A program made the translations under genes and the position numbers. 64,000 bases of DNA from Fidelibacterota bacterium. Its GTDB lineage: Bacteria; Fidelibacterota; Marinisomatia; SCGC-AAA003-L08; TS1B11. The notes below the pieces were generated by a model, which ran no database searches, was not told the origin of the DNA, and worked only from the letters and a program-made list of their open reading frames with translations. This document shows, piece after piece, positions 1 through 64,000 of this stretch (positions are counted from its first letter, which is position 1; every line of letters begins with the position of its first letter). The DNA is taken from positions 1 to 64,000 of the forward strand of contig SCKI01000001.1 of the NCBI GenBank assembly GCA_004124295.1. Reading direction: 5' to 3'.

Positions 1-1017
1 CTCAAGCTTGGCCTTGGCCGTCCCCAAATCGTCCCCCGCCTGCAGGCTGAAGGCGACCACCGTGCCGCTGAATTTCCCGCGCACCGTTTTCAGGATATCC
101 GGGGCCGGCTGCAGCGCGATGCTCTCCAGTCCGGCGCTGCGGCTGATTTTTTCCGCGCTGGGGGCGGCCACCTGGAAGTCGGCCGCTGCCGCTGCCATTA
201 TCAGGTAGTCCTGCCCGCTGAGTTCGGTTTCCACCGCCGCCAGCATCTCCTGCGCCGTTTCCACCGGCACCAGCCTGCAATCGTGCGGAGGCAACAGGGC
301 CGTGGGGCCCGATACCAGCGTGACCTCGGCGCCCATGTCCCGGGCGGCGGCGGCCAGTGCGTAGCCCATTTTGCCGCTGCTGCGGTTAGAGATAAAGCGG
401 ACCGGATCGACCGGCTCCCGGGTCGGCCCGGCGGTCACCAGTACGCGCCGGCCCGCCAGGCGCAGGCTGCGCCGCAGGGCTGTTCTGATGGCGTCCAGGA
501 TTACCTCGGTGGGGGGCAAGCGCCCTTCGCCCACGGCCCCGGTGGCCAGCTCGCCGGTGTCGGGATCCAGCACCTCCCGGCCCATGCTGCGCAGCCGGTC
601 CACCGCAGCCCGGGTGGCTGCATTGCGCCACATGCGGTAATTCATCGCCGGTACGAAAATCACCGGACACTCGACAATATTGAGGATCGTCGCCAACAGC
701 TCGTCGGCCACGGCGTGGGCCGCCTTGCCCAGCATATTGGCCGTGGCCGGGGCCACTACCACCAGATCGAAGCGCTCGGCAATCTCCACATGGGGCACCC
801 CGCTGTCGGGATTTTCGGGGAATTGCTCCTGCAGCACCGGGTGCCTGGTGAAGGCGGCGAATGTGGCCGGACCGATAAATTCGGTCGCCGCCCCGGTCAT
901 GGCGACCGTGACATCGGCCCCTTCACGCCCCAAGCTGCGGACCAGCTCGGCGGCCTTGAAGGCGGCGATGGAGCCGCACACTCCGACCAGGATGCGCTGC
1001 CCCTGGAGGGCGCTCAC
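1..1017 (-). CDS. coaBC: Bifunctional phosphopantothenoylcysteine decarboxylase / phosphopantothenate-cysteine ligase (C-terminus cut by window edge)
   Basis: Two steps of coenzyme A synthesis: CoaB joins cysteine to 4'-phosphopantothenate and CoaC decarboxylates the product using FMN. The N-terminal flavoprotein domain (residues about 1-180) shows VGVCGSIAAFKA at the start, the active-site histidine in PHVEIAER, and the substrate motif PAMNYRMW. The CoaB part follows with VLVTAGPTREPVDPVRFISN and the SSGKMGYALA motif. I chose a GTG start at 1017 because its GTG overlaps the TGA stop of the upstream NRDE gene (GTGA), which suggests coupled translation; no ATG fits. The reading frame is open to base 1, so the C-terminal tail is missing from the window. 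Confidence 0.93.
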   Translation of the reverse strand, partial: MSALQGQRILVGVCGSIAAFKAAELVRSLGREGADVTVAMTGAATEFIGPATFAAFTRHPVLQEQFPENPDSGVPHVEIAERFDLVVVAPATANMLGKAAHAVADELLATILNIVECPVIFVPAMNYRMWRNAATRAAVDRLRSMGREVLDPDTGELATGAVGEGRLPPTEVILDAIRTALRRSLRLAGRRVLVTAGPTREPVDPVRFISNRSSGKMGYALAAAARDMGAEVTLVSGPTALLPPHDCRLVPVETAQEMLAAVETELSGQDYLIMAAAAADFQVAAPSAEKISRSAGLESIALQPAPDILKTVRGKFSGTVVAFSLQAGDDLGTAKAKLE

Positions 1018-1703
1018 AGCTCTGCCTTGGCGGGCGCCAGGACCTGCACGTAGGCGGCCTTGCAGGCCGGTCCATCGCCATGCCAGACCAGCGACCGGCG
1101 GGGGTTGAGGCCGTCCAGGAGCATCATCGAACTTGAGCGGGTGCCGTATTTCTTGCCATGCTTGCAGATATCCGGATGGCTCTTCAACCGGTCGCTGTTG
1201 GCTTCCAGCCAGTCGGCGTTGGTGCCGGTCGCCTGCTGGAGCATCTGGCCATCCCAGGGCTCGTTGTCCACCTGGTACACGCCGGGATTGAGGCGGCCCT
1301 CCCAAAGGCCGTCGCCCGCCCAGGTGAACATGTGCGCCTCGAGGCCGTCGCCAACCAGCAGGTTGAATTTGTTGTAGCGGTGTTCCTTCAGCAGGGCGCG
1401 CAGCCGCCGCCGGGCTTTCTTGGCTGAGTCCAGCGCCAGCATCTCCGTTACCAGGCTGCCCCGGGAGCGGAAATCATCGCCTTCGAGAGACGGGAAAACA
1501 TTGGTCAGGGCCGCCAGGACGCCGGTCTCCCCAAAGCCGATCCAGGTGCCGCCGGCGACTTCGTCCAGCGGCGCAAAGTAGGGCCGCGGCCCCTCCCGCC
1601 AATCCCAGCCGGAGGAAGGGCGTCCGTAGGCCTCATCCCGGTTCGAGAGGACCGCCAGGGGATAGTTGTCGCCGGGGCGGTGGCGAAATAGGAGGGTGCA
1701 CAT
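1014..1703 (-). CDS. NRDE (TANGO2-like) family protein
   Basis: About 229 residues. The Asn-Arg-Asp-Glu signature that names the family is visible in LAVLSNRDEAY near residue 20, followed by the typical GGTWIG segment. I start it at the ATG giving MCTLLF rather than 16 codons upstream, because family members begin Met-Cys and the cysteine at position 2 is conserved. TANGO2 homologues are linked to haem and lipid handling in eukaryotes; the bacterial role is not established. Its stop overlaps the GTG start of coaBC, so the two are probably one transcript. No clear Shine-Dalgarno is visible. Confidence 0.88.
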   Translation of the reverse strand: MCTLLFRHRPGDNYPLAVLSNRDEAYGRPSSGWDWREGPRPYFAPLDEVAGGTWIGFGETGVLAALTNVFPSLEGDDFRSRGSLVTEMLALDSAKKARRRLRALLKEHRYNKFNLLVGDGLEAHMFTWAGDGLWEGRLNPGVYQVDNEPWDGQMLQQATGTNADWLEANSDRLKSHPDICKHGKKYGTRSSSMMLLDGLNPRRSLVWHGDGPACKAAYVQVLAPAKAEL

Positions 1704-1929
1704 TATTCGCGTCCCGCCGTATGGGCGCCGGCAAAGCGGTCCTGCGGCCATAATACAAACACCCTGCCCACGACCGCCCGGATGGGGGCGATGCTGGTGG
1801 ACAGGGTGCCTATTTTATTGGAGAGGCTCATCTTGCGCCGCGAGTCGCTGCCCGGAATTTAGTTCCGCCAGGTAGCGGGACCAAGACGCCGGAACGACGA
1901 CGACGCAGTGAACCTCGGCCCGGGTCTGC

Positions 1930-2181
1930 TTAGGTGCGCTCCCGGGGACGGGCCTCGTTAACGCGCAGCGGCCGGCCGCCCAGCTCCTGGCCGTTCAGAC
2001 CATCAATGGCGGTCGTGCCGTTGCCCTGGTCGGGCATTTCCACAAAGCCGAAGCCTTTGGAGCGGCCGGTATCGCGGTCGGTGATGATCTTGGCTGAATC
2101 GACCTCGCCAAAGGCCTCAAAGGCCTCCCGGAGTTCGGTTTCGGATACGTCATACGAGAGATTGCCAACGTAGATGTTCAT
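1930..2181 (-). CDS. Single-RRM RNA-binding protein
   Basis: An 83-residue protein that is essentially one RNA recognition motif. RNP2 (IYVGNLSYDV) is at the N-terminus and RNP1 (KGFGFVEM) is near residue 45; the aromatic residues of RNP1 that stack on RNA bases are present. Such small RRM proteins in cyanobacteria and Gram-negative bacteria are often induced by cold and act as RNA chaperones; that role is inferred. An in-frame ATG two codons upstream (2187) lies too close to the AAGGG ribosome site, whereas the ATG at 2181 has a 6-nt spacing, so the shorter form is preferred. Confidence 0.92.
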   Translation of the reverse strand: MNIYVGNLSYDVSETELREAFEAFGEVDSAKIITDRDTGRSKGFGFVEMPDQGNGTTAIDGLNGQELGGRPLRVNEARPRERT

Positions 2182-2213
2182 AAACATCCCTTACTAATGT
2201 GCCTTTCAACCTA

Positions 2214-2237
2214 TACCAGAAATCCACTTACCAGAAA
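2214..2237. repeat. Paired TACCAGAAA direct repeat upstream of the RRM gene
   Basis: TACCAGAAA occurs at 2214-2222 and 2229-2237, 15 bp apart, just upstream of the RRM gene start. The spacing and place fit a regulator site or part of the promoter, but no regulator is known. Speculative. Confidence 0.25.
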
Positions 2238-2399
2238 GACACGTAAAGTAAGGGCCGGGGTGCCCGGCGCATGCCGGAACACCTGAACGGAGCGATGTTA
2301 CACATTTATGTTACGGGTGGGGAAGGTTTTTGGTGAAGAAGGAATAAGGGATCAACCGCAGAGACACAGAGGCGTGAAGTGGCGGCAGCGGCCGTAGCG

Positions 2400-2840
2400 C
2401 TACGGGGGAGTCGTGGAGCCGTAGTTGTCGGTCAGAACGATAAGCCCCGACGATTCGAGCAGCTCCGCGTGAGTGGCGTCCCGCAATGGGCCCAGGATAA
2501 TAACCACATAGTCCACAGGAGGCCTGCCATCCACGGTAATCATTCCCTTGGTGTAGATGAACAGCCGAAGATCATCACCGTAGGCATAGCCCTCCAGTAT
2601 AGTGAATTCCTGTTCTTCTCCCGGAGCCCATGCTTGGAGCGCGCCAGAATCGTCGAAATCAATCCAGGGCATCGGGTCGATGAGTTGGGACGACTGGAGT
2701 TCCAGCGCCAAAATCCAAACCTGTTCGGTCGTGTTGTTGACCAACCGGACCCCTTCGAACTCCCTTGCGCTCTCCCCGGGCATGTCGCATCGGGACAGGA
2801 CAAAGGCTGCAGCGGTTAGGGCGAGGTAACGGAGCTTCAT
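2400..2840 (-). CDS. Putative small lipoprotein, unknown function
   Basis: 146 residues. The N-terminus has one basic stretch (MKLRY), a hydrophobic core and a cysteine at about residue 18 in FVLSRC, which resembles a lipobox, although Arg before the Cys is unusual. The remainder looks like a small beta-rich domain (NNTTEQVWILALEL, then a region rich in aromatic and acidic residues); I recognise no family. The first codon lies only six bases from a near-consensus -10 box, so the mRNA is probably leaderless. No partner gene is evident, and about 250 bp of gene-free DNA lies upstream. Confidence 0.7.
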   Translation of the reverse strand: MKLRYLALTAAAFVLSRCDMPGESAREFEGVRLVNNTTEQVWILALELQSSQLIDPMPWIDFDDSGALQAWAPGEEQEFTILEGYAYGDDLRLFIYTKGMITVDGRPPVDYVVIILGPLRDATHAELLESSGLIVLTDNYGSTTPP

Positions 2841-2846
2841 TGACTT

Positions 2847-2875
2847 AATATAGAATAAATGTGTGGCGCTGTCAA
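2847..2875 (-). promoter_or_regulatory. Near-consensus sigma-70 promoter, leaderless type
   Basis: On the minus strand TTGACA (2870-2875), a 17-bp spacer, then TATATT (2847-2852). The ATG of the lipoprotein gene begins at 2840, six bases after the -10 box, so transcription should start at or next to the start codon. Confidence 0.72.
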
Positions 2876-3097
2876 GGCTGGGCGTTCACCCCTGTCGGTC
2901 CCGTACTGACGCCGTCCAGCCTCACTCATCCCCCATACTGCGTATTGCCCCCTCTATCCGCAGAGAGGGAGAGACATGAAATGTCCTGGGTGAGTGTCTT
3001 TGCAATCTCTGTCTGTCATGCTGCGGATCATCTGGGCACTCAACGCCGGGGCGGGAGGCGGTGGAGAGGTTGTGGCCGGGGAAGTGAGGGGGGCCGG

Positions 3098-5080
3098 TTA
3101 TCCGCCCGATTTTCTCCTTCTCAACATTTCCGTTGCCTGCTCTAAGTTCCTGCTTGTTTGCTGCCAGTAAATTTGATAATCCTTCTTGGTGAACACCTCT
3201 AAGGCAGATTGGTAAGCATCGACTGCCTCTAATATAAGAATGGTCCCCTCCTCCTTGTCGTAGCTCGCGCCGAGGTATAGTAAGGTTGTACCCAAGTTAT
3301 TATGTGCCATGGCCCAATCGAAAGGGAGGTTGTCCCGAGTAAACAATTCCAGTGCCGCAAAGCTGGTACTAATAGCCTCTTTAAGTAATTGTATTTTATC
3401 TGGACCAACAGTACGCCTACCAAGCTTGCTTAACATCGCGCCAAGGTTGCTCTGGTACCTAGCCCACCGAAATGGCAACCCATCTCTGGTGGTTACTTCC
3501 AAAGCAGAACGACAAGCAGCTATGGCTTCTCGGTAGTACGGGATACACTCTTTGTCTTGAGCGTTGTCCCCTAGGCTCCCCAACAGTGCCGCTAGGTTTA
3601 CATTTACCTGAGCCCACAGTCTGGGGTGATCCTCTTGAGTGTATACTACCAAAGAGGAGTGGCATGCGGAGACGGCCTCTTTTAAAAGTCGGTTCTTCTC
3701 CTCTTCTGTGGCCCTTTCTGCCTGATCACTCAGAACGCTTGCTAAGTTTATCATCGCCATAGCGAACTCGAGCGGCTGGTCATGGATATTTCGTAATTCA
3801 AGGGCTTCATGGATGGCAATTACTGCTCGATCCAAGAGGCCGGCACTTTCCTCTTCTTCGGATCGCCTCGCTAAATCGCGTAAGGCACCAGACATGTTGT
3901 TGTATGTCATTGCCTGCCCCTCAAGTGCGTTATCCCTTAGCGATGTGCCTAGAGCCACGCTGTAATGTTTGATAGCCTCATCCAGTAGTAGCTTCCCCCC
4001 CTCTCCCTCAATCTGTTCGGCATAGGTGCGTAAAGCATTTCCAAGGTTATTGTGGACTAACACCCAACTGGTCGGGCTCTTGATTTCGCGGTTTACGCTT
4101 AGGGAAAAACGAAATGCGGCGATGGACGCTTTAAGAAAGTCAATCCTCTCTGCTCCAGTTGATTCCTCACCCAACGCCATTAAAGCCAATCCTAGCTGAT
4201 TATGAATCGTGTCATCATTATTGTCTAGGTCCCCTTCCTTAGGCATTTCTAATACAGCATGAAGGGCCGTCGTAGCAGCTGCTAAATCAGCTTTAGGAGA
4301 GGTAGACTGTCGGGCTCTTGAATAATATACTACCGCTAGATAAAAAAGCCCTGAGAATGTGTTTAATGGTGCCAGAAGTTCAATTGCTTTATCAAAATTT
4401 CCATCGTTGTAGTAGGAAAGGCCATGGATTAGGGAAATAACATCAGCGACTTCGCTTGCCAACATCTTCTTGAAGTCGAGATGATCTGGGCCTGTGCTTG
4501 TCCGGTTCTCGAACTCGTGTCCTTCCAGCTGCTTCCCACCCAAGGGGTTGGCGACGGTAAGTCTAAGGTGGATGTGCAGCTCCTCCTCATCCAAAAATAC
4601 GTCACCCCAAATCACGATGTGAGCCTGTCCCTTCGGGGAGCTGCCCAAAGCCATAGCTGCGGCCTGCCGCTCATCCTCGGTGGCGCCCTGTATCGGTTCG
4701 GGCAGCTGTTTGAGTTGCAGAGGCACCCCTTCGTCTACCTTTTCTTCTAGGCTGATCTTTATGTGGTGAGGGAATTTTTCAGCATCGGGGGCTGCTGCAC
4801 CGCCAATGGGCAAAAAGGGAGTGATGGCAACGGTTAACTGGTCTGATGCGAGAGGGGGAAGGCTTGGTGGTCTGATGTGCTGGCGATAAAGCAAAAATGA
4901 AAAAATAATAATGGAAGCGGCAAGCAGGAGAAACGCCCAGTGCAAGAGCGTCTCCCTGAACTCAAGAGTGTAGAAATTCTGGACGAGATAAAATGCACCA
5001 GAAATCGCACCTATGAGCAACACCGGCCGGCGTTTTGCCGGACCGGCCCATTCGGTGAATAGATACTGGAAATATCCCAT
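3098..5080 (-). CDS. Membrane-anchored TPR protein
   Basis: 660 residues. Two hydrophobic segments near the N-terminus (about residues 20-37 and 44-62, the second LLHWAFLLLAASIIIFSFLL) anchor it in the membrane. A globular part follows (about 80-215, beginning LTVAITPFLPIGG), resembling the CsgG/FlgO-like domain that often precedes TPRs. From about residue 215 on it is built of tetratricopeptide-like helical pairs with recurring Asn-Leu-(Gly/Ala) turns such as HNNLGNALR, YNNMSGALRDLA and QSNLGAMLSKLG. The role is likely protein-protein interaction or scaffolding; no catalytic motif is seen. It is clearly AT-richer than its neighbours, suggesting a different origin. No good ribosome site precedes the ATG. 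Confidence 0.85.
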   Translation of the reverse strand: MGYFQYLFTEWAGPAKRRPVLLIGAISGAFYLVQNFYTLEFRETLLHWAFLLLAASIIIFSFLLYRQHIRPPSLPPLASDQLTVAITPFLPIGGAAAPDAEKFPHHIKISLEEKVDEGVPLQLKQLPEPIQGATEDERQAAAMALGSSPKGQAHIVIWGDVFLDEEELHIHLRLTVANPLGGKQLEGHEFENRTSTGPDHLDFKKMLASEVADVISLIHGLSYYNDGNFDKAIELLAPLNTFSGLFYLAVVYYSRARQSTSPKADLAAATTALHAVLEMPKEGDLDNNDDTIHNQLGLALMALGEESTGAERIDFLKASIAAFRFSLSVNREIKSPTSWVLVHNNLGNALRTYAEQIEGEGGKLLLDEAIKHYSVALGTSLRDNALEGQAMTYNNMSGALRDLARRSEEEESAGLLDRAVIAIHEALELRNIHDQPLEFAMAMINLASVLSDQAERATEEEKNRLLKEAVSACHSSLVVYTQEDHPRLWAQVNVNLAALLGSLGDNAQDKECIPYYREAIAACRSALEVTTRDGLPFRWARYQSNLGAMLSKLGRRTVGPDKIQLLKEAISTSFAALELFTRDNLPFDWAMAHNNLGTTLLYLGASYDKEEGTILILEAVDAYQSALEVFTKKDYQIYWQQTSRNLEQATEMLRRRKSGG

Positions 5081-5244
5081 ATATTCCGACGCTAGCTAGG
5101 AAGGATTGGGAACCATTCGTCTGGTACGACCACACATACCTCGAATTTGTCCACCAAGCACATCTCTTAGTAGCCATTATTTCCCACATCAGTTGTAGCT
5201 TAGTCCCCCCTTCGCTGCTACTGCCAACTGCCACTGCCACCTGC

Positions 5245-6474
5245 TCACCGCCCCATCTCTTCGGTGGCCACGACACGCTTCGCCCGGGCCATAAACAGCC
5301 CCAGGCTCACCAGCGCCAGCAGCGCGGCCGACACGAACGGGAAGCGGAACCCCAGCAGGGCATAGGAGAGGCCGCCGTAGGGGGGGCCGATGATCCGGCC
5401 CAGGGCGCTGAGGCTCTGGGTGACCCCCATGGCGACCCCCTGCTCGTCATCCGCCGAGCGCTGGGAGATCACCGCCGAGACCACCGGCATCACCAGGCTG
5501 TTGCCGGCGCTGATGAAAAAACTGCCCAGGAACATCAACGTATAGGTCGGCAGGTAGGGGATGGAGGCCAGCCCGATGGCCATGGAGGCCAGGCCGAGCT
5601 CGATGACCCGGTCCTCCCCCCAGCGGCGCACCAGCGGTTTGATGAAGATCAGTTGCACGATGGCGCCGACGATGCCGATGAACATGAAGACGAAGCCCCG
5701 CTCCAGCGGCGAGATCTTCAGGATGTCCCGGCCATACTCCACAAACACCACGTGCAGGGTGCTGAAGGCCGCCGTGTAGAGGAGCAGCACCGTCAGCAGC
5801 CGGGAGATGGCGGGGCGGCGCCAGAACTGGGCCAGGTTGCGGAAGGAGGCGGTCATGGCCTCCAGCATTCCGCCTCGGGTCTGGGCATCGGCACGGGCCG
5901 CCCGCTTTGCCTTGGGCAGGGACTCGGGCAGAATCACCAGCGCCGCCAGGCAGTTCAGCGCCGACATGCCGGCCGCAAACAGGGCCGGCGCCTTGTTGCC
6001 GAAGGCCGTGGCCATGAACCCGCCGATGGGGAAGCCGATGATAAATCCGAGGTTGAAGGCGGCCATCACGATACCCATGCGCCCGGCCCTCTGCTCCGGC
6101 GGCGTGATGTCGGCCACATAAGCCTGGGCTGTGGAGATATTGGCGTTGGCCATACCGGCCAGGGCGCGGGAGGCGAACAGCAGCCAGAGCTCATCCGCCA
6201 GACCGAAAATAGTGAAGGCCACAGCCGAAGTTGCCAGACCGATGATAATGACCGGCCGGCGGCCGATGCGGTCCGAGATACGGCCCCACACCGGCGCAAA
6301 AAGCAGCTGCATAAGGGCGTAGCTGGCCAGCAGAAAGCCGACCTGCCGCTCGTCGCCGCCCAGGTCCGCCACGAAATCGTTGATGTAGGGGATGATCAGG
6401 GTGATCCCCATCAGGTCGATGAAAATGGTGATCCAGATGATCACCAGGGAGCGTTTCTGGGCTGCCTGGTCCAT
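5245..6474 (-). CDS. Major facilitator superfamily transporter (TetA/drug-exporter type)
   Basis: 409 residues with about 12 hydrophobic segments. It starts with a short cytoplasmic tail and a first helix reading IFIDLMGITLIIPYI, typical of TCR/Tet and Bmr exporters, and has the cytoplasmic loop 2-3 motif GRISDRIGRRPVIIIG (motif A). Likely a proton-coupled exporter of small organic molecules from the cytoplasm; the substrate cannot be read from sequence. It is transcribed away from hsp20, and the 200 bp between their starts must hold both promoters. No regulator gene is adjacent. Confidence 0.9.
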   Translation of the reverse strand: MDQAAQKRSLVIIWITIFIDLMGITLIIPYINDFVADLGGDERQVGFLLASYALMQLLFAPVWGRISDRIGRRPVIIIGLATSAVAFTIFGLADELWLLFASRALAGMANANISTAQAYVADITPPEQRAGRMGIVMAAFNLGFIIGFPIGGFMATAFGNKAPALFAAGMSALNCLAALVILPESLPKAKRAARADAQTRGGMLEAMTASFRNLAQFWRRPAISRLLTVLLLYTAAFSTLHVVFVEYGRDILKISPLERGFVFMFIGIVGAIVQLIFIKPLVRRWGEDRVIELGLASMAIGLASIPYLPTYTLMFLGSFFISAGNSLVMPVVSAVISQRSADDEQGVAMGVTQSLSALGRIIGPPYGGLSYALLGFRFPFVSAALLALVSLGLFMARAKRVVATEEMGR

Positions 6475-6592
6475 GGTTTAGGGGCAAATGTTTAGCCGCA
6501 AACCGGCAGCGGTCTGCCAAATTGGCGCACGCTGCCTGCCATTATTGCCTGTGCGGTCTGTCCTTCTCTGCCAAACCTGCCCTCGGCTCGAT

Positions 6593-6609
6593 TTGGCACG
6601 GTGGTTGTT
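6593..6609 (+). promoter_or_regulatory. Sigma-54-like -24/-12 promoter for hsp20
   Basis: TTGGCACG (6593-6600), four bases, then TTGTT (6605-6609). This matches the -24/-12 consensus (TTGGCACG-N4-TTGCW) at all but one position, with correct spacing. It lies about 70 bp upstream of the hsp20 start. No sigma-54 or enhancer-binding protein gene is in the window to back it. Confidence 0.5.
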
Positions 6610-6677
6610 CTACTCAGGGCGGGACAAGGATTGCCCTTGAACCCCGAACAGAAAGCGAAATTAAAGGAGACATCACG

Positions 6678-7124
6678 ATGAAACTTGTAAAATACACCCG
6701 CCGCATTCCGCGCCTGAGTCTGTATGATGACATGAGCCGTCTGTTTGACCAGCTCTGGCTGCGGCCCGTCGGCGAGACCACGCTGTATGACCGCAGTTGG
6801 ACCCCGGCCTTCGAGATCCGCGAAACCGGTGACGAGTACCGCTTCGAGGCGGCCCTTCCCGGCTTGACGAAAAAGGAGATCAAGGTCACGCTGCAGGACG
6901 GCGTGCTGTCGATTTCCGGCGAGCGCCAGGAACGGGAGACCGGCCAGGACGAGACTGTCCACACCCGCGAGTTTCGCTACGGTACCTTCAGCCGCTCCTT
7001 CAATCTGCCCAGCGAGGTGGACGAGGAGAAAGTGGACGCCCGCTATAAGGACGGCATGCTCACCATCGCGGTGAAGAAACTCGAGCCGGTGGAGCCTGAG
7101 CGGCGTCAGATCACCGTCAAATAA
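6678..7124 (+). CDS. Small heat-shock protein, Hsp20/alpha-crystallin family
   Basis: 148 residues. An ATP-independent holdase that binds unfolding proteins and keeps them refoldable in the cytoplasm. The alpha-crystallin domain spans about residues 40-135: it opens PAFEIRETGDEYRFEAALPG, contains LSISGER, and ends with the hallmark KDGMLTIAVKK; a short C-terminal tail follows. A longer frame runs upstream, but the ATG at 6678 has a strong AAAGGAGA ribosome site seven bases before it and gives the expected MKLVKYTRR start. Preceded by a sigma-54-like promoter and followed by a clear terminator, so it is a single-gene unit. Confidence 0.96.
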   Translation: MKLVKYTRRIPRLSLYDDMSRLFDQLWLRPVGETTLYDRSWTPAFEIRETGDEYRFEAALPGLTKKEIKVTLQDGVLSISGERQERETGQDETVHTREFRYGTFSRSFNLPSEVDEEKVDARYKDGMLTIAVKKLEPVEPERRQITVK

Positions 7125-7150
7125 CCGGTCCGGTTGCGGCCAACGATATG

Positions 7151-7184
7151 AAAACCCCTGCCTTTCGGCGGGGGGTTTTGTTTT
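7151..7184 (+). terminator. Rho-independent terminator of hsp20
   Basis: The A-tract plus CCCC-(T)-GCC arm pairs with GGC-GGGGGG plus TTTT, with loop TTTC, and T-rich sequence follows. It begins about 26 bases after the hsp20 stop. It also argues against starting the next gene upstream of 7184. Confidence 0.85.
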
Positions 7185-7216
7185 GTACCTCGGGGCTGGT
7201 TCTGCGAAATTGGCCC

Positions 7217-7972
7217 ATGACCTGTCGCGCTGCAGCACTCCTTCTACTGGTGACCTTGGCTGCTCCCCTCCGGGGTCAGCCTGGCCAGACAGACACCCTG
7301 GCAACCGGCCAGCCAAGTTTCTGGAACCGCACCTGGCAAGGCACACTCACCGCTTTCACAGCCCCGGAGATGCGCCGGTACTGGGCCATCACAGCCGTGG
7401 CGGCGGTAGCGGCCAGCCCATTCGATGACTGGGCCACCGGCCCCGATGTCCGCAGCAAGTTGCTGCCCGCTGCCTGGGCCCGGTTTGGCGATCTATGGGG
7501 TGCTCCCACTGCGGCCCTGATAATACTCCCTACCGTGGCAGTGGCCGAATATGTGCGCGGCAGCAACGGGCCAGTGATACGGGAACGCATGACCTTGGTT
7601 GCATCCAGCCTGGTTGCTGTGGGGCTGATGACGGTCATCATCAAGGAACTGACCCGCCGGACCCGTCCCAACGGCACAGACCACCGTTCCTTTCCCTCCG
7701 GCCACACATCCATTTCCTTCGGGGTGGCAGAGGTGGTGCGGGAACTTTATGGCAACCTGGCGGGGCTGCCGTTCTACCTGCTGGCGGTCAACACCGGCCT
7801 CAGCCGTATCCACGACAACAAGCACTATCCCTCGGATGTGGTGGCCGGCGCCGGGCTGGGCATCGGCCTTGTGCGCAGCTTTCGCCTCTCTGGCAGGTCC
7901 CGGCATGGACTGGCGCTGAGCTGGCAGCCGGTGCCGGGCGGGGCGCTCCTGCAGGTGACCTTCCGGCAGTAA
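7217..7972 (+). CDS. PAP2-superfamily phosphatase (secreted or membrane)
   Basis: About 251 residues. All three phosphatase motifs are present: KELTRRTRP, PSGHTS, and SRIHDNKHYPSD, with the nucleophile histidine in the third and the proton-donor histidine in PSGH. The family dephosphorylates lipid phosphates such as undecaprenyl-PP or phosphatidic acid at the membrane. An ATG at 7148 is open, but lies before the hsp20 terminator and would translate through it; the ATG at 7217 gives a clean signal peptide (MTCRAAALLLLVTLAAPLRG) and is preferred. Several hydrophobic segments follow. Substrate unknown. Confidence 0.88.
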   Translation: MTCRAAALLLLVTLAAPLRGQPGQTDTLATGQPSFWNRTWQGTLTAFTAPEMRRYWAITAVAAVAASPFDDWATGPDVRSKLLPAAWARFGDLWGAPTAALIILPTVAVAEYVRGSNGPVIRERMTLVASSLVAVGLMTVIIKELTRRTRPNGTDHRSFPSGHTSISFGVAEVVRELYGNLAGLPFYLLAVNTGLSRIHDNKHYPSDVVAGAGLGIGLVRSFRLSGRSRHGLALSWQPVPGGALLQVTFRQ

Positions 7973-8071
7973 GCGGCGCTCAGGGCAAACTGTAGCCGGG
8001 GCGATGGATATCCGCTCCCGTAAAGATTAACTTTGTTCTCAAGTTGGATCAGAAGGAGGGAGCGTGATACC

Positions 8072-8716
8072 ATGAGAGCAAAAGTTTTTTTGACCCTGCC
8101 GCTGGTGATCATCAGTGCCGGCCTGGCACTGGCGCCGGCGCCATCCGGCAGTAAAACCCGGGCCTTCAACGAATCCGGTGTGGTGGTCGATATACAGAAC
8201 TTCTTCGCTGCCGCCGCCGGCGCGGCCGAGTCCTACGTCCCCTTGAAGGGCGACCAGGGACGGCTGGCGCTGGTCACAGCCAGCGGCGTTTACGCCTTTC
8301 TGGAGACGCCGGAGAACGAGGTCCACCTGCGGGGCATCACAGCCGGCGATCAGGTTGAACTCTCCGGCAAGCTGCTGGTCAACGGAACCCTGTTGCATAT
8401 AGACCGGATCAGGGCGCTTGATGAGGCCCTCAATGTCGATCTGAACAGCTACCGGAATGCCGCGGGTATGGCCGTCACCTTGACCGGCCAAAATCTGTGC
8501 CAGTGCGGGCTCGATGTTGGCGACCTGCCCCACAGCTGCCAACTGGGGCACCGGCACCATCTGCAGGCTGATGACGGCAAGATATATCATTACCTCCAGT
8601 ATGGCGCTGCCCGGAAGGCCTACCTCGGCGAAGGATCCCATTTCCGGAAGGTGATCGTGGAGGTGATCGTTTTGCCGGGGCAGTACCTGCTGGTGGAATC
8701 GGTCATCATCCGCTAG
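8072..8716 (+). CDS. Putative secreted protein with OB-fold-like segment, unknown function
   Basis: 214 residues with a signal peptide (MRAKVFLTLPLVIISAGLAL). The ATG at 8072 is chosen because a GGAGGGAG ribosome site lies just before it; 13 codons upstream are open but unsupported. The central part (about residues 60-120, including GITAGDQVELSGKLLVNG) reads like the barrel of a nucleic-acid- or ligand-binding OB fold. After it comes a Cys/His-rich stretch, CQCGLDVGDLPHSC then GHRHHL, that could bind a metal. No enzyme family is recognised. Confidence 0.72.
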   Translation: MRAKVFLTLPLVIISAGLALAPAPSGSKTRAFNESGVVVDIQNFFAAAAGAAESYVPLKGDQGRLALVTASGVYAFLETPENEVHLRGITAGDQVELSGKLLVNGTLLHIDRIRALDEALNVDLNSYRNAAGMAVTLTGQNLCQCGLDVGDLPHSCQLGHRHHLQADDGKIYHYLQYGAARKAYLGEGSHFRKVIVEVIVLPGQYLLVESVIIR

Positions 8717-8891
8717 GCTACCCGCAGCGCAATTTCCGTCTGGCCTGTTTTACGCACGACACCTCTGCACGGGTGGCGCTGCAGCGGGCCTCCAGTTTGC
8801 CCCCCGGCCCCGGCCTCGAGGCAAATCCATTGCCGGCCATCGATTGCTCAACCGGCTGTATATCTTGGAGAAAGGCTGAGCGGCCCCGCCC

Positions 8892-9872
8892 TCAGCCAGG
8901 GTTCCCTATGGCGTGGTCCCGGCGCTCGAGCACCTCTGCAATCCGGCCCAAAGTTGCCTCATCAAGCGTGCGGCCCGCCGCAGCGGCGGTCTCCTCAATC
9001 TGCGCCGGCTTCCGGGTCCCCGTGATGGCGCTGGTCACTTCCGGCAGCCGCAGCACCCAGGCCAGGGCCAGTTGGGCCAGGGTCAGCCCGCAATCATCCG
9101 CGATGGGTTTCAGATCGGCGACGGCCTGCAGGTTGGCCTCCAGCGCCGGCGGTTGAAAGTGCCGGTTCCGGCTTTTGCGAAAATCGGTGTCGTCCAGGGC
9201 GGCGATACTCTCGGCGGTGAACTTGCCGGTGAGGAGCCCATTCTGCAGAGGTGAATAGGCCACGATCCCTATTTTATGCTCTACGCAGTAGGGCACCTGT
9301 TCCTTTTCGATGTCCCGGTTCAGCATGCTGTAAGGGGGTTGCAGGGAGGCGACCGGATGGATGGCGGCGGCCCGGTCCATTTGCGCGGCGTTGTAATTGC
9401 TCACTGCGATATGGCGCACCTTGCCGGCCTGCTTGATTTCCACCAGCGCTTCCCAGGCCTCTTCAATCTGCTCCTCCGGGTCGGGCCAATGGATCTGGTA
9501 GAGGTCGATATGGTCCGTGGCCAGCCGCCTCAGGGATGCGTCAATCTCCCGGCGGATGCTGTCGGCGGAAATATCACCGCTTATCTCGCGCTGCTCGTTC
9601 CACACCAGGCCGCACTTGGTGGCCACGATAACTTCGTTGCGGATCCCTTTCAGCGCCTTGGCCACCACCTCCTCGCTCCGGCCCATCCCGTAGACCGGCG
9701 CCGTGTCGATCCAGTTGATCCCCAGATCGAGGGAGCGGTGGATGGCGGCAATAGACTCGTCATCATCCTGGGGTCCCCAGCCGAACTCATAATCGCCGCC
9801 GCCAATGGCCCAGGCGCCGAATCCAATAACCGATAAATCCAGGTCCGTACTGCCCAGTCTGCGTTGTTCCAC
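8892..9872 (-). CDS. Aldo/keto reductase
   Basis: 326 residues, the usual length for an NADPH-dependent AKR (TIM barrel). N-terminus MEQRRLGSTDLDLSVIGFG; catalytic residues visible as the Asp and Tyr of WIDTAPVYGMGRSEE, the Lys in IVATKCGLVW and the His of YQIHWPD; the C-terminal cofactor-binding segment contains ITGTRKPAQ. It reduces aldehydes or ketones with unknown physiological substrate. Start is GTG at 9872 with a GGGAGAAAGG ribosome site that sits inside the last codons of the upstream DUF1684 gene (3-nt gap), so the pair is co-translated. Confidence 0.93.
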   Translation of the reverse strand: MEQRRLGSTDLDLSVIGFGAWAIGGGDYEFGWGPQDDDESIAAIHRSLDLGINWIDTAPVYGMGRSEEVVAKALKGIRNEVIVATKCGLVWNEQREISGDISADSIRREIDASLRRLATDHIDLYQIHWPDPEEQIEEAWEALVEIKQAGKVRHIAVSNYNAAQMDRAAAIHPVASLQPPYSMLNRDIEKEQVPYCVEHKIGIVAYSPLQNGLLTGKFTAESIAALDDTDFRKSRNRHFQPPALEANLQAVADLKPIADDCGLTLAQLALAWVLRLPEVTSAITGTRKPAQIEETAAAAGRTLDEATLGRIAEVLERRDHAIGNPG

Positions 9873-9875
9873 GGT

Positions 9876-10793
9876 TTACCTTTCTCCCGGGTTGCGAGGC
9901 GGGCTGTGATAATTTTTTTCACCGGCCTCAATTTTTGCGGTCAGCCTGTTTTGGGGCGGCGGCAGCGGACAGGTCGCAAACGGGGTGAAAACACAGGGCG
10001 GCGAATATGCCCTGTTGAAATCGAGGTCCACCATTCCGTTTTCATCCGCCCGGGGCACATAGATAAACCGCCCTCCGCCATAGGTTTCCCGGCCGTTGGT
10101 CCCATCGCCAAAGATGATAAACAGCTCGTCGTCCCCTGCAGCGGCAAAGGCGTCCAGGGAGTAGGTCTGGCCAGCCAGCTCAAATTCCAGCGAGCCCGGT
10201 GAAGCCATGATTTGTGTGGGGCCCTGAAAGGTCGGGATGGCCACCTGCATGCCGCCGCCGGGATGTTCCACAAAGCGGGCCATGACGCGCCATTTTTCAT
10301 CGACGGGAAAATAGTCCAGACCGTCAAACCGGGCCAGCGCCTCACTGGCGGAATCTTTTACCCTGACCGCAATCGCCCCGGCGCGTTCAATAATATAGAA
10401 CGTCAGCGTCCCCAAGCTAAGGACCGTCGGTTCGCCTCCGCTGTCGTTCAGCAGGACCAGGCGGCCGACCTGTGTCCCGGCGGACATCACCTCCAGCCCC
10501 GGCGCAGCGATAAAAGTGACGACACTGTCGGCCAGCAAGAATCGCCCCACCGTCGGCGGCACATGGCTGCCGGGCAGCACCAGCGCATGGGACGGGTCGC
10601 TGCCAAAGGAGTTCTCGCCTTCCTGCAACCAGTATAGCCCGACGAGGGTCAGCCAGCTGTCAGCACTGCGCAGCGACGCCAGCCGCCCGGCGCGCCAGGC
10701 CAGCACATCATCGGCATGCGACAAATGTGCGCTGCAGGCCACGGCAAACAGCGCCGCAGCCAGTACCATAAATCGTAATGCGTGGCTGATCAT
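9876..10793 (-). CDS. DUF1684 family lipoprotein
   Basis: About 305 residues. Starting at the ATG at 10793 gives a signal peptide with a lipobox (ALFAVACSAH). The body has the DUF1684 features LRSADSWLTLVGLYWLQEGENSFG at the N-terminal side and, towards the end, FGDGTNGRETYGGGRFI followed by the DFNRAYSPPCVFTPFATCPLP block with its conserved cysteines. Function of the family is unknown. An open frame extends 52 codons further but has no signal peptide and overlaps the promoter space. It lies directly upstream of the aldo/keto reductase with a 3-nt gap. Confidence 0.87.
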   Translation of the reverse strand: MISHALRFMVLAAALFAVACSAHLSHADDVLAWRAGRLASLRSADSWLTLVGLYWLQEGENSFGSDPSHALVLPGSHVPPTVGRFLLADSVVTFIAAPGLEVMSAGTQVGRLVLLNDSGGEPTVLSLGTLTFYIIERAGAIAVRVKDSASEALARFDGLDYFPVDEKWRVMARFVEHPGGGMQVAIPTFQGPTQIMASPGSLEFELAGQTYSLDAFAAAGDDELFIIFGDGTNGRETYGGGRFIYVPRADENGMVDLDFNRAYSPPCVFTPFATCPLPPPQNRLTAKIEAGEKNYHSPPRNPGER

Positions 10794-10861
10794 CGGATGG
10801 CGAATGTAGAGCGAGCCGGGCAGAGCTGACAAGCAGGTTGCCTGGCTGCGGGACACGGGCC

Positions 10862-11992
10862 TCAGCGGGTACGAATCACCGGCCATTGATCCACAACCTG
10901 GCCCGCTTGCACAATATAATAGGTGTCGAACAGCGGCGCCGTCAGGCAACTGTGATTGGGCAGAATCGTCAGACGGTCGCCCGGCTGCAGGCTGCTCACA
11001 TCCCCCGCCTTCCGGCCCCGGATGATGCCGTGTTCCTGGGACACGGACGCGACCCGGAAGGAGGGATGCAGGGCTCTGTTTTCGCCATTCGTGAGCACCA
11101 CCCCCCGATTGGCCTCAGGAGCGAGATGCACCGGCCCCGGATCGTGGGACAGGGCCAGCGCTCCGGCATCGACCACCGCGTGGTCCAGGTGGGACGGGCA
11201 GGATACCACGCTGGCCAGCACCGTTACCGCGCAGTCCCGCAGCGTGCAGCTGCCCAGCAGCAGTTGGGTGCGGTCGTAGAAGACATAGTTGCCGGGGCGG
11301 ATTTCGTCCACTCCGCTGACGGTCTGGGTAAGGGCCAGCGACGGCGTCGATCCGATGCTGACGGCGGGCACCGTTAAACCGGCCGCGCCGAGGCGGTCAA
11401 CGAGGGTGCCCAGGATGCGTTGCTCCTCACCGATGATGAACTTGATCTCGGTTGGCGATTCGGCCTGATAGGCGTGGCCGGCGTGGCTCAACAATCCTGC
11501 AAAGCGCAGGACCGGGCCGGTCGAGGCCAGGAAGCGGACCAGCTCCAGCACCTCGGCTCCGGCGGGATCGACGCCCGTGCGGTGGTAGCCCGCATCAACC
11601 TTGACCCAGACCGCCACGGACTGCTTCTGCTGGGTGGTGGCGGCGCCCAGAGCGGCGGCGGTCCCCAAATCATCAACCGTCAGGCCGAGATCAAGCTCCC
11701 CGGCAAGGGCCAGCGCCGGAAGTATTTTCCCCGGCTCCAGCGGCACCGCATAGGTGATGTCCTTGAATCCTCCGGCGCCAAACGCGGCGGCTTCAGCCAA
11801 GGTGCTGACGGTGATGCCAACCGCGCCGGCGGTCTGCTGCAGGCGGGCAATCTCGATACATTTGTGGGTCTTGATATGGGGCCGCAACCGGACCCCCAGG
11901 CTGGTGGCCTTGTCGGCCATCCTCAGGATGTTGCGGGTCAGGATATCGAGGTCGAGGAGCAGGGCCGGGGTGGGGAGATCATCGAGCCGCAT
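10862..11992 (-). CDS. DSD1-family PLP enzyme (D-threonine aldolase / D-serine dehydratase-like)
   Basis: 376 residues. N-terminal alanine-racemase-like barrel opening DLPTPALLLDLDILTRNI, with the PLP lysine in RPHIKTHKCIEIA (about residue 43), then a C-terminal beta domain ending with the metal-binding His and Cys of LPNHSCLTAPLFDTYYI. Family members act on D-3-hydroxyamino acids, cleaving D-threonine or dehydrating D-serine, using PLP and a divalent metal. Which reaction this one performs cannot be decided. It stands alone; the next 300 bp upstream contain no gene. Confidence 0.88.
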   Translation of the reverse strand: MRLDDLPTPALLLDLDILTRNILRMADKATSLGVRLRPHIKTHKCIEIARLQQTAGAVGITVSTLAEAAAFGAGGFKDITYAVPLEPGKILPALALAGELDLGLTVDDLGTAAALGAATTQQKQSVAVWVKVDAGYHRTGVDPAGAEVLELVRFLASTGPVLRFAGLLSHAGHAYQAESPTEIKFIIGEEQRILGTLVDRLGAAGLTVPAVSIGSTPSLALTQTVSGVDEIRPGNYVFYDRTQLLLGSCTLRDCAVTVLASVVSCPSHLDHAVVDAGALALSHDPGPVHLAPEANRGVVLTNGENRALHPSFRVASVSQEHGIIRGRKAGDVSSLQPGDRLTILPNHSCLTAPLFDTYYIVQAGQVVDQWPVIRTR

Positions 11993-12306
11993 GGGGCGAA
12001 TTTAAGGCCGATGTTGTGCAGCGGACAGCAGCTCCGGGCCGTTGGTGGTTCAATACGCGATCGAGGATTAGTTCAACGTAAAATGGACATCTCTTGAATA
12101 TGATTACCGACCAAAACCGGGAGCCTTGAACGAGGGCAAGAAATTGTGACAGGCAGATCGTTAGGCGCTCTAAATTATAAGAAGAGCTGGCTGGCCCAGG
12201 ACTTGGACTCCCAGGCCCCTCCTGCACGAATGGCATAATCTCCAAGTTGGACCAAGGAGGCTATGTATCTCCAAGTGACAGGGGGCGCCAGCCCTCCCCA
12301 TCTAAG
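11993..12306. other. Gene-free interval
   Basis: About 314 bp between the DSD1-type gene and the winged-helix gene. I see no coding frame with family features and no tRNA. TCTCCAAGT is repeated at 12239-12247 and 12268-12276; otherwise nothing clear. Confidence 0.5.
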
Positions 12307-12795
12307 TTAATTTTTCCTAAGGGCCTCAACGCGCTCGAGGCCCTTTCGCGTCAGCCGATACCGCTTCCTCGCCTGCTTCGTCGTTCCCTCCTTGCGCACC
12401 TGTAAGACTTGCCTCCGGCTAATGAGCGCTTGCATGTCACGCGTAATATTTGCTGAGGGAAACCCAAGATTTTTAAGTTCTGTGTTTATCTTATAGCTAT
12501 CAAACGAGTCTGCTCCTTGGATCGCCTGGAACCAATAGCTAACCGTAAGAATCCTGTCGAGCCCCGTTTTCGCTTCAACCGAATCGATAAAATCGTGATA
12601 ATCGCCTCTGTCCGCCACTACCGTGCTTGCGGTCAGAAACTGTGGTGCTTCTTTAATGTTTCTCGGCAGATTTGCGCCGGCGGGCAATCCAAAGCGCTCA
12701 ACCGCCCATTTCAATACTCGCGCTCTTGCCGCCTCGTCCTCCAATAATTGAAGGGCCTTAGAAATTTTTTCCATCGATTCGATTTCAGGGTCCAT
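12307..12795 (-). CDS. Putative winged-helix DNA-binding protein, unknown function
   Basis: 162 residues. The N-terminal helix (MEKISKALQLLEDEAARARV, then LKWAVERFG) is typical of a widespread group of uncharacterised proteins; the C-terminal half looks like a winged helix, with SYKINTELKNLGFPSANITR as the recognition part and a basic wing (RKEGTTKQARKRYRLTRKGL). A ribosome site AGGAGG sits six bases before the ATG at 12795. It lies in a low-GC islet, and an 8-bp-arm palindrome just upstream could be its own operator. Role as an autoregulated DNA-binding protein is inferred from sequence pattern only. Confidence 0.75.
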   Translation of the reverse strand: MDPEIESMEKISKALQLLEDEAARARVLKWAVERFGLPAGANLPRNIKEAPQFLTASTVVADRGDYHDFIDSVEAKTGLDRILTVSYWFQAIQGADSFDSYKINTELKNLGFPSANITRDMQALISRRQVLQVRKEGTTKQARKRYRLTRKGLERVEALRKN

Positions 12796-12823
12796 GACGG
12801 TCCTCCTGTTTCTGGGCTAGAAT

Positions 12824-12843
12824 TTATCCCGTAAGCGGAATAA
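12824..12843. promoter_or_regulatory. Palindromic operator candidate upstream of the winged-helix gene
   Basis: Inverted repeat TTATCCCG - TAAG - CGGAATAA with 7 of 8 arm bases matched, centred about 38 bp before the gene start. Position and symmetry suit a dimeric repressor. Confidence 0.5.
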
Positions 12844-13055
12844 GGTCAAGGGGAATTCCGGATGACATGACAACATGGACTTTCCTGATACGCCGTTGAA
12901 CTAAAATTTCATCCTAGTTAAACAAAGTTAATATAACTAAGGATATGCGATAATTTCAACTGTGAGATAGCACGATAATATTCGTATTGTTTTCGTATTT
13001 CACTTCTTACGTGATCATATTATTGTTCTAGTAGGAGCGGAGATATTCCCACAAA

Positions 13056-13210
13056 CAGCTACTTATTGGCTAATATTGTATTTGTTATTAGGGATCAGAT
13101 ACATTCCATGCTAAATATAGGTCACATGCTACAAATACTTTCATAGTACTTACCAGATAGCTAGGCTTGCCGTGCTATTGTTAGCTGAGTCTTGGGATCG
13201 CTCGCTCTTA
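13056..13210. repeat. Degenerate direct repeat, copy A
   Basis: Aligns without net gaps to copy B exactly 303 nt downstream. Shared blocks: CAGCTACTTATTGGCT (15 of 16), GATACAT, ATGCT, TACTTTCATAGTACTT (14 of 16), TAGCTAGGCTTGCCG (14 of 15) and a terminal CGCTC. By eye identity is around 60 percent. The seed CAGCTACTA recurs at 13258, 101 nt before copy B. Confidence 0.65.
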
Positions 13211-13358
13211 TTATGTTTATAGGAAATAAATGATAACTCTCTTCATAGTTGGCGATCCAGCTACTACGTCTAGCGAGTGGTATCGTTCGTATAGATTGCG
13301 TAGTTCTATCTTCATCATCGCATCTATAACGAAAATTATCATGCTGAAACCTAATCAG

Positions 13359-13513
13359 CAGCTACTAATTGGCTGTATTCGTCAGTTCTTCTCTGCACAA
13401 GATACATAGTATGCTCAATTATGGGTGTGTGCGGTACCTACTTTGATAATACTTTCTATGTAGCTAGGTTTGCCGAACTATTATTTGCTAAGCCTAAAGA
13501 CCGCTCTTTATTA
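13359..13513. repeat. Degenerate direct repeat, copy B
   Basis: Second copy, with CAGCTACTAATTGGCT at 13359, GATACAT at 13401, TACTTTGATAATACTT at 13439 and TAGCTAGGTTTGCCG at 13461, each 303 nt after its partner in copy A. Confidence 0.65.
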
Positions 13514-13595
13514 ATTCGTTCCCACTATTTTATAGTCTCTGTTTAAAAAATTTCTGAATCATTTTCCGTCCTCGGTAATTTTAATTTCGCCTACT

Positions 13596-14711
13596 ATGCA
13601 CTTCACCTGCACATCCTGCCGGGCCGATCACGATGCCACTGCGCCCCGGACCGTCTGCACCCGCTGCGGCATGCCGCTGGAGGTGGACTACGGCTTTGCC
13701 CCCGGCCAGATCGCCAAAAACGACCTGGAGGAGACCGGCACCCTCTGGCGCTACGCCCCCTTTCTGCCCACCGTCCCTGCGGCGGAGCGGATCACCCTCG
13801 GGGAAGGGGGGACGCCGCTGGTGAAATTGACCCACCACCACCGCACCCTATACCTGAAAGACGAGACTGGCAACCCCACCGGCTCCTTCAAGGACCGGGG
13901 GCTGGCGCTGGCCATCACACTGGCCCGGCTGCGGGGTATCGAGCGGCTGGCGCTGCCCTCGGCCGGGAACGCCGGTGTCTCGGCAGCGGCCTATGCCCAA
14001 GCCGGGGAGCTGGCCTGCCGGGTGTTCATGCCCAGCACCATCCCCCAGCCGTTCGTGGATGCGGTGGCCGGCTACGGCGCCGAAGTGGTGTTAGCCGGTA
14101 AAACCATCGCCGAGGCCGGTGCGGCCATGATAGAAAGTATCGATGGCTCCTGGTTCAACCTTTCGACGCTCAAGGAACCGTATCGGGTGGAAGGCAAAAA
14201 GACCCTGGGGCTGGAGATTGCTGAGCAACTCGACTGGACCGCTCCGGACGTGGTGGTCTATCCGGCCGGCGGCGGCACGGGACTGGTCGGCATCTGGAAG
14301 GCGCTGAAGGAGCTGCAACAGGTCGGCTGGTTATCCGGCCCCCTGCCCCGCATGGTGGTGGTGCAGACTGCCGGCTGCGCGCCGGTAGTGCGGGCATTCG
14401 AGGCGGGGCATACCATCACCGCGCCCTGGGCTGAGCCGGTAACTGCCGCCTTGGGCCTCAATGTGCCGGCGCCGTTGGGCGGGGCCTGGATGCTGAAGGT
14501 GTTGCGGGACAGCGGCGGGAAAGCGTTGGCCGTTCCGGAAGATGACCTGGAGCCAGCGATGACGCGCCTGCAGGATGTCTCCGGCATCCCGGCGGGTCCG
14601 GAAGCGGCGGCGGCCTGGTGGGCCACTGAGCAGCTCATGGAGGACGGCTGGATCGCGCCCGGCGAAAGGGTGGTGATCGTCGTCACCGGCGACGACCGGA
14701 GGTATGTCTAG
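13596..14711 (+). CDS. thrC: Threonine synthase
   Basis: 371 residues. PLP enzyme that turns O-phosphohomoserine into threonine. An N-terminal zinc ribbon (C5-x2-C8 and C21-x2-C24) is followed by the fold-type II core: PLP lysine K99 in NPTGSFKDRG, the substrate loop SAGNAGVSAAAYA, and a glycine-rich phosphate-binding site YPAGGGTGLVG. The AT-rich islet lies immediately upstream; no Shine-Dalgarno is visible before the ATG. Its stop overlaps the last 4 bases of the convergent YggS gene. No other threonine genes are adjacent. Confidence 0.94.
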   Translation: MHFTCTSCRADHDATAPRTVCTRCGMPLEVDYGFAPGQIAKNDLEETGTLWRYAPFLPTVPAAERITLGEGGTPLVKLTHHHRTLYLKDETGNPTGSFKDRGLALAITLARLRGIERLALPSAGNAGVSAAAYAQAGELACRVFMPSTIPQPFVDAVAGYGAEVVLAGKTIAEAGAAMIESIDGSWFNLSTLKEPYRVEGKKTLGLEIAEQLDWTAPDVVVYPAGGGTGLVGIWKALKELQQVGWLSGPLPRMVVVQTAGCAPVVRAFEAGHTITAPWAEPVTAALGLNVPAPLGGAWMLKVLRDSGGKALAVPEDDLEPAMTRLQDVSGIPAGPEAAAAWWATEQLMEDGWIAPGERVVIVVTGDDRRYV

Positions 14712-15394
14712 GGCCGAGGGCCGAACAGGGCCGTCCCCAGGCGGATGTGGGTGGCCCCCTCTTCGATGGCCAGCTCGTAATCGCCCGACATCCCCATGGA
14801 CAGGTCGGCGCAGGCCGGCAGCGCTTGGCGCAGCTCGTCCCTGATCTGCCGGGCGCTGGCAAAACAGTCCCGCAGCCGGGCTTCGTCGGAAGTCAACGGC
14901 GCGATGGTCATGACTCCGGTGACCTGCACATGCTGCAGACTTTGCAGCTCCGGCAACAGGCCGGGAACCTCTGCCGGATCGAGGCCGTGTTTGGCCGGAT
15001 CGTGGCCGGCATTCACCTGCAGATAGACCGGCAGCACCCGCCCCGCTTCACCGGCCAGGCGCTGGATGCGCCGCAGAAGTTTAACTGAATCGACCGATTC
15101 GATAAGGTCAAACAGCTCCAGCGCCGTTTTCACTTTGTTGGATTGGAGGTGGCCGATGAGGCGCACTTCGCTGGTTTTCCGGCCGCCGAAGGCCGGCAGT
15201 TTGCGGGCCGCCTCCTGGACCCGGCTTTCGCCGAAAATCCGCAATCCTGCGCCGTATCCGGCTTCCAGCGCCGCAGTGCCGAATCCTTTGGTCACCGCCA
15301 CCAATGTGACTTGGGGAGCGGCATGGGGGCCCCGGGAGCGGGCCGCGTCTATCCGCCGCCGAATGATTTCCAGCTTGGAGGGTTCAATTTCCAT
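14708..15394 (-). CDS. YggS-type PLP-binding homeostasis protein
   Basis: 228 residues, a single-domain alanine-racemase-like barrel. PLP lysine is K36 in LVAVTKGFGT; IFGESRVQEAARKLP, RLIGHLQSNKVKTAL, the LQVNAGHDPAKHGL strand and the MGMSGDYELAIEEGATHIRLG signature near the C-terminus all match the family. It binds PLP and keeps its level and amino-acid metabolism balanced; no enzyme activity is known. Convergent with thrC, sharing 4 bases at the stops. Confidence 0.94.
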   Translation of the reverse strand: MEIEPSKLEIIRRRIDAARSRGPHAAPQVTLVAVTKGFGTAALEAGYGAGLRIFGESRVQEAARKLPAFGGRKTSEVRLIGHLQSNKVKTALELFDLIESVDSVKLLRRIQRLAGEAGRVLPVYLQVNAGHDPAKHGLDPAEVPGLLPELQSLQHVQVTGVMTIAPLTSDEARLRDCFASARQIRDELRQALPACADLSMGMSGDYELAIEEGATHIRLGTALFGPRP

Positions 15395-15722
15395 CGATTT
15401 ACCAGGACCGGTTTGAGGTGTGATTCATTGCTGATTGCTTTCTCATCTCAACTATCACTTTAAGTCCGGCACAAGGGTCGGGCGACGGCTTTGGGGCTGC
15501 GGGTGATCGTGCCCAGATAAAATCAATTCGTGCAATATTTGAATCTTGGATTCCCCTTGGGGGCGCCAGATGGCCTAGGATCAGTGGACCTGGAGGTCCG
15601 ATTAAGTGGTCCCATATGCGGCTTTAAGCGGCCGCCGGACTCCAAAAAGGGGGCCGCCCAGGCACCCCTTATGATCATTCAATAGGGGCCGGGCGCTTTC
15701 ATCGCGCAGGCGCTTTAACCGT
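15395..15722. other. Gene-free interval between YggS and gyrA
   Basis: Contains a short perfect palindrome (GGACCT-GG-AGGTCC near 15583-15597) and the gyrA terminator candidate. No coding frame with family features. The promoter of the YggS gene must lie in the left part. Confidence 0.5.
15643..15669 (-). terminator. Probable rho-independent terminator of the dnaN-gyrA run
   Basis: Minus strand: GGGGTGCC arm pairs with GGCG(G)CCCC, followed by CTTTTT. About 55 bp after the gyrA stop. One bulge and a tiny loop weaken it. Confidence 0.5.
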
Positions 15723-18227
15723 TCAGGAGTTCCCGTCACCGTTGCTGGATGGATCGCCCTCGGCGCCGGCCTCATCCTCATCTTCTTCATCCTCTTCCAT
15801 GACCCTGGAGATGGATGAGATGTGTGCGCCCTCATCGAGCCGGATGACTTTGACCCCCTGAGTGGCCCGGCCGGTGGGCCGGATGTCGGCGACCGGCAGG
15901 CGGATCATCACGCCTGTGTCGGTGATGATCATCAGGTCATCCGTGGTCACCACCTCCATCAGGGCCACCATGGCGCCGATGCGCTCGGTGAGGCGTAGCG
16001 TAATGAGTCCCTGGCCGCCGCGGTGCTGGACCCGGTAGTGGAGCACATCGGTCCTTTTGCCGAAGCCTTTTTCGGTCACCACCAGTACCGAGCCACCCTC
16101 CCGGCGAACCACGATCATGCCCAGGGCCGCATCGTCCTTGCCCACCAACCTCACTCCGCGCACGCCCCGGGTCTTGCGGCCCATGGGCCGGGCATCGGAT
16201 TCGTGGAAGCGGATCGCCTTGCCCCGGCGGGTGCCGATGATGATGTCGTTATCGCCATAGGTGACCCTGGCTTCGATGAGCTCGTCATCCTCCTGAATAT
16301 CGATGGCGTAAATGCCCCCCTTGCGAGGCTTGCCGTAGGCCGACAGAGCGGTCCTTTTGACCAGCCCCTTGCGGGTGGCCATGATGATGTATTGGTCCTC
16401 GGGGAAATCCTTTACCGAAACGAAGGCGTTCACCTTTTCGCCCGGTTCGGTGCCGATGAGGTTCACCACTGCCCGCCCCCGCGACAGCCGGCCGGCCTGG
16501 GGAACTTCGTGGACCTTGAGCCAGTAGCACTTCCCCCGGTCGCTGAAAAAGAGCAGGTAATCGTGGGTGGAGGCTACAAACAGATGTTCCACGAAATCGT
16601 CTTCCATCGTGGTGGCCCCCTGCATCCCCCGGCCCCCGCGACGCTGCCGCCGCCACTGGTTGCTGGCGGACCGCTTGATGAAGCCGTTGTGGCTCACGGT
16701 GATCACCATATCTTCTTCGGCAATCATGTCCTCAACGGAGAATTCGCCGCCGGCAGCCACGATCTCGGTGCGCCGGGCGTCACCGTAGCGCTCCTTGATA
16801 TCGGCCAATTCGTCCTTGATGATCGTCATCCGGCGGCTTTTGTCGGCCAGGATGTCTTCCAGATCATCGATAAGGCTCAAGACTTCCTTGTGCTCGGCCA
16901 CAATTTTTTCGACTTCCAGAGAGGTGAGCCGTTGCAGCCGCATCTCCAGAATCGCCTTGGCCTGCTTTTCGGAGAGCTGGAACTTCTCGCGCAAAACCCC
17001 CTGGGCCGCCTCCGGGTTCGCCGATGCTTTGATCAGCGCAATGACCTCGTCGATATTTTCCAGGGCGATTTTCAGCCCTTCAAGGATGTGGGCACGCTCT
17101 TTGGCCTGGGCCAGATCGTATTCGGTGCGGCGGACCACCACCACGTGGCGGAAGTCGAGGAAGTGCGTCAGCATCTGTTTGAGCGTCAGCACCTTGGGCT
17201 CGCCGTTCACCAGCGCCAGCAGGATTATGCCGTAGGTATCCTGGAGCTGGGTGTGCTTGTAGAGATTATTCAGCACCACCTCGGGGATGGCGTCGCGCTT
17301 CACTTCCACCACCAGGCGGATGCCATCCTTGTCCGACTCGTCCCGGATATCGCTGATGCCGTCCAGCTTCTTGGCCCGAACCAGCTCGGCGATGCGCTCG
17401 GTGATCAGCGCCTTGTTGGTCTGATAGGGAATCTCGGTTATGACGATCTGTTCGCGGTTGTTGCGGATCTCTTCCACCGCGGCCTTGGCCCGCATGATCA
17501 CCTTGCCGCGGCCCGTGGCATAGGCCGATTTGATGCCTTCGGTACCGTAGATGTAGGCGCCGGTGGGAAAGTCGGGCCCCGGTATGACCTCCAGCAGCTC
17601 CTCGGTGGTGACTTCGGCGCCTTCCGGCCGGTCAATGATGAGGTTCAGCCCATCAATCAGCTCGCCCAGGTTATGGGGCGGTATCTTGGTGGCCATGCCG
17701 ACAGCGATGCCGTCGGAGCCGTTGGCCAGCAGCACCGGGAAGGTGGCCGGCATGACTGACGGCTCCTTGAGAGTGTCGTCGAAGTTGGACGTAAATTTCA
17801 CCGTCTCCTTATCCAGATCCTTAAGCAGCTCACCGGCAATCCGGCTCATGCGTGATTCGGTATACCGCATGGCGGCGGGGCTGTCGCCATCGATGGAGCC
17901 GAAGTTTCCCTGGCCGTCCACCAGGGGGTATCTCAGGGACCAGGGCTGGGCCATCCGCACCAGCGCGTCATAGACGGCCGTATCGCCATGGGGGTGGTAC
18001 TTGCCCAGCACATCACCCACGACCCGGGCGCATTTCTTATAGGGCCGATTGTACGGCATGCCCAGCTCGGACATGCTGTAAAGGACCCGCCGGTGCACCG
18101 GCTTCAGGCCATCGCGCACATCGGGCAGGGCCCGGCTGACGATGACCGACATGGAATAATTGAGGTAAGATTCGGAAATCTCATCAACGATTTCGCGCGG
18201 TTCGATTTTACTTGGGGTAATATCCAT
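15723..18227 (-). CDS. gyrA: DNA gyrase subunit A
   Basis: 834 residues. DNA-cleaving subunit of gyrase (A2B2), which introduces negative supercoils. Catalytic tyrosine is Y122 in AAMRYTE, with the same numbering as E. coli. The quinolone region reads [10 protein letters not shown] with T83 and D87, so no obvious resistance change. The GyrA box QRRGGRG, needed to wrap DNA, is present in the C-terminal beta-pinwheel, so this is gyrase and not topoisomerase IV. The C-terminus is a strongly acidic tail ([15 protein letters not shown]). It follows gyrB with about 55 bp between them. Confidence 0.97.
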
Positions 18228-18282
18228 TGTCTTGGGTCAGGCGTCCTTCAGCATGGTAAAGATCGGTCCGCAGGGCCGGTTT

Positions 18283-20597
<2,315 letters not shown>

Positions 20598-21711
20598 TGC
20601 ACAATTTCCGTTCCGGGCTGGCTGGCGGCATCCCGCAGCGGCCCCTCCAGGGCCGTGGTCGTGATCACAACCTGATGATCACCGGACAGTTCTTCGAGCA
20701 CCAGAGCTGCCCGCCCCGGATCGAGGGTGGCGAACAGGTCGTCCATGAGCATGACCGGGGCCTGGCCCAGGCACTGCCGGACATACCGGGATTCGGCCAG
20801 CTTGAACGTGGCCAGGAGCAGCTTCAGTTCACCCATGCTGGCATGGCTCCGCGAGGGCCGCCCATCCAGGGTAACGGTGAGCCGGTCCCGGTGGGGCCCG
20901 CTTGAGGTCCGGCCGAGGCGGGCATCCGCGGCATACTTCGCCAACAGATGGGCGGCATAATCGTCCGCCCGGGCATAGGCCGGCGGCTCGTAAGTCAGCC
21001 CGGCCGGGAGACCCACACCGTGGCCGGCCCAGGCCTCGGAAAACAGTTGGCTGAATACCCGCAGGAAGGCTTCCCGCTTACGCCAGATGCTTTCGGCATG
21101 GGCCACCAGGGGCCCGTTCCAAATCTCCACTGTGGCCCGCTGGGCCCCGGACTGCCGCAAGGCCCCGTTGCGTTGGCGCAGCACGTGCCGATAGGCGACG
21201 AGAGCTTCCAAATAACGCCGGTCGGTGGTGCCCAACACCCGATCAATGAAGGCCCGGCGCTCCTGGTCGGAGCCCTGTAGCAAGGCAATGTCCTCGGGAA
21301 TCATGGTGACGGCCGGCAGCTGGCCCAGAATGTCGCGCAGCTTATCCACCGGCGCACCGTTGATCCACATGCGCCGGCTGCCATCGGGCAGGCCGGCCGC
21401 CTGCAGGGTCAGGGATCTGCTTTCATTTTTCAGATTGGCCATCACCCGGTAACCATCGCTTGATTCCTGGACCAACTGGGCATGCTTGCTGGTGCGGAAG
21501 CTGCGGCCCATGGCCAGCAGATGAATCGCCTCCAATATCGTCGTTTTACCGGTGCCGTTATCGCCCACGATTATCGTCCGCTGGGGAGCAAAATGGATGG
21601 TGGTTTGTTTGATGGCCCGGAAATTGTGCAGATGGATATCAACCAGCTGCACGCTTCAACAGACCGGCCAACGCGGGGGCAGGAGCGGGGCCATTACCAT
21701 TGCTCGCGGCC

Positions 21712-22827
21712 TCATTCGCTCAACCGGATCGGCATCAGCAGCATGGTCAGCTCTTCACCTTCCCGTTGCTGTTCGGAGTAAAAAATGGCCGCAGAAACGG
21801 CGCTACTGAACTCTGCCTTTACCGTATCGCTGTCCAGGTGGGAAATGACATCCCGCAGATAGTTGGCGTTGTAACCAATCATAAGCTCTTCACCATCGAA
21901 GACCCCTTTTACCTGCTCCTGGGCTGCCGATACGGTTTCTGCATCTTCGGTGGAGAGGTTCAGGCCATCCGCCCCGAGTTTTAAGCTGATCTGGTGGGTT
22001 GTGCGGTTGGAAAAAATACTGACTCGGCGGACCGCTGAGAGAAACTCCTCCCGCTCGACCACCAATTTTTTATCATTATCCTGGGGAAAGACCGTCTCGT
22101 AGTCAGGGAAGCGTTCTTCGATAATGCGGGTATAGAGCTCGGTATCACCGCTCTGCACCATAATATGATTTTCGCCAATATTGAATGTTACCATGTCAAC
22201 ATTTTCAAGATAGGCGGTCAGAATATTGAGGAATTTTACCGGAATGATATTGTCGCCCACGTAACCACCCTTGGGAGGTTCGTGGTAAGTGTATCTCACC
22301 AAGCGGTGACTGTCTGTAGCCACGGCAATAAAATTGTCTTCTTGGAAGCGGAACAGCACCCCCATCAGCGACGGCTTCAAGTCATCCCGGCTCACGGCAA
22401 AAGCGGTTTTGTCGATGACCCGGCGCAGCAGTTTTCCTTCAATCTCCACCGCTTGCTGCCGGTCAACAGATGGCAGCGAGGGATACTCGGCTGCAGGCTT
22501 GCCCATAATCGAATAAGTGCCGAAGGCGGTGGTCAACTGGACCTGGTTATTTTTCTGTACCTCGAAGGTGAGTTCGCCCTCGGGCATTTCACTTGTGATT
22601 TCCAGGAACGTGCGCTGGGGTACGGCTACCTCCCCTTCCGCACTCATGACGGCATCCACCGTGATGATCTGCGAAATTTCCAAATCCGTAGCCCGCAGGC
22701 TGAGCCGGCCATCTTTCGCGGATAACAATACCGAACTGAGAATCGGCAGTGTGGAGCGGCTTGGGACAACCTTGCCGAGTTGTTGTAAAGCCCCTTGAAG
22801 GGTTGATTTTTGAATCGTGAATTTCAT
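21712..22827 (-). CDS. dnaN: DNA polymerase III beta subunit (sliding clamp)
   Basis: 371 residues, the usual length for the three-domain clamp. N-terminus MKFTIQKSTLQGALQQLGKV; LPILSSVLL and ATDLEISQI; middle PSLMGVLFRF and ATDSHRLVRY; C-terminus LLMPIRL. It forms a ring on DNA that tethers polymerase III and repair enzymes. First gene of the dnaN-gyrA run. dnaA does not lie upstream but 28 kb away; instead a DnaA-box-bearing gap separates dnaN from a SurA-like gene. No clear ribosome site. Confidence 0.97.
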   Translation of the reverse strand: MKFTIQKSTLQGALQQLGKVVPSRSTLPILSSVLLSAKDGRLSLRATDLEISQIITVDAVMSAEGEVAVPQRTFLEITSEMPEGELTFEVQKNNQVQLTTAFGTYSIMGKPAAEYPSLPSVDRQQAVEIEGKLLRRVIDKTAFAVSRDDLKPSLMGVLFRFQEDNFIAVATDSHRLVRYTYHEPPKGGYVGDNIIPVKFLNILTAYLENVDMVTFNIGENHIMVQSGDTELYTRIIEERFPDYETVFPQDNDKKLVVEREEFLSAVRRVSIFSNRTTHQISLKLGADGLNLSTEDAETVSAAQEQVKGVFDGEELMIGYNANYLRDVISHLDSDTVKAEFSSAVSAAIFYSEQQREGEELTMLLMPIRLSE

Positions 22828-23243
22828 GTAGATTCAGCTGCACGCCCGGCTTGGGAAATGAAACAATCGGGTTGAAATACCGGGCTAATCAGGCGCACTG
22901 ATATTACCTCTATGGGCGGATTGCTTCAAAGGAATTTATACTGATTTGAGCCGCTATTTACCGACGGAAAAGGAGGTGTGGAAAAGTCCTGCTTGATCCC
23001 GACCCCATTTATAAGTTACTAGACTATTTATTATATACCCTGTGGATGAAGTGGATAGTCAGGCAGTATGCCGGAAAAGATCGTCAATGGAACCCCGGTT
23101 TGAGCCTCTTTGCAGCATTGTGGATAACCTGGGGATAAGGTCTGCCGCGGGCCGATTGCGAACGGGTATTCTGAGCCTACTTTCATAATCACAGAATTTC
23201 TAGAATTATCCACCGGCACCGGCCTCTGGCCGGGGAACAATTT
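22828..23243. other. Candidate replication origin (DnaA-box cluster plus AT-rich stretch)
   Basis: 416 bp without a gene. One perfect DnaA box, reverse orientation, TGTGGATAA at 23119-23127; near boxes TGTGGATGA at 23041-23049 and TTATCCACC at 23206-23214, with weaker ones at 23050-23058 and 22977-22985. An AT-rich run TTACTAGACTATTTATTATA lies directly next to the 23041 box, as an unwinding element would. It must also hold the dnaN promoter. DnaA boxes upstream of dnaN are common even without an origin, so this is a candidate only. Confidence 0.55.
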
Positions 23244-24524
23244 TTATAAGATTTTAATAAATAACCCTTTACGGATAATATTCAGCCATTTTTCAAAGTA
23301 TTGGCCCTGCTTGCGCTGCAATGCGAGGGCTTCAATCTGGGGATAATAGAGCTCCAGTGTGGGCGCACCCCCCTGCTTAACATCATGCACCCGTAAAATG
23401 TGGAAGCCCTCTTCAGTTTCGAACGGGGGCGTTATCTCGTCCGGTTTGGCGCCAAAGAGAGCGTTACGAAAAGCTTCAGAGGGGAGTTTCTGCATCTCGA
23501 CCCAACCGATATAAGCCGGTACCTTTGAATCAGCACTATCCTGGAACGCTGCCGCCAAGGAGTCGAACCAGCCGGGATTATCGACCAGGGTAAAATAGGC
23601 CTCTCTAATCCGGTCGAGAGCCAGCTCGCGATCGGCGGCCGAGGACTCGGCCTTGAGCAATATATGGCGGACATTGACTCTTTCGCCCTGGCGGTCAATG
23701 AGTTGGATGATGTGGTAGCCGAAGACGGTTTTAACCACCGCGCTTGTTTCGCCCGGCCGCAGACTGAAGGCAGACCTTTCAAAAGCGGGCACCAGCTGAC
23801 CCCGCCGGACAAACCCGAGCTCGCCGCCCCGGCTCTGCGATACGGGATCCTGGGAGTATTCTGAGGCGAGGTCCGCGAAGCTCTCACCGGCCAGGACCCG
23901 CTCGCGCACAGCATGGGCCAAGGTCTGGGCAGCGCTCTGGGCCAGCAACCCGGCCTGGATGGGAAGGGTTATCTGGCTGATCTCTACCCGCTTATCGATC
24001 TGGGGCAGACTGTCACGGTAACTTTCAAAAAAGGCCAGGACCTCAGGCCGCGTAATGGTCACTTTGCCGATTCTGTCCTTCTGGTACTGCTCTGCGACGA
24101 GTTGGTCGCGGACCATATCCCAGCGCTCGCGGCGGAAATCCCGGACGGTCTGTCCCACCACCGCAAGAAAATTCTCTTCGGTGCCCACCTGGGCCATGAT
24201 ATTGTCCATTTGCTGCTCAAGGGCCTGATCGACCCGATCGGCCGAGACGTCATCCAGGCTGTCGATTTTTGCCCGGGCGATGAGGATGTTTTGGGTAATC
24301 AGCGATTCCAGGGCCCGGGTCTCAAAAGCTTGCCGGGCCGCAGGATTTTGCATGATGTCAACCCGATTTTGCAGCGCCACCATGTTGGCCAACTGGAGGA
24401 CATCGCTTTTCAGGATAATTTTATCACCCACCATGGCCGCAATCCCATCCAGGACCTGGTCATCCTCTTGGGCCGCAGACAACAACGGCAGGCATAATAG
24501 CAGTTTAATCCAAAAAGACTTCAA
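23244..24524 (-). CDS. SurA-like periplasmic peptidyl-prolyl isomerase/chaperone
   Basis: 426 residues. Signal peptide (MKSFWIKLLLCLPLLSAA), a helical N-terminal chaperone domain, and two parvulin (PPIC) domains: one at about 170-270 with FADLASEYSQDPVSQSRGGE and GFVRRGQLVPAFERSAF, a second, shorter one with VRHILLKAESSAADRELAL and ending PPFETEEGFHILRV. It escorts outer-membrane proteins through the periplasm. Overlaps by 20 bases with a second PPIC-like lipoprotein gene upstream, so the two work or at least are made together. Genes for beta-barrel assembly are not in the window. Confidence 0.9.
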   Translation of the reverse strand: MKSFWIKLLLCLPLLSAAQEDDQVLDGIAAMVGDKIILKSDVLQLANMVALQNRVDIMQNPAARQAFETRALESLITQNILIARAKIDSLDDVSADRVDQALEQQMDNIMAQVGTEENFLAVVGQTVRDFRRERWDMVRDQLVAEQYQKDRIGKVTITRPEVLAFFESYRDSLPQIDKRVEISQITLPIQAGLLAQSAAQTLAHAVRERVLAGESFADLASEYSQDPVSQSRGGELGFVRRGQLVPAFERSAFSLRPGETSAVVKTVFGYHIIQLIDRQGERVNVRHILLKAESSAADRELALDRIREAYFTLVDNPGWFDSLAAAFQDSADSKVPAYIGWVEMQKLPSEAFRNALFGAKPDEITPPFETEEGFHILRVHDVKQGGAPTLELYYPQIEALALQRKQGQYFEKWLNIIRKGLFIKIL

Positions 24525-25278
24525 TGCTGGTCACTCCTCTCAGGCTGTCAAGAACGGCCGCCTCCTCCGTTTGCCAGCGCCGGGCAATGAGGCGGTTAAC
24601 GATGTCCTTACGCACCAGATCAACAGGCAGCATCTCTCCGCGACTGAAAATCTGCGTCACAAGGATGAGGTGGTAGCCGATCTGGGAAACCACCGGGCCG
24701 GTCATCTGTCCGGGATCGGCGCCGAAAATGGCCGCATCCAGTTCGGGCAGGATTTGTCCCGAACGAACCAACCGAAGGTCAACATTGTAGCCCAGTAACA
24801 GGCTGTCATCGGGGACTCGCACGGCGGCAAGGGACTCGGCTGCCGCGACGGCAGCGGATTCCCGGGTAAAACCGAGATGCAGAACGACGGCGGCCGGCGT
24901 TTCCAGTAAAAACAGGCCGGTATTATCCGCGTAATAGGCCTCAATGTGCGCGTCGGTTATCGGAATCCGTAGCCGCACCAGTGAATCTAGGAAGCTGCGC
25001 GCCCGCAAACGGAGCACAAAATCCTCCGCCAGGGCCTTCATTTGGTGCCCGGGCGGCGAATCGAACCGGCGGCTGTGATAATTGAGAACCTGCCGATTGA
25101 TCCACTGGTTGGCCAATTCTGATGCGCTCGTGCCAGGGACTGCGGGCAGCTGCGATTCCAGGAGCGATATCCGGCCGACTTTGGCCAGGGCAGCCGAACG
25201 ATCGGTCCCGCCCGGTCCGCATCCCTGCAGCGCCACAAGGGCCAGCGCCAGTATTCCGGACGTGTATTTTGCAGACAT
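24505..25278 (-). CDS. PPIC-type peptidyl-prolyl isomerase-like lipoprotein
   Basis: About 257 residues. The ATG at 25278 gives a signal peptide with lipobox (ALVALQGCGPGG); an ATG seven codons upstream would put polar residues in front. The body resembles a SurA/PrsA chaperone: a helical part (LANQWINRQVLNYHSR) then a degenerate parvulin-like domain with GYNVDLRLVRSGQILPELDAAIFG and GPVVSQIGYHLILVTQIF. Catalytic residues of active parvulins are hard to identify, so it may be a chaperone only. Lies between mfd and the SurA-like gene. Confidence 0.78.
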   Translation of the reverse strand: MSAKYTSGILALALVALQGCGPGGTDRSAALAKVGRISLLESQLPAVPGTSASELANQWINRQVLNYHSRRFDSPPGHQMKALAEDFVLRLRARSFLDSLVRLRIPITDAHIEAYYADNTGLFLLETPAAVVLHLGFTRESAAVAAAESLAAVRVPDDSLLLGYNVDLRLVRSGQILPELDAAIFGADPGQMTGPVVSQIGYHLILVTQIFSRGEMLPVDLVRKDIVNRLIARRWQTEEAAVLDSLRGVTSIEVFLD

Positions 25279-25310
25279 AAAAATATCAGTATCGGTCATT
25301 AAACGCGAAT

Positions 25311-28300
25311 TTACGACACCGCAGCGGGCCGGAGGGCGTTGAGCAGCTTCTTCGCAACCCGCGCGACAGACAGGTTGCCTTGCTCGACCAATAATCGCAA
25401 GTCTCCGCTACGGAGATTCATAAAACGATACGCGAGCCCCATTGGTTCCAGTGATAATTTGATGGTCTCCAACAGCGCCGGAGGGTCTGACGGGCGGGCA
25501 AAATCAATCTGCAGGGCCCCCTTTGCGCCCAGGCCCACACTGCGGGCATGGGCCCCGATGGCCAGAATCCTTAATGCCGCCCCCTTCACGAGATCGACGG
25601 CACGGTCAGGGAGGGGTCCAAAACGGTCTGCAATTTCCGCCTGCAATTTCGCCACGTCAGCGGTTATTGCAGCTGCGGCCAGCCGCCGGTAAAGATTCAG
25701 GCGCAAGTGGGGATCGGAAACGTATTCTTCAGGCAGGCCGGCGCCGGGAAACAGTTTAATGGAGACTTCGTCGGCGTCCAGGGCTGGCGGGAGGCCGCTG
25801 TCAGCGGCCCGGCGGTCGTCCAGCACACCTTTGATAATACGGCTGTAAAGGTCCAGCCCCACGGCGGCAATATGGCCGCTCTGTTCCAGGCCGAAGACAT
25901 TCCCGGCCCCGCGGATTTCGAGGTCCTTGAGGGCGATGGCGTAGCCGGATCCCAGCGCGCTGTAACGCACGATCGTTTTCAGGCGCTTGGCTGCCTCGCG
26001 GGTCAATGCCGGCCGGCGGCGGATGAGCAGATAGGCATACCCCTGGCGGCTCGAGCGTCCCACCCGGCCCCTGATCTGGTAAATCTGGGCCAGTCCAAAT
26101 TTGTGGGCATTGTTGATCAGGACCGTATTGACGTTAGGCAGGTCAATCCCCGATTCGATAATGCTGGTACACAGCAGCAACTGATGGCGGCCCTCCGCGA
26201 ATTCAAGCATGGTTCTTTCCAGCTGGCGGCCCTCCATCTGGCCGTGGGCAACAACGATGGAAATATCGGGCAACAGCCCGCGCAGCTCATCAGCAATACG
26301 GTCAATACCGCGCACCTCGTTATGGACAAAATAGACCTGTCCCCCTCGGGATACTTCCTTGCGCACCGCATCGACAATCAGGCCGTCACTGTAGTAGGCC
26401 ACAGAGGTCATGATCGGAATGCGCTCCAGCGGCGGCGTATCCAGGCGCGAAATATCGCGAATGCCAGCCAGCGAAAAATGAAGTGTGCGCGGGATGGGCG
26501 TGGCCGTGAGGCTCAACACATCGAGGTTGGTCTTCAGGGATTTAATGCGCTCCTTTTGCTGGACCCCGAAGCGGTGCTCCTCATCCACGATCAATAGTGT
26601 CAGGTCGCGATAGACCACATCCTTTGAAAGCAAGCGGTGGGTGCCGATGACCAGATCAATCATGCCCGAGGCCAACCCGTCCAATACGTCCCGCTGCTTG
26701 GCCGCCGGCACAAAGCGGGAGAGGAGGCCGACATTAACGGCAAACGGTTCCAGCCGGGCGCGGAACGAAATCAGGTGCTGGTCTGCGAGGATGGTGGTGG
26801 GGGCCAGCAGGGCGACCTGGCCGCCCCCGCGAATCGCCTTGAAAGCGGCCCGCAGAGCGACCTCGGTCTTCCCAAATCCGACATCGCCGCACAACAACCG
26901 GTCCATGGGGCGGGAACCTTCCATATCGGCTTTAATTTCTGCCGAGGCCTGCACCTGATCGGGGGTCTCTTGATAGGGAAAAGTGGCCTCCAGCTCGGCC
27001 TGGAGCTCGTCATCCGGGGCGTGCCGGATTCCCACGGCAGTCTCCCGGGCCGCGTAACGCAGGGCCAGTTCGTCAACGATGGCTTCAGCCGAGCGGCGGG
27101 TTTGCCGTTTGATTCGTTCCCAGCGGCGGGATTGCAGGGAATCAATTTGGATAGGCTTGTTGTCCCCCGCATTATAGGGGAAGACGAGGCCGATTTTGTC
27201 CGTTGAAACATAAACCTTATCGCCGCCGGCATATTCCAGCACCAGGCACTCCTCCCGGCCGGCACCCACCGCCAGATGAATCAAACCGGCATAGAGCCCC
27301 ACACCATGATGGACATGGACCAACGGATCGCCAGGCTCGAGATGCTCCATGTGGCGGCGCAAGGTGACGGCCGCCGAAGACTGGCTCCGCTCCGCCGCCC
27401 CTTGAGCGGGCGTCTGGCCGAAAAGATCCAGGGGCGTGAGGACGAAACATCCCAGGGGTCCCGACATAAATCCAGCGGGCAGGTCCAGCGGAGCCTCTTG
27501 TAGGGGCACCCCGGGCAGACGCCCCCGGGCCCGCTGATAAGCTCCCGGACGATCGGTGGCGTACCAGGCCGTCGCATCGGGGCGATCACGCACCAGCAGT
27601 CGCCATTGCTCGGCCAGCAGCTCTGCGCCGGGCCGATGGCGTGCCCAGGCCTCTGCGCCCAGGTCAATTTCCCCGCCCGCCCCGGCCCCAGCCCCGGTGC
27701 TATCGCTCAGTTCCCAGACAGCCTCATCCTGCTCCTGTCGCAGCATCTGCCAGCCGGCGGGGTAAAGATCGGTCACCGGCTGCCGGCCGTCAGCCATATC
27801 AGACAGCGGCAATACGCGGGCGGACGGCACGGGCCGGGTGCTGATCTGGCTGTGGAGATCGAAGGCCCGCAGCCCCTGCAGTTCGTCGCCCATGAAATCG
27901 AGGCGCAACGGGAACGGCATGTTGACCGGGAAGAGATCGATGAGACCGCCGCGCAGGGCGAAGGTCCCCGATTCCGTCACGATGGGCGCCGGCTCATACG
28001 CAGCTCCCTCAAGCCAGGTGCGGAGATCTTCGTAACCGATCCCCCCCGGCGCCAGCTCCAGCACGGCCCGGCTCAACGCCCCCATCTCCGGTACGCCCTG
28101 TTCCAGCAGCTGCCGGGAGAGCACGAAGATCGCCGGCGCCGGACCTTCAGAAAGGCGCGCCAAAGCGCTGGCCCGGTGCCGCTCCAGCGGCGCCACGAAT
28201 CCTGGCGGCGCGCCCTCCCGCAGGTCACCTTCGGCAGGACAGAATAGCACCTCGGCTGCTTTCGCGAGCGAGAGCAGGGCGTCTCTCAGCGCCAACCCGG

Positions 28301-28469
28301 CCCCGTCATTGTTGACGACCACAAGCAGGGGCAGCTTGGACCGCTCGCGCAGGGCCGCCACGACCAGCGGCAGGGCCGGCTCCGGCAGGCCGCACAGGCG
28401 CCGCCCCGGCAGCACGCCGAGACCCGCCAGTTCGCGGGCGATATGGCTAAGGAGCGCCGGGCCGGTCAC
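25311..28469 (-). CDS. mfd: Transcription-repair coupling factor
   Basis: 1052 residues, a little shorter than E. coli Mfd. Removes RNA polymerase stalled at lesions and recruits UvrA. Order: UvrB-like N-terminal modules, the RNA-polymerase interaction domain at about 370-440 ([20 protein letters not shown]), then the RecG-like translocase with Walker [15 protein letters not shown] (about 528), the box [16 protein letters not shown] (about 626), [18 protein letters not shown], and the final TRCF domain. GTG start at 28469 overlaps the mnmG stop (GTGA). In many bacteria rsmG or parAB follows mnmG; here mfd does. Confidence 0.96.
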
Positions 28470-30340
28470 GGCGATGTTTCACGTGAAACACGCCAACGCT
28501 TGAGATGGATGGAGAGGAGCGCGATATCGGGGGGGTTCACGCCGGAAATCCGGGCCGCCTGGCCCAGGGTTTCGGGACGCACCCGGGTCAGCTTCTCGCG
28601 GGCCTCGGGGCGTAGGGCGGCAATGCCGGAGAGATCGAAGGAGGGGTCGATAGGGCAGGCGTCCAGCTCCTCGAGCGATCGGGCCTGGGCCGTCTGCCGG
28701 GCAATGTAGCCGGCGTACTTGATGTCGGTCTCGGCTGTAAAAAGGTTGGCCGGAGCAAATATTTCGAACGCCTGCGCGGCCGCGGCGGGGAGGGTGGCCA
28801 AGGAAACCTCCGGCCGTTTCAGCAGCTGGTCGAGGGGGCCGGCGGGATGCTCGGCGCTGCCGGCGCCACCTCCCGCCGGGACAACCGTCCTGTCGATGAG
28901 GAGCTTGATGGCGGCCACCTCATTCTGGCGGCGCAACAGCCGCTCACGATCCCGTTCTGACAGCAGTCCATAGGACAGTCCTTTGGCCGATAGGCGTAGA
29001 TCGGCATTGTCGGCCCTGAGCAGCAGGCGGTGCTCGGCCCGGGAGGTGAACATGCGGTAAGGTTCATCGGCCTCCTTGGTGACCAGGTCATCGATCAGCA
29101 CGCCGATATAGGCTTCGTGCCGGCGCAGCACCAGCGGCTCGCGATCCAGCGCCTCTGCCGCGGCATTGATGCCCGCTATCAGCCCTTGGGCCGCCGCCTC
29201 CTCGTAGCCCGAGGTGCCGTTAATTTGCCCGGCCAGATAAAGGCCGGGAAGGTCTTTGGCCTCCAGCGTGGCGCGCAGCTGGGTGGGCGGGATAAAATCG
29301 TACTCGATGGCATAGCCGGGGCGGATGAACTCGGCCGCCTCCAGGCCCGGCACCGTTTTCAGAGCCGCCTGCTGAATCGCCTCGGGGAGGCTGGTCGAAA
29401 AACCGTTCACATATATCTGCTGCGAATCGCGCCACTCCGGCTCCAGGAAAATCTGGTGCTGGAGGCGCTGCGCAAAGCGTACCACCTTGTCCTCGATGCT
29501 GGGGCAGTACCGGGGACCGACACCTTGAATCGCCCCGCTGTACATGGGGGAGTCGTGCAGGTTATCCCGGATAACATCATGGGTGGCGCTGTTTGTGTGC
29601 GTAAGGTAGCAGGCTATTTGGTCCGGGCGGAAAGGGTCCGGCGTGCGGAAGGAAAAGGGTACCGGATCGTCATCACCCAGGGCCGGGTCTACCCGATCCC
29701 AGTCGATGGAGTCGCGGTGCAGGCGGGGCGGCGTCCCGGTCTTCAAGCGGCCGGATCTGAAACCTAATGCGCGGAGCGATTCGGTTATACCTGCGGATGC
29801 CTTTTCACCCATCCGGCCCGCCGGGTAGGTTTGCCGTCCGATGTGGATCAGGCCGTTCAGGAACGTTCCGCAGGTCAGGATGGCAGACCGGGTGGCGATT
29901 CGGGACCCGTCCCCCAGCAGCACGGCCACCAGCCGGTGCCCGCGGACATCGACGCCCGTGACTTCACCGGCCCGCACGGTAAGATGGGGCTGGCGGGCGA
30001 CGACGGCGCACATGTCGGCAGCATAGGTGCGCTTATCAATCTGGGCCCGGGGGCTCCAGACGGCCCGGCCCTTGCGGGTGTTTAGGGTTTTGAACTGGAG
30101 GCCGTTCCGGTCGGCGGCCAGGCCCATCTCCCCGCCGAGGGCGTCGATTTCCCGGACCAGGTGGCCTTTCGCCAAGCCACCGATAGCAGGGTTACACGAC
30201 ATCCGGCCGATAGCGGCGGGATCCAGGGTGATAAGCAATGTGCGGGCGCCCATCCGGCTGGCCGCCAGGGCCGCCTCCAGGCCGGCGTGGCCACCGCCAG
30301 CCACCACCAGGTCCCAGCCGCTGGATGCCGTGCCGGGCAC
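28466..30340 (-). CDS. mnmG: tRNA uridine-5-carboxymethylaminomethyl modification enzyme, FAD subunit
   Basis: About 624 residues. With MnmE it installs the 5-carboxymethylaminomethyl group on the wobble uridine of tRNAs. FAD site [17 protein letters not shown] at residues 10-26; further marks [31 protein letters not shown] and [12 protein letters not shown]. The start is GTG at 30340, 1 nt after the mnmE stop, with GGGGAA at the end of mnmE as ribosome site; an open frame reaches 51 codons further but overlaps mnmE and has no homology. A parS site is embedded in the last codons (RVSRETSP). Confidence 0.95.
28475..28490. promoter_or_regulatory. parS centromere site
   Basis: TGTTTCACGTGAAACA, a perfect 16-bp palindrome identical to a common form of the bacterial parS site bound by ParB. 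It lies in the 3' end of mnmG, as in many genomes close to the origin. parA and parB are not in the window. Confidence 0.9.
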
Positions 30341-30341
30341 C

Positions 30342-31763
30342 TTATTTCCCCACGCAAAATTGAGCAAAGATTTCCTGCAGGACATCCTGCCGCGTCGTCT
30401 CACCCATGATTTCAGCCAACTGATCGACGGCCAGGCGAACTTCGCCCGTGAGCAGATCAAGGGGTTGGCCGGCCAACATTCCATCCCGGGCAATGATGAG
30501 GCTGGACAGGGCAGATTCTATGGCGGCCCGCTGCCGGTCGGAGGTGACTACCGGCCCGTCTGTGGCCGGTATGTAACCCTGTAAAGCCTCGATGAGTGCC
30601 TGGTGCAGGGCGTCGAGACCGCCCTCCTTGACCACTGAGCAGCGGATGACCCCTTCCGGAGCCGGGTCCCGGCTGGGAAGATCGCTCTTGGATTTAACAT
30701 ATATGATTGTTTTTTCAGTACTTGTGAAAGAGATTGGGGCCGTTGTAGGATCATCAGGGTCGAGCAGCAGCACCAGGTCAGCCCCCTCGAGGGCCTCCTC
30801 GCTTCTCTCGATACCCAGCCGCTCCAGCCTGTCGCCCCCCTCATGAAGGCCCGCCGTGTCGATGAGGCAGACGGGAAAACCGTCCATATCAATCCAGCTT
30901 TCGAGACTGTCCCGGGTCGTACCGGGAATGTCGGTAACAATGGCCCGTTCGCGGCCGCTGAGGGCGTTAAACAGGCTTGATTTGCCGGCATTGGGGGCCC
31001 CGGCAATGACGATCCTGCAGCCGTCCCGGAGAATTCGGCCGTAGGGGGCCGTAGCCAAGAGCCGCCGGAGGTTGGCCAGCGCCTCCTCCAGGGTTGCCTG
31101 GATCTGCTGTTGGGTCGTCGATTCGATTTCATCCTCGGAAAAATCGAGTTCATGTTCGAGCGTGGCCAGGAGATTGCGGAGCTGCTGCCGGAGCGCGTCC
31201 AAAAGTTTGGAAAGCTGACCGTGGAGATTGCCGGAGGCCGCCTGTTGGCCCCTGCGGCTGAGACTGGTGATCTGTTCGTGCAGCGCTTCGGCAGCGGGGA
31301 GATCGAGTTTGCCATTCAGGTAGGCCCGCAGGCTGAACTCACCAGGGTTGGCCTGCCGGGCACCGAGCCCGAGGCAAGCCTGCACCACCAAACGTGGCGT
31401 CACGTATCCGCCGTGAGTGCCGATTTCCACCACATCCTCACCGGTGAAAGAGGCCGGGCCCTTGAAATAGGTTACCAGGGCATCATCGATGACAGTACCG
31501 GTACGGGGGGCGGTGAGCGCAGCAAGAAACGCATGCCGGGGGTGCTCGGCAAGGGGCGGGTTGCAAAGTTGGCCGATATAATCCAGCGACTGGGGGCCAC
31601 TGATTCTCACCAAGGCTACGCCGGATGCGCCGGGAGGCGTCGCCTGAGAAACAATCGTATCGTTGGGGTATAGGTTGGCGGAGGTATGGCCCGTGGTAGC
31701 CGGCCCGCTATCAGCGGAAAGGCCGCGGGGGGCAGGAATTGTTGCTGCTTCCGGCATGATCAT
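30342..31763 (-). CDS. mnmE: tRNA modification GTPase
   Basis: 473 residues. Partner of MnmG in wobble-uridine modification. N-terminal folate-binding domain with [24 protein letters not shown] domain with G1 [16 protein letters not shown] (about residue 252), G2 TTRDSLE, G3 [10 protein letters not shown]-terminal FCVGK with the conserved catalytic-loop cysteine. The frame has about 30 residues before the usual family start (PNDTIV), with no alternative start codon near it, so the extension may be real. One base separates its stop from the mnmG start. Confidence 0.95.
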
Positions 31764-31793
31764 GCGTGCGACGATTGCGGTACGGCACCCGGC

Positions 31794-33596
31794 TTACCGC
31801 TTTTTGCGGCGCGGCTTCTTGGCAGATAACGCTGCGGAGGCCTTTGGCGCGGGGGCCGCCGGGGCCAAATTTACCCCGCTCAAGAGCGATTTACGGATGT
31901 TACGCTGCTGAATGATAGCCAGGAAATTGGAAAAGGCATAATAGAGGTTGAGCCCGCTGGGAAATGTGTTGAACAGCAGGAAAAACATTCCGGTCATGAT
32001 GTACATCATCGGCTTTTGCTGAGGATTGGAGGCGGCCCCGCTGAACTTCTGCTGGAAAAACATCGTGAGTCCCATGATGAGGGCCAAGATGGTGACGCCA
32101 TCGCCATAAAGGGGAATGTAAAACGGCAACCGGAAGACAACGTCGGGAACCGACAGGTCAGTGACCCAGAAAATGAACGGCTGTCCGCGCAGCTCGATGG
32201 TCGTGCGGAATACGATGAAAAAGGCCCACAGCAAAGGCAACTGGATCAGGATAGGCAGACAGCCCCCCAAGGGATTGACCCCTTCCGAGCGCCAGAGCGC
32301 CATCATCTCCTTGTTCAGCTTCTGCGCATTGCCCTTGTATTTCGCCTGTAGGGCCTGGACCTGCGGTTGGATGATCTGCATTTTCTGCGTGGAGAGGGCG
32401 CTCTTCCGGGTGAGGGGATTGGTGATGATACGCACGAAGACGGCGAACAGGATAAGAATCACGCCGTAGTTGGGGATGTATTCATGCATAGCCACCATGG
32501 CCCACAGGATGGCTTTGCTCACCGGCCGAATCAGGGCGAAGCCGAAATTCATGATTCGCTCCAGGTCGACACCGAGATCACGGATGAGGTCGTACGACAG
32601 GGGCCCCAGGTAGAGGCTCAGGTTGGTGCGCGGATTGGGCGGATAGCCGATGGCCATGCTGAAGCGGGAGGCTGTCTCTGCGGGCCGGCCCACCTCGGTT
32701 GCCGGAACCGCCCGGCCGGAAAAGGCGCCGAACTCAGCCAGCTGCCGGGACTCGGCTATCAGGGCGGCGGCGAAGTACTTGTTCCGCATGGCCACCCAGT
32801 TGGTGGTCCCTTTTAGGGTTTGCCGGGGCTCCTGGCCGTTTCGAATGGCATCCAGGTCGGCCAGTTCACCACCCTGATAGACATAGCTTTTCGCATAGAA
32901 CTCGTCTTCCTTGAGCAGCGCTTCGGCCGGCAGCAAGCCGATGGGCCACTGGATCTCATAGACATTGATGCCCAGCTCCAGCGTTGGGCGTTGCCAGCGG
33001 ATTTCCATCGGCAGCGTATAGCCGTCGCCGGTGAGCGACAGCTTGCGGCTCACTTCTGCGCCGGAAGGAAAGCGGTGGCGGAATTCCATGGTCAGCGTAT
33101 CGCCGACCTCCAGCCGGGTGTGGGACTGGCTCGGGGCCCGGAGTATTTCCCAGACTCCGTTCAGCGCCACGGAGTCACCGTCCAGGTTGACGTAAGCCAG
33201 CTGCAGCGTGAGCCCCCTGGCCGATTGGGGGATGAGCTGTACATTTCCGTCGGTATGCCCACTCGCGTAGCCGAACAACTCCATGGTGGCGATGGAACCC
33301 CCGGCTTTGGACGAGATGACGGCTCGATAAAGGGGCGTCTCAATTTCCCAGGTCTGTTCGGCCAGCCGCGGAGCGGCCAGCGGGTCAGGGCGCCGGGGTA
33401 TGACCGCTTCCGGTTCGCCGGCTCTGAATGGCCGGGGCGCAGGCGCAAAACTCGGCTCATCACCGGCAGAGAAAAGGGTGTCGGCCGGGGCCGGCAGATC
33501 CGGGACCGGCGAAACCCATTTAAGGTACCGGGGCGTCAGCACCAGCACGATGGCGATAAGGGCGAAGGCCAGGAATGAGCGCCGGACGTCGGTCAT
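31794..33596 (-). CDS. yidC: Membrane protein insertase YidC
   Basis: 600 residues, the long Gram-negative form. One N-terminal helix (FLAFALIAIVLVLTPRYLKW), a large periplasmic beta domain (about 60-350), then the conserved five-helix insertase core with AILWAMVAMHEYIPNYG, the cytoplasmic loop (RKSALSTQKMQIIQPQVQAL), GGCLPILIQLPLLWAFFIVF and a basic C-terminal tail ending KKPRRKKR. It inserts membrane proteins with or without Sec. Begins 1 nt after yidD; part of the rpmH-rnpA-yidD-yidC-mnmE-mnmG order. Confidence 0.96.
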   Translation of the reverse strand: MTDVRRSFLAFALIAIVLVLTPRYLKWVSPVPDLPAPADTLFSAGDEPSFAPAPRPFRAGEPEAVIPRRPDPLAAPRLAEQTWEIETPLYRAVISSKAGGSIATMELFGYASGHTDGNVQLIPQSARGLTLQLAYVNLDGDSVALNGVWEILRAPSQSHTRLEVGDTLTMEFRHRFPSGAEVSRKLSLTGDGYTLPMEIRWQRPTLELGINVYEIQWPIGLLPAEALLKEDEFYAKSYVYQGGELADLDAIRNGQEPRQTLKGTTNWVAMRNKYFAAALIAESRQLAEFGAFSGRAVPATEVGRPAETASRFSMAIGYPPNPRTNLSLYLGPLSYDLIRDLGVDLERIMNFGFALIRPVSKAILWAMVAMHEYIPNYGVILILFAVFVRIITNPLTRKSALSTQKMQIIQPQVQALQAKYKGNAQKLNKEMMALWRSEGVNPLGGCLPILIQLPLLWAFFIVFRTTIELRGQPFIFWVTDLSVPDVVFRLPFYIPLYGDGVTILALIMGLTMFFQQKFSGAASNPQQKPMMYIMTGMFFLLFNTFPSGLNLYYAFSNFLAIIQQRNIRKSLLSGVNLAPAAPAPKASAALSAKKPRRKKR

Positions 33597-33597
33597 G

Positions 33598-33834
33598 TCA
33601 GGCCGGGTCGTAGCTGCTGTGGCGGCTGTAGGGGTGGCAGCGGAGTATCCTTCCTCCCGCCTTGCGCAGGCCCGTCAACACACCATACTTGCCCAAGGCA
33701 TCAAGGGCATATTGGGAGCAGGAGGGGTCGTACCGGCAACTGGAAGGGAAGACCACCGAAATCGTGTTCTGGTAGACCTTGATGAGCAGGATCAGAATGG
33801 CGATGACGCCCCGGCGAACGATATTAACGGCCAT
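33598..33834 (-). CDS. yidD: Membrane protein insertion efficiency factor YidD
   Basis: 78 residues starting MAVNIVRRGVIAILILLIKVYQ. The hallmark CRYDPSCSQYALDAL with its cysteines is present, followed by GRILRCHPYSR. It assists YidC-dependent insertion. I start it at the ATG at 33834, which lies in the last codons of rnpA (11-base overlap); an open frame 13 codons longer reads further into rnpA and lacks homology. Confidence 0.93.
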   Translation of the reverse strand: MAVNIVRRGVIAILILLIKVYQNTISVVFPSSCRYDPSCSQYALDALGKYGVLTGLRKAGGRILRCHPYSRHSSYDPA

Positions 33835-34153
33835 GCTTGGCGAGCTCCCCCATGAAGGCTTCAATCTGCCCAAAGGAGATGGCGTGGCTGCCGGAACGGG
33901 GTGTCACGACCGCCGCCATATCGTTGAGGTCAGCCATTTTTTGGCGAAAAGCTGCCCGCACCCGGCGCCTGAAGCGGTTCCGTTCGACGGCAGAACCGTA
34001 GGCCCGGGGTACAGCCGTGGCCAAGCGGGGGCTATCAGCGCTGATGATACGCGCAGAGAGCGGCCCGCAGGATACACGCCGCCCTTCGCGTGCAATGCGC
34101 TGGAAGACCTTCTTGCCGGAAAGCCTCATGCTCGGGTGCCGGTAGTAGGGCAA
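33824..34153 (-). CDS. rnpA: Ribonuclease P protein component
   Basis: 109 residues. Protein subunit that helps the RNase P RNA bind precursor tRNA. RNR motif in AVERNRFRRRVRAAFRQ, preceded by PRLATAVPRAYGS. The first codon is TTG at 34153, 6 nt after the rpmH stop; the stretch before the first ATG (at 34129) aligns with the usual N-terminus (RHPSMRLSGKKVFQRI), so TTG is favoured. Overlaps yidD at the 3' end. Confidence 0.92.
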   Translation of the reverse strand: MPYYRHPSMRLSGKKVFQRIAREGRRVSCGPLSARIISADSPRLATAVPRAYGSAVERNRFRRRVRAAFRQKMADLNDMAAVVTPRSGSHAISFGQIEAFMGELAKHGR

Positions 34154-34159
34154 AAGGTA

Positions 34160-34294
34160 TCAGGCCGAAAGGACTTTGCGTCCCTTCGCGCGCCGACGGG
34201 AGAGGATGGCCCGTCCCGATTTGCTGCTCAGGCGGGCACGGTAGCCGTGTTTGTTCTTGCGCTTGCGGTTGCTGAGTCGAATTGTCGTTTTCAT
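34160..34294 (-). CDS. rpmH: Large ribosomal subunit protein bL34
   Basis: 44 residues, short and very basic: [20 protein letters not shown] at the start, then [19 protein letters not shown] and a KVLSA end. This is the L34 pattern throughout. It heads the rpmH-rnpA-yidD-yidC-mnmE-mnmG order that in many bacteria runs away from dnaA at the origin. In this genome dnaA is 17 kb away. A GGA precedes the ATG by about seven bases. Confidence 0.97.
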
Positions 34295-34383
34295 ATTTTA
34301 TGTCCGTTGATCGGGCGGAAAGTTAGGGGCGGGAGCGGCGCTAAAAAAGGGGATTTAGAGACAGAATGGAAACAGTGTCTGCA

Positions 34384-35940
34384 CTAGCGGCTGGTTGATT
34401 CCAGCAGCATCCGGACCGCTTCGGCCAACCCCTCGGTGAGCAGCAGGTCGACGGCGCCCCGCACATCATAGGAAGTGGTCCGCAGGATACTCCCCGAGGC
34501 CACGTCGATAATGCGCATATCGATGGTGTAGACATTGCCGATTTTGCCGAAGGAGCCGGCCAACATATGCTCACAGCCGAGCAGCTGGCCCACCTCCACC
34601 GCACACTCATTGGAAGCACAACCCAGATAGTCCTGGAATTCCTGCTCCTTCAGGATCTGCTGCATCTGACCACGCTCGATGACCTGGTACTGGCCGACCT
34701 GGAACAGGTGGGTGCCCAGACGGTTGGTGAGGACCCGGGCCTCCGACTCCGACACACCGAAGGCATCGAAATCGAGGACGGCGATGGTGATTCGCTCCAC
34801 CGGCTCAGCCACGACCGGCGGCGCATCATTATCTATAATGGTGTAGGTATAGGTCGTGTTGAATCCCAGAACGGCGTTGACCGGATTTGACAGTGTAATG
34901 ACGATGCTTTCATCCCCTTCGACTTCATCGTCGTCCATGATGGCCAGGGGGATGACAGCCGCGTCCATGCCGGCGGGAATGGTAAGGGTGCCGTTTGCCA
35001 GGCGATAATCGGCAGTATCGGCGCCAGCGATGCCGCCGCTTACGGTATAGTCAACTTGAACATTTCTGCTGGTGGGGGCCGATAGACCTACGCGGATTCT
35101 GACGAGGGAGCTGTCTTCGCTGAAGCGGGCGCTGGTCAGAACAAATTGAACCTGGGATGCCGCGCGATGGTAGACCAGCACATCTTCCGGCACGGAGTAG
35201 GATGTGCTACTGGAGGGATCGTCAGCCAAGGCAATGCGGATATCCATCTGGCCGCCCAGGGCGACCCGATTGACGAATGCCGCCACGTTCACCGTGAAAC
35301 GGCCGTTGGCATCAGTGGATGCCCCGTAGCTCGAATCGGCGACGGTAACCACCAGCTGCTGCCGGGCAGCCGGCAGAGTCTGTGCCGGCAGCGGCGCCGT
35401 CTCGACTTTCCATTGCAGCGCCGGCCCTGGCGAAGATGCAGAGCCGCCACCGCTCAAGGTCATCAGCGCGCCCAACCCCATAAGGTCCCGTCCAAGAACA
35501 ACGTACCCAACCGTAAAGCCATAATAACCGCCCCCGGCGATGAGCAGACCCATAAAGATGCGGTTGCCCCGGCTCGACTGCTGGCCGGCGGCCGGGTTCC
35601 GGAACTGGCGCTCATGGACCCTTTCGTAGGTGACCCGCCGCTGAATCTCAATCTCCAGGGTCGAACTTACGTTGTCGGGCACGGCCACGTTTTGGAACAG
35701 GATAGTGGAAGATTTTTCGACATCCCGGGCATTGCGGATGCTGTCTGTCGGCTGTAGGGCTGCCGGCGCCGCGCAGCCGGCCAGCATGAACGCCGCCGAG
35801 AGGAACGCTAGCCCGGATCTCACGCGCTGCCGCCAAGTAAATCCCCCTCCCGGGAGGCGGGCATTGTGTTTCGTGCCGGCAGCCGCAATCGGGGATGGAC
35901 TGGGGCGCCTGGCTTGCTGAGGGGCTGCCTTAATGGTCAT
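34384..35940 (-). CDS. Lipoprotein with Calx-beta and CsgG-like domains
   Basis: 518 residues as written. A hydrophobic run ending in a lipobox (AAFMLAGCAAP) lies at about residue 48-58, so translation may begin nearer to it than the ATG at 35940. A transmembrane-like glycine-rich part follows, then a Calx-beta domain (about 290-380; FNTTYTYTIIDNDAPP at its end and DDDEVEGDESIVITLSNP), then a CsgG/curli-type domain to the C-terminus (ITIAVLDFDAFGVSESEARV, IERGQMQQILKEQEF). CsgG-like domains in this type of bacterium sit in outer-membrane lipoproteins with unknown cargo. The combination with Calx-beta is unusual. Confidence 0.78.
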   Translation of the reverse strand: MTIKAAPQQARRPSPSPIAAAGTKHNARLPGGGFTWRQRVRSGLAFLSAAFMLAGCAAPAALQPTDSIRNARDVEKSSTILFQNVAVPDNVSSTLEIEIQRRVTYERVHERQFRNPAAGQQSSRGNRIFMGLLIAGGGYYGFTVGYVVLGRDLMGLGALMTLSGGGSASSPGPALQWKVETAPLPAQTLPAARQQLVVTVADSSYGASTDANGRFTVNVAAFVNRVALGGQMDIRIALADDPSSSTSYSVPEDVLVYHRAASQVQFVLTSARFSEDSSLVRIRVGLSAPTSRNVQVDYTVSGGIAGADTADYRLANGTLTIPAGMDAAVIPLAIMDDDEVEGDESIVITLSNPVNAVLGFNTTYTYTIIDNDAPPVVAEPVERITIAVLDFDAFGVSESEARVLTNRLGTHLFQVGQYQVIERGQMQQILKEQEFQDYLGCASNECAVEVGQLLGCEHMLAGSFGKIGNVYTIDMRIIDVASGSILRTTSYDVRGAVDLLLTEGLAEAVRMLLESTSR

Positions 35941-35962
35941 CTATCTGCTCCCTGCCCATGGC

Positions 35963-37951
35963 CTAAAAATCCAGATACCAGGAGTTTAATGTTCCAATAT
36001 CGCCTGCGGTATCATCAAAGATCTCCAAAATCCAGGTGCCGTTAACACTCTCGCCGTCAAAGGCGGAAAGAAGGCCTTCCGGCCGGAAGGTACCGTTGAA
36101 AGGGGCTGCGGCGGAAGTAATGGCCAGGCTGGCTTCGTCATCGAAGATGGTGCCGGTGTAATGATCGCCAGAGCCTCCGTTGTCAGACGATAGTATTACC
36201 CGGGTCCCGGCCGGGCTCTGTAAAATAATATCGAGGTCCGCGTCCCAGGTATGGGTGATGTCCAGGCCAATATTCACATCATTAACAGTGCCCGATGCGC
36301 CGACAAATATGGATGAAGTAACGGTGGTGTTATCGGTGATGGATATAGGCACATCGCTGGATGTGAAGATCTCCTGCACTGTAAACGACAAATCGCCGCT
36401 GGCCGGATAGCGGGTCGTACCGGAGGAGTTGGTGGCCTCAACGTACCAGTAGTTGGTCAGGGCGCCGGTCCGGTCCAATCTGCCGGTGAAATACGGTATG
36501 ACGGCCTCCAGAAAATCGCCGTTTACCGTAGCGCTGGTGTTCCAGTCGATGAAAGTGTTATCGTCATCGTACCAGATAACGCCGCTGGTGGCGCCGGGGG
36601 CGGTTACCCTGAAGAAATGTCCCGATGCGCCCGGTATGGTCGTAGCGCCGTCCGCCGGGATCGGGGTGAAGACCGTGGGCGGACCACCCGATACGACAGT
36701 GAACGACAGGTTGCCGGAGGCCGGGTAGCGGGTCGTGCCGCCGGAATTGGTGGCCTCCACGTACCAGTAATTGGTCCCGCTATTGTTCATCTCAAACTGG
36801 ACGTAGGGAATGGTCGCCTCCAGGAAATTCCCGTTCAGGGTAGCTGTAGTGGAGTAACTGATGGCGCTATCGTCGTCATAGTAGATAACCCCGCTGGTGG
36901 CGTCGGCGGCGGTGACCCGGAGCAGCTGCCCGGACGCGCCGGCAGAGACGGTGGCGCCGTCAGCCGGGTCCGGGTTGGAGACAGAGGGCGGATCGGGTAG
37001 CACCGTGAAAGTGAAGTAACCTGTCGCCGGGTAGCGGGTGGTGCCGCCGGAATTGGTGGCCTCCACGTACCAGTAGTTTGTGCCGGGGTTGTTCATCACG
37101 CCATCGACGTAGGGAACCGTCGTCTCCAGGAAATCGCCGTTTTTGGTGGCGCTGGCGGACCAGTCGATCTGGGTGTCATCATCATACCAGAAAACCCCGC
37201 TGGTGGCATCTGCAGATATAACGCTGAGCAGCTGCCCTGACGCGCCGGCAGAAACCGTGGCCCCGTCGGCCGGGTACTCGTTGGTAACCGCTGGGCCCAC
37301 AGCTAAAATGGTGAAATTGCTGTTCGACATGTCGGCATAGGTGCCCGATAATGATGTGACCCTGATCCGGGAATTGGGCTGGTCAGTTGAGGAAAATTGC
37401 GGTATGGCCCAGACCTGCATGCCATCGTTGGGCGTTGATCCAAACAATGTGATCCAACTGGTGCCTCCATCCAGGGATATTTCAATACTCACCGCGCTAC
37501 CGATGTTGCCGCTGGACTCCCATACAATGGTTTGGCTGGTCAGTTGGTCCCACATCTCGCCACCGTTGGGTACTGTAACCTTGATGCCGATTTCCATCTG
37601 CAGGTTCTGTTTGACTTCGGACCAGTTGCCGGCATTATCGAAGGCGATGGCCCGCAGAGAAGCCTCTGTGCCTGAAAAATCGGCCACGGACAAATCCGTT
37701 TCAAACGGCCTCTCGGTGAACTCCATGATGGATTCGCCCTCACTGAACAGTTCAACCTTGCTGATGCCGAAGTTGTCCGACACCTTCAGTTCCACAGGCA
37801 CGGTCCCGAAGTAGCGTCCTGTGTCGGTAGGCAGGATGAAGCTGATCTCCGGGGGCTCGATATCGAAGATTTCCTCACACTGCGCCAGAAAAAGTGCCGC
37901 CAGCAATAGCGGCAGCAGCTTCCCTGAGGTTTTGAGTTTGTTGTACTTCAT
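35963..37951 (-). CDS. Lipoprotein with Ig-like domains, three tandem repeats and a C-terminal P domain
   Basis: About 662 residues. ATG at 37951 gives MKYNKLKTSGKLLPLLLAAL and a lipobox (LFLAQCEE); 31 upstream codons are open but unconvincing. An Ig-like domain comes first (PVELKVSDNFGISKVELF), then a second with PNGGEMWDQLTSQTIVWES, then three roughly 100-residue repeats each with YPADGATVSAGASG-type openings and NYWYVEATNSGGTTRYPA. The C-terminus is a proprotein-convertase P domain (DVNIGLDITHTWDADLDIIL, then WILEIFDDTAGDIGTL). Probably cell-surface adhesion or protein binding. Immediately downstream of the CsgG-like gene's strand run, separate function. Confidence 0.8.
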   Translation of the reverse strand: MKYNKLKTSGKLLPLLLAALFLAQCEEIFDIEPPEISFILPTDTGRYFGTVPVELKVSDNFGISKVELFSEGESIMEFTERPFETDLSVADFSGTEASLRAIAFDNAGNWSEVKQNLQMEIGIKVTVPNGGEMWDQLTSQTIVWESSGNIGSAVSIEISLDGGTSWITLFGSTPNDGMQVWAIPQFSSTDQPNSRIRVTSLSGTYADMSNSNFTILAVGPAVTNEYPADGATVSAGASGQLLSVISADATSGVFWYDDDTQIDWSASATKNGDFLETTVPYVDGVMNNPGTNYWYVEATNSGGTTRYPATGYFTFTVLPDPPSVSNPDPADGATVSAGASGQLLRVTAADATSGVIYYDDDSAISYSTTATLNGNFLEATIPYVQFEMNNSGTNYWYVEATNSGGTTRYPASGNLSFTVVSGGPPTVFTPIPADGATTIPGASGHFFRVTAPGATSGVIWYDDDNTFIDWNTSATVNGDFLEAVIPYFTGRLDRTGALTNYWYVEATNSSGTTRYPASGDLSFTVQEIFTSSDVPISITDNTTVTSSIFVGASGTVNDVNIGLDITHTWDADLDIILQSPAGTRVILSSDNGGSGDHYTGTIFDDEASLAITSAAAPFNGTFRPEGLLSAFDGESVNGTWILEIFDDTAGDIGTLNSWYLDF
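36380..37295 (-). repeat. Three tandem ~305-bp coding repeats
   Basis: Inside the preceding lipoprotein gene. The nucleotide block GTGGCCTCCACGTACCAGTA, or a one-base variant, recurs near 36432, 36749 and 37059, once per unit. The strong DNA similarity suggests recent duplication. Confidence 0.8.
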
Positions 37952-38119
37952 ATGCGCATATATCCGAGCCCCTCGTCCCCGTTTAATTGACCACCGGCAA
38001 GGGATAGCCGGCAAAGGTAACACCTGGAACAGGGGGCCGGTCAAGAATTGTCACCCGAACACTAGCCAGGGCTAGCACCCTGTACGTCTACCAGCGGCCC
38101 CCCCCCCGGCTTGCAAGCA

Positions 38120-38473
38120 TCAGTCCGGCCAGTGGGCGGTGACGACAGTCTTGATGCCGCCCCGGGGGTTGAAATCCCCCACGACTTCGATCTTCCGTGG
38201 GTGGATAGCCGCCTTGATGTCATCAAGAATACGATTGGTCACCGCCTCCTGGAAGATGCCCATCTGCCTGAAATTGAGTATATAATACTTCAACGACTTC
38301 AGTTCGATGATACTTTCGCCCGGTATATAATGGATGCGGATGGTGCCAAAGTCGGGCAGGTCGGTGCGGGGACAGACACAGGTAAATTCCGGAATGGAAA
38401 TGTCAATAGCGTAGTCCCGCCCCGGCTCCGGATTGGGCACCGCCTGCAGCTCGTGCCAGCTGGAATCAGCCAT
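38120..38473 (-). CDS. queF: NADPH-dependent 7-cyano-7-deazaguanine reductase (preQ1 synthase)
   Basis: 117 residues, the short unimodular type. Reduces preQ0 to preQ1 in queuosine synthesis. The catalytic cysteine is in EFTCVCPRTDLPDFGT, the NADPH motif is ESIIELKSLKYYIL, and the C-terminal GDFNPRGGIKTVV is also typical. Family usually 120-165 residues, so it is near the lower end but complete. No other queuosine genes are close. Confidence 0.94.
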   Translation of the reverse strand: MADSSWHELQAVPNPEPGRDYAIDISIPEFTCVCPRTDLPDFGTIRIHYIPGESIIELKSLKYYILNFRQMGIFQEAVTNRILDDIKAAIHPRKIEVVGDFNPRGGIKTVVTAHWPD

Positions 38474-38509
38474 GGCCGCCGCCGGTTAAAGTGAAGAAAA
38501 TGAGGCGGG

Positions 38510-40300
38510 TCAACGCCGGATCACCAGCCGCCGGACACGGCTCTCAGGGCCTGCGGACAGGCGCACCAGGTAGACCCCGGAAGGGACGCGCCGCCCCTGG
38601 CCGTCGACCCCTCGCCAGAGTGCGGAGCCGGGCCCCGGCAGATTACTGGGCCGGCGGTAAAGATTCAGCACATGCTGCCCCAGCAGATTGTAGACATCAA
38701 TGGAAACGGAACTCGGCCGGCCGAGGGTCCAGCGGATTAGCACCGGGCGGCCATCGGCGGGATTGGGATGGATTGGCGCGAGTGCAAGATCGAACGTCGC
38801 AGCGGTAACCGGGTCGCTGCCCAGCTGCGTATAGTTGATGGCGGCGGCGACATCGATGATGCCCCAGCCCTGGTCATTGTCCGGCGCGCCGGATTGGCTG
38901 GCGGTAAAGCGCAGGGCGTTCCACACATCCGACGGCGACCAGAGCGGATGGGCCTGCAGCAGCAAGGCCACGCTGCCGGCCACCAGCGGCGTAGAAAGCG
39001 AGGTGCCGTTGACGTATCGATAGGCCGTCGGCCCGGCTGCCGAGGCCGCCATGACACTCACCCCCAAGGCGGTAACATCAGGTTTGATGCGGCCGTCAAA
39101 GGTTGGCCCAAGGCTGGAAAACGGGGCCAGCAGACCGTTGCCATCCACGGCCCCTACGGCCAGGATGCTGTCGGCGTCGGCCGGCGCGATGATATGGCCG
39201 CCCCACCAGGCAGGGTCGTTGCGGGCGTTGCCGGCAGCTGTCACCACCACCATGCCCAGCCGGGTGGCAATGCGCACCGCCCGGGTCGTGACGGCGGTCT
39301 GGCCATCGAGACTGTCAAAGGTGTACCAATCCAGATATCCCAGGGAGCTGGAAACGATGTGGGCGCCAAGCCCCTCCCCCCACTCCAGGCCGGCCACGTA
39401 GTTATCCTCTTCGCTCCGATCTTCGTTTGGATATGATTCGGTTTTGGCCAACAAATAATTGACTTCAAAGCCGGGGCCAATCAGGGCCCCGGGGGCGTAG
39501 CCCCCCAAGGCCGAATAGGTGTAGGTGCCGTGGTTCTGCTGGTTGCCCAAATCGGTCGTATCGGCGGCGTTTTCGTCCTCGGTGTTGCCGTCATCGAACA
39601 GAAAGTCGTACTGGGCCAGAATCCGGGCAGGGTCGACCGCCACATGACCCTGGTAGAAGCCGGTATCGAGCATGAGGACGGTAATGCCCTTGCCGCTGTA
39701 CCCCATTTCGTGGACCTGCGGCACCTTGATCAGCTCCGCCTGGATCAGGCTGGGTCCGTAGTCGAGATGGGTCTGGCCGCCGGCTTGAGACTTATCCAAC
39801 ACCGGCGGCCCCGTCTCTGTCCCTGGCGGCAGCGGCAGGAGTCCCGTCCGGCGCAGTGGCTGGATGGACTTGACAAAGCTCAGGTCTGCGATGGCGAGCA
39901 GCTGCTCGGGAGTGGCCTCGACACTGACGGCATTCAGCCAGCGGCTGACCCGGCGAACCGTGGCCCCGGTTTCACGAATGTGCAGCAGAAAGTCGAGGGA
40001 TACAGACAGGTCGAGCTCCTGCAGCTCAGCGGCAGTGAGGCGCCCCCGGCGCTGGCGCCGTTCCCGGGCAGCTTCGGTTACGCTGAACCTGTCATTGGCC
40101 AAGGCCAGTGAGCGGGGCTTGTGGCTGAAAAAAACCCAGGCCCGCAGGCGTCCGTTCTCCCGGCTGCCGATGGTATAAGTATCCGCGGCGATCACGCGAC
40201 CCTGGCCCGCGACCGGCCCGGCCAGCAGCAGCAGCGCCAGGATTATCGGCGCCAGTGGTCGTTCAAATAGCCGATGCTGTCGAGGGGGGCGTCGAACCAT
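38510..40300 (-). CDS. Secreted subtilisin-like serine protease (S8) with type-A sorting domain
   Basis: About 597 residues from the ATG at 40300, which gives a signal peptide (FERPLAPIILALLLLAGPVA). An inhibitor-like propeptide follows, then the S8 domain with the catalytic Asp in VLMLDTGFYQG (about 209), His in QNHGTYTYSALGG (about 257) and Ser in NGTSLSTPLVAGS (about 433). The last 85 residues (HPNPADGRPVLIRWTL ... DVYNLLGQHVL ... GVYLVRL) are a FlgD-like/type-A C-terminal domain used for secretion through T9SS in Bacteroidota. Transcribed divergently from the YggT gene. Confidence 0.9.
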   Translation of the reverse strand: MVRRPPRQHRLFERPLAPIILALLLLAGPVAGQGRVIAADTYTIGSRENGRLRAWVFFSHKPRSLALANDRFSVTEAARERRQRRGRLTAAELQELDLSVSLDFLLHIRETGATVRRVSRWLNAVSVEATPEQLLAIADLSFVKSIQPLRRTGLLPLPPGTETGPPVLDKSQAGGQTHLDYGPSLIQAELIKVPQVHEMGYSGKGITVLMLDTGFYQGHVAVDPARILAQYDFLFDDGNTEDENAADTTDLGNQQNHGTYTYSALGGYAPGALIGPGFEVNYLLAKTESYPNEDRSEEDNYVAGLEWGEGLGAHIVSSSLGYLDWYTFDSLDGQTAVTTRAVRIATRLGMVVVTAAGNARNDPAWWGGHIIAPADADSILAVGAVDGNGLLAPFSSLGPTFDGRIKPDVTALGVSVMAASAAGPTAYRYVNGTSLSTPLVAGSVALLLQAHPLWSPSDVWNALRFTASQSGAPDNDQGWGIIDVAAAINYTQLGSDPVTAATFDLALAPIHPNPADGRPVLIRWTLGRPSSVSIDVYNLLGQHVLNLYRRPSNLPGPGSALWRGVDGQGRRVPSGVYLVRLSAGPESRVRRLVIRR

Positions 40301-40396
40301 AACATCGGAAAGGTATGACAGTTCTATAAGGGTGACCACTGAAAAAGGGCTTAAATTCACTGCAGAAAATGCATTGGCCAAACCGGGAGAACCGAA

Positions 40397-40693
40397 ATGG
40401 GTAATCTGGCTATTCTGCTTGCCGAACTGCTGCACGGGCTGATCGCGCTCCTGCAGCTGCTGGTCCTGATTCAGGTGGTGTTGTCGTGGATGGCTGTCGG
40501 TTTGCCGCTAAATCCCCTCACTCGCCTGTTCCATACCGTGGTCGAGGCCCTCTACCGGCCGATCCGGTCAGTCGTCCCCACCACGCTGGGCGGTGTCGAT
40601 TTCGCGCCGATGATCGCGCTGGGCCTGCTTTATCTTGTCGATACGACTCTGGTCTCTGCCATGCTTTCCAGCGGGTATCGCTGGAGCCGCTAG
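40397..40693 (+). CDS. YggT family membrane protein
   Basis: 98 residues. Two hydrophobic segments and the family motif LSWMAVGLPLNPLTRLFHTV followed by YRPIRSVVPTTLGGVDFAPM. YggT proteins are small inner-membrane proteins of unclear role, some linked to osmotic stress or cell division. GGGAG ribosome site eight bases upstream. The TAG stop overlaps a GTG start of the next gene (TAGTG), so these are coupled. Confidence 0.92.
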   Translation: MGNLAILLAELLHGLIALLQLLVLIQVVLSWMAVGLPLNPLTRLFHTVVEALYRPIRSVVPTTLGGVDFAPMIALGLLYLVDTTLVSAMLSSGYRWSR

Positions 40694-41199
40694 TGAGCGG
40701 GGGACGCCTGTGGATTTTTACGCCCAGCTTTGCTGAGGCCTGGCGGTCGGCCGGTCAGCGCGTGCCCCCCGCGGTGCGCCTGTTGATCACGCCGCAGGAA
40801 CCCTCGCAGCAGCTGGCCCTGTTCCGGCAGCAGCGGGAGGCCGGGGCCGAAGCTGTCACTATCCTCGACCTGGGCCGCATCCCGGAGAGGCAGCCGTGGG
40901 CCTATATATCCGATGCGGTAAACAGGTCAGGCTCGAATCCTTTGCGGGGCTTGACAGATCGGATGCGGGAGCCGTTCATTGACGTGACCACCCTCTATCA
41001 CCGGCCGGCAGACAGCGCGGGGCTGGAGGTCATCGCCCTGGGGGATCGATACCGGGACCAGATTCAGGTGAGCCCGGCTTGCGGCATCCTGCACCACCTG
41101 GCCCTGGTGGCCCATGCCGAAGGATTCCAGGTGACCGGCATCCTGGTGGACGAAGAATCTCTCGCCGGCCTGGACCCGGCTGCCTTCACCGGTGGCTAA
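40693..41199 (+). CDS. Shortened nucleoside-phosphorylase-like protein
   Basis: 168 residues. The block SGSNPLRGLTDRMREPFIDV resembles the nucleoside phosphorylase segment SGQNPLRGPNDERFGDRFP of trimeric PNPs, and the C-terminal LVAHAEGFQVTGILVDEESL resembles the region near the end of that fold. But normal PNPs have about 270 residues and the glycine-rich phosphate site at their N-terminus (as GSGLG) is not visible here. It may be a non-catalytic or miniature family member. I start it at a GTG overlapping the YggT stop. Its stop overlaps ssb's by 4 bases, convergent. The family link is my reading by eye. Confidence 0.6.
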   Translation: MSGGRLWIFTPSFAEAWRSAGQRVPPAVRLLITPQEPSQQLALFRQQREAGAEAVTILDLGRIPERQPWAYISDAVNRSGSNPLRGLTDRMREPFIDVTTLYHRPADSAGLEVIALGDRYRDQIQVSPACGILHHLALVAHAEGFQVTGILVDEESLAGLDPAAFTGG

Positions 41200-41606
41200 A
41201 AGGGAATGTCGTCATCGTCCGGAGGCTGGCTGGCCGGATCTATTTCCGCCGGGGCCTCCTCGGTATCCCGCTTGCCCCCCAACATGGTCAGAGTTTCCGT
41301 GACCACTTCGGTGGTGCGCCGCTCCACGCCGTTGCGATCCTGCCAAGTGCGCGTTTGCAGCCGGCCTTCGATATACAACAGCTGCCCTTTCTTCACATAA
41401 TTCCCGACAAACTCGGCCTGCTTCCCCCACACGACCAGCCGGTGCCATTCGGTGCTTTCGATGTCCGCCCCCTCTTTATCCCGCCGCACCTCGTTTGTGG
41501 CCAGGCTCATATTGGCGACGGCCGTGCCTGACGGCGTGTAGCGCACCTCCGGATCACTGCCGACATGACCCACCAAATGGACTTTATTGACGCTGCCTCG
41601 TTGCAT
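41196..41606 (-). CDS. ssb: Single-stranded DNA-binding protein
   Basis: 136 residues. OB fold with VNKVHLVGHVGSDPEVRYTP, the ssDNA-binding part DIESTEWHRLVVWGKQAEF and YVKKGQLLYIEGRLQTRTWQ; disordered linker and the acidic tip DDDDIPF that docks replication and repair proteins. ATG with GGGGTGA ribosome site. Stops overlap those of the phosphorylase-like gene. Confidence 0.97.
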   Translation of the reverse strand: MQRGSVNKVHLVGHVGSDPEVRYTPSGTAVANMSLATNEVRRDKEGADIESTEWHRLVVWGKQAEFVGNYVKKGQLLYIEGRLQTRTWQDRNGVERRTTEVVTETLTMLGGKRDTEEAPAEIDPASQPPDDDDIPF

Positions 41607-41728
41607 GTTTCACCCCATTATAAACCGGATTGTTGGCTCTCCCGGCAGTTCCCCTATCCGCTGCATCGGCAACGGCACAACATAACCTAGCCAATTTGCC
41701 GCTCATATTCAATGATATTACTGCCTTA

Positions 41729-43081
41729 CTATACTTCGATGCGTTGCCATGGTCCGCGGACAAAGCGAATCAGGAACACGGCCGAATAGGCCACGATATG
41801 CAGGGTTACAGCAATCCAGCCGCCCGATAATCCCCAACCGAGATAGAGGCCCAGGTACCAGCTCATCGGCAGCAGGAAAAACCACATCAGCCCTATTTCG
41901 GCAAGGGCCGGCACGATCACGTCACCTGCCCCGCGTAGCGCCCCATAATGCACCATGCCCACGGCATCGATAAACTGCACCAATCCCAGCAGACGCAGCG
42001 GGGGAACTGCCGTCGCAATCAGCGCCGCATCGGGCGTAAAGAGACGCAACAGTTGAGCCGGAATCAGCAGAAAAAGCACACCGAGGCTACCCATGAATGC
42101 GATGCATTGAATGGTTGCCGTCTCAGTGAGACGGCGGGCGGCGGCTGGATCGTTGCGGCCCAGCGATTCACTCACCAGGGTCTGTGCGGCGTGTGAAAAG
42201 CCGAGCGCCGGGAGAAAGGAGAAGGCAATCATATTCAGCAGAATCTCCGACGCCGCCAGGGCCAGTGTGCTGATACGTCCCATGATCACCATGAAAAATG
42301 CGAAACCCAGGATTACGCCGGAGTCATGAAAGCTCACCGGCAAGGCGATCCGCAGCACCTTCTTCAGCGTGGCAATGTCGAAAGGCCCCCGCCACAGGCC
42401 GGGATAGGTTCTGCGCAGCGCGTGGCCCAGCAGCGGCAGGGTGTACAGGACCGTTGCCAGGGCGATAGCCAGAGTGGTGGCCAGTCCGGCCCCAGGGACC
42501 CCCATTTCCGGCAGCCCCAGACGGCCAAAAATGAGGCCATAGTTGAGGATCACATTGGCGCTGTTGGCGACCAGGGTAACGGCCATGTGAATGCGGGTAC
42601 GGCTGATGGCATTATAAAACCCGTAGTAGACGGCTGACATCATCACCAGGCCCACCGACAAGCCCCGGTACCACAGGTAGGAGACGCCAGGATCCACCAC
42701 CAGGGGATCACTGTTCAGCAGCGGAAACAGCCTTGGCACTACCGCCAGGAACAGCCCCACCAGCAGATGTCCGGCCACGACAGCCACTCGCCAACTGACC
42801 CGGAAGGTTGCCCCGGCCTCGGCCATGCGGCCTTCGCCCTTGCGCCGGGCGGCCACCGTCTGGACACCGGTCTGCAGGGAGCCGAGGAAGGAGGTCAAGG
42901 CGAACGTGACGAGACCGGCCAGCCCCACCGCCGCCACCGCTGCCACCCCTAAACGGCCGACCATGGCGATGTCAACCAGGCTCATCACCGTCTGGGACAG
43001 AGAGGCCACCACGATAGGGAGGGCCAAGGCGAGAACCTTACGCCGATTCCCAGCCGTTGGAATCGACAGGTAGCCGGTCAC
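41729..43081 (-). CDS. MATE family multidrug/sodium efflux transporter
   Basis: 450 residues, 12 hydrophobic segments. N-terminal LALALPIVVASLSQTVMSLVDIAMVGRLG and the pseudo-symmetric second half are characteristic of the NorM branch. Uses a sodium or proton gradient to expel cationic compounds. GTG start at 43081, overlapping the EamA stop (GTGA); thus two exporters of different families are co-translated. Confidence 0.93.
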   Translation of the reverse strand: MTGYLSIPTAGNRRKVLALALPIVVASLSQTVMSLVDIAMVGRLGVAAVAAVGLAGLVTFALTSFLGSLQTGVQTVAARRKGEGRMAEAGATFRVSWRVAVVAGHLLVGLFLAVVPRLFPLLNSDPLVVDPGVSYLWYRGLSVGLVMMSAVYYGFYNAISRTRIHMAVTLVANSANVILNYGLIFGRLGLPEMGVPGAGLATTLAIALATVLYTLPLLGHALRRTYPGLWRGPFDIATLKKVLRIALPVSFHDSGVILGFAFFMVIMGRISTLALAASEILLNMIAFSFLPALGFSHAAQTLVSESLGRNDPAAARRLTETATIQCIAFMGSLGVLFLLIPAQLLRLFTPDAALIATAVPPLRLLGLVQFIDAVGMVHYGALRGAGDVIVPALAEIGLMWFFLLPMSWYLGLYLGWGLSGGWIAVTLHIVAYSAVFLIRFVRGPWQRIEV

Positions 43082-44031
43082 TGGGTGTCGGGGGGGCGGG
43101 CCGGTTCGAACGGCATAGACCGCTTCTCGCCCCCCACGACCACTGTCAGGGCAATCCCGGCGAGGGTGATCAGGCTACCGATGGCGAGGCTGGCGGTGAG
43201 CTGTTCGCCCTGCAGGGCCGCCGCCATCAGAAAAGTGATGGGGGGTTGGCTGCACATCACCACCGCCACCTGGGTGGGCCGCAGATAGGCCACCAGCCAG
43301 TACCACAGAAAATAGGCCAGAACGGAGGTGACCAAGCCGAGGTAGAGGACGAACAACCAGTCCACCGTCTCAATGGCGCTGTAGTCTGCCAGCAGGGCGA
43401 CGGGCAGGCCGATGGGCAGATACATGAGGGCGCCGAAAGCCATCACCAGGAAGGTCACCTCCAGGGCGCCATAACGCTCCACCAGCGGTTTGCCCAAGGT
43501 GGTGTATCCCGCCCAGGCCAACACCGCCATCATCAGGATCATATCCCCGCCCAAGGTGTCTGCACTGAAAGCCAGCCCCTTGCCGGCCAGGACCACCACC
43601 ACGCCGCTGATGGAAAGAAAAATGCCCGCCACCTTCCAGTTCCTGAGCCGCTCCATGCCCAGGCCCACAGCCAGCAGCAGGACCCAGGCCGGCGTGGTGC
43701 CGTACAGCAGGGCGGCATGGGTGGCCGTGGTCTGCTGGATGCCGATGAGGTAGAGCAACTGATTTCCCGGCACTGCCAGCATCGCCAGCAGGACGAAGCG
43801 CCAGCGGTCTACCGGCATCAGCAGGATGCGCCTGCCACTGAGCCGCAGCAGGACCGCCAGGGCCGGCGCGGCGATGATGAAGCGCCAGAAGGCAATCCAG
43901 TAAGGGCTTTGGCGGACGGCAAATTCCCGGGCGAGGACATTGGTCAGGGAGGCAATAAGGGCAAAGCCCGCCATGGCCGCATAAATCTGCAGCCGGGGGC
44001 GCACCGGCGGAACGGGTGGGGACAGCGCCAA
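43078..44031 (-). CDS. EamA/DMT family transporter
   Basis: 317 residues, ten transmembrane segments in two five-helix EamA halves; the second half has GGDMILMMAVLAWAGYTTLG and ends with SQPPITFLMAAALQGEQL. Exports or imports a metabolite; unknown which. Start is TTG at 44031, seven bases after the methyltransferase stop; no ribosome site is visible, so a nearby start is possible. Overlaps MATE at its 3' end. Confidence 0.9.
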   Translation of the reverse strand: MALSPPVPPVRPRLQIYAAMAGFALIASLTNVLAREFAVRQSPYWIAFWRFIIAAPALAVLLRLSGRRILLMPVDRWRFVLLAMLAVPGNQLLYLIGIQQTTATHAALLYGTTPAWVLLLAVGLGMERLRNWKVAGIFLSISGVVVVLAGKGLAFSADTLGGDMILMMAVLAWAGYTTLGKPLVERYGALEVTFLVMAFGALMYLPIGLPVALLADYSAIETVDWLFVLYLGLVTSVLAYFLWYWLVAYLRPTQVAVVMCSQPPITFLMAAALQGEQLTASLAIGSLITLAGIALTVVVGGEKRSMPFEPARPPDTQ

Positions 44032-44037
44032 GATGCG

Positions 44038-44559
44038 TCAGTCGTGACCGGCCGGGAGGTCGTGGTTGTTGTCGGCGTCCCGGTTCATGAGCCCGAACAG
44101 GCGGGGAAACAGTTGGCCGGTGGTGGAGGCATAGGCCCGGTATGTGTCTCCGAAGCGCTCCTCCAGAAGGGTCTCATCCGCCTGGCTGACGAGGCTCCAT
44201 AACACGCTCAGCGGCGCCGCGCCGAGCAACACCAGCCAGGATGAGGCAGCGAAAGCGACCCCGGCCGTGCCGCTCCAGAGCAAAGCTGCATATATCGGGT
44301 GCCGGATAAACGCGTAGGGACCGCTGGTTGCCAGACTTCCGTCCCGGGTAGCCGTTGCCAGGATGCGCAGACTCCATACGATCGTGAGCAGAGCGTCGGC
44401 CAGGAAAATGGCCCCGCCACCCCAGCGCCAGCCCGCTGACAATTGAATGCTGGGCAGGGGCAGCAGCGACTGCAGTTCAACCAGTATCCACCAGACGAAC
44501 AGCGTGACTGCTGTACCGGCGGGAGCAGTTGGCTGGAATGGTGTCGGCGGAGGCGTCAC
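44038..44559 (-). CDS. Isoprenylcysteine carboxyl methyltransferase-like membrane protein
   Basis: 173 residues, four or more hydrophobic segments. C-terminal half carries the SAM-binding pattern of the ICMT/PEMT fold: GPYAFIRHPIYAALLWSG and ADETLLEERFGDTYRAYASTTG. Bacterial members methylate isoprenoids or lipids; substrate unknown. GTG start seven bases downstream of the peroxiredoxin stop. Sits between two transporters and two peroxiredoxins in a tight minus-strand run. Confidence 0.85.
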   Translation of the reverse strand: MTPPPTPFQPTAPAGTAVTLFVWWILVELQSLLPLPSIQLSAGWRWGGGAIFLADALLTIVWSLRILATATRDGSLATSGPYAFIRHPIYAALLWSGTAGVAFAASSWLVLLGAAPLSVLWSLVSQADETLLEERFGDTYRAYASTTGQLFPRLFGLMNRDADNNHDLPAGHD

Positions 44560-44565
44560 CGGGCG

Positions 44566-45081
44566 CTAAAGCTGCGCGCTGCCGGTTTCGAAGAAGTTCA
44601 GGACTTCCTTGCTGTGGGTGGTCACATCCACATCCTTTATGATGTGCAAGATCACACCGTCCTCATTGATGAGAAACGAGCGCCGGATGGCCGAGGGGTA
44701 TCTTCCCTGGGTACCGTACAGGCGGGCCACCTTTTCGCTCTGATCACTGAGTAGGGTGAAGGGAAGAGAGTACTTATCCCTGAAGGCTATATGCGACGCC
44801 GGTGAGTCGAAACTGAGCCCCAGGACAGCAATACCGGCTGACTGGTAGCCGGCATAATCATCGCGCAAGTCCTTGGCCTCTTTGGTGCAACCGGGCGTAT
44901 CATCGCGCAAATAAAAATAGAGCAGCACTCGCTGCCCCCGGTAATCGGAAAGGGTGTGTTCGATGCCATCCTGGTCAGGCAGGGTGAAGTCGGGGGCCAT
45001 TTCGCCAAGCGCAGGCCCTTGTGCCGTACCGATTGAGGCGAGGACCAGGACCAGTCCAAGGGTGGGCCAGAAATGTTTCAC
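44566..45081 (-). CDS. Secreted peroxiredoxin (Bcp/PrxQ type)
   Basis: 171 residues. Signal peptide (FWPTLGLVLVLASIGTAQG) then the AhpC/TSA fold; peroxidatic cysteine in RDDTPGCTKEAKDLRDDY. It reduces peroxides in the periplasm. A second cysteine five residues on (as PrxQ has) is missing, so it would work as a 1-Cys enzyme. GTG start overlapping the stop of the next peroxiredoxin gene upstream (GTGA). Confidence 0.92.
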   Translation of the reverse strand: MKHFWPTLGLVLVLASIGTAQGPALGEMAPDFTLPDQDGIEHTLSDYRGQRVLLYFYLRDDTPGCTKEAKDLRDDYAGYQSAGIAVLGLSFDSPASHIAFRDKYSLPFTLLSDQSEKVARLYGTQGRYPSAIRRSFLINEDGVILHIIKDVDVTTHSKEVLNFFETGSAQL

Positions 45082-45629
45082 GGCCCGGCTGCGCCCCGGA
45101 ACCGGGCCAGCACCTCCTGGCTGTGGGTGGCCGGGTCCACTTTTCGCAGAATGTCCAGCAGCTTTCCCGATTCGTCAATAAGGAATGATTGGCGCCGGGC
45201 AAAATTCAGGGCGCCTGCCGCGCCGTAGCGGGAAGCCACCTTCAGGCCGATATCTGCCAGCAGGGTAAAGGGGAGCTGATGCTCCTGCTCGAAAGCCTTA
45301 TGGGATTCCTCGGAATCACCGCTGATGCCCAGGACCACGATCCCGGCCTGCCGGTAATCGGCAAACTCGTCCCTGATGGCGCAGGCTTCGGTGGTACAGC
45401 CGGAGGTGAAATCTTTGGGATAAAAGTAGACCAGGACCTTTTGTCCCCGATAATCGGCCAGGGAGTGACTCTCGCCATTCTGGTCGTTCAGGGTGAATGC
45501 TGGCGCCATATCACCGGCGGCCAGTTCCTGCGTCGCTTGCTGGGCGCTGCATGCAGTCAGGGCCAACAAGACCGCCAGGGCCAGGGCGCCGGGAAGAAAA
45601 TTCTGTTTGATCTGATACATACGAAACAT
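45078..45629 (-). CDS. Peroxiredoxin lipoprotein (PrxQ/Bcp type)
   Basis: 183 residues as drawn; starting at the next ATG (45620) would give 180 and a better spacing from the GGAGG site. A lipobox (LLALTACSAQQ) anchors it, probably to the outer membrane. Peroxidatic and resolving cysteines five apart in KDFTSGCTTEACAIRDEF, the classic PrxQ arrangement. Overlaps and probably co-translates with the secreted 1-Cys peroxiredoxin; together with the selenoprotein 1 kb away this makes three peroxiredoxins. Confidence 0.92.
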   Translation of the reverse strand: MFRMYQIKQNFLPGALALAVLLALTACSAQQATQELAAGDMAPAFTLNDQNGESHSLADYRGQKVLVYFYPKDFTSGCTTEACAIRDEFADYRQAGIVVLGISGDSEESHKAFEQEHQLPFTLLADIGLKVASRYGAAGALNFARRQSFLIDESGKLLDILRKVDPATHSQEVLARFRGAAGP

Positions 45630-45687
45630 GCCTCCGTAGGGAATTTACAGCCTGCCGGCCGGAAGCCTAGGGATATTGTTTGGGGCC

Positions 45688-46623
45688 TTAACCAACCAGC
45701 TTCGACACAGCCTGGTATTGGTCCTCATCGAGAGTGTGGCTAGAGGCCGCGAGGTTTTCATCCAGCTGTTCGTGGCTCCGGGCGCCGACGATCACCGCTG
45801 ACACAACCGGCTGGTGGAGACACCAGCGCAAGGCCAACTGGGCAGTGGTCATACTGTACTCGGCCGCCAGCGCCGCCAGCGCCGCGGCCTTGGCAAAAAA
45901 CTCATCACTGCCCCAGCGGCTTTCGTAATCGGAACGGCTCAAGCGACCCCGGGAGGGGGCCTCCCCCGTCCGGTACTTGCCCGAAAGCACACCGTGGGCC
46001 AGCGGCGAATAGACGATATTGCCGACCCCCAGCTTGGCGCAGGCGGGAAACAGGTGCTTTTCCGGGTCCCGGAAGAATAGGTTGTACCTCGGCTGACTGG
46101 AAATGAAGCGGCAGAAGGACCGTTTTGTGGCCACCTTTTGGGCCGCCTCGAGCTGCTTGGCGCTGAAATTGGAACAACCGATATAGCGCACCTTGCCCTG
46201 GCTCACCAACAGGTCGAAGGCCTCCATGGTCTCCTCGATGGGGGTCTCCTCATCGGGCCAATGGACCTGGTAGAGATCGATGTGGCCAACCTGCAGCCGC
46301 TTCAGGGAAGCTTCACAGGCCGCCATGATATGCCCTTTCGAAAGCCCCTCGCCCAATGGGCCCGGCCACATCCGGCCCCGGCACTTGGTGGCCACCACGA
46401 TCTGATCCCGGGGCAGATCCTTGAGCGCCTTGCCCAGGGCCACTTCGGCCTGGCCGTCGGCATAGACATCGGCCACGTCAAACAGGTTGACACCGGCGGC
46501 GAAGGCATGCTGGATCAGGCGGATGGAGAGGCCTTCATCCACATAGTTGCTGAAGTTGAGCCAACCGCCGAGGGCGATCTCGGAGATTTTCAGGCCGCTT
46601 TTTCCCAGGTTACGGTATTGCAT
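45688..46623 (-). CDS. Aldo/keto reductase, Kv-beta-like
   Basis: About 311 residues starting MQYRNLGKSGLKISEIALGG. Typical marks: VNLFDVADVYADGQAE (catalytic Asp and Tyr), IVVATKCRGRMW (Lys), IDLYQVHWPDE (His), and SAVIVGARSHEQL near the C-terminus for NADPH. Subfamily like the potassium-channel beta subunit/YghZ. Substrate unknown. Divergent from the selenoprotein gene. Confidence 0.92.
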   Translation of the reverse strand: MQYRNLGKSGLKISEIALGGWLNFSNYVDEGLSIRLIQHAFAAGVNLFDVADVYADGQAEVALGKALKDLPRDQIVVATKCRGRMWPGPLGEGLSKGHIMAACEASLKRLQVGHIDLYQVHWPDEETPIEETMEAFDLLVSQGKVRYIGCSNFSAKQLEAAQKVATKRSFCRFISSQPRYNLFFRDPEKHLFPACAKLGVGNIVYSPLAHGVLSGKYRTGEAPSRGRLSRSDYESRWGSDEFFAKAAALAALAAEYSMTTAQLALRWCLHQPVVSAVIVGARSHEQLDENLAASSHTLDEDQYQAVSKLVG

Positions 46624-46795
46624 CGGTTCCATTGGTTGCAGGCCGAAGCCTGAGTGCGGGGCAATTTAGGCCGGCGTCCTGTCCGGCGCAATGGGTCCCC
46701 CGCCCCGCCTTGCCGGGAGCACACGCAGGCATGTAGATTTACGGTCCCGACACGAGGGCTAAATGATGCGCTACCTGCGGCGATAGGAGAAGGTA

Positions 46796-47266
46796 ATGGC
46801 ACTTCTGGAAATAGGGGCAAAGGCCCCCGATTTCACGCTGCCGGACCAGGACGGCAAAATGGTTTCCCTGGATGACCTGAAGGGCAGCAAGCTGCTGGTC
46901 TGGTTTTTCCCCAAGGCCAACACCCCCGGCTGAATCATGGAAGGCCGGGGATTCCGTGACGAATTCCAGCATTTTCAGGACCGCGGCATCAACATCATCG
47001 GGATGAGCGCCGATCCACCCGGGAAGCAGAAAAAATTTCACACGAAATACGGTTTCCCCTATCCGCTGCTGTGCGATGAGGGCCACGAGGTCCTGGAAGC
47101 TTACGGCGCCTGGGGCCCCAAGAAGCTTTACGGCCGGAACTATATGGGCATCGCCCGGATCAGCTATCTCATCAATGAGGCCGGCGAAGTGGTGAAGGTC
47201 TACCCGAAGGTGAAGCCGATAAGCCATCCCAAGCAGGTCCTGGCCGACTGGGAGGCGCTGGGCTAG
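46796..47266 (+). CDS. Selenocysteine-containing peroxiredoxin (UGA at the catalytic position)
   Basis: 156 residues with selenocysteine at residue 46. Peroxiredoxins of this type have PGC-T at the peroxidatic site; here the frame reads WFFPKANTPG, then TGA (46931-46933), then IMEGRGFRDEF and on through GYP-like FPYPLLCDEG and a normal C-terminus. The frame before and after the UGA stays open and well conserved, which a pseudogene would not explain. AGGAGAAGG is the ribosome site for the ATG at 46796. A stem-loop with a bulged U lies just downstream (see next entry). Without Sec insertion the product would stop after 45 residues. Confidence 0.9.
46935..46967 (+). promoter_or_regulatory. Bacterial SECIS-like element
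   Basis: Two alternative hairpins immediately after the UGA. (1) TCATGGAA (46935-46942) pairs with TTCCGTGA (46952-46959), loop GGCCGGGGA. (2) GGATTC (46949-46954) pairs with GAAT(T)CC (46961-46967), with a bulged T and loop CGTGAC starting 22 nt after the UGA, which suits the usual distance and the G in the loop's first two bases. Confidence 0.6.
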
Positions 47267-47283
47267 GCCAAACTCCTAGCTGC

Positions 47284-47314
47284 CAATGCTTGAGGGAATG
47301 CGTAAAAAGCATTG
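47284..47314 (+). other. Inverted repeat after the selenoprotein gene
   Basis: CAATGCTT (47284-47291) and AAGCATTG (47307-47314) are perfect 8-bp arms with a 15-base loop, 17 bp after the stop. No T-run follows, so terminator function is uncertain. Confidence 0.35.
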
Positions 47315-47345
47315 CTACACATTGCGCTCGAAAAGTCGCATGAAC

Positions 47346-47374
47346 TTAAATAAGGCTAGGGGTGGGGGTATAAT
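47346..47374 (+). promoter_or_regulatory. Possible sigma-70 promoter facing the 3' end of the next gene
   Basis: TTAAAT (47346-47351), 17 bp, TATAAT (47369-47374) on the plus strand. It would make RNA antisense to the minus-strand membrane-protein gene that ends at 47381. The -10 is perfect, the -35 weak. Confidence 0.3.
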
Positions 47375-47380
47375 GAAGCC

Positions 47381-47857
47381 TCAAGGTACGTTATAACTCC
47401 ATAATTTTAAGTAATTGGCGATAGTCGATACAAGCACTAACAAGCCAAGTGCACCCAGTACCATTAATACGTATATGCTTAGATCCCATTTATAGCCGAG
47501 CCAAAGGAAAAAACTGTACGTAACGAGGTGCATCATTAAAACCGAATTAGTCGCATTTAACTGCCTAAATTTTTTATTCTTATACTGCGGACAGGCCTCG
47601 GGCCACTTATTATGTTGCGCCACCCAGTACAAAGTGTAGTGAACTTCCATCACCCACATGACGGCAGTTAAAAGCGCTCCAGCTATGGCTAGCGCTTGTT
47701 GAACCAGAAAACCAGGAACCAATTCGTCAAGACCGTACTGCCCAATTCCTGCTCCCACTAGGGTTAAGCCAGCGAGAAATAGGGTTAGAACCTTAAATCG
47801 CATACTCGCGTAAAATCGCATATTTTCCGCAATTTGATTTTTAACTGATTCACTCAT
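47381..47857 (-). CDS. Small multi-pass membrane protein, unknown function
   Basis: 158 residues with about four hydrophobic segments: FKVLTLFLAGLTLVGAGIG, GFLVQQALAIAGALLTAVMW, SVLMMHLVTYSFFLWLGY, and ILMVLGALGLLVLVST-like near the end. A charged loop with ACPQYKNKKFRQLNATNS divides them. I recognise no family. A GGAGG ribosome site precedes the ATG by about eight bases. Base use is clearly AT-richer than in the flanking genes, which suggests horizontal arrival. Possibly tied to phage or plasmid accessory function, but nothing specific supports that. Confidence 0.72.
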   Translation of the reverse strand: MSESVKNQIAENMRFYASMRFKVLTLFLAGLTLVGAGIGQYGLDELVPGFLVQQALAIAGALLTAVMWVMEVHYTLYWVAQHNKWPEACPQYKNKKFRQLNATNSVLMMHLVTYSFFLWLGYKWDLSIYVLMVLGALGLLVLVSTIANYLKLWSYNVP

Positions 47858-47901
47858 AGCACTGCCTCCATTTTCATTTTTTGATGAGCAAAACCGGCGC
47901 C

Positions 47902-48483
47902 CTAGCCCACCGCCTTCCGCATGATGGGCCGGGTCTCGGACCGCCGGGCCACTTCCGTGTAGCCGGCCGCCCGGAAAGCCGCCGCCAGACCGTGATAGGC
48001 GAAGGCCGCCGGCATGGGCGATTTCTTCGGCTCGACGGCGTAGCCTTCCACAATCCGGCCCCCCTGCTCGCCGACATAATCTGCCGCCGCCCGGAGGAGC
48101 TGGGTCGAGACCCCCCTCTGCCGGTACCCTTTGGCCACAAACTGGCAGACCACTGACCAGACCTCCTCGTCATCCACCGGCCGCAGAATCTTGGACCGGG
48201 TCAGCCGGCCGTAGGCCACCCTAGGCTCCATCGCTACCCAGCCCAGCGGCACTTCGCCCGCATAAGCGAGCAGTCCCGGAACAGCGCCGCCCTCCACCAC
48301 CGCCCGCATAGCCTGGCGATTGCCTGCCCCTTTTTGGGCCTCGAACTGCTTGTTGGGCAGTTGCCACCAGCGGCACCAGCAGCCTCCGCAGGCGCCGTTG
48401 GCCCCGAAGAGGGTCTCGAAGTCGGACCAGGTTTCCGGGGTAAGGGGGCGAAAAGTAAGCTGCCGGGTGGGCGAGGGTGACAT
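47902..48483 (-). CDS. GNAT family N-acetyltransferase
   Basis: 193 residues. Acetyl-CoA site in VCQFVAKGYRQRGVSTQLLRAA, the Q/RxxGxG/A pattern of motif A, and a C-terminal strand with GYTEVARRS. A cysteine-rich motif near the N-terminus, ACGGCWCRWWQLP, is a known mark of a subgroup of GNATs and could bind metal. Acceptor unknown. It stands between the low-GC membrane protein and the aminotransferase gene. Confidence 0.88.
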   Translation of the reverse strand: MSPSPTRQLTFRPLTPETWSDFETLFGANGACGGCWCRWWQLPNKQFEAQKGAGNRQAMRAVVEGGAVPGLLAYAGEVPLGWVAMEPRVAYGRLTRSKILRPVDDEEVWSVVCQFVAKGYRQRGVSTQLLRAAADYVGEQGGRIVEGYAVEPKKSPMPAAFAYHGLAAAFRAAGYTEVARRSETRPIMRKAVG

Positions 48484-48631
48484 GCTGACAGTTTAACTCG
48501 CTGAGGGCGAAGTGAGTAGGGGCCAGGGACTGGCGGAGGCGAGCGCGAACCCACCTAGCCGCCTAGTGGGTCAACCCATCATCCATGGCGGCCGCGGCCT
48601 GACGACCTTCGCCCATCACAACTCATGGGGT

Positions 48632-49828
48632 CTAATCGTGGGGCGCCTCGAGGAGCAAATCGGCATGCGCCTGGATGGCTTGTATGGCCTCAACCAGCCG
48701 CTCCAGCAGGGGTCTGTCAGCGAGGAGTTCGAACTGCCGGAGCCAGACCTGATCCCGGCAGAGCTGTTCCGTGACCGGCAATGGCGCGCCTGTATGGTTC
48801 ACGAAGGGCAACTCCTGCAGAGGCCGGTAGCCGTCGGTGGCCACGACCCCCTCGGCCATGAGGGCCTCGAGGAAGCGGGTCTTGGGAAGACCTGCGAAGG
48901 CGCCGGGATCGTACCTGAAAATCAGCAGGTGATAAGCATTGCGGCCGGTGCGCGCATAGCGTCCGGCGCAGCGGATTCCTGGAATGCCGTTGAGGGCCTC
49001 TTCCAGGAAGCGGCCGTTGCTCTCGCGCAACTCAGCCTCGCTCTCGAACGGCTCCAGCTGGGCGTTCAGTACAGCGGCCTGGAAAGCCGAAAGGCGCAGA
49101 TTGAGTCCCGCCGACAGGTGCATGAAAGCCGGTCCCTCCGGGGTGCGCCCGCAGTTGGCCAGCTCGTAAACCTTCTCATAGAAAGCATGGTCGTTGGTGA
49201 GCAGCGCGCCCCCCTCGCCGGCAGTCATGTTTTTGGATGATTGAAATGAGAAGGTGCCGGCAAGCCCCTGGGCGCCCACTTTCCGTCCGCCGTAGATGGC
49301 GCCGTGAGCCTGGGCGGCATCCTCTATGACGGCCAGGCCGTGCTCGCTGCCCAGGGACAGAAAACGGTCCATGTCGGCGGGATTGCCACCAATATGCACA
49401 GGCATGATGGCCCGGGTGCGGCCGTTGATGCGACTGGCGGTATCTTCCGGATCGAGGTTGAAAGTGAGCGGATCGATGTCGGCCAGCACCGCCGTGGCGC
49501 CGGCCCGCAGCACGGCAGAAACGGAGGCCATGAAGGTATACGCCGGCACAATGACCTCATCGCCGGGGCGGATATCCAGTGCGGCCAGCGCGGCGTAAAG
49601 GGCAACCGTGCCGTTGGCCAGCGACAAGCAGTAAGTGGCATCGTGGGCAGCGGCAAAAGCGGCTTCAAACTGGCTGACGGCGTCTGATCCCAGGCCCCAC
49701 TGATCATCGGCCAGCACCTTTTCCAGGGCGGCCTTAAACTCCGCCCTCCGCGGCGGCCAGCTGGGCCATTCGGATCGATCAATGCGCGGCCGGGCTCCCA
49801 ATAGGGCCAGTGGCCGTGATGGTGTCAT
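48632..49828 (-). CDS. DegT/DnrJ/EryC1/StrS-family aminotransferase
   Basis: 398 residues. PLP-dependent enzyme of the sugar aminotransferase class. PLP lysine in QSSKNMTAGEGGALLTND (about residue 199), with VIEDAAQAHGAIYGGRKVG before it. GDEVIVPAYTFMASVSAVL is the usual cofactor-binding segment. These enzymes transfer amino groups to keto-sugars for surface polysaccharides or antibiotics, or dehydrate cyclitols. No other sugar gene is adjacent, so the pathway is unknown. Divergent from the reductase gene. Confidence 0.92.
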   Translation of the reverse strand: MTPSRPLALLGARPRIDRSEWPSWPPRRAEFKAALEKVLADDQWGLGSDAVSQFEAAFAAAHDATYCLSLANGTVALYAALAALDIRPGDEVIVPAYTFMASVSAVLRAGATAVLADIDPLTFNLDPEDTASRINGRTRAIMPVHIGGNPADMDRFLSLGSEHGLAVIEDAAQAHGAIYGGRKVGAQGLAGTFSFQSSKNMTAGEGGALLTNDHAFYEKVYELANCGRTPEGPAFMHLSAGLNLRLSAFQAAVLNAQLEPFESEAELRESNGRFLEEALNGIPGIRCAGRYARTGRNAYHLLIFRYDPGAFAGLPKTRFLEALMAEGVVATDGYRPLQELPFVNHTGAPLPVTEQLCRDQVWLRQFELLADRPLLERLVEAIQAIQAHADLLLEAPHD

Positions 49829-49969
49829 GATGGTAGTCGTCGCATGGGAGTGCCTCGAATGCGGGCAGAATCTACATGGCCGGTCGGAAGATTACCGCTT
49901 TTTTCCGCAGCGCCCGCAGCCTACCTTAGCACCGCTTCCCATGAATCCAAGCAACCATCATTCGCTGCA

Positions 49970-50920
49970 TTGGCGCATTCCAAGCCGCTGACCTATAATG
50001 CCACTTTGGTTGGTCGGGAGGACCTCACCGACACGCTGGCAATATTCAGAGTGAGCCCTGCTGCAGGCGCCGATGGGGCAGCTGTGCCCTCTTTTGTGGC
50101 CGGACAGTACGCCGTGCTGGGCTTGAACAACGAAGCGGAGCCGGCCAAGGGTCACGCCAGACGGGCTTATTCCATCTCCTCGCCGCCCCGGGAGAAGCGC
50201 TGGCTTGAGTTCTACATCCGCTATGTGAACCAGCCCACCAGCGACAATCCGCTGACGCATCTTTTGTGGCCACTGAAGGCAGGCGACGGGATATGGCTCG
50301 GTCCCAAGATTGTGGGCAAATTCACCTTGGCCGATACGGTCGGGATTGACGATCCCCGGTTCAGGCTGTTCGTGGCCGCCGGCACGGGCCTGGCCCCATT
50401 TGTATCCATCCTGATGCAACTGGCCGCAGGGGCGGCGTCGCCGGGATGCTCTTTGGAGAATGTCGCTCTGCTCTATGGCGCGAGCCACCCCCAAGACATG
50501 GCCTACCAACGGGATCTGGAACGGGTGCTCAACCGCGCAGGCCGGCACTACTATCCCACGATCAGCCGGCCCCATCTGCACCCGGAATGGTCCGGCGACA
50601 CGGGCCGGGTGGAGACATTTTTCGATGCGGAGAAGCTGCCGGACCTCGAGAAGCGCCTGGGCTGGAAGAAAGGTTTTCTGACGCCGGAAAACAGCATCAT
50701 CTACATCTGTGGACTGCAGGGCACCATTGCCGAGACCCTGATCCGCCTTTTCAAGCGGGGCTTCGTGCCAAACGACCGCCGCCTGCGCCAAGCATTGAAG
50801 GTGCCTGACCACCTCTCGCCGACGCTATTTTTCGAGCAATATGATACCGAGCCGATCCTTGACCTGACCAATCAGCCCTTTCTCGATTCACTGGCGAAGG
50901 ACTTTCCGGCCGGGACTTAA
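49970..50920 (+). CDS. Ferredoxin-NADP reductase-like oxidoreductase
   Basis: About 316 residues from a TTG. FAD-binding barrel with FVAGQYAVLGLNNE and ARRAYSISSPPREKR (the RxYS motif), the KIVGKFTLADTV turn, and NADP-binding AAGTGLAPFVSILMQLAAG; a C-terminal extension with CGLQGTIAETLIRLFKRGF follows. Moves electrons between NADP(H) and a ferredoxin or flavodoxin. An ATG at 49844 is also in frame, but the first 42 codons have poor third-position bias, no homology and leave only 15 bp to the divergent aminotransferase gene; hence the TTG, though no ribosome site marks it. Confidence 0.85.
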   Translation: MAHSKPLTYNATLVGREDLTDTLAIFRVSPAAGADGAAVPSFVAGQYAVLGLNNEAEPAKGHARRAYSISSPPREKRWLEFYIRYVNQPTSDNPLTHLLWPLKAGDGIWLGPKIVGKFTLADTVGIDDPRFRLFVAAGTGLAPFVSILMQLAAGAASPGCSLENVALLYGASHPQDMAYQRDLERVLNRAGRHYYPTISRPHLHPEWSGDTGRVETFFDAEKLPDLEKRLGWKKGFLTPENSIIYICGLQGTIAETLIRLFKRGFVPNDRRLRQALKVPDHLSPTLFFEQYDTEPILDLTNQPFLDSLAKDFPAGT

Positions 50921-51012
50921 TTCAAATTCAGGCCCCGATTTCTTTTTCCGGGATCGTTTTATCTTGACACTTTTACGTTGGGCAACACAAGTTTATACGC
51001 GGGTAAGACCAA

Positions 51013-51021
51013 TGTGGATAA
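51013..51021 (-). promoter_or_regulatory. Perfect DnaA box upstream of dnaA
   Basis: TGTGGATAA, 65 bp before the dnaA start. A near box (TGTGAATAT) begins at 51024. Suits autoregulation of dnaA and possibly an origin. TTGACA at 50964-50969 might be a -35 but lacks a well-spaced -10. Confidence 0.75.
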
Positions 51022-51085
51022 CTTGTGAATATCGTCCACTGGCTTGCCCCAACCGTAACCCTCTAGCTTTAAAAATTGAGAACCG

Positions 51086-52435
51086 TTGGACCCCACCACT
51101 ATTTGGCAAAATAGTCTGTTGCTGATCCGGGATCGGGTGGCAGCCCAGACATTTCAGACCTGGTTTGAACCCCTTAAGGTGGAGCACATTTCCGGTGCCG
51201 AACTGGTAATCCAGGTGCCGAGCCAATTCTACTACGAGTGGCTCGATTCACACTACCGGCCGATCATTCTCGATTCCCTCAAACAGGCCTCGGGCCGAGA
51301 CCTGAAAATCAAGTACCACGTGGCCAGCAATGGTACCGAAGCGGAAGAACCCACGGTCAATCTCCCGTCGGGCGGCCTGTCCGGCAACGGTTTCTCCGAT
51401 ACGAGCCGGTTGAATGGGCGCTACACCTTTGAGAACTTCGTGGAAGGGGCCGGAAACCAGTTTGCAAAGGCCGCCGCGCTGGCGGTCAGCTCCCAGTCCA
51501 ACGCCAGTCAGTTTAACCCCTTGGTACTGTATGGTGGCGTGGGGTTGGGCAAGACCCATCTGCTACAGGCTATTGGCAATCAGATGCTGGCGCAGGCGTC
51601 CAATGCCCGCATCATTTACACGACCAGCGAAAAGTTCACCCTGGACTTCATTTCATCCATTCAGCGCAACCGAACCGATGTATTTTCCCGGTATTATCGC
51701 AATGTGGATATGTTGCTTGTGGATGACATCCAATTCTTCCAGAACAAGGAACAGACCCAAGAGCAGTTTTTCCACACCTTTAACGACCTTTACCAGCGCG
51801 GCAAGCAGATTGCCATGACGCTGGACCGCCCGCCCAGCGAACTTCACGGCCTCACTGACCGGCTGATCTCGCGGTTCCAGTCCGGTCTCATCGTTGACAT
51901 CCATCCCCCGGATTTGGAAACTCGCATCGCGATTCTGATGCGCAAGGCAGAGGCCGAGTCTCTCGATATCCCCTATGAGACAACGGAGTACATCGCCCAG
52001 TGTATCAAGTCAAACGTCCGCGATCTGGAGGGGGCGCTGATTCGCCTGCTGGCTTACAGCTCCCTCAGGCGGGAGGAAATCACCCTGGACCTGGCCAAAC
52101 AGGTGGTGCAGCAGATTTTGGGCAAAAAGGCCACCCGCCAGGTGCGGGTGGACGAAGTGATCCGCGTCGTGGCCGCCGAATATGGTCTGCGGGAGGTATT
52201 GCTGGCTGGCAAAGGCCGCAAGCAGGAGGTGGCCCATGCCCGGCAGGTGGCCATGCATCTGGCCCGGGAACTGACCGGCGCATCGCTGGTCGCCATCGGA
52301 CTTCATTTTGCCGGGCGTGACCACTCCACCGTGATCCATGCCTGCCGGACCATCGAAAGAAAGATGAAAGAGGATCCAGCTCTCGAGGCCAAAATTGTCA
52401 TGTTGACCAAGGAGCTGGCGAACCCGGTGTTCTAG
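51086..52435 (+). CDS. dnaA: Chromosomal replication initiator protein DnaA
   Basis: 449 residues. Binds DnaA boxes, opens the origin and loads helicase. Domain I at 1-80; AAA+ with Walker A YGGVGLGKTHL (about 149-159), Walker B VDMLLVDDIQFFQNKE (about 210-225); C-terminal DNA-binding helix with ELTGASLVAIGLHFAGRDHS and the TVIHACRT signature. Start codon TTG at 51086; first residues MDPTTIWQNSLLLIRDRV fit the family. Shares no operon with dnaN, which lies 28 kb away on the other strand. Confidence 0.97.
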   Translation: MDPTTIWQNSLLLIRDRVAAQTFQTWFEPLKVEHISGAELVIQVPSQFYYEWLDSHYRPIILDSLKQASGRDLKIKYHVASNGTEAEEPTVNLPSGGLSGNGFSDTSRLNGRYTFENFVEGAGNQFAKAAALAVSSQSNASQFNPLVLYGGVGLGKTHLLQAIGNQMLAQASNARIIYTTSEKFTLDFISSIQRNRTDVFSRYYRNVDMLLVDDIQFFQNKEQTQEQFFHTFNDLYQRGKQIAMTLDRPPSELHGLTDRLISRFQSGLIVDIHPPDLETRIAILMRKAEAESLDIPYETTEYIAQCIKSNVRDLEGALIRLLAYSSLRREEITLDLAKQVVQQILGKKATRQVRVDEVIRVVAAEYGLREVLLAGKGRKQEVAHARQVAMHLARELTGASLVAIGLHFAGRDHSTVIHACRTIERKMKEDPALEAKIVMLTKELANPVF

Positions 52436-52451
52436 GAAAGGAAATGATGCT

Positions 52452-52769
52452 ATGCAAAACGGTCAGAATAATCGGCGGGCGCTTCTGCCCCAGAATCAAA
52501 TTGACGCATTCATAGCTCAGCACGCCGACTGGCGATTGGAAAACCAATCCCTGCAGCGTAGCGCCAGCTTTTCAACGTATCTCGATGGTGTCGCGTTTAT
52601 TAACCGGGCCGCAGAGTTGGCTGAAGAGGCTGACCATCACCCCGATTTGCATCTGTTCTGGCGCAAGGTCGACATGGTACTGTCAACCCATGACGCCGGC
52701 GGTGTAACCCAACTCGATCTTGATCTTGCCGCCCGGCTCGATAGCGCCCTGCGCGTCTATAGCGTCTAA
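52452..52769 (+). CDS. Pterin-4a-carbinolamine dehydratase
   Basis: 105 residues. The motif ADHHPDLHLFWRKVDMVLSTHDAGGVTQLD carries the active-site histidines (split here: EEADHHPDLHLFW then STHDAGGVTQLDLDL). It recycles oxidised tetrahydropterin cofactors after aromatic amino acid hydroxylation; no hydroxylase gene is near. Follows dnaA by 16 bp with AGGAAAGGAA as ribosome site, so likely in the dnaA transcript. Confidence 0.92.
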   Translation: MQNGQNNRRALLPQNQIDAFIAQHADWRLENQSLQRSASFSTYLDGVAFINRAAELAEEADHHPDLHLFWRKVDMVLSTHDAGGVTQLDLDLAARLDSALRVYSV

Positions 52770-52802
52770 CCCCGACGCCGGTTCGGACCGGTTGAGCCCC
52801 TT

Positions 52803-53855
52803 ATGAATAGGCAACTGGCGCTGATCCTGCTGCCAGTCGCAGCTCTGCTGATCTCCCGGGCCGGTCTGCCGGCGTATCAAGCGCCTCCGCTTCAGCCACA
52901 CCACACCGCCGCCGGCTTTATTAATCCCTGGCCTGGCCTACTACAGTCCGAACACGGCTTCGGTGACATTCTCAAGTGGCAACGCGGGCGTACTGAGAGA
53001 AGTCCGCGCTACCGGGAATCTCTCGGCCGCTTTCCGCTCCGGGAGCCGGACAGGACAGTCCTCGACAGTCCCGGTGAGGGCCTGCAACTCACCTGGCTTG
53101 GTCACGCCAGTTTTCTGGTACAGCTGGGCGGCTTCAATATCCTCACCGATCCCCACCTGGGTGAGCGGGCCTCCCCGGTCAGCTGGGCCGGGCCCCGCCG
53201 TATAACCGGCGCCCCACTCTCTGCAGACCAGTTACCCCCTATTGATGTGGTGGTCATATCCCACAATCATTATGATCACCTGGATAAGGGGACGGTGCTG
53301 GCGCTGGGGAACGGCCCGGCCTGGTATGTGCCTTTGGGTTTAAAAAGTTGGCTGAATGACCTGGGTATTACCCATGTGGTCGAGTTGGACTGGTGGCAGG
53401 ACAGCACCCATCCCGGTGGCCTTTCGATCACTTGCCTGCCGGCGCGGCACTTCTCCAGCCGGACATTGTGGGACCGGGACAAGAACCTCTGGGCCGGGTG
53501 GTGGCTGGAAGCGGCCGGCCAGCGGGTCTACTTTGCCGGCGACACCGGCTACGGTCCACATTTCGCTGCAATCGGCCGCAGGTTGGGACCTCCGGATGTG
53601 GCCCTGCTTCCTATCGGGGCCTACCGGCCCCGGTGGTTTATGGCGCCGGTTCATATTGATCCTGCCGAAGCAGTGCAGGCTCACCTGGATTTGGGAGCAG
53701 TACGGAGCATCGCGATGCACTGGGGTACCTTCATCCTGGCCGCCGAGCCTGTAGACGAACCGCCCCAGCTGTACCGGGCCGCAGCCGAATCGGCCGGCCT
53801 CTCCCCGGATCAGGCCGTGCTTCTGGAACACGGCCAGACCCTCATCCTGCCCTGA
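52803..53855 (+). CDS. Metallo-beta-lactamase-fold hydrolase (NAPE-PLD / UlaG-like)
   Basis: 350 residues with an N-terminal hydrophobic segment (LALILLPVAALLISRAGL), so probably membrane-bound or exported. The metal site SHNHYDHLDKG (HxHxDH), AGDTGYGPHF and the late SIAMHWGTF are all present; THGTFGHA-like TWLGHASFLVQLGG and ILTDPHLGERASP open the domain as in N-acylphosphatidylethanolamine phospholipase D. It probably hydrolyses phosphodiesters in lipids. Follows the pterin dehydratase by 33 bp; convergent with the DUF4249 gene, 9 bp away. Confidence 0.9.
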   Translation: MNRQLALILLPVAALLISRAGLPAYQAPPLQPHHTAAGFINPWPGLLQSEHGFGDILKWQRGRTERSPRYRESLGRFPLREPDRTVLDSPGEGLQLTWLGHASFLVQLGGFNILTDPHLGERASPVSWAGPRRITGAPLSADQLPPIDVVVISHNHYDHLDKGTVLALGNGPAWYVPLGLKSWLNDLGITHVVELDWWQDSTHPGGLSITCLPARHFSSRTLWDRDKNLWAGWWLEAAGQRVYFAGDTGYGPHFAAIGRRLGPPDVALLPIGAYRPRWFMAPVHIDPAEAVQAHLDLGAVRSIAMHWGTFILAAEPVDEPPQLYRAAAESAGLSPDQAVLLEHGQTLILP

Positions 53856-53864
53856 GGTTTCCCT

Positions 53865-54857
53865 CTAAGGTGTCTGCCGGGTCACCCAGACCGGGAAGCG
53901 CTTGACCACCGACGCATAGAACAGACCCTTACCCCCCACAATGTTGCCCTGAGGCTCGATGAGGGGGTTCTGCCCCAAAGGGTCGCCCTCCAGGTAGGCC
54001 GGCAGATTCTCATCGGTCAGTTCCATGGAGATGATGTGCGGGCCGGTGTAATTGAAGAACAGCCAGCTAAACCGCAGATCGGTGCTGGAAGCATTGAAAG
54101 TCACCAGGGGCGAGCGATAGAGATTGCCCTCCTCATCCCGAGCCATATGCCCCTTGAAGGCATGGGCCGGAAAGCTGCTGTCGATGATGGCACGGCCGGG
54201 TACCGTGTCCAGGGCTTGGGAATAAGCTCGCAGAATCCCCCCTGAACCGTCTCCCACCCACTGGATAATAAACAGGGGCGTGGAAAGGAAGCTGGCACTG
54301 TAGCAGGGACCCTCCCGGTAGAGAACAGTGTCCATGGAGAGCCCGGTCCAGTCCCGGGTTTCGGCGGCGGACTCTACGCCAAGAGGATCGTTATCTTCAA
54401 GATAGAGATTGATGGCTACCACCGTATCAATGGCGTTGCCGCAGATGAAAGCGGTTGAGCCGATGCTCGCGATGGCCAGACTGTCCGGCACCGTTGCGCT
54501 GGCAGTTAACCGGTCGCCTTCGAATTCTACGGTCAGCGTGTAGGTGGCGCCCGGCTCGATGGTCAGAGACTGGGCGCCCTGGTCGATGTAGCGGCCAGGC
54601 CGCCCGGCAACCGGATCGAGGGTAACAGTCTGGCCGCCGCCGGACAGGGTCACCAGGGCGGCGGAGACCCAGCGGTTGTCATTTTCGAACGGCTCGTCAA
54701 GGGCGGAGGTTCGAGAGACAAAGACCGTATCCGGGCTGGTAGATCCGGCTGAAATGCGGCCGTATACGACCAGCTGCTCCACGTAATCGTTGCCGCCGCC
54801 GGGGTCATCGCAGGCAGCCAACAGGGCCAGCGCGCAGATAAGCAGCCTAGAAGGCAA
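53865..54857 (-). CDS. DUF4249-type lipoprotein, partner of the TonB receptor
   Basis: About 330 residues. Starting at TTG 54857 yields a short signal peptide and lipobox (LLICALALLAACDDPGG); the start overlaps the TonB receptor's stop by 11 bases. The body has an Ig/fibronectin-like N-terminal part (LVVYGRISAGSTSPDTVFV, VTLSGGGQTVTLDPVAGRPG) and a C-terminal part with SSTDLRFSWLFFNYTGP. DUF4249 proteins lie next to TonB receptors in Bacteroidota and may help capture ligand. An open frame continues 97 codons upstream, but entirely inside the receptor gene and with no homology. Confidence 0.8.
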   Translation of the reverse strand: MPSRLLICALALLAACDDPGGGNDYVEQLVVYGRISAGSTSPDTVFVSRTSALDEPFENDNRWVSAALVTLSGGGQTVTLDPVAGRPGRYIDQGAQSLTIEPGATYTLTVEFEGDRLTASATVPDSLAIASIGSTAFICGNAIDTVVAINLYLEDNDPLGVESAAETRDWTGLSMDTVLYREGPCYSASFLSTPLFIIQWVGDGSGGILRAYSQALDTVPGRAIIDSSFPAHAFKGHMARDEEGNLYRSPLVTFNASSTDLRFSWLFFNYTGPHIISMELTDENLPAYLEGDPLGQNPLIEPQGNIVGGKGLFYASVVKRFPVWVTRQTP

Positions 54858-57120
54858 TGCTGAACCCGATGCTGGGCAACAATGGGAAGATGGAGAGAGT
54901 CTCCCGCTGGGGCACACTCTCATCGGCTTCATCAATCTCGCCATCGTCATCGTCATCAATGCCGTTGGTGGTACTGCCGGTGACGTAGTAGTAAGCGAAA
55001 ACATTCTTGCGCCAGTAAGCATTAACCACCTGCAAGAAAACATCGATCTGCAGGCCCCCTCTCGTCTTGTAATGGCGCACCAGTCCCAGATCGAGGCGGT
55101 GGTAGGGAGGGTAGCGCAGGGTGTTGCGCCCCCCCGGTATGGGCACAAAGCCGACCTCGGATTGGCCGGGTAGCGACTCGAGGTAATATCCCAGGATAGG
55201 TGTATAGGGCTGGCCGGTCTGGTAGGTCCATTTCAGGTTCGTTTCCCAGCGGTCGTTGGGCCGGTACGCCCCGATCACATTCACCACGTGACGGCGATCC
55301 CAGTTGGTGAAGTACGTTTTGCCAAACAGCTCCTTTTCCGCCACGGACCAGGCATAGGAGAGCCAACCCGTCAGCCGGCCAACCTCCCGCTGCAGGAATA
55401 TCTCCAGCCCATAGGCGCGGCCGCTCGAAACATCCAGGAAGTCGGCCAATGAAATGCTTCCGAGAGACTCGTCCGGTGTGGAGCGTCCCTCGCTGAAGGT
55501 GAGCAGATTTTCCAGCGTCTTGGCGTACAGTTCCAGCTGAAACCGGTAGCGGCCCTTGAAGTAGGCTTCATAGCCTGCCACGACCTGCACCGAATTGGCC
55601 ACATCCACCGAACCGTCCACGGCCAGCCAGCTGTCCAAAATCGTCGGATTGTAGTCATCCTGCAACGTTTCCATGAACTGGTGATAGACCCCCACCGCGA
55701 AATTGAGATAGCGGTCCGGCGTGAGGAGGTATTTCATGCTGAAACGGGGGTCGAAATACCAGCGTTGGGGGTGCAGATTGTAATAGGTCACCCGCAGCCC
55801 CGGCTCCAGCATCAATTTTTCGCCCAGCCAGATCTTGGCCTTCTGGTACAGCGCGGCTTCGGTGGGTTCCTGATGCAGATCAAAAAAACTGCTGTCCTGT
55901 ACTTTGCTGCTGTAGGTGAAAGTGAGTCGCTTGATTTCCAGCCCGGCCTTGATTTGCCCTCTCCGCGGGCCGAACCAGGTCCAGTCCGAGCGGAAGGTCA
56001 AATCATCAACCAGGCTTTCGGTGCGGGCGCCGGACGACTCCCCAAGGGCGAATTGGGTATCGAATCGGCTGGCCGCAAGCATCCATTTTGACACCAACTG
56101 CGGGGAGAACAGTTTGCGATAGGCCAGGCTGTAGGTTCGGTTGCCCCAGTCGGCGTTGAGACCGAAGGAATCGAAAGCGAGGTCATCCCGGCCCAGGTAC
56201 CAGCTGACCGAGAGGCGGTCCCGCTCGGTAATATCCTGAAAAATGTGCCCCTGAAAATCGTAAAAATAATAGGGGAAGTAGAGGTCGGTCCCTTTGAAAA
56301 GCTGGTCAAAATAGGTGCGCCGGACGGACGCCAGCCAGGCGCCCCGCCCGAGGGGACCCTCCAGCGTTGTCTGGGCTGCCAGGAGAGAGATGGAGCCCTT
56401 GCCGGCCAGCCGCTTGCGGTTCCCTTCCCGGCTGGTGACATTGAGCACCGCCGACAGACGCCCGCCGTACTCCGCATTGAAGCCCCCCTTGATCAGTTCT
56501 GCCTGCTGCACTGCCTCCAGGATAAAATTGGAAAACAGACCCCCCAGGTGGGAGGGATTGTACACCGTGATACCGTCCAGCAGTATCAGGTTCTGATCGG
56601 TGTTGCCGCCACGAATAATCAAGCCGGTACTGAGTTCGGAGGTGGTTAAAACGCCGGGCAAGGCCTGCATGGCCCTGAGCAGGTCGGGCTCGGCGACTTG
56701 CGGCAGACCGGCCAATTGCCGTGTGCTGAGGGTGACCCTGCTGAGTTGGCTGTTGACTTGGCGGTCCAGCCGCTGGCCGGAAACCTCGATCTCTGCAAAG
56801 TCCATTGCCTGGCGCTGCAGCTCCACGTTGCGGCGCAGTTGCTGGCCCGGAGCCAGCATGATCGTATCGGCATAGGCCGCGTAGCCCAGGTAAGTGACCC
56901 GCATTTCGTAACGACCCGGTGGCAGCCCGGTGAGTACAAAATAGCCATCGCTGTTTGTCGCAGCCCCAAAACTGGTTTCGGACAGGAAGACGTTGGCCCC
57001 CGGCAACCCTTCACCTGAGGAGGCATCCGTCGTGTACCCGGTGAGGGTGGCGGACTGGCCCCAGGCTCCTTGGGCCAGGAGCAATAGGTACGTCAGAACC
57101 TGTGCCGCCGGAAATTTCAT
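54847..57120 (-). CDS. TonB-dependent outer-membrane receptor with carboxypeptidase-regulatory-like domain
   Basis: About 757 residues starting MKFPAAQVLTYLLLLAQGAW (signal peptide). First a CarboxypepD_reg-like Ig domain (LTGYTTDASSGEGLPGANVF), then the plug (AGLPQVAEPDLLRAMQALPG, LSTGLIIRGGNTDQNLILLD, ELIKGGFNAEYGGRLSAVLN), then a 22-strand barrel. It imports a bulky ligand using TonB energy; which one is unknown. The barrel end with an acidic loop (DDDDDGEIDEADESV) is unusual. Followed by the DUF4249 gene, overlapping. Confidence 0.9.
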   Translation of the reverse strand: MKFPAAQVLTYLLLLAQGAWGQSATLTGYTTDASSGEGLPGANVFLSETSFGAATNSDGYFVLTGLPPGRYEMRVTYLGYAAYADTIMLAPGQQLRRNVELQRQAMDFAEIEVSGQRLDRQVNSQLSRVTLSTRQLAGLPQVAEPDLLRAMQALPGVLTTSELSTGLIIRGGNTDQNLILLDGITVYNPSHLGGLFSNFILEAVQQAELIKGGFNAEYGGRLSAVLNVTSREGNRKRLAGKGSISLLAAQTTLEGPLGRGAWLASVRRTYFDQLFKGTDLYFPYYFYDFQGHIFQDITERDRLSVSWYLGRDDLAFDSFGLNADWGNRTYSLAYRKLFSPQLVSKWMLAASRFDTQFALGESSGARTESLVDDLTFRSDWTWFGPRRGQIKAGLEIKRLTFTYSSKVQDSSFFDLHQEPTEAALYQKAKIWLGEKLMLEPGLRVTYYNLHPQRWYFDPRFSMKYLLTPDRYLNFAVGVYHQFMETLQDDYNPTILDSWLAVDGSVDVANSVQVVAGYEAYFKGRYRFQLELYAKTLENLLTFSEGRSTPDESLGSISLADFLDVSSGRAYGLEIFLQREVGRLTGWLSYAWSVAEKELFGKTYFTNWDRRHVVNVIGAYRPNDRWETNLKWTYQTGQPYTPILGYYLESLPGQSEVGFVPIPGGRNTLRYPPYHRLDLGLVRHYKTRGGLQIDVFLQVVNAYWRKNVFAYYYVTGSTTNGIDDDDDGEIDEADESVPQRETLSIFPLLPSIGFSIAF

Positions 57121-57367
57121 CATATACTGCCTGCCTGAACTGCTGATCACCTGCCGGTGCCAGTAAACTTATACCGTTATACGGCCAGACGGGATCTTTG
57201 ATCCAGCGTTTCCTCCCGCAGCCGGACAGGCTGAGAGTGTGACCGGGCGCACAGAGGCCGTGCGAGGCTCCGGAAAAGTGTGTACATTCGCAGGCGACCT
57301 TTGCCAGGGAGCAACAACGCCGGTGGCTTGCGGTTGGGCGAGGCCATCCTATTTCAGGGAGCCATCC

Positions 57368-58186
57368 ATGAGCATTGAACGCATTGCATCCCAGCAGGGC
57401 TCGTTCCAGTTTTCCAGCAGCATCAGCCAGGCCGGCAGCAGTCTGGCAGCATCCCAACTAACCCTCTCCACCGGTCAACGGATCAACAGCATTGCCGATG
57501 ATCCGGCCGGCTTTTCCCTGGCGAATCTGGCCGCAGCCCGGGGCGGCGGATTGGCCCAGGCATTGGCCAACATTGGTAACGCCTCCAACGTTCTGAACAT
57601 CGCCTCCAGCGGCTTCGATGCCATTTCGGACCTGACCCAGCAGATCAGCGAGCGGGCAATCCAGGCGGCCGACGGCGCTCTCAACGATGACCAGCGGTCC
57701 GCCATTCAGGGCGAGATTGATGCCCTGGTCGCCGAAATCGATGACATTGCCCGGGAGACAACCTTCCAGGACCAGGCCCTTATTGATGGCTCCTTCACCG
57801 GCCAGAGCTTCCAGACTGGCCCCGATGCCGGCGACACGTTGGAGGTGAGCCTCGGTGACGGTGGCGCCGCAGCCCTGGGCCTTGACGATATAGATGTCAC
57901 GACTCAGGCCGGCGCCCAGGCGGCCATCGATCAGGCCGCCAATGCCCAGGAGGCGCTGATCAGCCAGGCCCAGCAGGTCGGCGAGATCCAGACCCAGCTG
58001 CGGGCCCGGGAGGACGCTGCCGTCACCACCGCCATCAACACCGAAGCGGCCCGGAGCCGGATCGAGGATGCCGACTTGGCCCGGGAGCGGGCGGAGCAGG
58101 CCACCAATCAGATTCTGACCCAGGCGTCAGTGGCGGCGCAAGCCCAGGCCAACGCTTCGGCCGAGCAGATTCTGTCGCTCTTCTAG
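57368..58186 (+). CDS. Flagellin-like protein
   Basis: 272 residues, short for a flagellin. N-terminal D0/D1 domain: LTLSTGQRINSIADDPAGFSLANLA followed by coiled-coil LNIASSGFDAISDLTQQISERAIQAADGALNDDQ (given here in pieces: INSIADDPAGFSLA, SDLTQQISERAIQAAD). C-terminal D1/D0: SRIEDADLARERAEQATNQIL and AQANASAEQILSLF. The variable middle is tiny. AGGGAG ribosome site before the ATG at 57368. No other flagellar gene is in the window. It could make a flagellar filament elsewhere encoded or another filament. Confidence 0.88.
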   Translation: MSIERIASQQGSFQFSSSISQAGSSLAASQLTLSTGQRINSIADDPAGFSLANLAAARGGGLAQALANIGNASNVLNIASSGFDAISDLTQQISERAIQAADGALNDDQRSAIQGEIDALVAEIDDIARETTFQDQALIDGSFTGQSFQTGPDAGDTLEVSLGDGGAAALGLDDIDVTTQAGAQAAIDQAANAQEALISQAQQVGEIQTQLRAREDAAVTTAINTEAARSRIEDADLARERAEQATNQILTQASVAAQAQANASAEQILSLF

Positions 58187-58390
58187 ACCAACGGCCCGGA
58201 TTCCTGCCCGCCCGCCCCGGCCCCCGCCCGTGGAGGACCGGCGCGGCCCGGTATGGCGCGCAGGGAATCCAGTCTTGCCACAAGGGATTTTCCAGCAACC
58301 TTTCTGCGGCCCAAGTTGCCATCGGTCGCGGTTGGAAGTAGCTTCCCATTCTACAAAAATCAGCGCGCACGACCTGTAAAGGGGGTACCG

Positions 58391-59023
58391 ATGGCCGCCG
58401 ACAAGCCCGATCCAAAAAATCAAGCCAAGCCCCAGTCCGCGGATAAACTCCGCAAACCCCCCAAGCCGCCCAAGCCGGCCCGGACTGGAGGAGGGTTCTT
58501 TCCCGCCCTGCGCCTGAATCTGACACTGGCATTACTGGCGGCAGTGCTGGCTTTTGCCGGGGCCGTAGCCGGCGTGGTGCTGACCAATGCCGCCCAGCGA
58601 GCCCTGTGGGAGGAGGAGTTTGCCTATGACAGCCAGCAGCGGCTGGTCGATAAGCGGGTGGAGCTGATCGAGCGGACCGTCATGCTGATGAGCAAGAGCT
58701 ACGCGGTGCAGGAAGAGGAGAAGGACGGCATCAAGGAGGCCCTCTCGGCCGTCGCCAAGGTGGCCACTGATCCAACATCTATCGTGGGGTTATTCAGGAA
58801 AAATTTTAGAGAACAGGCTATTGCCAAGTGCGAGTCCATCAACTCCCGCACCGAGTTCACGAACATCCTCAAGCTCGACGCCATTTTCTTCGGCGCCCGG
58901 ACCAAACGGGTTGTCGAAAAGCTTCTCGATGCCGATCCCTGGTGGGATGCGGCACCGCAGTTGCGGGACGACCTCATTAACGCTATGCACCGCGAGTTTA
59001 TGGAAGGTTTCCAGACTGGCTAG
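58391..59023 (+). CDS. Membrane protein with Lys/Pro-rich cytoplasmic tail, unknown function
   Basis: 210 residues. Starts MAADKPDPKNQAKPQSADKL with a long basic, proline-rich leader (RKPPKPPKPARTGG), one transmembrane helix (LTLALLAAVLAFAGAVAGVVL), then a helical, charged domain (QRLVDKRVELIERTVMLMSK, LFRKNFREQAIAKCESINSR). AAGGGGG ribosome site precedes the ATG. Its stop at 59023 lies where a second reading frame, in +1 register, continues a conserved-looking protein, so the two may be one gene or a coupled pair. No family recognised. Confidence 0.72.
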   Translation: MAADKPDPKNQAKPQSADKLRKPPKPPKPARTGGGFFPALRLNLTLALLAAVLAFAGAVAGVVLTNAAQRALWEEEFAYDSQQRLVDKRVELIERTVMLMSKSYAVQEEEKDGIKEALSAVAKVATDPTSIVGLFRKNFREQAIAKCESINSRTEFTNILKLDAIFFGARTKRVVEKLLDADPWWDAAPQLRDDLINAMHREFMEGFQTG

Positions 59024-59564
59024 GCGTACAGCGCTGCAGGAGGTATCCCGGGGCGAAGCCCAGCGCATCATCGACCAGACCCGGCATCGGCTGGAGCATG
59101 TTGATACCCGCCTCGACTACGCCGTGCGGCAGGCCCGGGACATTTTCTCGGTCCGCCTGCAGGATGTTGACAGCTTCCTGGCCCTGCTCTGGCCCGGCGG
59201 GCCCGGAGCCCATTGGCTGACGCCTCCGGGTGCCCCCCATACTCTCAAGGATGTGGCCAAGCGCCTCGTCACCAGCGGCTATTACTTCGATTCCCTGGCT
59301 GAGGAGAGCCTGCGATTTCCCGATGGCCACGATCCGGCCTTCTTTGCCAAGTTTCCTTATATTGATGAGAAGTTCGACTATGAACGCATCGGGCTGCTGG
59401 CCCTGGCCACCCTGGGCGACGATGAGCAGGCCCGCTCCCCGCAGGCCAATTTCTACATTTACGACGGTGTCCGCCGGTCCCTCGTGCTGGCGAAACGGCT
59501 GCTCACCGGCCAGACCAGCTATCAGGCGGTGTCGGCGTTGCTGCTGAATCCCAGACCGCTATGA
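59016..59564 (+). CDS. Soluble protein continuing in the shifted frame, unknown function, start uncertain
   Basis: About 182 residues from position 59016, where a CTG overlaps the preceding stop; no ATG/GTG/TTG occurs in a plausible place in this frame (in-frame ATGs at 58929 and 58947 lie deep in the preceding gene). A GGAGG at about 59038 is not followed by a standard start codon. The protein reads IIDQTRHRLEHVDTRLDYAV, DIFSVRLQDVDSFLALLWPG, then YYFDSLAEESLRFPDGHD and AFFAKFPYIDEKFDYERIGL. Its stop overlaps the start of the hydrolase (ATGA), supporting a real coding region. Programmed frameshift, non-standard start or a sequence error are all possible. Confidence 0.6.
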   Translation: MARRTALQEVSRGEAQRIIDQTRHRLEHVDTRLDYAVRQARDIFSVRLQDVDSFLALLWPGGPGAHWLTPPGAPHTLKDVAKRLVTSGYYFDSLAEESLRFPDGHDPAFFAKFPYIDEKFDYERIGLLALATLGDDEQARSPQANFYIYDGVRRSLVLAKRLLTGQTSYQAVSALLLNPRPL

Positions 59565-60262
59565 ACGCCGGGGCGCCAGCAGGCACTGTCCGGATTCCTG
59601 TTGCCGGGGCGCGCCACCTGGAGGGGAATCTCCACCTGCCCGCCGGCGAGACTCCCGGCCCTGGTCTGGTCATCGCTCCCGGCTCCAGCTATCCCAAGGA
59701 GGGCGCCATCATTGAGAGCCTGGCCCGGCAGGCAGTCCCGGCCGGCTGGGCTGTCCTGCGCTTCGACTGGTCCTACACGACCTATGGCGGGGGCGCATCC
59801 AGCAGCCGCAAGCGGGAAGCAGCCGAGCTTGAGGCGGCCCTGGCCTTTCTCGGCAGTCAGCCCGCATGCGACCCAAACCGGCTCGTGGTGGCGGGCAAAT
59901 CGTTGGGCAGCGCTGTTGCCTACAAGGTTTTTACGAACCATCCGGAACTCACTGCTGCGATCCTGCTGACCCCCGTGTTCCGTACCGCCGAAGGGGCGGG
60001 AAAAACCTACGCCGGCCTGGCCCAGGAAAGGCGTCCGGTGCTGCTGGTGACCGGAGAGCGGGATCCCCTGAACAAGCCCCCGGTAATGGCAGCACACCTG
60101 GCCACGGCTGGAGAGCACATCGTCACAGAGGTGGTGGCCGGCGATCACGGTTTGTGCCTCAGCCGGCGCAAAGACCCCGACAGTCAGGCCGCGAACCGGG
60201 ACAATATCGACGCTGCCCTGGCGAGTGTGGTCCGCTGGCTGGGCCGCAGCCTGCCGGCATGA
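59561..60262 (+). CDS. Alpha/beta hydrolase (KANL3/Tex30-like)
   Basis: 233 residues. Oxyanion/nucleophile region VAGKSLGSAVAYKVF with the Ser of G-x-S-x-G-like AGKSLGS, the aspartate strand LLVTGERDPLNKP and the histidine in VVAGDHGLCL. Similar to small Tex30-type hydrolases of unknown substrate. ATG overlaps the previous stop by 4 bases (ATGA). Not clearly linked in function to neighbours. Confidence 0.85.
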   Translation: MNAGAPAGTVRIPVAGARHLEGNLHLPAGETPGPGLVIAPGSSYPKEGAIIESLARQAVPAGWAVLRFDWSYTTYGGGASSSRKREAAELEAALAFLGSQPACDPNRLVVAGKSLGSAVAYKVFTNHPELTAAILLTPVFRTAEGAGKTYAGLAQERRPVLLVTGERDPLNKPPVMAAHLATAGEHIVTEVVAGDHGLCLSRRKDPDSQAANRDNIDAALASVVRWLGRSLPA

Positions 60263-60290
60263 GCCACGCCATCCCCATGACACCGCCAAA

Positions 60291-61529
60291 ATGAATCGGC
60301 TGACTGAATCATTGAAGGTGCTGGGGCCGGGCCTGGCGCTGGCTGCCACCGGCATCGGCGCCGGGGACATGGTGGCCGCCTCCGTGGCCGGGGCCCGCTA
60401 CGGGGAGGTCATCCTCTGGGCGGCCCTCTATGGGGCTCTGCTCAAATGGGCGCTCACTGAAGGCGTGGCCCGGTGGCAACTGGCTACGGGACAGACTCTC
60501 CTGGAGGGTTGGTTCCGGCGGCTGGGGACCTGGGCGGCCGCCTATTTCGCGGTCTACCTCGTGATCTGGTCCTTCATAGTCGCCGGCGCCCTGATGGCAG
60601 CCTGCGGACTGGCTGCTGCGGCCCTGTTCGGTGGCCTGTCGGTGGCGGCCTGGGGAGCGCTTCACGCGGTGGCGGCGCTGGCGTTGGTGACCTGGGGTGG
60701 CTACCGTTTCTTCGAGGGGACCATGAAAGTTTTCATAGCCGCTCTATTTGTGGTCATCATCTATGGCGCTTTCGCCAGTGGACCCGACTGGACGGCCCTG
60801 CTGCCTAATCTGGTGTGGCCCCGGGTGCCTGAAGGGTCAGCGCCCCTCATCCTGGCGGTCATGGGGGGCGTCGGCGGCAGCGTAACCATGCTCAGTTACG
60901 GCTACTGGATTCGGGAAAAGGGCTGGCGCGACCGGCGGCACCTACGGGCGGTCAGGATCGACCTGGGCGCTGCCTACCTGCTGACCGGTCTGTTCGGCGT
61001 GGCCATGATGATCATCGCCGCCGGCGTCTCACCGGAGGATGCCTCCGGCCCCGCGCTGGTACTGGAAGTGGCCCGGCGACTGGAGGAAGTGGCCGGTCCC
61101 TGGGGCCGCTGGAGTCTGCTGGTGGGATTTTGGGCCGCCGTGTTCTCCTCGATGATTGGCGTCTGGCAGGGGGTGCCGTACCTGTTTGCCGATGGCCTTG
61201 CTATTTGGCGGGGACGACATGTAGACCAACCGGCGCAGCCGGTCAGCACGCGCTCCTGGCCCTACCGGGGTTACCTGCTCTACCTGGCTTTCCCGCCGAT
61301 GCTGCTGCTGCTGCTGGATCGGCCGGTGATGATCATCGTGGCCTATGCGGTGCTGGGGGCGTTGTTCATGCCGTTTCTGGCGGGGACCCTGCTGATCATG
61401 AACCGGAGAAAGGAATGGGTCGGCGAGTTGGTCAGCGGCGGCATCACGACGGCCCTGCTGTGGACCTCCCTGGGGCTGTTCGTCTATCTGGCAGGCGTCG
61501 AAATCAGCCGCCAGTTTGGCGTCGGCTAG
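60291..61529 (+). CDS. Nramp-related divalent-metal transporter, divergent
   Basis: 412 residues, about 11 hydrophobic helices. TM1 reads LGPGLALAATGIGAGDMVAA, the Nramp start, but the canonical metal-site motif DPGN is GAGD here, and TM6 has GGVGGSVTMLSYGYW where Nramps have MPH. So it belongs to the wider Nramp/APC group but may carry another cation, or none. The ATG at 60291 is favoured; the frame is open 22 codons further. It follows the hydrolase closely and is convergent with the YwiC-like gene, with overlapping ends (61526-61529). Confidence 0.83.
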   Translation: MNRLTESLKVLGPGLALAATGIGAGDMVAASVAGARYGEVILWAALYGALLKWALTEGVARWQLATGQTLLEGWFRRLGTWAAAYFAVYLVIWSFIVAGALMAACGLAAAALFGGLSVAAWGALHAVAALALVTWGGYRFFEGTMKVFIAALFVVIIYGAFASGPDWTALLPNLVWPRVPEGSAPLILAVMGGVGGSVTMLSYGYWIREKGWRDRRHLRAVRIDLGAAYLLTGLFGVAMMIIAAGVSPEDASGPALVLEVARRLEEVAGPWGRWSLLVGFWAAVFSSMIGVWQGVPYLFADGLAIWRGRHVDQPAQPVSTRSWPYRGYLLYLAFPPMLLLLLDRPVMIIVAYAVLGALFMPFLAGTLLIMNRRKEWVGELVSGGITTALLWTSLGLFVYLAGVEISRQFGVG

Positions 61530-62308
61530 CCGGTTACCAAGGCCCCCACCCACAGCCCGAAAACGATGGCCAGGGCGGTTTCCCACAGCCCGATGCGGGT
61601 CAGTTTCAGCAGCCGGTAACGGTCGAGATTCGCCAGAATCAGCACCAGTTTCGCTACCGGCAGAAGCAGGGTCCAGGCCAGGGCCGGTTCCAGCAAATTC
61701 AACCGCACCAACAGAAAGGCCAGCGCCAGGGCCACGATATGGTAGCCAGCCGCCGCCGCCATCGCACCCTCCCCCTCCAGCCGCAGCCGGACGGTGAATA
61801 TGGAGCTTGAAAACACCAGGGCCGCCAATAGCCACAGGCCGAGCAGCTCCTGGGGAATCAGTCCGGTCGTTGCCGTGTAGGCAAAGGGCAGGGCCAGGGT
61901 CAGCGCCAGGAAAATTACCAGTTCGTTGGGGATCGATTTTTTCTTCTTCAGTAACACGCTCAGCAGGTTGATGGCCAGCGCCCCCAGGACCACCGCATAG
62001 ATCCGGCCCAGCGCTTCGGTCTGCTGCCAGAGCCAGCCGGCAGACAACAATGCCACCCCGCTATAAATCGCCAGCCACAGGGCGGACGGTCCATTGATCC
62101 GACGCTGGCGCACAAGGCGGCCGGCAGGGGCCTGCGCCTCGAAACCGGCCAGGACAGCCAACAGCGCCAACCATGTCCCCCCATTCCACCCGCCGGCAAT
62201 CCAGGCGCCGAGCAGAAAGCAGACCAGCAGCGTGATGGTGGCGCCATGTTCACGGGAGATGGGCGGCACCAGCCAGCGGCGCAGGACCGGGGAGCGTTCT
62301 GTCGCCAT
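61526..62308 (-). CDS. YwiC-like membrane protein
   Basis: 260 residues with about eight hydrophobic segments. The N-terminus reads WLVPPISREHGATITLLVCF, matching the EHG/QHGA opening of YwiC-like proteins, and a KKKKSIPNELV loop lies between helices. YwiC function is unknown; some occur near nitrate or molybdenum genes. The ATG at 62308 leaves 17 bp after the TRAP gene's... stop side, so it likely follows it in one transcript. A longer open frame reading upstream overlaps the TRAP gene in another register and is not real. Confidence 0.8.
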   Translation of the reverse strand: MATERSPVLRRWLVPPISREHGATITLLVCFLLGAWIAGGWNGGTWLALLAVLAGFEAQAPAGRLVRQRRINGPSALWLAIYSGVALLSAGWLWQQTEALGRIYAVVLGALAINLLSVLLKKKKSIPNELVIFLALTLALPFAYTATTGLIPQELLGLWLLAALVFSSSIFTVRLRLEGEGAMAAAAGYHIVALALAFLLVRLNLLEPALAWTLLLPVAKLVLILANLDRYRLLKLTRIGLWETALAIVFGLWVGALVTG

Positions 62309-62325
62309 CGGAGAGTCCGGGCCGG

Positions 62326-64000
62326 TTATTTGGTCAACAGATTGGGCAGGAAAAGCGTGATGGCCGGAACGTAAGTAATCAGCAGCAGACCGGCGCCCAG
62401 AATCAGCAGATAGGGGACCACGGCCCGATAGACCTCGGGCAAGGGCAGATTGAAGCGATAGCTGGACAGGAACAGGTTCATCCCCACCGGCGGCGTTAGA
62501 AAGCCCAGTTCCAGATTGACCAGGAAAATGATGCCCAGGTGGACCGGGTCGATGCCGAAGGCGAGTCCCATCGGGGCGATCAGTGGCACCACCACGATGA
62601 TAGCAGAGAAAATGTCCATCAGGGCGCCTACAATCAGCAATGCCCCATTCAGCACCAGCAGAAAAACGAGCTTTGAATCGATATGTTCCTGCACCCAGTG
62701 CAGCGCCCGGCTCGGTACCTGTGCGTCCACAAAATAGCTGGTCAGTCCCATGGCGACGCCGAGAATGATGAGCACGCCCCCTATCAGCGTGGCACAACTG
62801 ACGATGGCCGTGCGCAGTTTGCCTTTGCCCCGGAGGTCGCCGTAGATGAAGTATTCCACCACAAAAGCGTAGCAGGCGGTGAGCGCGGCCGCCTCCACCA
62901 AGGTCGTGTAACCGCCGAAAATGGCCACCAGGATGATCACCGGGATGGCCGCTTCCCAGGCGGCGCCCTTCAAGGCAGCCCAGGCTTCGGACAGACGGAA
63001 CGGGGTCCGTTTCAGTTTGCCGATAAACCCTTGCCGGACGCCCCAGCCGGCCACCATAATAATGAGGATCAACCCCGGCAGCAAGCCGGCCAGAAACAAC
63101 TTGTTGATAGGGGTCTGGGACTGGATGCCGTACAGAATCACCGGCAGGCTGGGGGGAAACAACAGGCCCAGAGAGCCCGAGGCGGTGACCAGCCCGGTTG
63201 AAAATTTCTTAGAGTAATGCTCCTTCAACAGCATGGGATAGAGCAACCCTCCCACCGCCAGGATAGTGACACCGGAGCCACCGGTAAAGGAGGTGAAGAA
63301 TGCGCACACCAACACTGTCACGACCGGTGTACCCCCTGGAATCCAGCCGAACCAGGCCCGGAACAGGCGGACCAACCGTTCGGACGCGCCGCTTTCGGCC
63401 AACAGGTAGCCGGCCAGGGTGAACAGGGGAATGGTGGGCAGCATGGGATGGACCACGATGCGGTAGGACTCGGCGGGGATGGCCGCCATGACCCCCCAGC
63501 TGTTCCAGAACAGCAAAACCGCCGCACCGCCCAGGGCCACGTAGATGGGCGCTCCCAGAACGATGGACCCCAGCAGCATGGCAAAACCGATATAGATAGC
63601 CCAACCATCCTGCAACTCCAGAGCCATTGCCAGAAAGACCAGCAGGCCAGCGCCGGCCAATACCTTGACCCGGTACTCCCAGTTGGGACTGCTGCGGCGC
63701 AACAGCCGCCAGGCAATGAGAGCGAAACTCACCGGCATAATGAGCTGCGCCATCCAGACCTGGATCGGACCGATGATAAGGCGTGGAAATTCCTTTTCGG
63801 TGCTCACCAGCGTGTAGCTGGCAAAGGCGAGGACCAGGGTAATCCCGACGGCCACGGTGTCAGCCATAAGCCGGGACCAGTTGCCCAGGCGCTGCTGAAG
63901 CCAGTCGGTCTCGCCGGTGAGGGAAAGCAGGCGTCCTTGACGGGCCGCCAGCATGGCCCCCAGTGCCCCGATCCACAGGGTCAGATGCTGAACGGTGACG
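62326..64000 (-). CDS. TRAP transporter permease, DctQ-DctM fusion (N-terminus beyond the window)
   Basis: At least 558 residues. The piece at the right edge, HLTLWIGALGAMLAARQGR, is the DctQ motif, so the small membrane subunit is fused before the large one; the DctM part starts about 60-120 residues in, with GAPIYVALGGAAVLLFW and GGSGVTILAVGGLLYPML, and has about 12 further helices (TPPVGMNLFLSSYRFN near the end). Takes up dicarboxylates or other organic acids using the sodium gradient and a periplasmic binding protein; the binding-protein gene is not in view. Frame is open to base 64000. Confidence 0.92.
   Translation of the reverse strand, partial: VTVQHLTLWIGALGAMLAARQGRLLSLTGETDWLQQRLGNWSRLMADTVAVGITLVLAFASYTLVSTEKEFPRLIIGPIQVWMAQLIMPVSFALIAWRLLRRSSPNWEYRVKVLAGAGLLVFLAMALELQDGWAIYIGFAMLLGSIVLGAPIYVALGGAAVLLFWNSWGVMAAIPAESYRIVVHPMLPTIPLFTLAGYLLAESGASERLVRLFRAWFGWIPGGTPVVTVLVCAFFTSFTGGSGVTILAVGGLLYPMLLKEHYSKKFSTGLVTASGSLGLLFPPSLPVILYGIQSQTPINKLFLAGLLPGLILIIMVAGWGVRQGFIGKLKRTPFRLSEAWAALKGAAWEAAIPVIILVAIFGGYTTLVEAAALTACYAFVVEYFIYGDLRGKGKLRTAIVSCATLIGGVLIILGVAMGLTSYFVDAQVPSRALHWVQEHIDSKLVFLLVLNGALLIVGALMDIFSAIIVVVPLIAPMGLAFGIDPVHLGIIFLVNLELGFLTPPVGMNLFLSSYRFNLPLPEVYRAVVPYLLILGAGLLLITYVPAITLFLPNLLTK

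Follow-up and report, generated by a model that had tools for sequence, protein, structure and literature searches.

The window analysed here is the whole stretch of 64,000 nucleotides at the start of contig SCKI01000001.1 from a Fidelibacterota bacterium. It includes a D-serine-dehydratase-like gene and a PALP gene, which flank an interval with a small gene and an AT-rich stretch that contains a diverged direct repeat. The features are as follows (positions are those of the window):

10862-11992, minus strand: D-serine-dehydratase-like gene
11993-13595, no strand: interval in which the inserted islet lies, exceeding the gap of relatives by about 1.5 kb
12307-12795, minus strand: 162-aa gene, probably a winged-helix regulator, of sporadic distribution
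12824-12843, no strand: imperfect palindrome TTATCCCG-TAAG-CGGAATAA
12844-13595, no strand: AT-rich stretch without a gene
12981-13217, plus strand: repeat copy A in its gapped extent (gapless core 13056-13217)
13052-13345, plus strand: stretch with a weak internal relation at about 102 nt (13052-13240 against 13154-13345)
13286-13520, plus strand: repeat copy B in its gapped extent (gapless core 13359-13520)
13596-14711, plus strand: PALP gene

The gap between the two flanking genes is 1603 bp here, as against 54-93 bp in seven relatives. A genome of the same genus has the two genes side by side and divergent, 54 bp apart, and in six further members of the family 68-93 bp lie between them (raw tblastn ends). 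The DNA that is extra relative to the family consists of the 162-aa gene and the AT-rich stretch, and no second copy of it was found elsewhere in the genome. Its composition is foreign: GC in the region is 0.37-0.40, compared with 0.59 across 464 kb of the contig, and the TpA odds ratio is 1.18 in the islet and 0.71 in the window. Stops are present in all six frames of the AT-rich stretch, and the low-GC islet described by an earlier, sequence-only reading is thus borne out. What that reading overlooked is that the feature is inserted; the repeat region is part of a lineage-specific islet of roughly 1.5 kb of foreign DNA. No integrase, transposase, terminal repeat or target duplication was seen at the islet. 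Its end regions (the ends being approximate) have no word of at least 10 nt in common, direct or inverted; for a transposon or MITE, this comparison gave neither terminal inverted repeats nor a target-site duplication. A replication origin was rejected as well, as the islet has no exact DnaA box. Elsewhere on the same contig, at about 356-421 kb, AT-rich stretches are clustered, several of them without long open frames; this is possibly a genomic island.

Nothing in 245 phylum genomes, in phages or in plasmids matches the 162-aa gene. Its single clear relative found is in a Bipolaricaulota MAG (36% identical), while a second Bipolaricaulota match is partial and weak (E 1.6e-4). In the MAG with the clear relative, the sequence preceding the gene is rich in GC and lacks a repeat of this kind. 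The winged-helix identity suggested earlier is plausible and weakly supported: the winged-helix-type matches are sub-threshold, and the predicted structure is of low confidence (pLDDT 53). An operator had also been suggested for this gene. The imperfect palindrome at 12824-12843 lies between promoter-like hexamers, which makes it a plausible candidate auto-operator, but it is not significant alone. The gene probably controls its own predicted promoter. Given the position of the palindrome between the hexamers, this promoter would extend to about 12849 and could do without the repeat region. In L019 the regulator's relative has a 4-bp overlap with the next gene, and about 2 kb upstream of it lies a gene that matches a HEPN model in PADLOC (E 1.3e-6), so it is possible that the relative is tied to accessory or defence genes there. 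A transporter-like gene in L019 (1321-2685, plus strand) has a 3' end (about 2500-2685) that, judged by eye, is apparently repeated in diverged form at about 4680-4865. The two gene ends lie on either side of the accessory genes that adjoin the regulator's relative, an arrangement reminiscent of an insertion that duplicates the end of a gene.

Within the AT-rich stretch there is an internal duplication that is real, old and diverged. Copies A (13056-13217) and B (13359-13520) align at an offset of 303 over 162 nt without gaps, with 104 of 162 positions identical (64.2%) and a score of 46; in the first box common to both, identity is 15/16. The best score among 300 dinucleotide-preserving shuffles was 16. 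The head-to-tail copies are therefore more alike than shuffled DNA, the comparison that the sequence-only reading had proposed for its repeat. A survey of 464 kb of the same contig covered 43 AT-rich stretches, and none but this one has a strong self-repeat; the others score 8-14. The copies are too diverged to be detected by a fixed-length repeat finder or by Tandem Repeats Finder, which gave no row at score 30. A gapped self-alignment widens the repeat to 12981-13217 against 13286-13520. In the poorly matching part left of 13055 the offset moves from 305 to 303, so an offset of exactly 303 nt without net gaps, as first described, is true only inside the 162-nt core. Homology spans about 237 of the 303 nt of the putative unit, and the remaining ~66 nt show no similarity; the DNA between the two homologous copies is unrelated. 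Truncation at the right junction may explain why the rest of the unit is missing.

A base period of 101 nt had been suspected. At an offset of exactly 101 the AT-rich stretch shares a 9-mer at most, but a gapped alignment at offsets of 102-105 (13052-13240 against 13154-13345) has 112/197 identical positions and a score of 116. This is above all of 1000 null alignments made by column permutation that keeps the 303 repeat (null maximum 100). AGCTA is present as a word at five places in the stretch (13057, 13159, 13259, 13360 and 13462), and two of these spacings are a consequence of the 303 repeat itself. When ~101-nt monomers are compared pairwise, only those three apart are strongly alike (M1-M4 with z 12, M2-M5 with z 8.9), and the pairs M2-M3 (z 2.6) and M0-M4 (z 2.8) are weak. 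The ~102-nt alignment and the pattern of monomer pairs make a decayed array with duplication at the trimer level likely, though not proved. Alignment scores at offsets 202 and 404 are at chance level, and with these silent offsets and the ~66 nt without similarity a regular array is not fully supported.

The repeat, which the sequence-only reading wanted sought in related genomes and whose absence it would have counted against itself, is absent from relatives because the whole islet is absent there. DNA searches of phages, plasmids, E. coli and 60 and 245 related genomes gave nothing except one 33-nt match, which was taken as chance. Pattern scans of the genome and of viral contigs found no relatives either, a weak negative since the scans were sparse and tolerated no mismatch in the boxes. 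A sequence model built from both copies led to no accepted relatives among the phylum genomes; weak matches in G172 and G203 overlap or adjoin coding sequence and were put down to chance. The one in G172 did outscore shuffled versions of itself in alignment, though it was the best of 244 genomes. Nothing pertinent was found in the literature. In another related genome (L053, about 1050-1280, minus strand), a frame reading ...VVVHYFGHFY*GTCTTRFGQ... runs through a single in-frame TGA and joins the ORF at 129-1079. The TGA is placed as the U in a UGTC motif, and the product is likely a thioredoxin-like selenoprotein.

Of the three readings first offered for the repeat, a decayed tandem array fits best, while a structured RNA is unsupported and selection on spacing is suggestive only. 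Single-sequence folds of both strands and of sub-segments are not above shuffles (z -0.9 to 1.7). Consensus folds compared with column-shuffled alignments give z -1.2 to 1.3, a weak test with two sequences only, and an Rfam scan of the region and the window gave no match. For the spacing, neutral duplicates at the observed distance were simulated and scored for an equally good gapless stretch. With 2 indels per 100 substitutions, 48-56% of the simulated duplicates reached the observed gapless score; with 5 the share was 15-18%, with 10 it was 2-3% and with 15 it was <1%. Neutral decay is thus compatible with the repeat where indels are infrequent (fewer than ~5 for every 100 substitutions). 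Mild clustering is seen among the conserved positions (p about 0.04), and together with the missing indels this blocky conservation is a hint of selection on spacing rather than a demonstration. A role as paired RNA or in protein binding is conceivable mainly because indels are missing. On this reading the copies would be two paralogous functional non-coding elements (small RNAs or protein-bound DNA control elements) with selected boxes and spacing, and the 162 nt without an indel despite 36% divergence, the clustering and the adjoining regulator-like gene all speak for it. Set against these are the fold and Rfam results, the lack of any convincing promoter or terminator that occupies corresponding positions in the two copies, and the lack of relatives elsewhere in which conservation could be seen, and we consider it rather unlikely. 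Unlikelier still is a fuller version in which such elements, as unstructured RNAs or protein-binding arrays with selected internal spacing, are mobile with the winged-helix regulator and form an undescribed regulatory or defence-linked module.

The offset is divisible by three, so the repeat could be decayed protein-coding DNA with a duplicated module of 101 codons (303 = 3 x 101). In tests of codon position, BLOSUM similarity and synonymous change (NG86), one plus-strand frame of the six has amino-acid similarity about 2 sd above the null. However, no frame has a significant synonymous excess, every frame around both copies carries stops, and read-through frames match nothing in Pfam (six frames) or PHROGs (three frames searched). 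The repeat was accordingly rejected as coding sequence or pseudogene, and a coding origin is very improbable. A separate arrival of two related short mobile or recombination elements, rather than a tandem duplication, would suit the limited homology (about 162-237 nt) and the unrelated DNA that separates the copies. It is slightly less credible again, as a third copy was found neither in the genome nor in relatives, phages or plasmids, the ends have no inverted repeats, and the ~102-nt relation favours a tandem origin. A native origin of the extra DNA, with loss from all sampled relatives, is barely credible, for although the direction of change is read from presence and absence only, the short gap is common to seven family members, the composition is foreign and the phylum has no relative of the gene.

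The account we favour, and hold to be slightly on the probable side, is a laterally acquired islet with an old tandem duplication. An islet of ~1.5 kb would have entered a gap of ~54-93 bp between two divergent genes by lateral transfer, bringing with it a small gene, probably a self-regulating winged-helix one, and non-coding AT-rich DNA of about 700 bp. In that DNA a segment of ~303 nt, itself probably built from ~101-nt units, would have been duplicated in tandem by slippage or unequal recombination, and the copies would since have diverged to 64% identity through point mutation, leaving a repeat that presumably has no sequence-specific function now. The lateral part is based on the empty site in seven relatives, the lack of other copies, the foreign dinucleotides and the sporadic regulator. 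The decayed duplication is based on a repeat far above shuffles, a sub-period of one third of 303, and the lack of RNA, protein or coding signal; scarce indels, mild blockiness, the ~66 unmatched nt and the silent 202 and 404 offsets speak against it. Overall, the original observation is confirmed, its interpretation is partly supported, and a function is unproven.

If selection truly acts on the spacing, this would be a compact mobile regulator together with a paired non-coding element of a type not yet known. On present evidence it exemplifies lineage-specific islets that contain diverged internal repeats, and nothing shows the repeat to be a new kind of RNA or control element. Its main use is as a warning that AT-rich DNA with strong self-similarity does not have to signify an RNA.

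Compared with known systems, the two copies are like tandem paralogous small-RNA genes of bacteria in being direct-repeat non-coding units with conserved blocks, but here there is no common fold, Rfam match, or matching promoter or terminator. Degenerate intergenic tandem repeats, such as bacterial minisatellite-type arrays, share the head-to-tail non-coding units (about 101 or 303 nt here), although in this case the repeat is too diverged for Tandem Repeats Finder and consists of one clear pair and weak sub-units. Even without the mobility genes and end repeats that were looked for, the islet as a whole is like small laterally acquired islets with one regulator, being lineage-specific and AT-rich, with a sporadic gene, and lying between genes that are neighbours in relatives.

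Follow-up and report, generated by a model that had tools for sequence, protein, structure and literature searches.

A family of selenocysteine-containing peroxiredoxins of the COG1225/BCP type, with a TXXU motif, is represented by 43 genes among the Sargasso Sea sequences (PMC1088965), and the selenoproteins grouped as 'Peroxiredoxin (Prx)' comprise 91 genes in 78 organisms (PMC5029168). The locus analysed here resembles the known COG1225 proteins, as far as their description goes, in belonging to the same BCP family, in the TxxU (PxxxTxxU) motif, in the UGA at the peroxidatic position, and in a putative SECIS element located just downstream. It differs from them in its lineage and host, in its conservation throughout a class, and in the variable positions of the resolving Cys. 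The kind of protein is already known, and the present gene adds a member in a further lineage; searches of the literature on Marinimicrobia/SAR406 with selenocysteine (Sec) returned no record of it.

Two other groups of peroxiredoxins may be compared. PrxU (NCBIfam NF040737, 233 positions), the name of which we take to denote a selenocysteine peroxiredoxin, is likewise a thioredoxin-dependent peroxiredoxin, but of another, longer type; the protein described here scores 30.7 bits against its cut-off of 270, which rules out identity as PrxU. The BCP/PrxQ proteins 3gkk/5iiz and 5enu (presumably the BCPs of Xanthomonas and Burkholderia, respectively) belong to the same fold family by sequence, but their peroxidatic residue is Cys, whereas Sec is predicted here.

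The gene is located at 46796..47266 on the forward (+) strand of the window, i.e., the whole stretch of 64,000 nucleotides that was analysed. The reading frame extends from ATG 46796, which has a Shine-Dalgarno-like AGGAG on its 5' side (46785..46789, +, read from the sequence), to the stop codon TAG at 47264-47266, and it includes an in-frame TGA at 46931..46933 (+), corresponding to residue 46. When the TGA is translated as a residue, a 156-aa protein with U46 results, in which the active-site motif PxxxTxxU is intact (P39, T43, and U46, in PKANTPG-U). The whole frame, read through the TGA, matches PF00578 (AhpC-TSA; 8.1e-35, residues 6-134) and scores 156.9 bits against NCBIfam NF006960 (thioredoxin-dependent thiol peroxidase/BCP), above the curated cut-off of 140. 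In sequence comparison, solved BCP structures (best matches 5enu_A, 2.3e-27, and 5iph_A, 2.6e-23) align over nearly the full length, and their peroxidatic Cys falls on the TGA codon, as does the Cys of the orthologues in four related genomes (G058, G045, G051, and G047). These alignments bear out what the sequence-only reading had claimed, namely that the TGA stands exactly where the peroxidatic Cys should be and that coding is conserved on both sides of it. The UGA is almost certainly read as Sec. That the gene encodes a BCP/PrxQ peroxiredoxin with Sec as the peroxidatic residue, the UGA being decoded by SelB with the aid of a downstream hairpin, is considered very highly probable. The fast peroxidase activity that had also been proposed would be expected from membership in the family.

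To assess conservation, 60 related genomes, ranging from the same genus to the same class, were searched, and each orthologue was read at the DNA level. The codon is TGA in 40 of the 44 orthologues and Cys in the other four, where the counts are of genomes and not of independent events. The orthologue in the genus mate (74% identity) also has TGA. The full frame is kept and the codon is TGA or Cys, never a random base; a truncation or a random base in close relatives is what the sequence-only reading had named as evidence against it. Among the 40 TGA genomes, 39 have selA or tRNA-Sec above cut-off, and in the remaining one (G030) a fragment of selA lies at the start of a contig. Among the Cys genomes, G045, G047, and G051 belong to one family with genomes of 0.8-1.0 Mb that are 95-97% complete, and neither selA nor tRNA-Sec was found above cut-off in them. 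The fourth (G058) has Cys at this codon despite having both selA and tRNA-Sec. Two further genomes of the same 0.8-1.0 Mb family (G041 and G055) likewise have no selA and no tRNA-Sec above cut-off.

If the TGA were a true stop, the gene would be a pseudogene or would encode a truncated protein, perhaps with a restart at ATG 46937. A plain 109-aa ORF does begin at that ATG, directly after the TGA, but such a fragment would be without the active site. Moreover, 40 genomes with the TGA exactly at the peroxidatic codon keep an uninterrupted frame both before and after it, and the Sec machinery (selA, selB, and selD) is present. The class-wide exchange of TGA and Cys at this codon only refutes the true-stop reading, and its remaining probability is negligible. 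Automatic annotation would end the gene at the UGA or begin it at ATG 46937, and the active site would be lost.

The reading as Sec calls for a SECIS element, and a candidate apical hairpin is located at 46948..46967 (+), immediately after the UGA. It consists of a 7-bp stem, GGGAUUC/GAAUUCC (46948-46954 with 46961-46967), and a 6-nt loop, CGUGAC (46955-46960), with G and then U at loop positions 2-3. There are 21 nt between the UGA and the loop, so that, counted from the UGA, the loop starts with the 22nd base. The bSECIS rules, in the portion quoted in PMC13188914, specify a loop of 3-9 nt, a stem of 4-16 bp, a G at loop position 1 or 2, a distance of 16-37 nt from the UGA, and an MFE of ≤ -7.5. 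By these quoted rules the hairpin conforms, with a loop of 6 nt, a stem of 7 bp, G at loop position 2, a distance of 21 nt, and -7.6 kcal/mol for 46945-46970. An Rfam search of the 46-48 kb region returned nothing relevant.

Folding of the single sequence was no better than that of dinucleotide shuffles (z from -0.04 to -0.55), and therefore the hairpin is significant by comparison only. Among the 39 TGA orthologues compared, the 7-bp stem pairs in 96.7% of the cells, and changes on both sides occur at two of its pairs (G-C to U-G/U-A, and A-U to G-C). A weaker lower stem (46938..46977, +; alignment columns 8-12 with 43-47), which may extend the SECIS, is paired in 83% of the cells, with changes on both sides also at two pairs. 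In the slide control, moving the partner destroys the pairing (the two helices taken together).

Because the protein motif GFRDEF is itself conserved in this region, a synonymous-recoding control was used, in which each of the 39 TGA genes was recoded with its own codon usage for the same protein. The mean fold is -6.4 kcal/mol for the real sequences vs -2.2 kcal/mol for the recodings (mean z -2.98), and z is below -1.2 in all 39 genes. The choice of codons is similarly constrained. TTC encodes the Phe of GFRD in 39/39 genes, even where the third-position GC is below 0.2, as against 127/337 at the other Phe positions of these genes (Fisher p 8.5e-16). The Arg of GFRD is encoded by CGU or CGG only, so that the loop receives the G[G|U] required by the published bSECIS model. 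Only 2-4 of the 7 stem pairs are retained in the Cys orthologues. Covariation, codon choice, and the loss in the Cys orthologues thus support the identification of the downstream hairpin as a SECIS element. The sequence-only reading had described two hairpins after the TGA, one of them with a bulged U and a loop starting 22 nt downstream. The position of the loop stands, but a bulged U is lacking in the conserved hairpin, and the second hairpin (46935-46959) overlaps the first, so that the two exclude each other.

The genome assembly comprises 2.55 Mb in 23 contigs and is 92.6% complete. In it, selB (336 bits) and selA (491 bits) lie side by side on contig 20, both above their curated cut-offs, and selD (390 bits, above the curated cut-off) lies on the same contig as the window. 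The sequence-only reading had named a genome free of sel genes as the finding that would speak against it, and three of the four genes were found. The selD gene has its own in-frame TGA at the catalytic position, in MHKRLTQFSHGSG-U-ACK (GSG-U-ACK), and is therefore a second selenoprotein gene in the same genome. It lies at G000:C1:579274-580212 (-), with the TGA at 580180-580182, and a strong fold (-23.1 kcal/mol for 48 nt) is predicted after its UGA. From selA, selB, and selD, the TGA-or-Cys conservation, and the constrained hairpin, the organism appears to make selenoproteins, as had been claimed.

No tRNA-Sec (selC) was found above the RF01852 cut-off in this 92.6%-complete assembly, while one was found above cut-off in 45 of the 60 related genomes. 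On inspection, the best RF01852 matches in the genome turned out to be tRNA-Ser, Leu, Trp, Lys, Tyr, and Phe, and a DNA pattern search for tRNA-Sec gave chance-like matches only. In the genus mate (G001), a tRNA-Sec with anticodon TCA adjoins an M50 protease gene, with gatB, miaB, and ribBA nearby (names read from ORFs). No match to the M50 protease gene was found in the genome studied here, and gatB, miaB, and ribBA of this block have no close match, the sole hit being a miaB relative of 29% identity. An 11-kb DNA query containing the selC block of the genus mate gave no hit in the genome, which DNA divergence alone could explain. Since gatB and ribBA, which are seldom dispensable, are missing together with selC, the block probably falls in an assembly gap, and the absence of tRNA-Sec is likely to have this origin.

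The missing tRNA-Sec would also be compatible with the UGA being read as another amino acid, through a general change of the code or a suppressor tRNA. Against this, TGA terminates ordinary genes within the window and is therefore not a general sense codon, and genetic codes in which it is one were rejected on this ground. In addition, the only tRNA-Trp met in a non-exhaustive scan of the genome has the anticodon CCA, selA, selB, and selD are present, and both TGA genes examined (the peroxiredoxin gene and selD) have the TGA at the catalytic Cys/Sec position. Decoding as any amino acid other than Sec is thus extremely improbable.

The genes around the Sec peroxiredoxin gene are syntenic with those of the genus mate: an EamA transporter, two Cys-type peroxiredoxins, an aldo-keto reductase, the Sec peroxiredoxin, a GNAT protein, a DegT aminotransferase, a ferredoxin-NADP reductase-like protein, and dnaA (names read from ORFs, except for the peroxiredoxins and the aldo-keto reductase). 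The Sec peroxiredoxin gene is therefore part of the core and not accessory, and the suggestion that the stretch is an accessory block is not upheld. The observations on composition behind that suggestion are nevertheless correct, in that the peroxiredoxin frame is host-like (GC 0.58) and a low-GC neighbour exists. The latter is an ORF of 158 aa (47381-47857, -; GC 0.42) with hydrophobic stretches and without a match in Pfam or NCBIfam. Of the whole block, it alone has no counterpart at this position in the genus mate, and it is perhaps a small recent insertion. Elsewhere in the window, a mechanical scan located three in-frame TGAs that join open stretches outside the long ORFs, at 2095 (+), 1995 (-), and 41529 (+).

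With regard to the mechanism, we infer Sec insertion, peroxidase activity, and the reductant of Sec46 as follows. The UGA at 46931-46933 would be decoded by Sec-tRNA-Sec brought by SelB, which would bind the hairpin at 46948-46967, inside the coding region right after the UGA. In the enzyme, which is presumably cytosolic, as no signal peptide is apparent, Sec46 would attack peroxides and be oxidised to selenenic acid. Reduction of the selenenic acid might then be direct, with a small thiol or thioredoxin as the reductant (a 1-Sec mechanism), or might proceed through Cys93.

Cys93 (LLCDE; codon 47072..47074, +) is the only Cys in the protein, position 46 being Sec in this reading, and therefore the only candidate resolving residue, as seen from the protein sequence and from the Cys columns over the 44 orthologues. 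The resolving Cys of BCPs is usually five residues after the peroxidatic position, and that of the Xanthomonas BCP is C84, which corresponds to residue 82 here. The protein has R51 and H82 at these positions and so lacks a Cys at either. Across the 44 orthologues, extra Cys residues occur at 51, 82, 93, or 70, and some orthologues (L045, L125, L126, L129, and L132) have no extra Cys at all. At least these must be 1-Sec enzymes or use an outside thiol. This variability raises the question of whether selenium makes a resolving Cys unnecessary.

Peroxiredoxin-like selenoproteins with a UXXC motif exist (PMC1088965), and on this precedent the Sec protein might act as a thiol:disulfide oxidoreductase and not as a peroxidase. 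The protein described here, however, carries PxxxTxxU, and its sole Cys, C93, is not close to U46 in the sequence; and it passes the BCP equivalog model while scoring 54 bits against the ResA model, far below the cut-off of 170. An oxidoreductase function is thus very improbable, and a peroxidase with Sec46 as the attacking residue is the preferred reading.

The orthologues form a clean natural experiment, in which Sec, SECIS, and sel genes were retained jointly in most genomes and lost jointly in the reduced family. They may represent a Sec-BCP lineage that spans the class. In this scenario, Sec was retained but the resolving Cys moved between 51, 82, and 93 or disappeared, and as a result many members, perhaps including this one, would be 1-Sec peroxidases; the genome-reduced family would have lost sel genes, SECIS, and Sec jointly and turned to Cys. 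The scenario as a whole is tentative, and we give it somewhat less than an even chance.

Other peroxiredoxins with TGA at the peroxidatic codon are also seen in the relatives. In L141 and L145-L153, a second type, that of window 44566-45629, has the TGA in PG-U-xKEAC, and in several of them the hairpin downstream can adopt a form with a GCGG-GUU-CCGC apex and, beneath it, a bulged U, an arrangement that resembles E. coli fdhF. The two copies of this second type in the genome studied here (window 44566-45629) have Cys. More distant peroxiredoxins, L138 (G049) and L142 (G046), have TGA in FFPKANTPG-U without GFRD after it, and constitute a further Sec peroxiredoxin type in the class.
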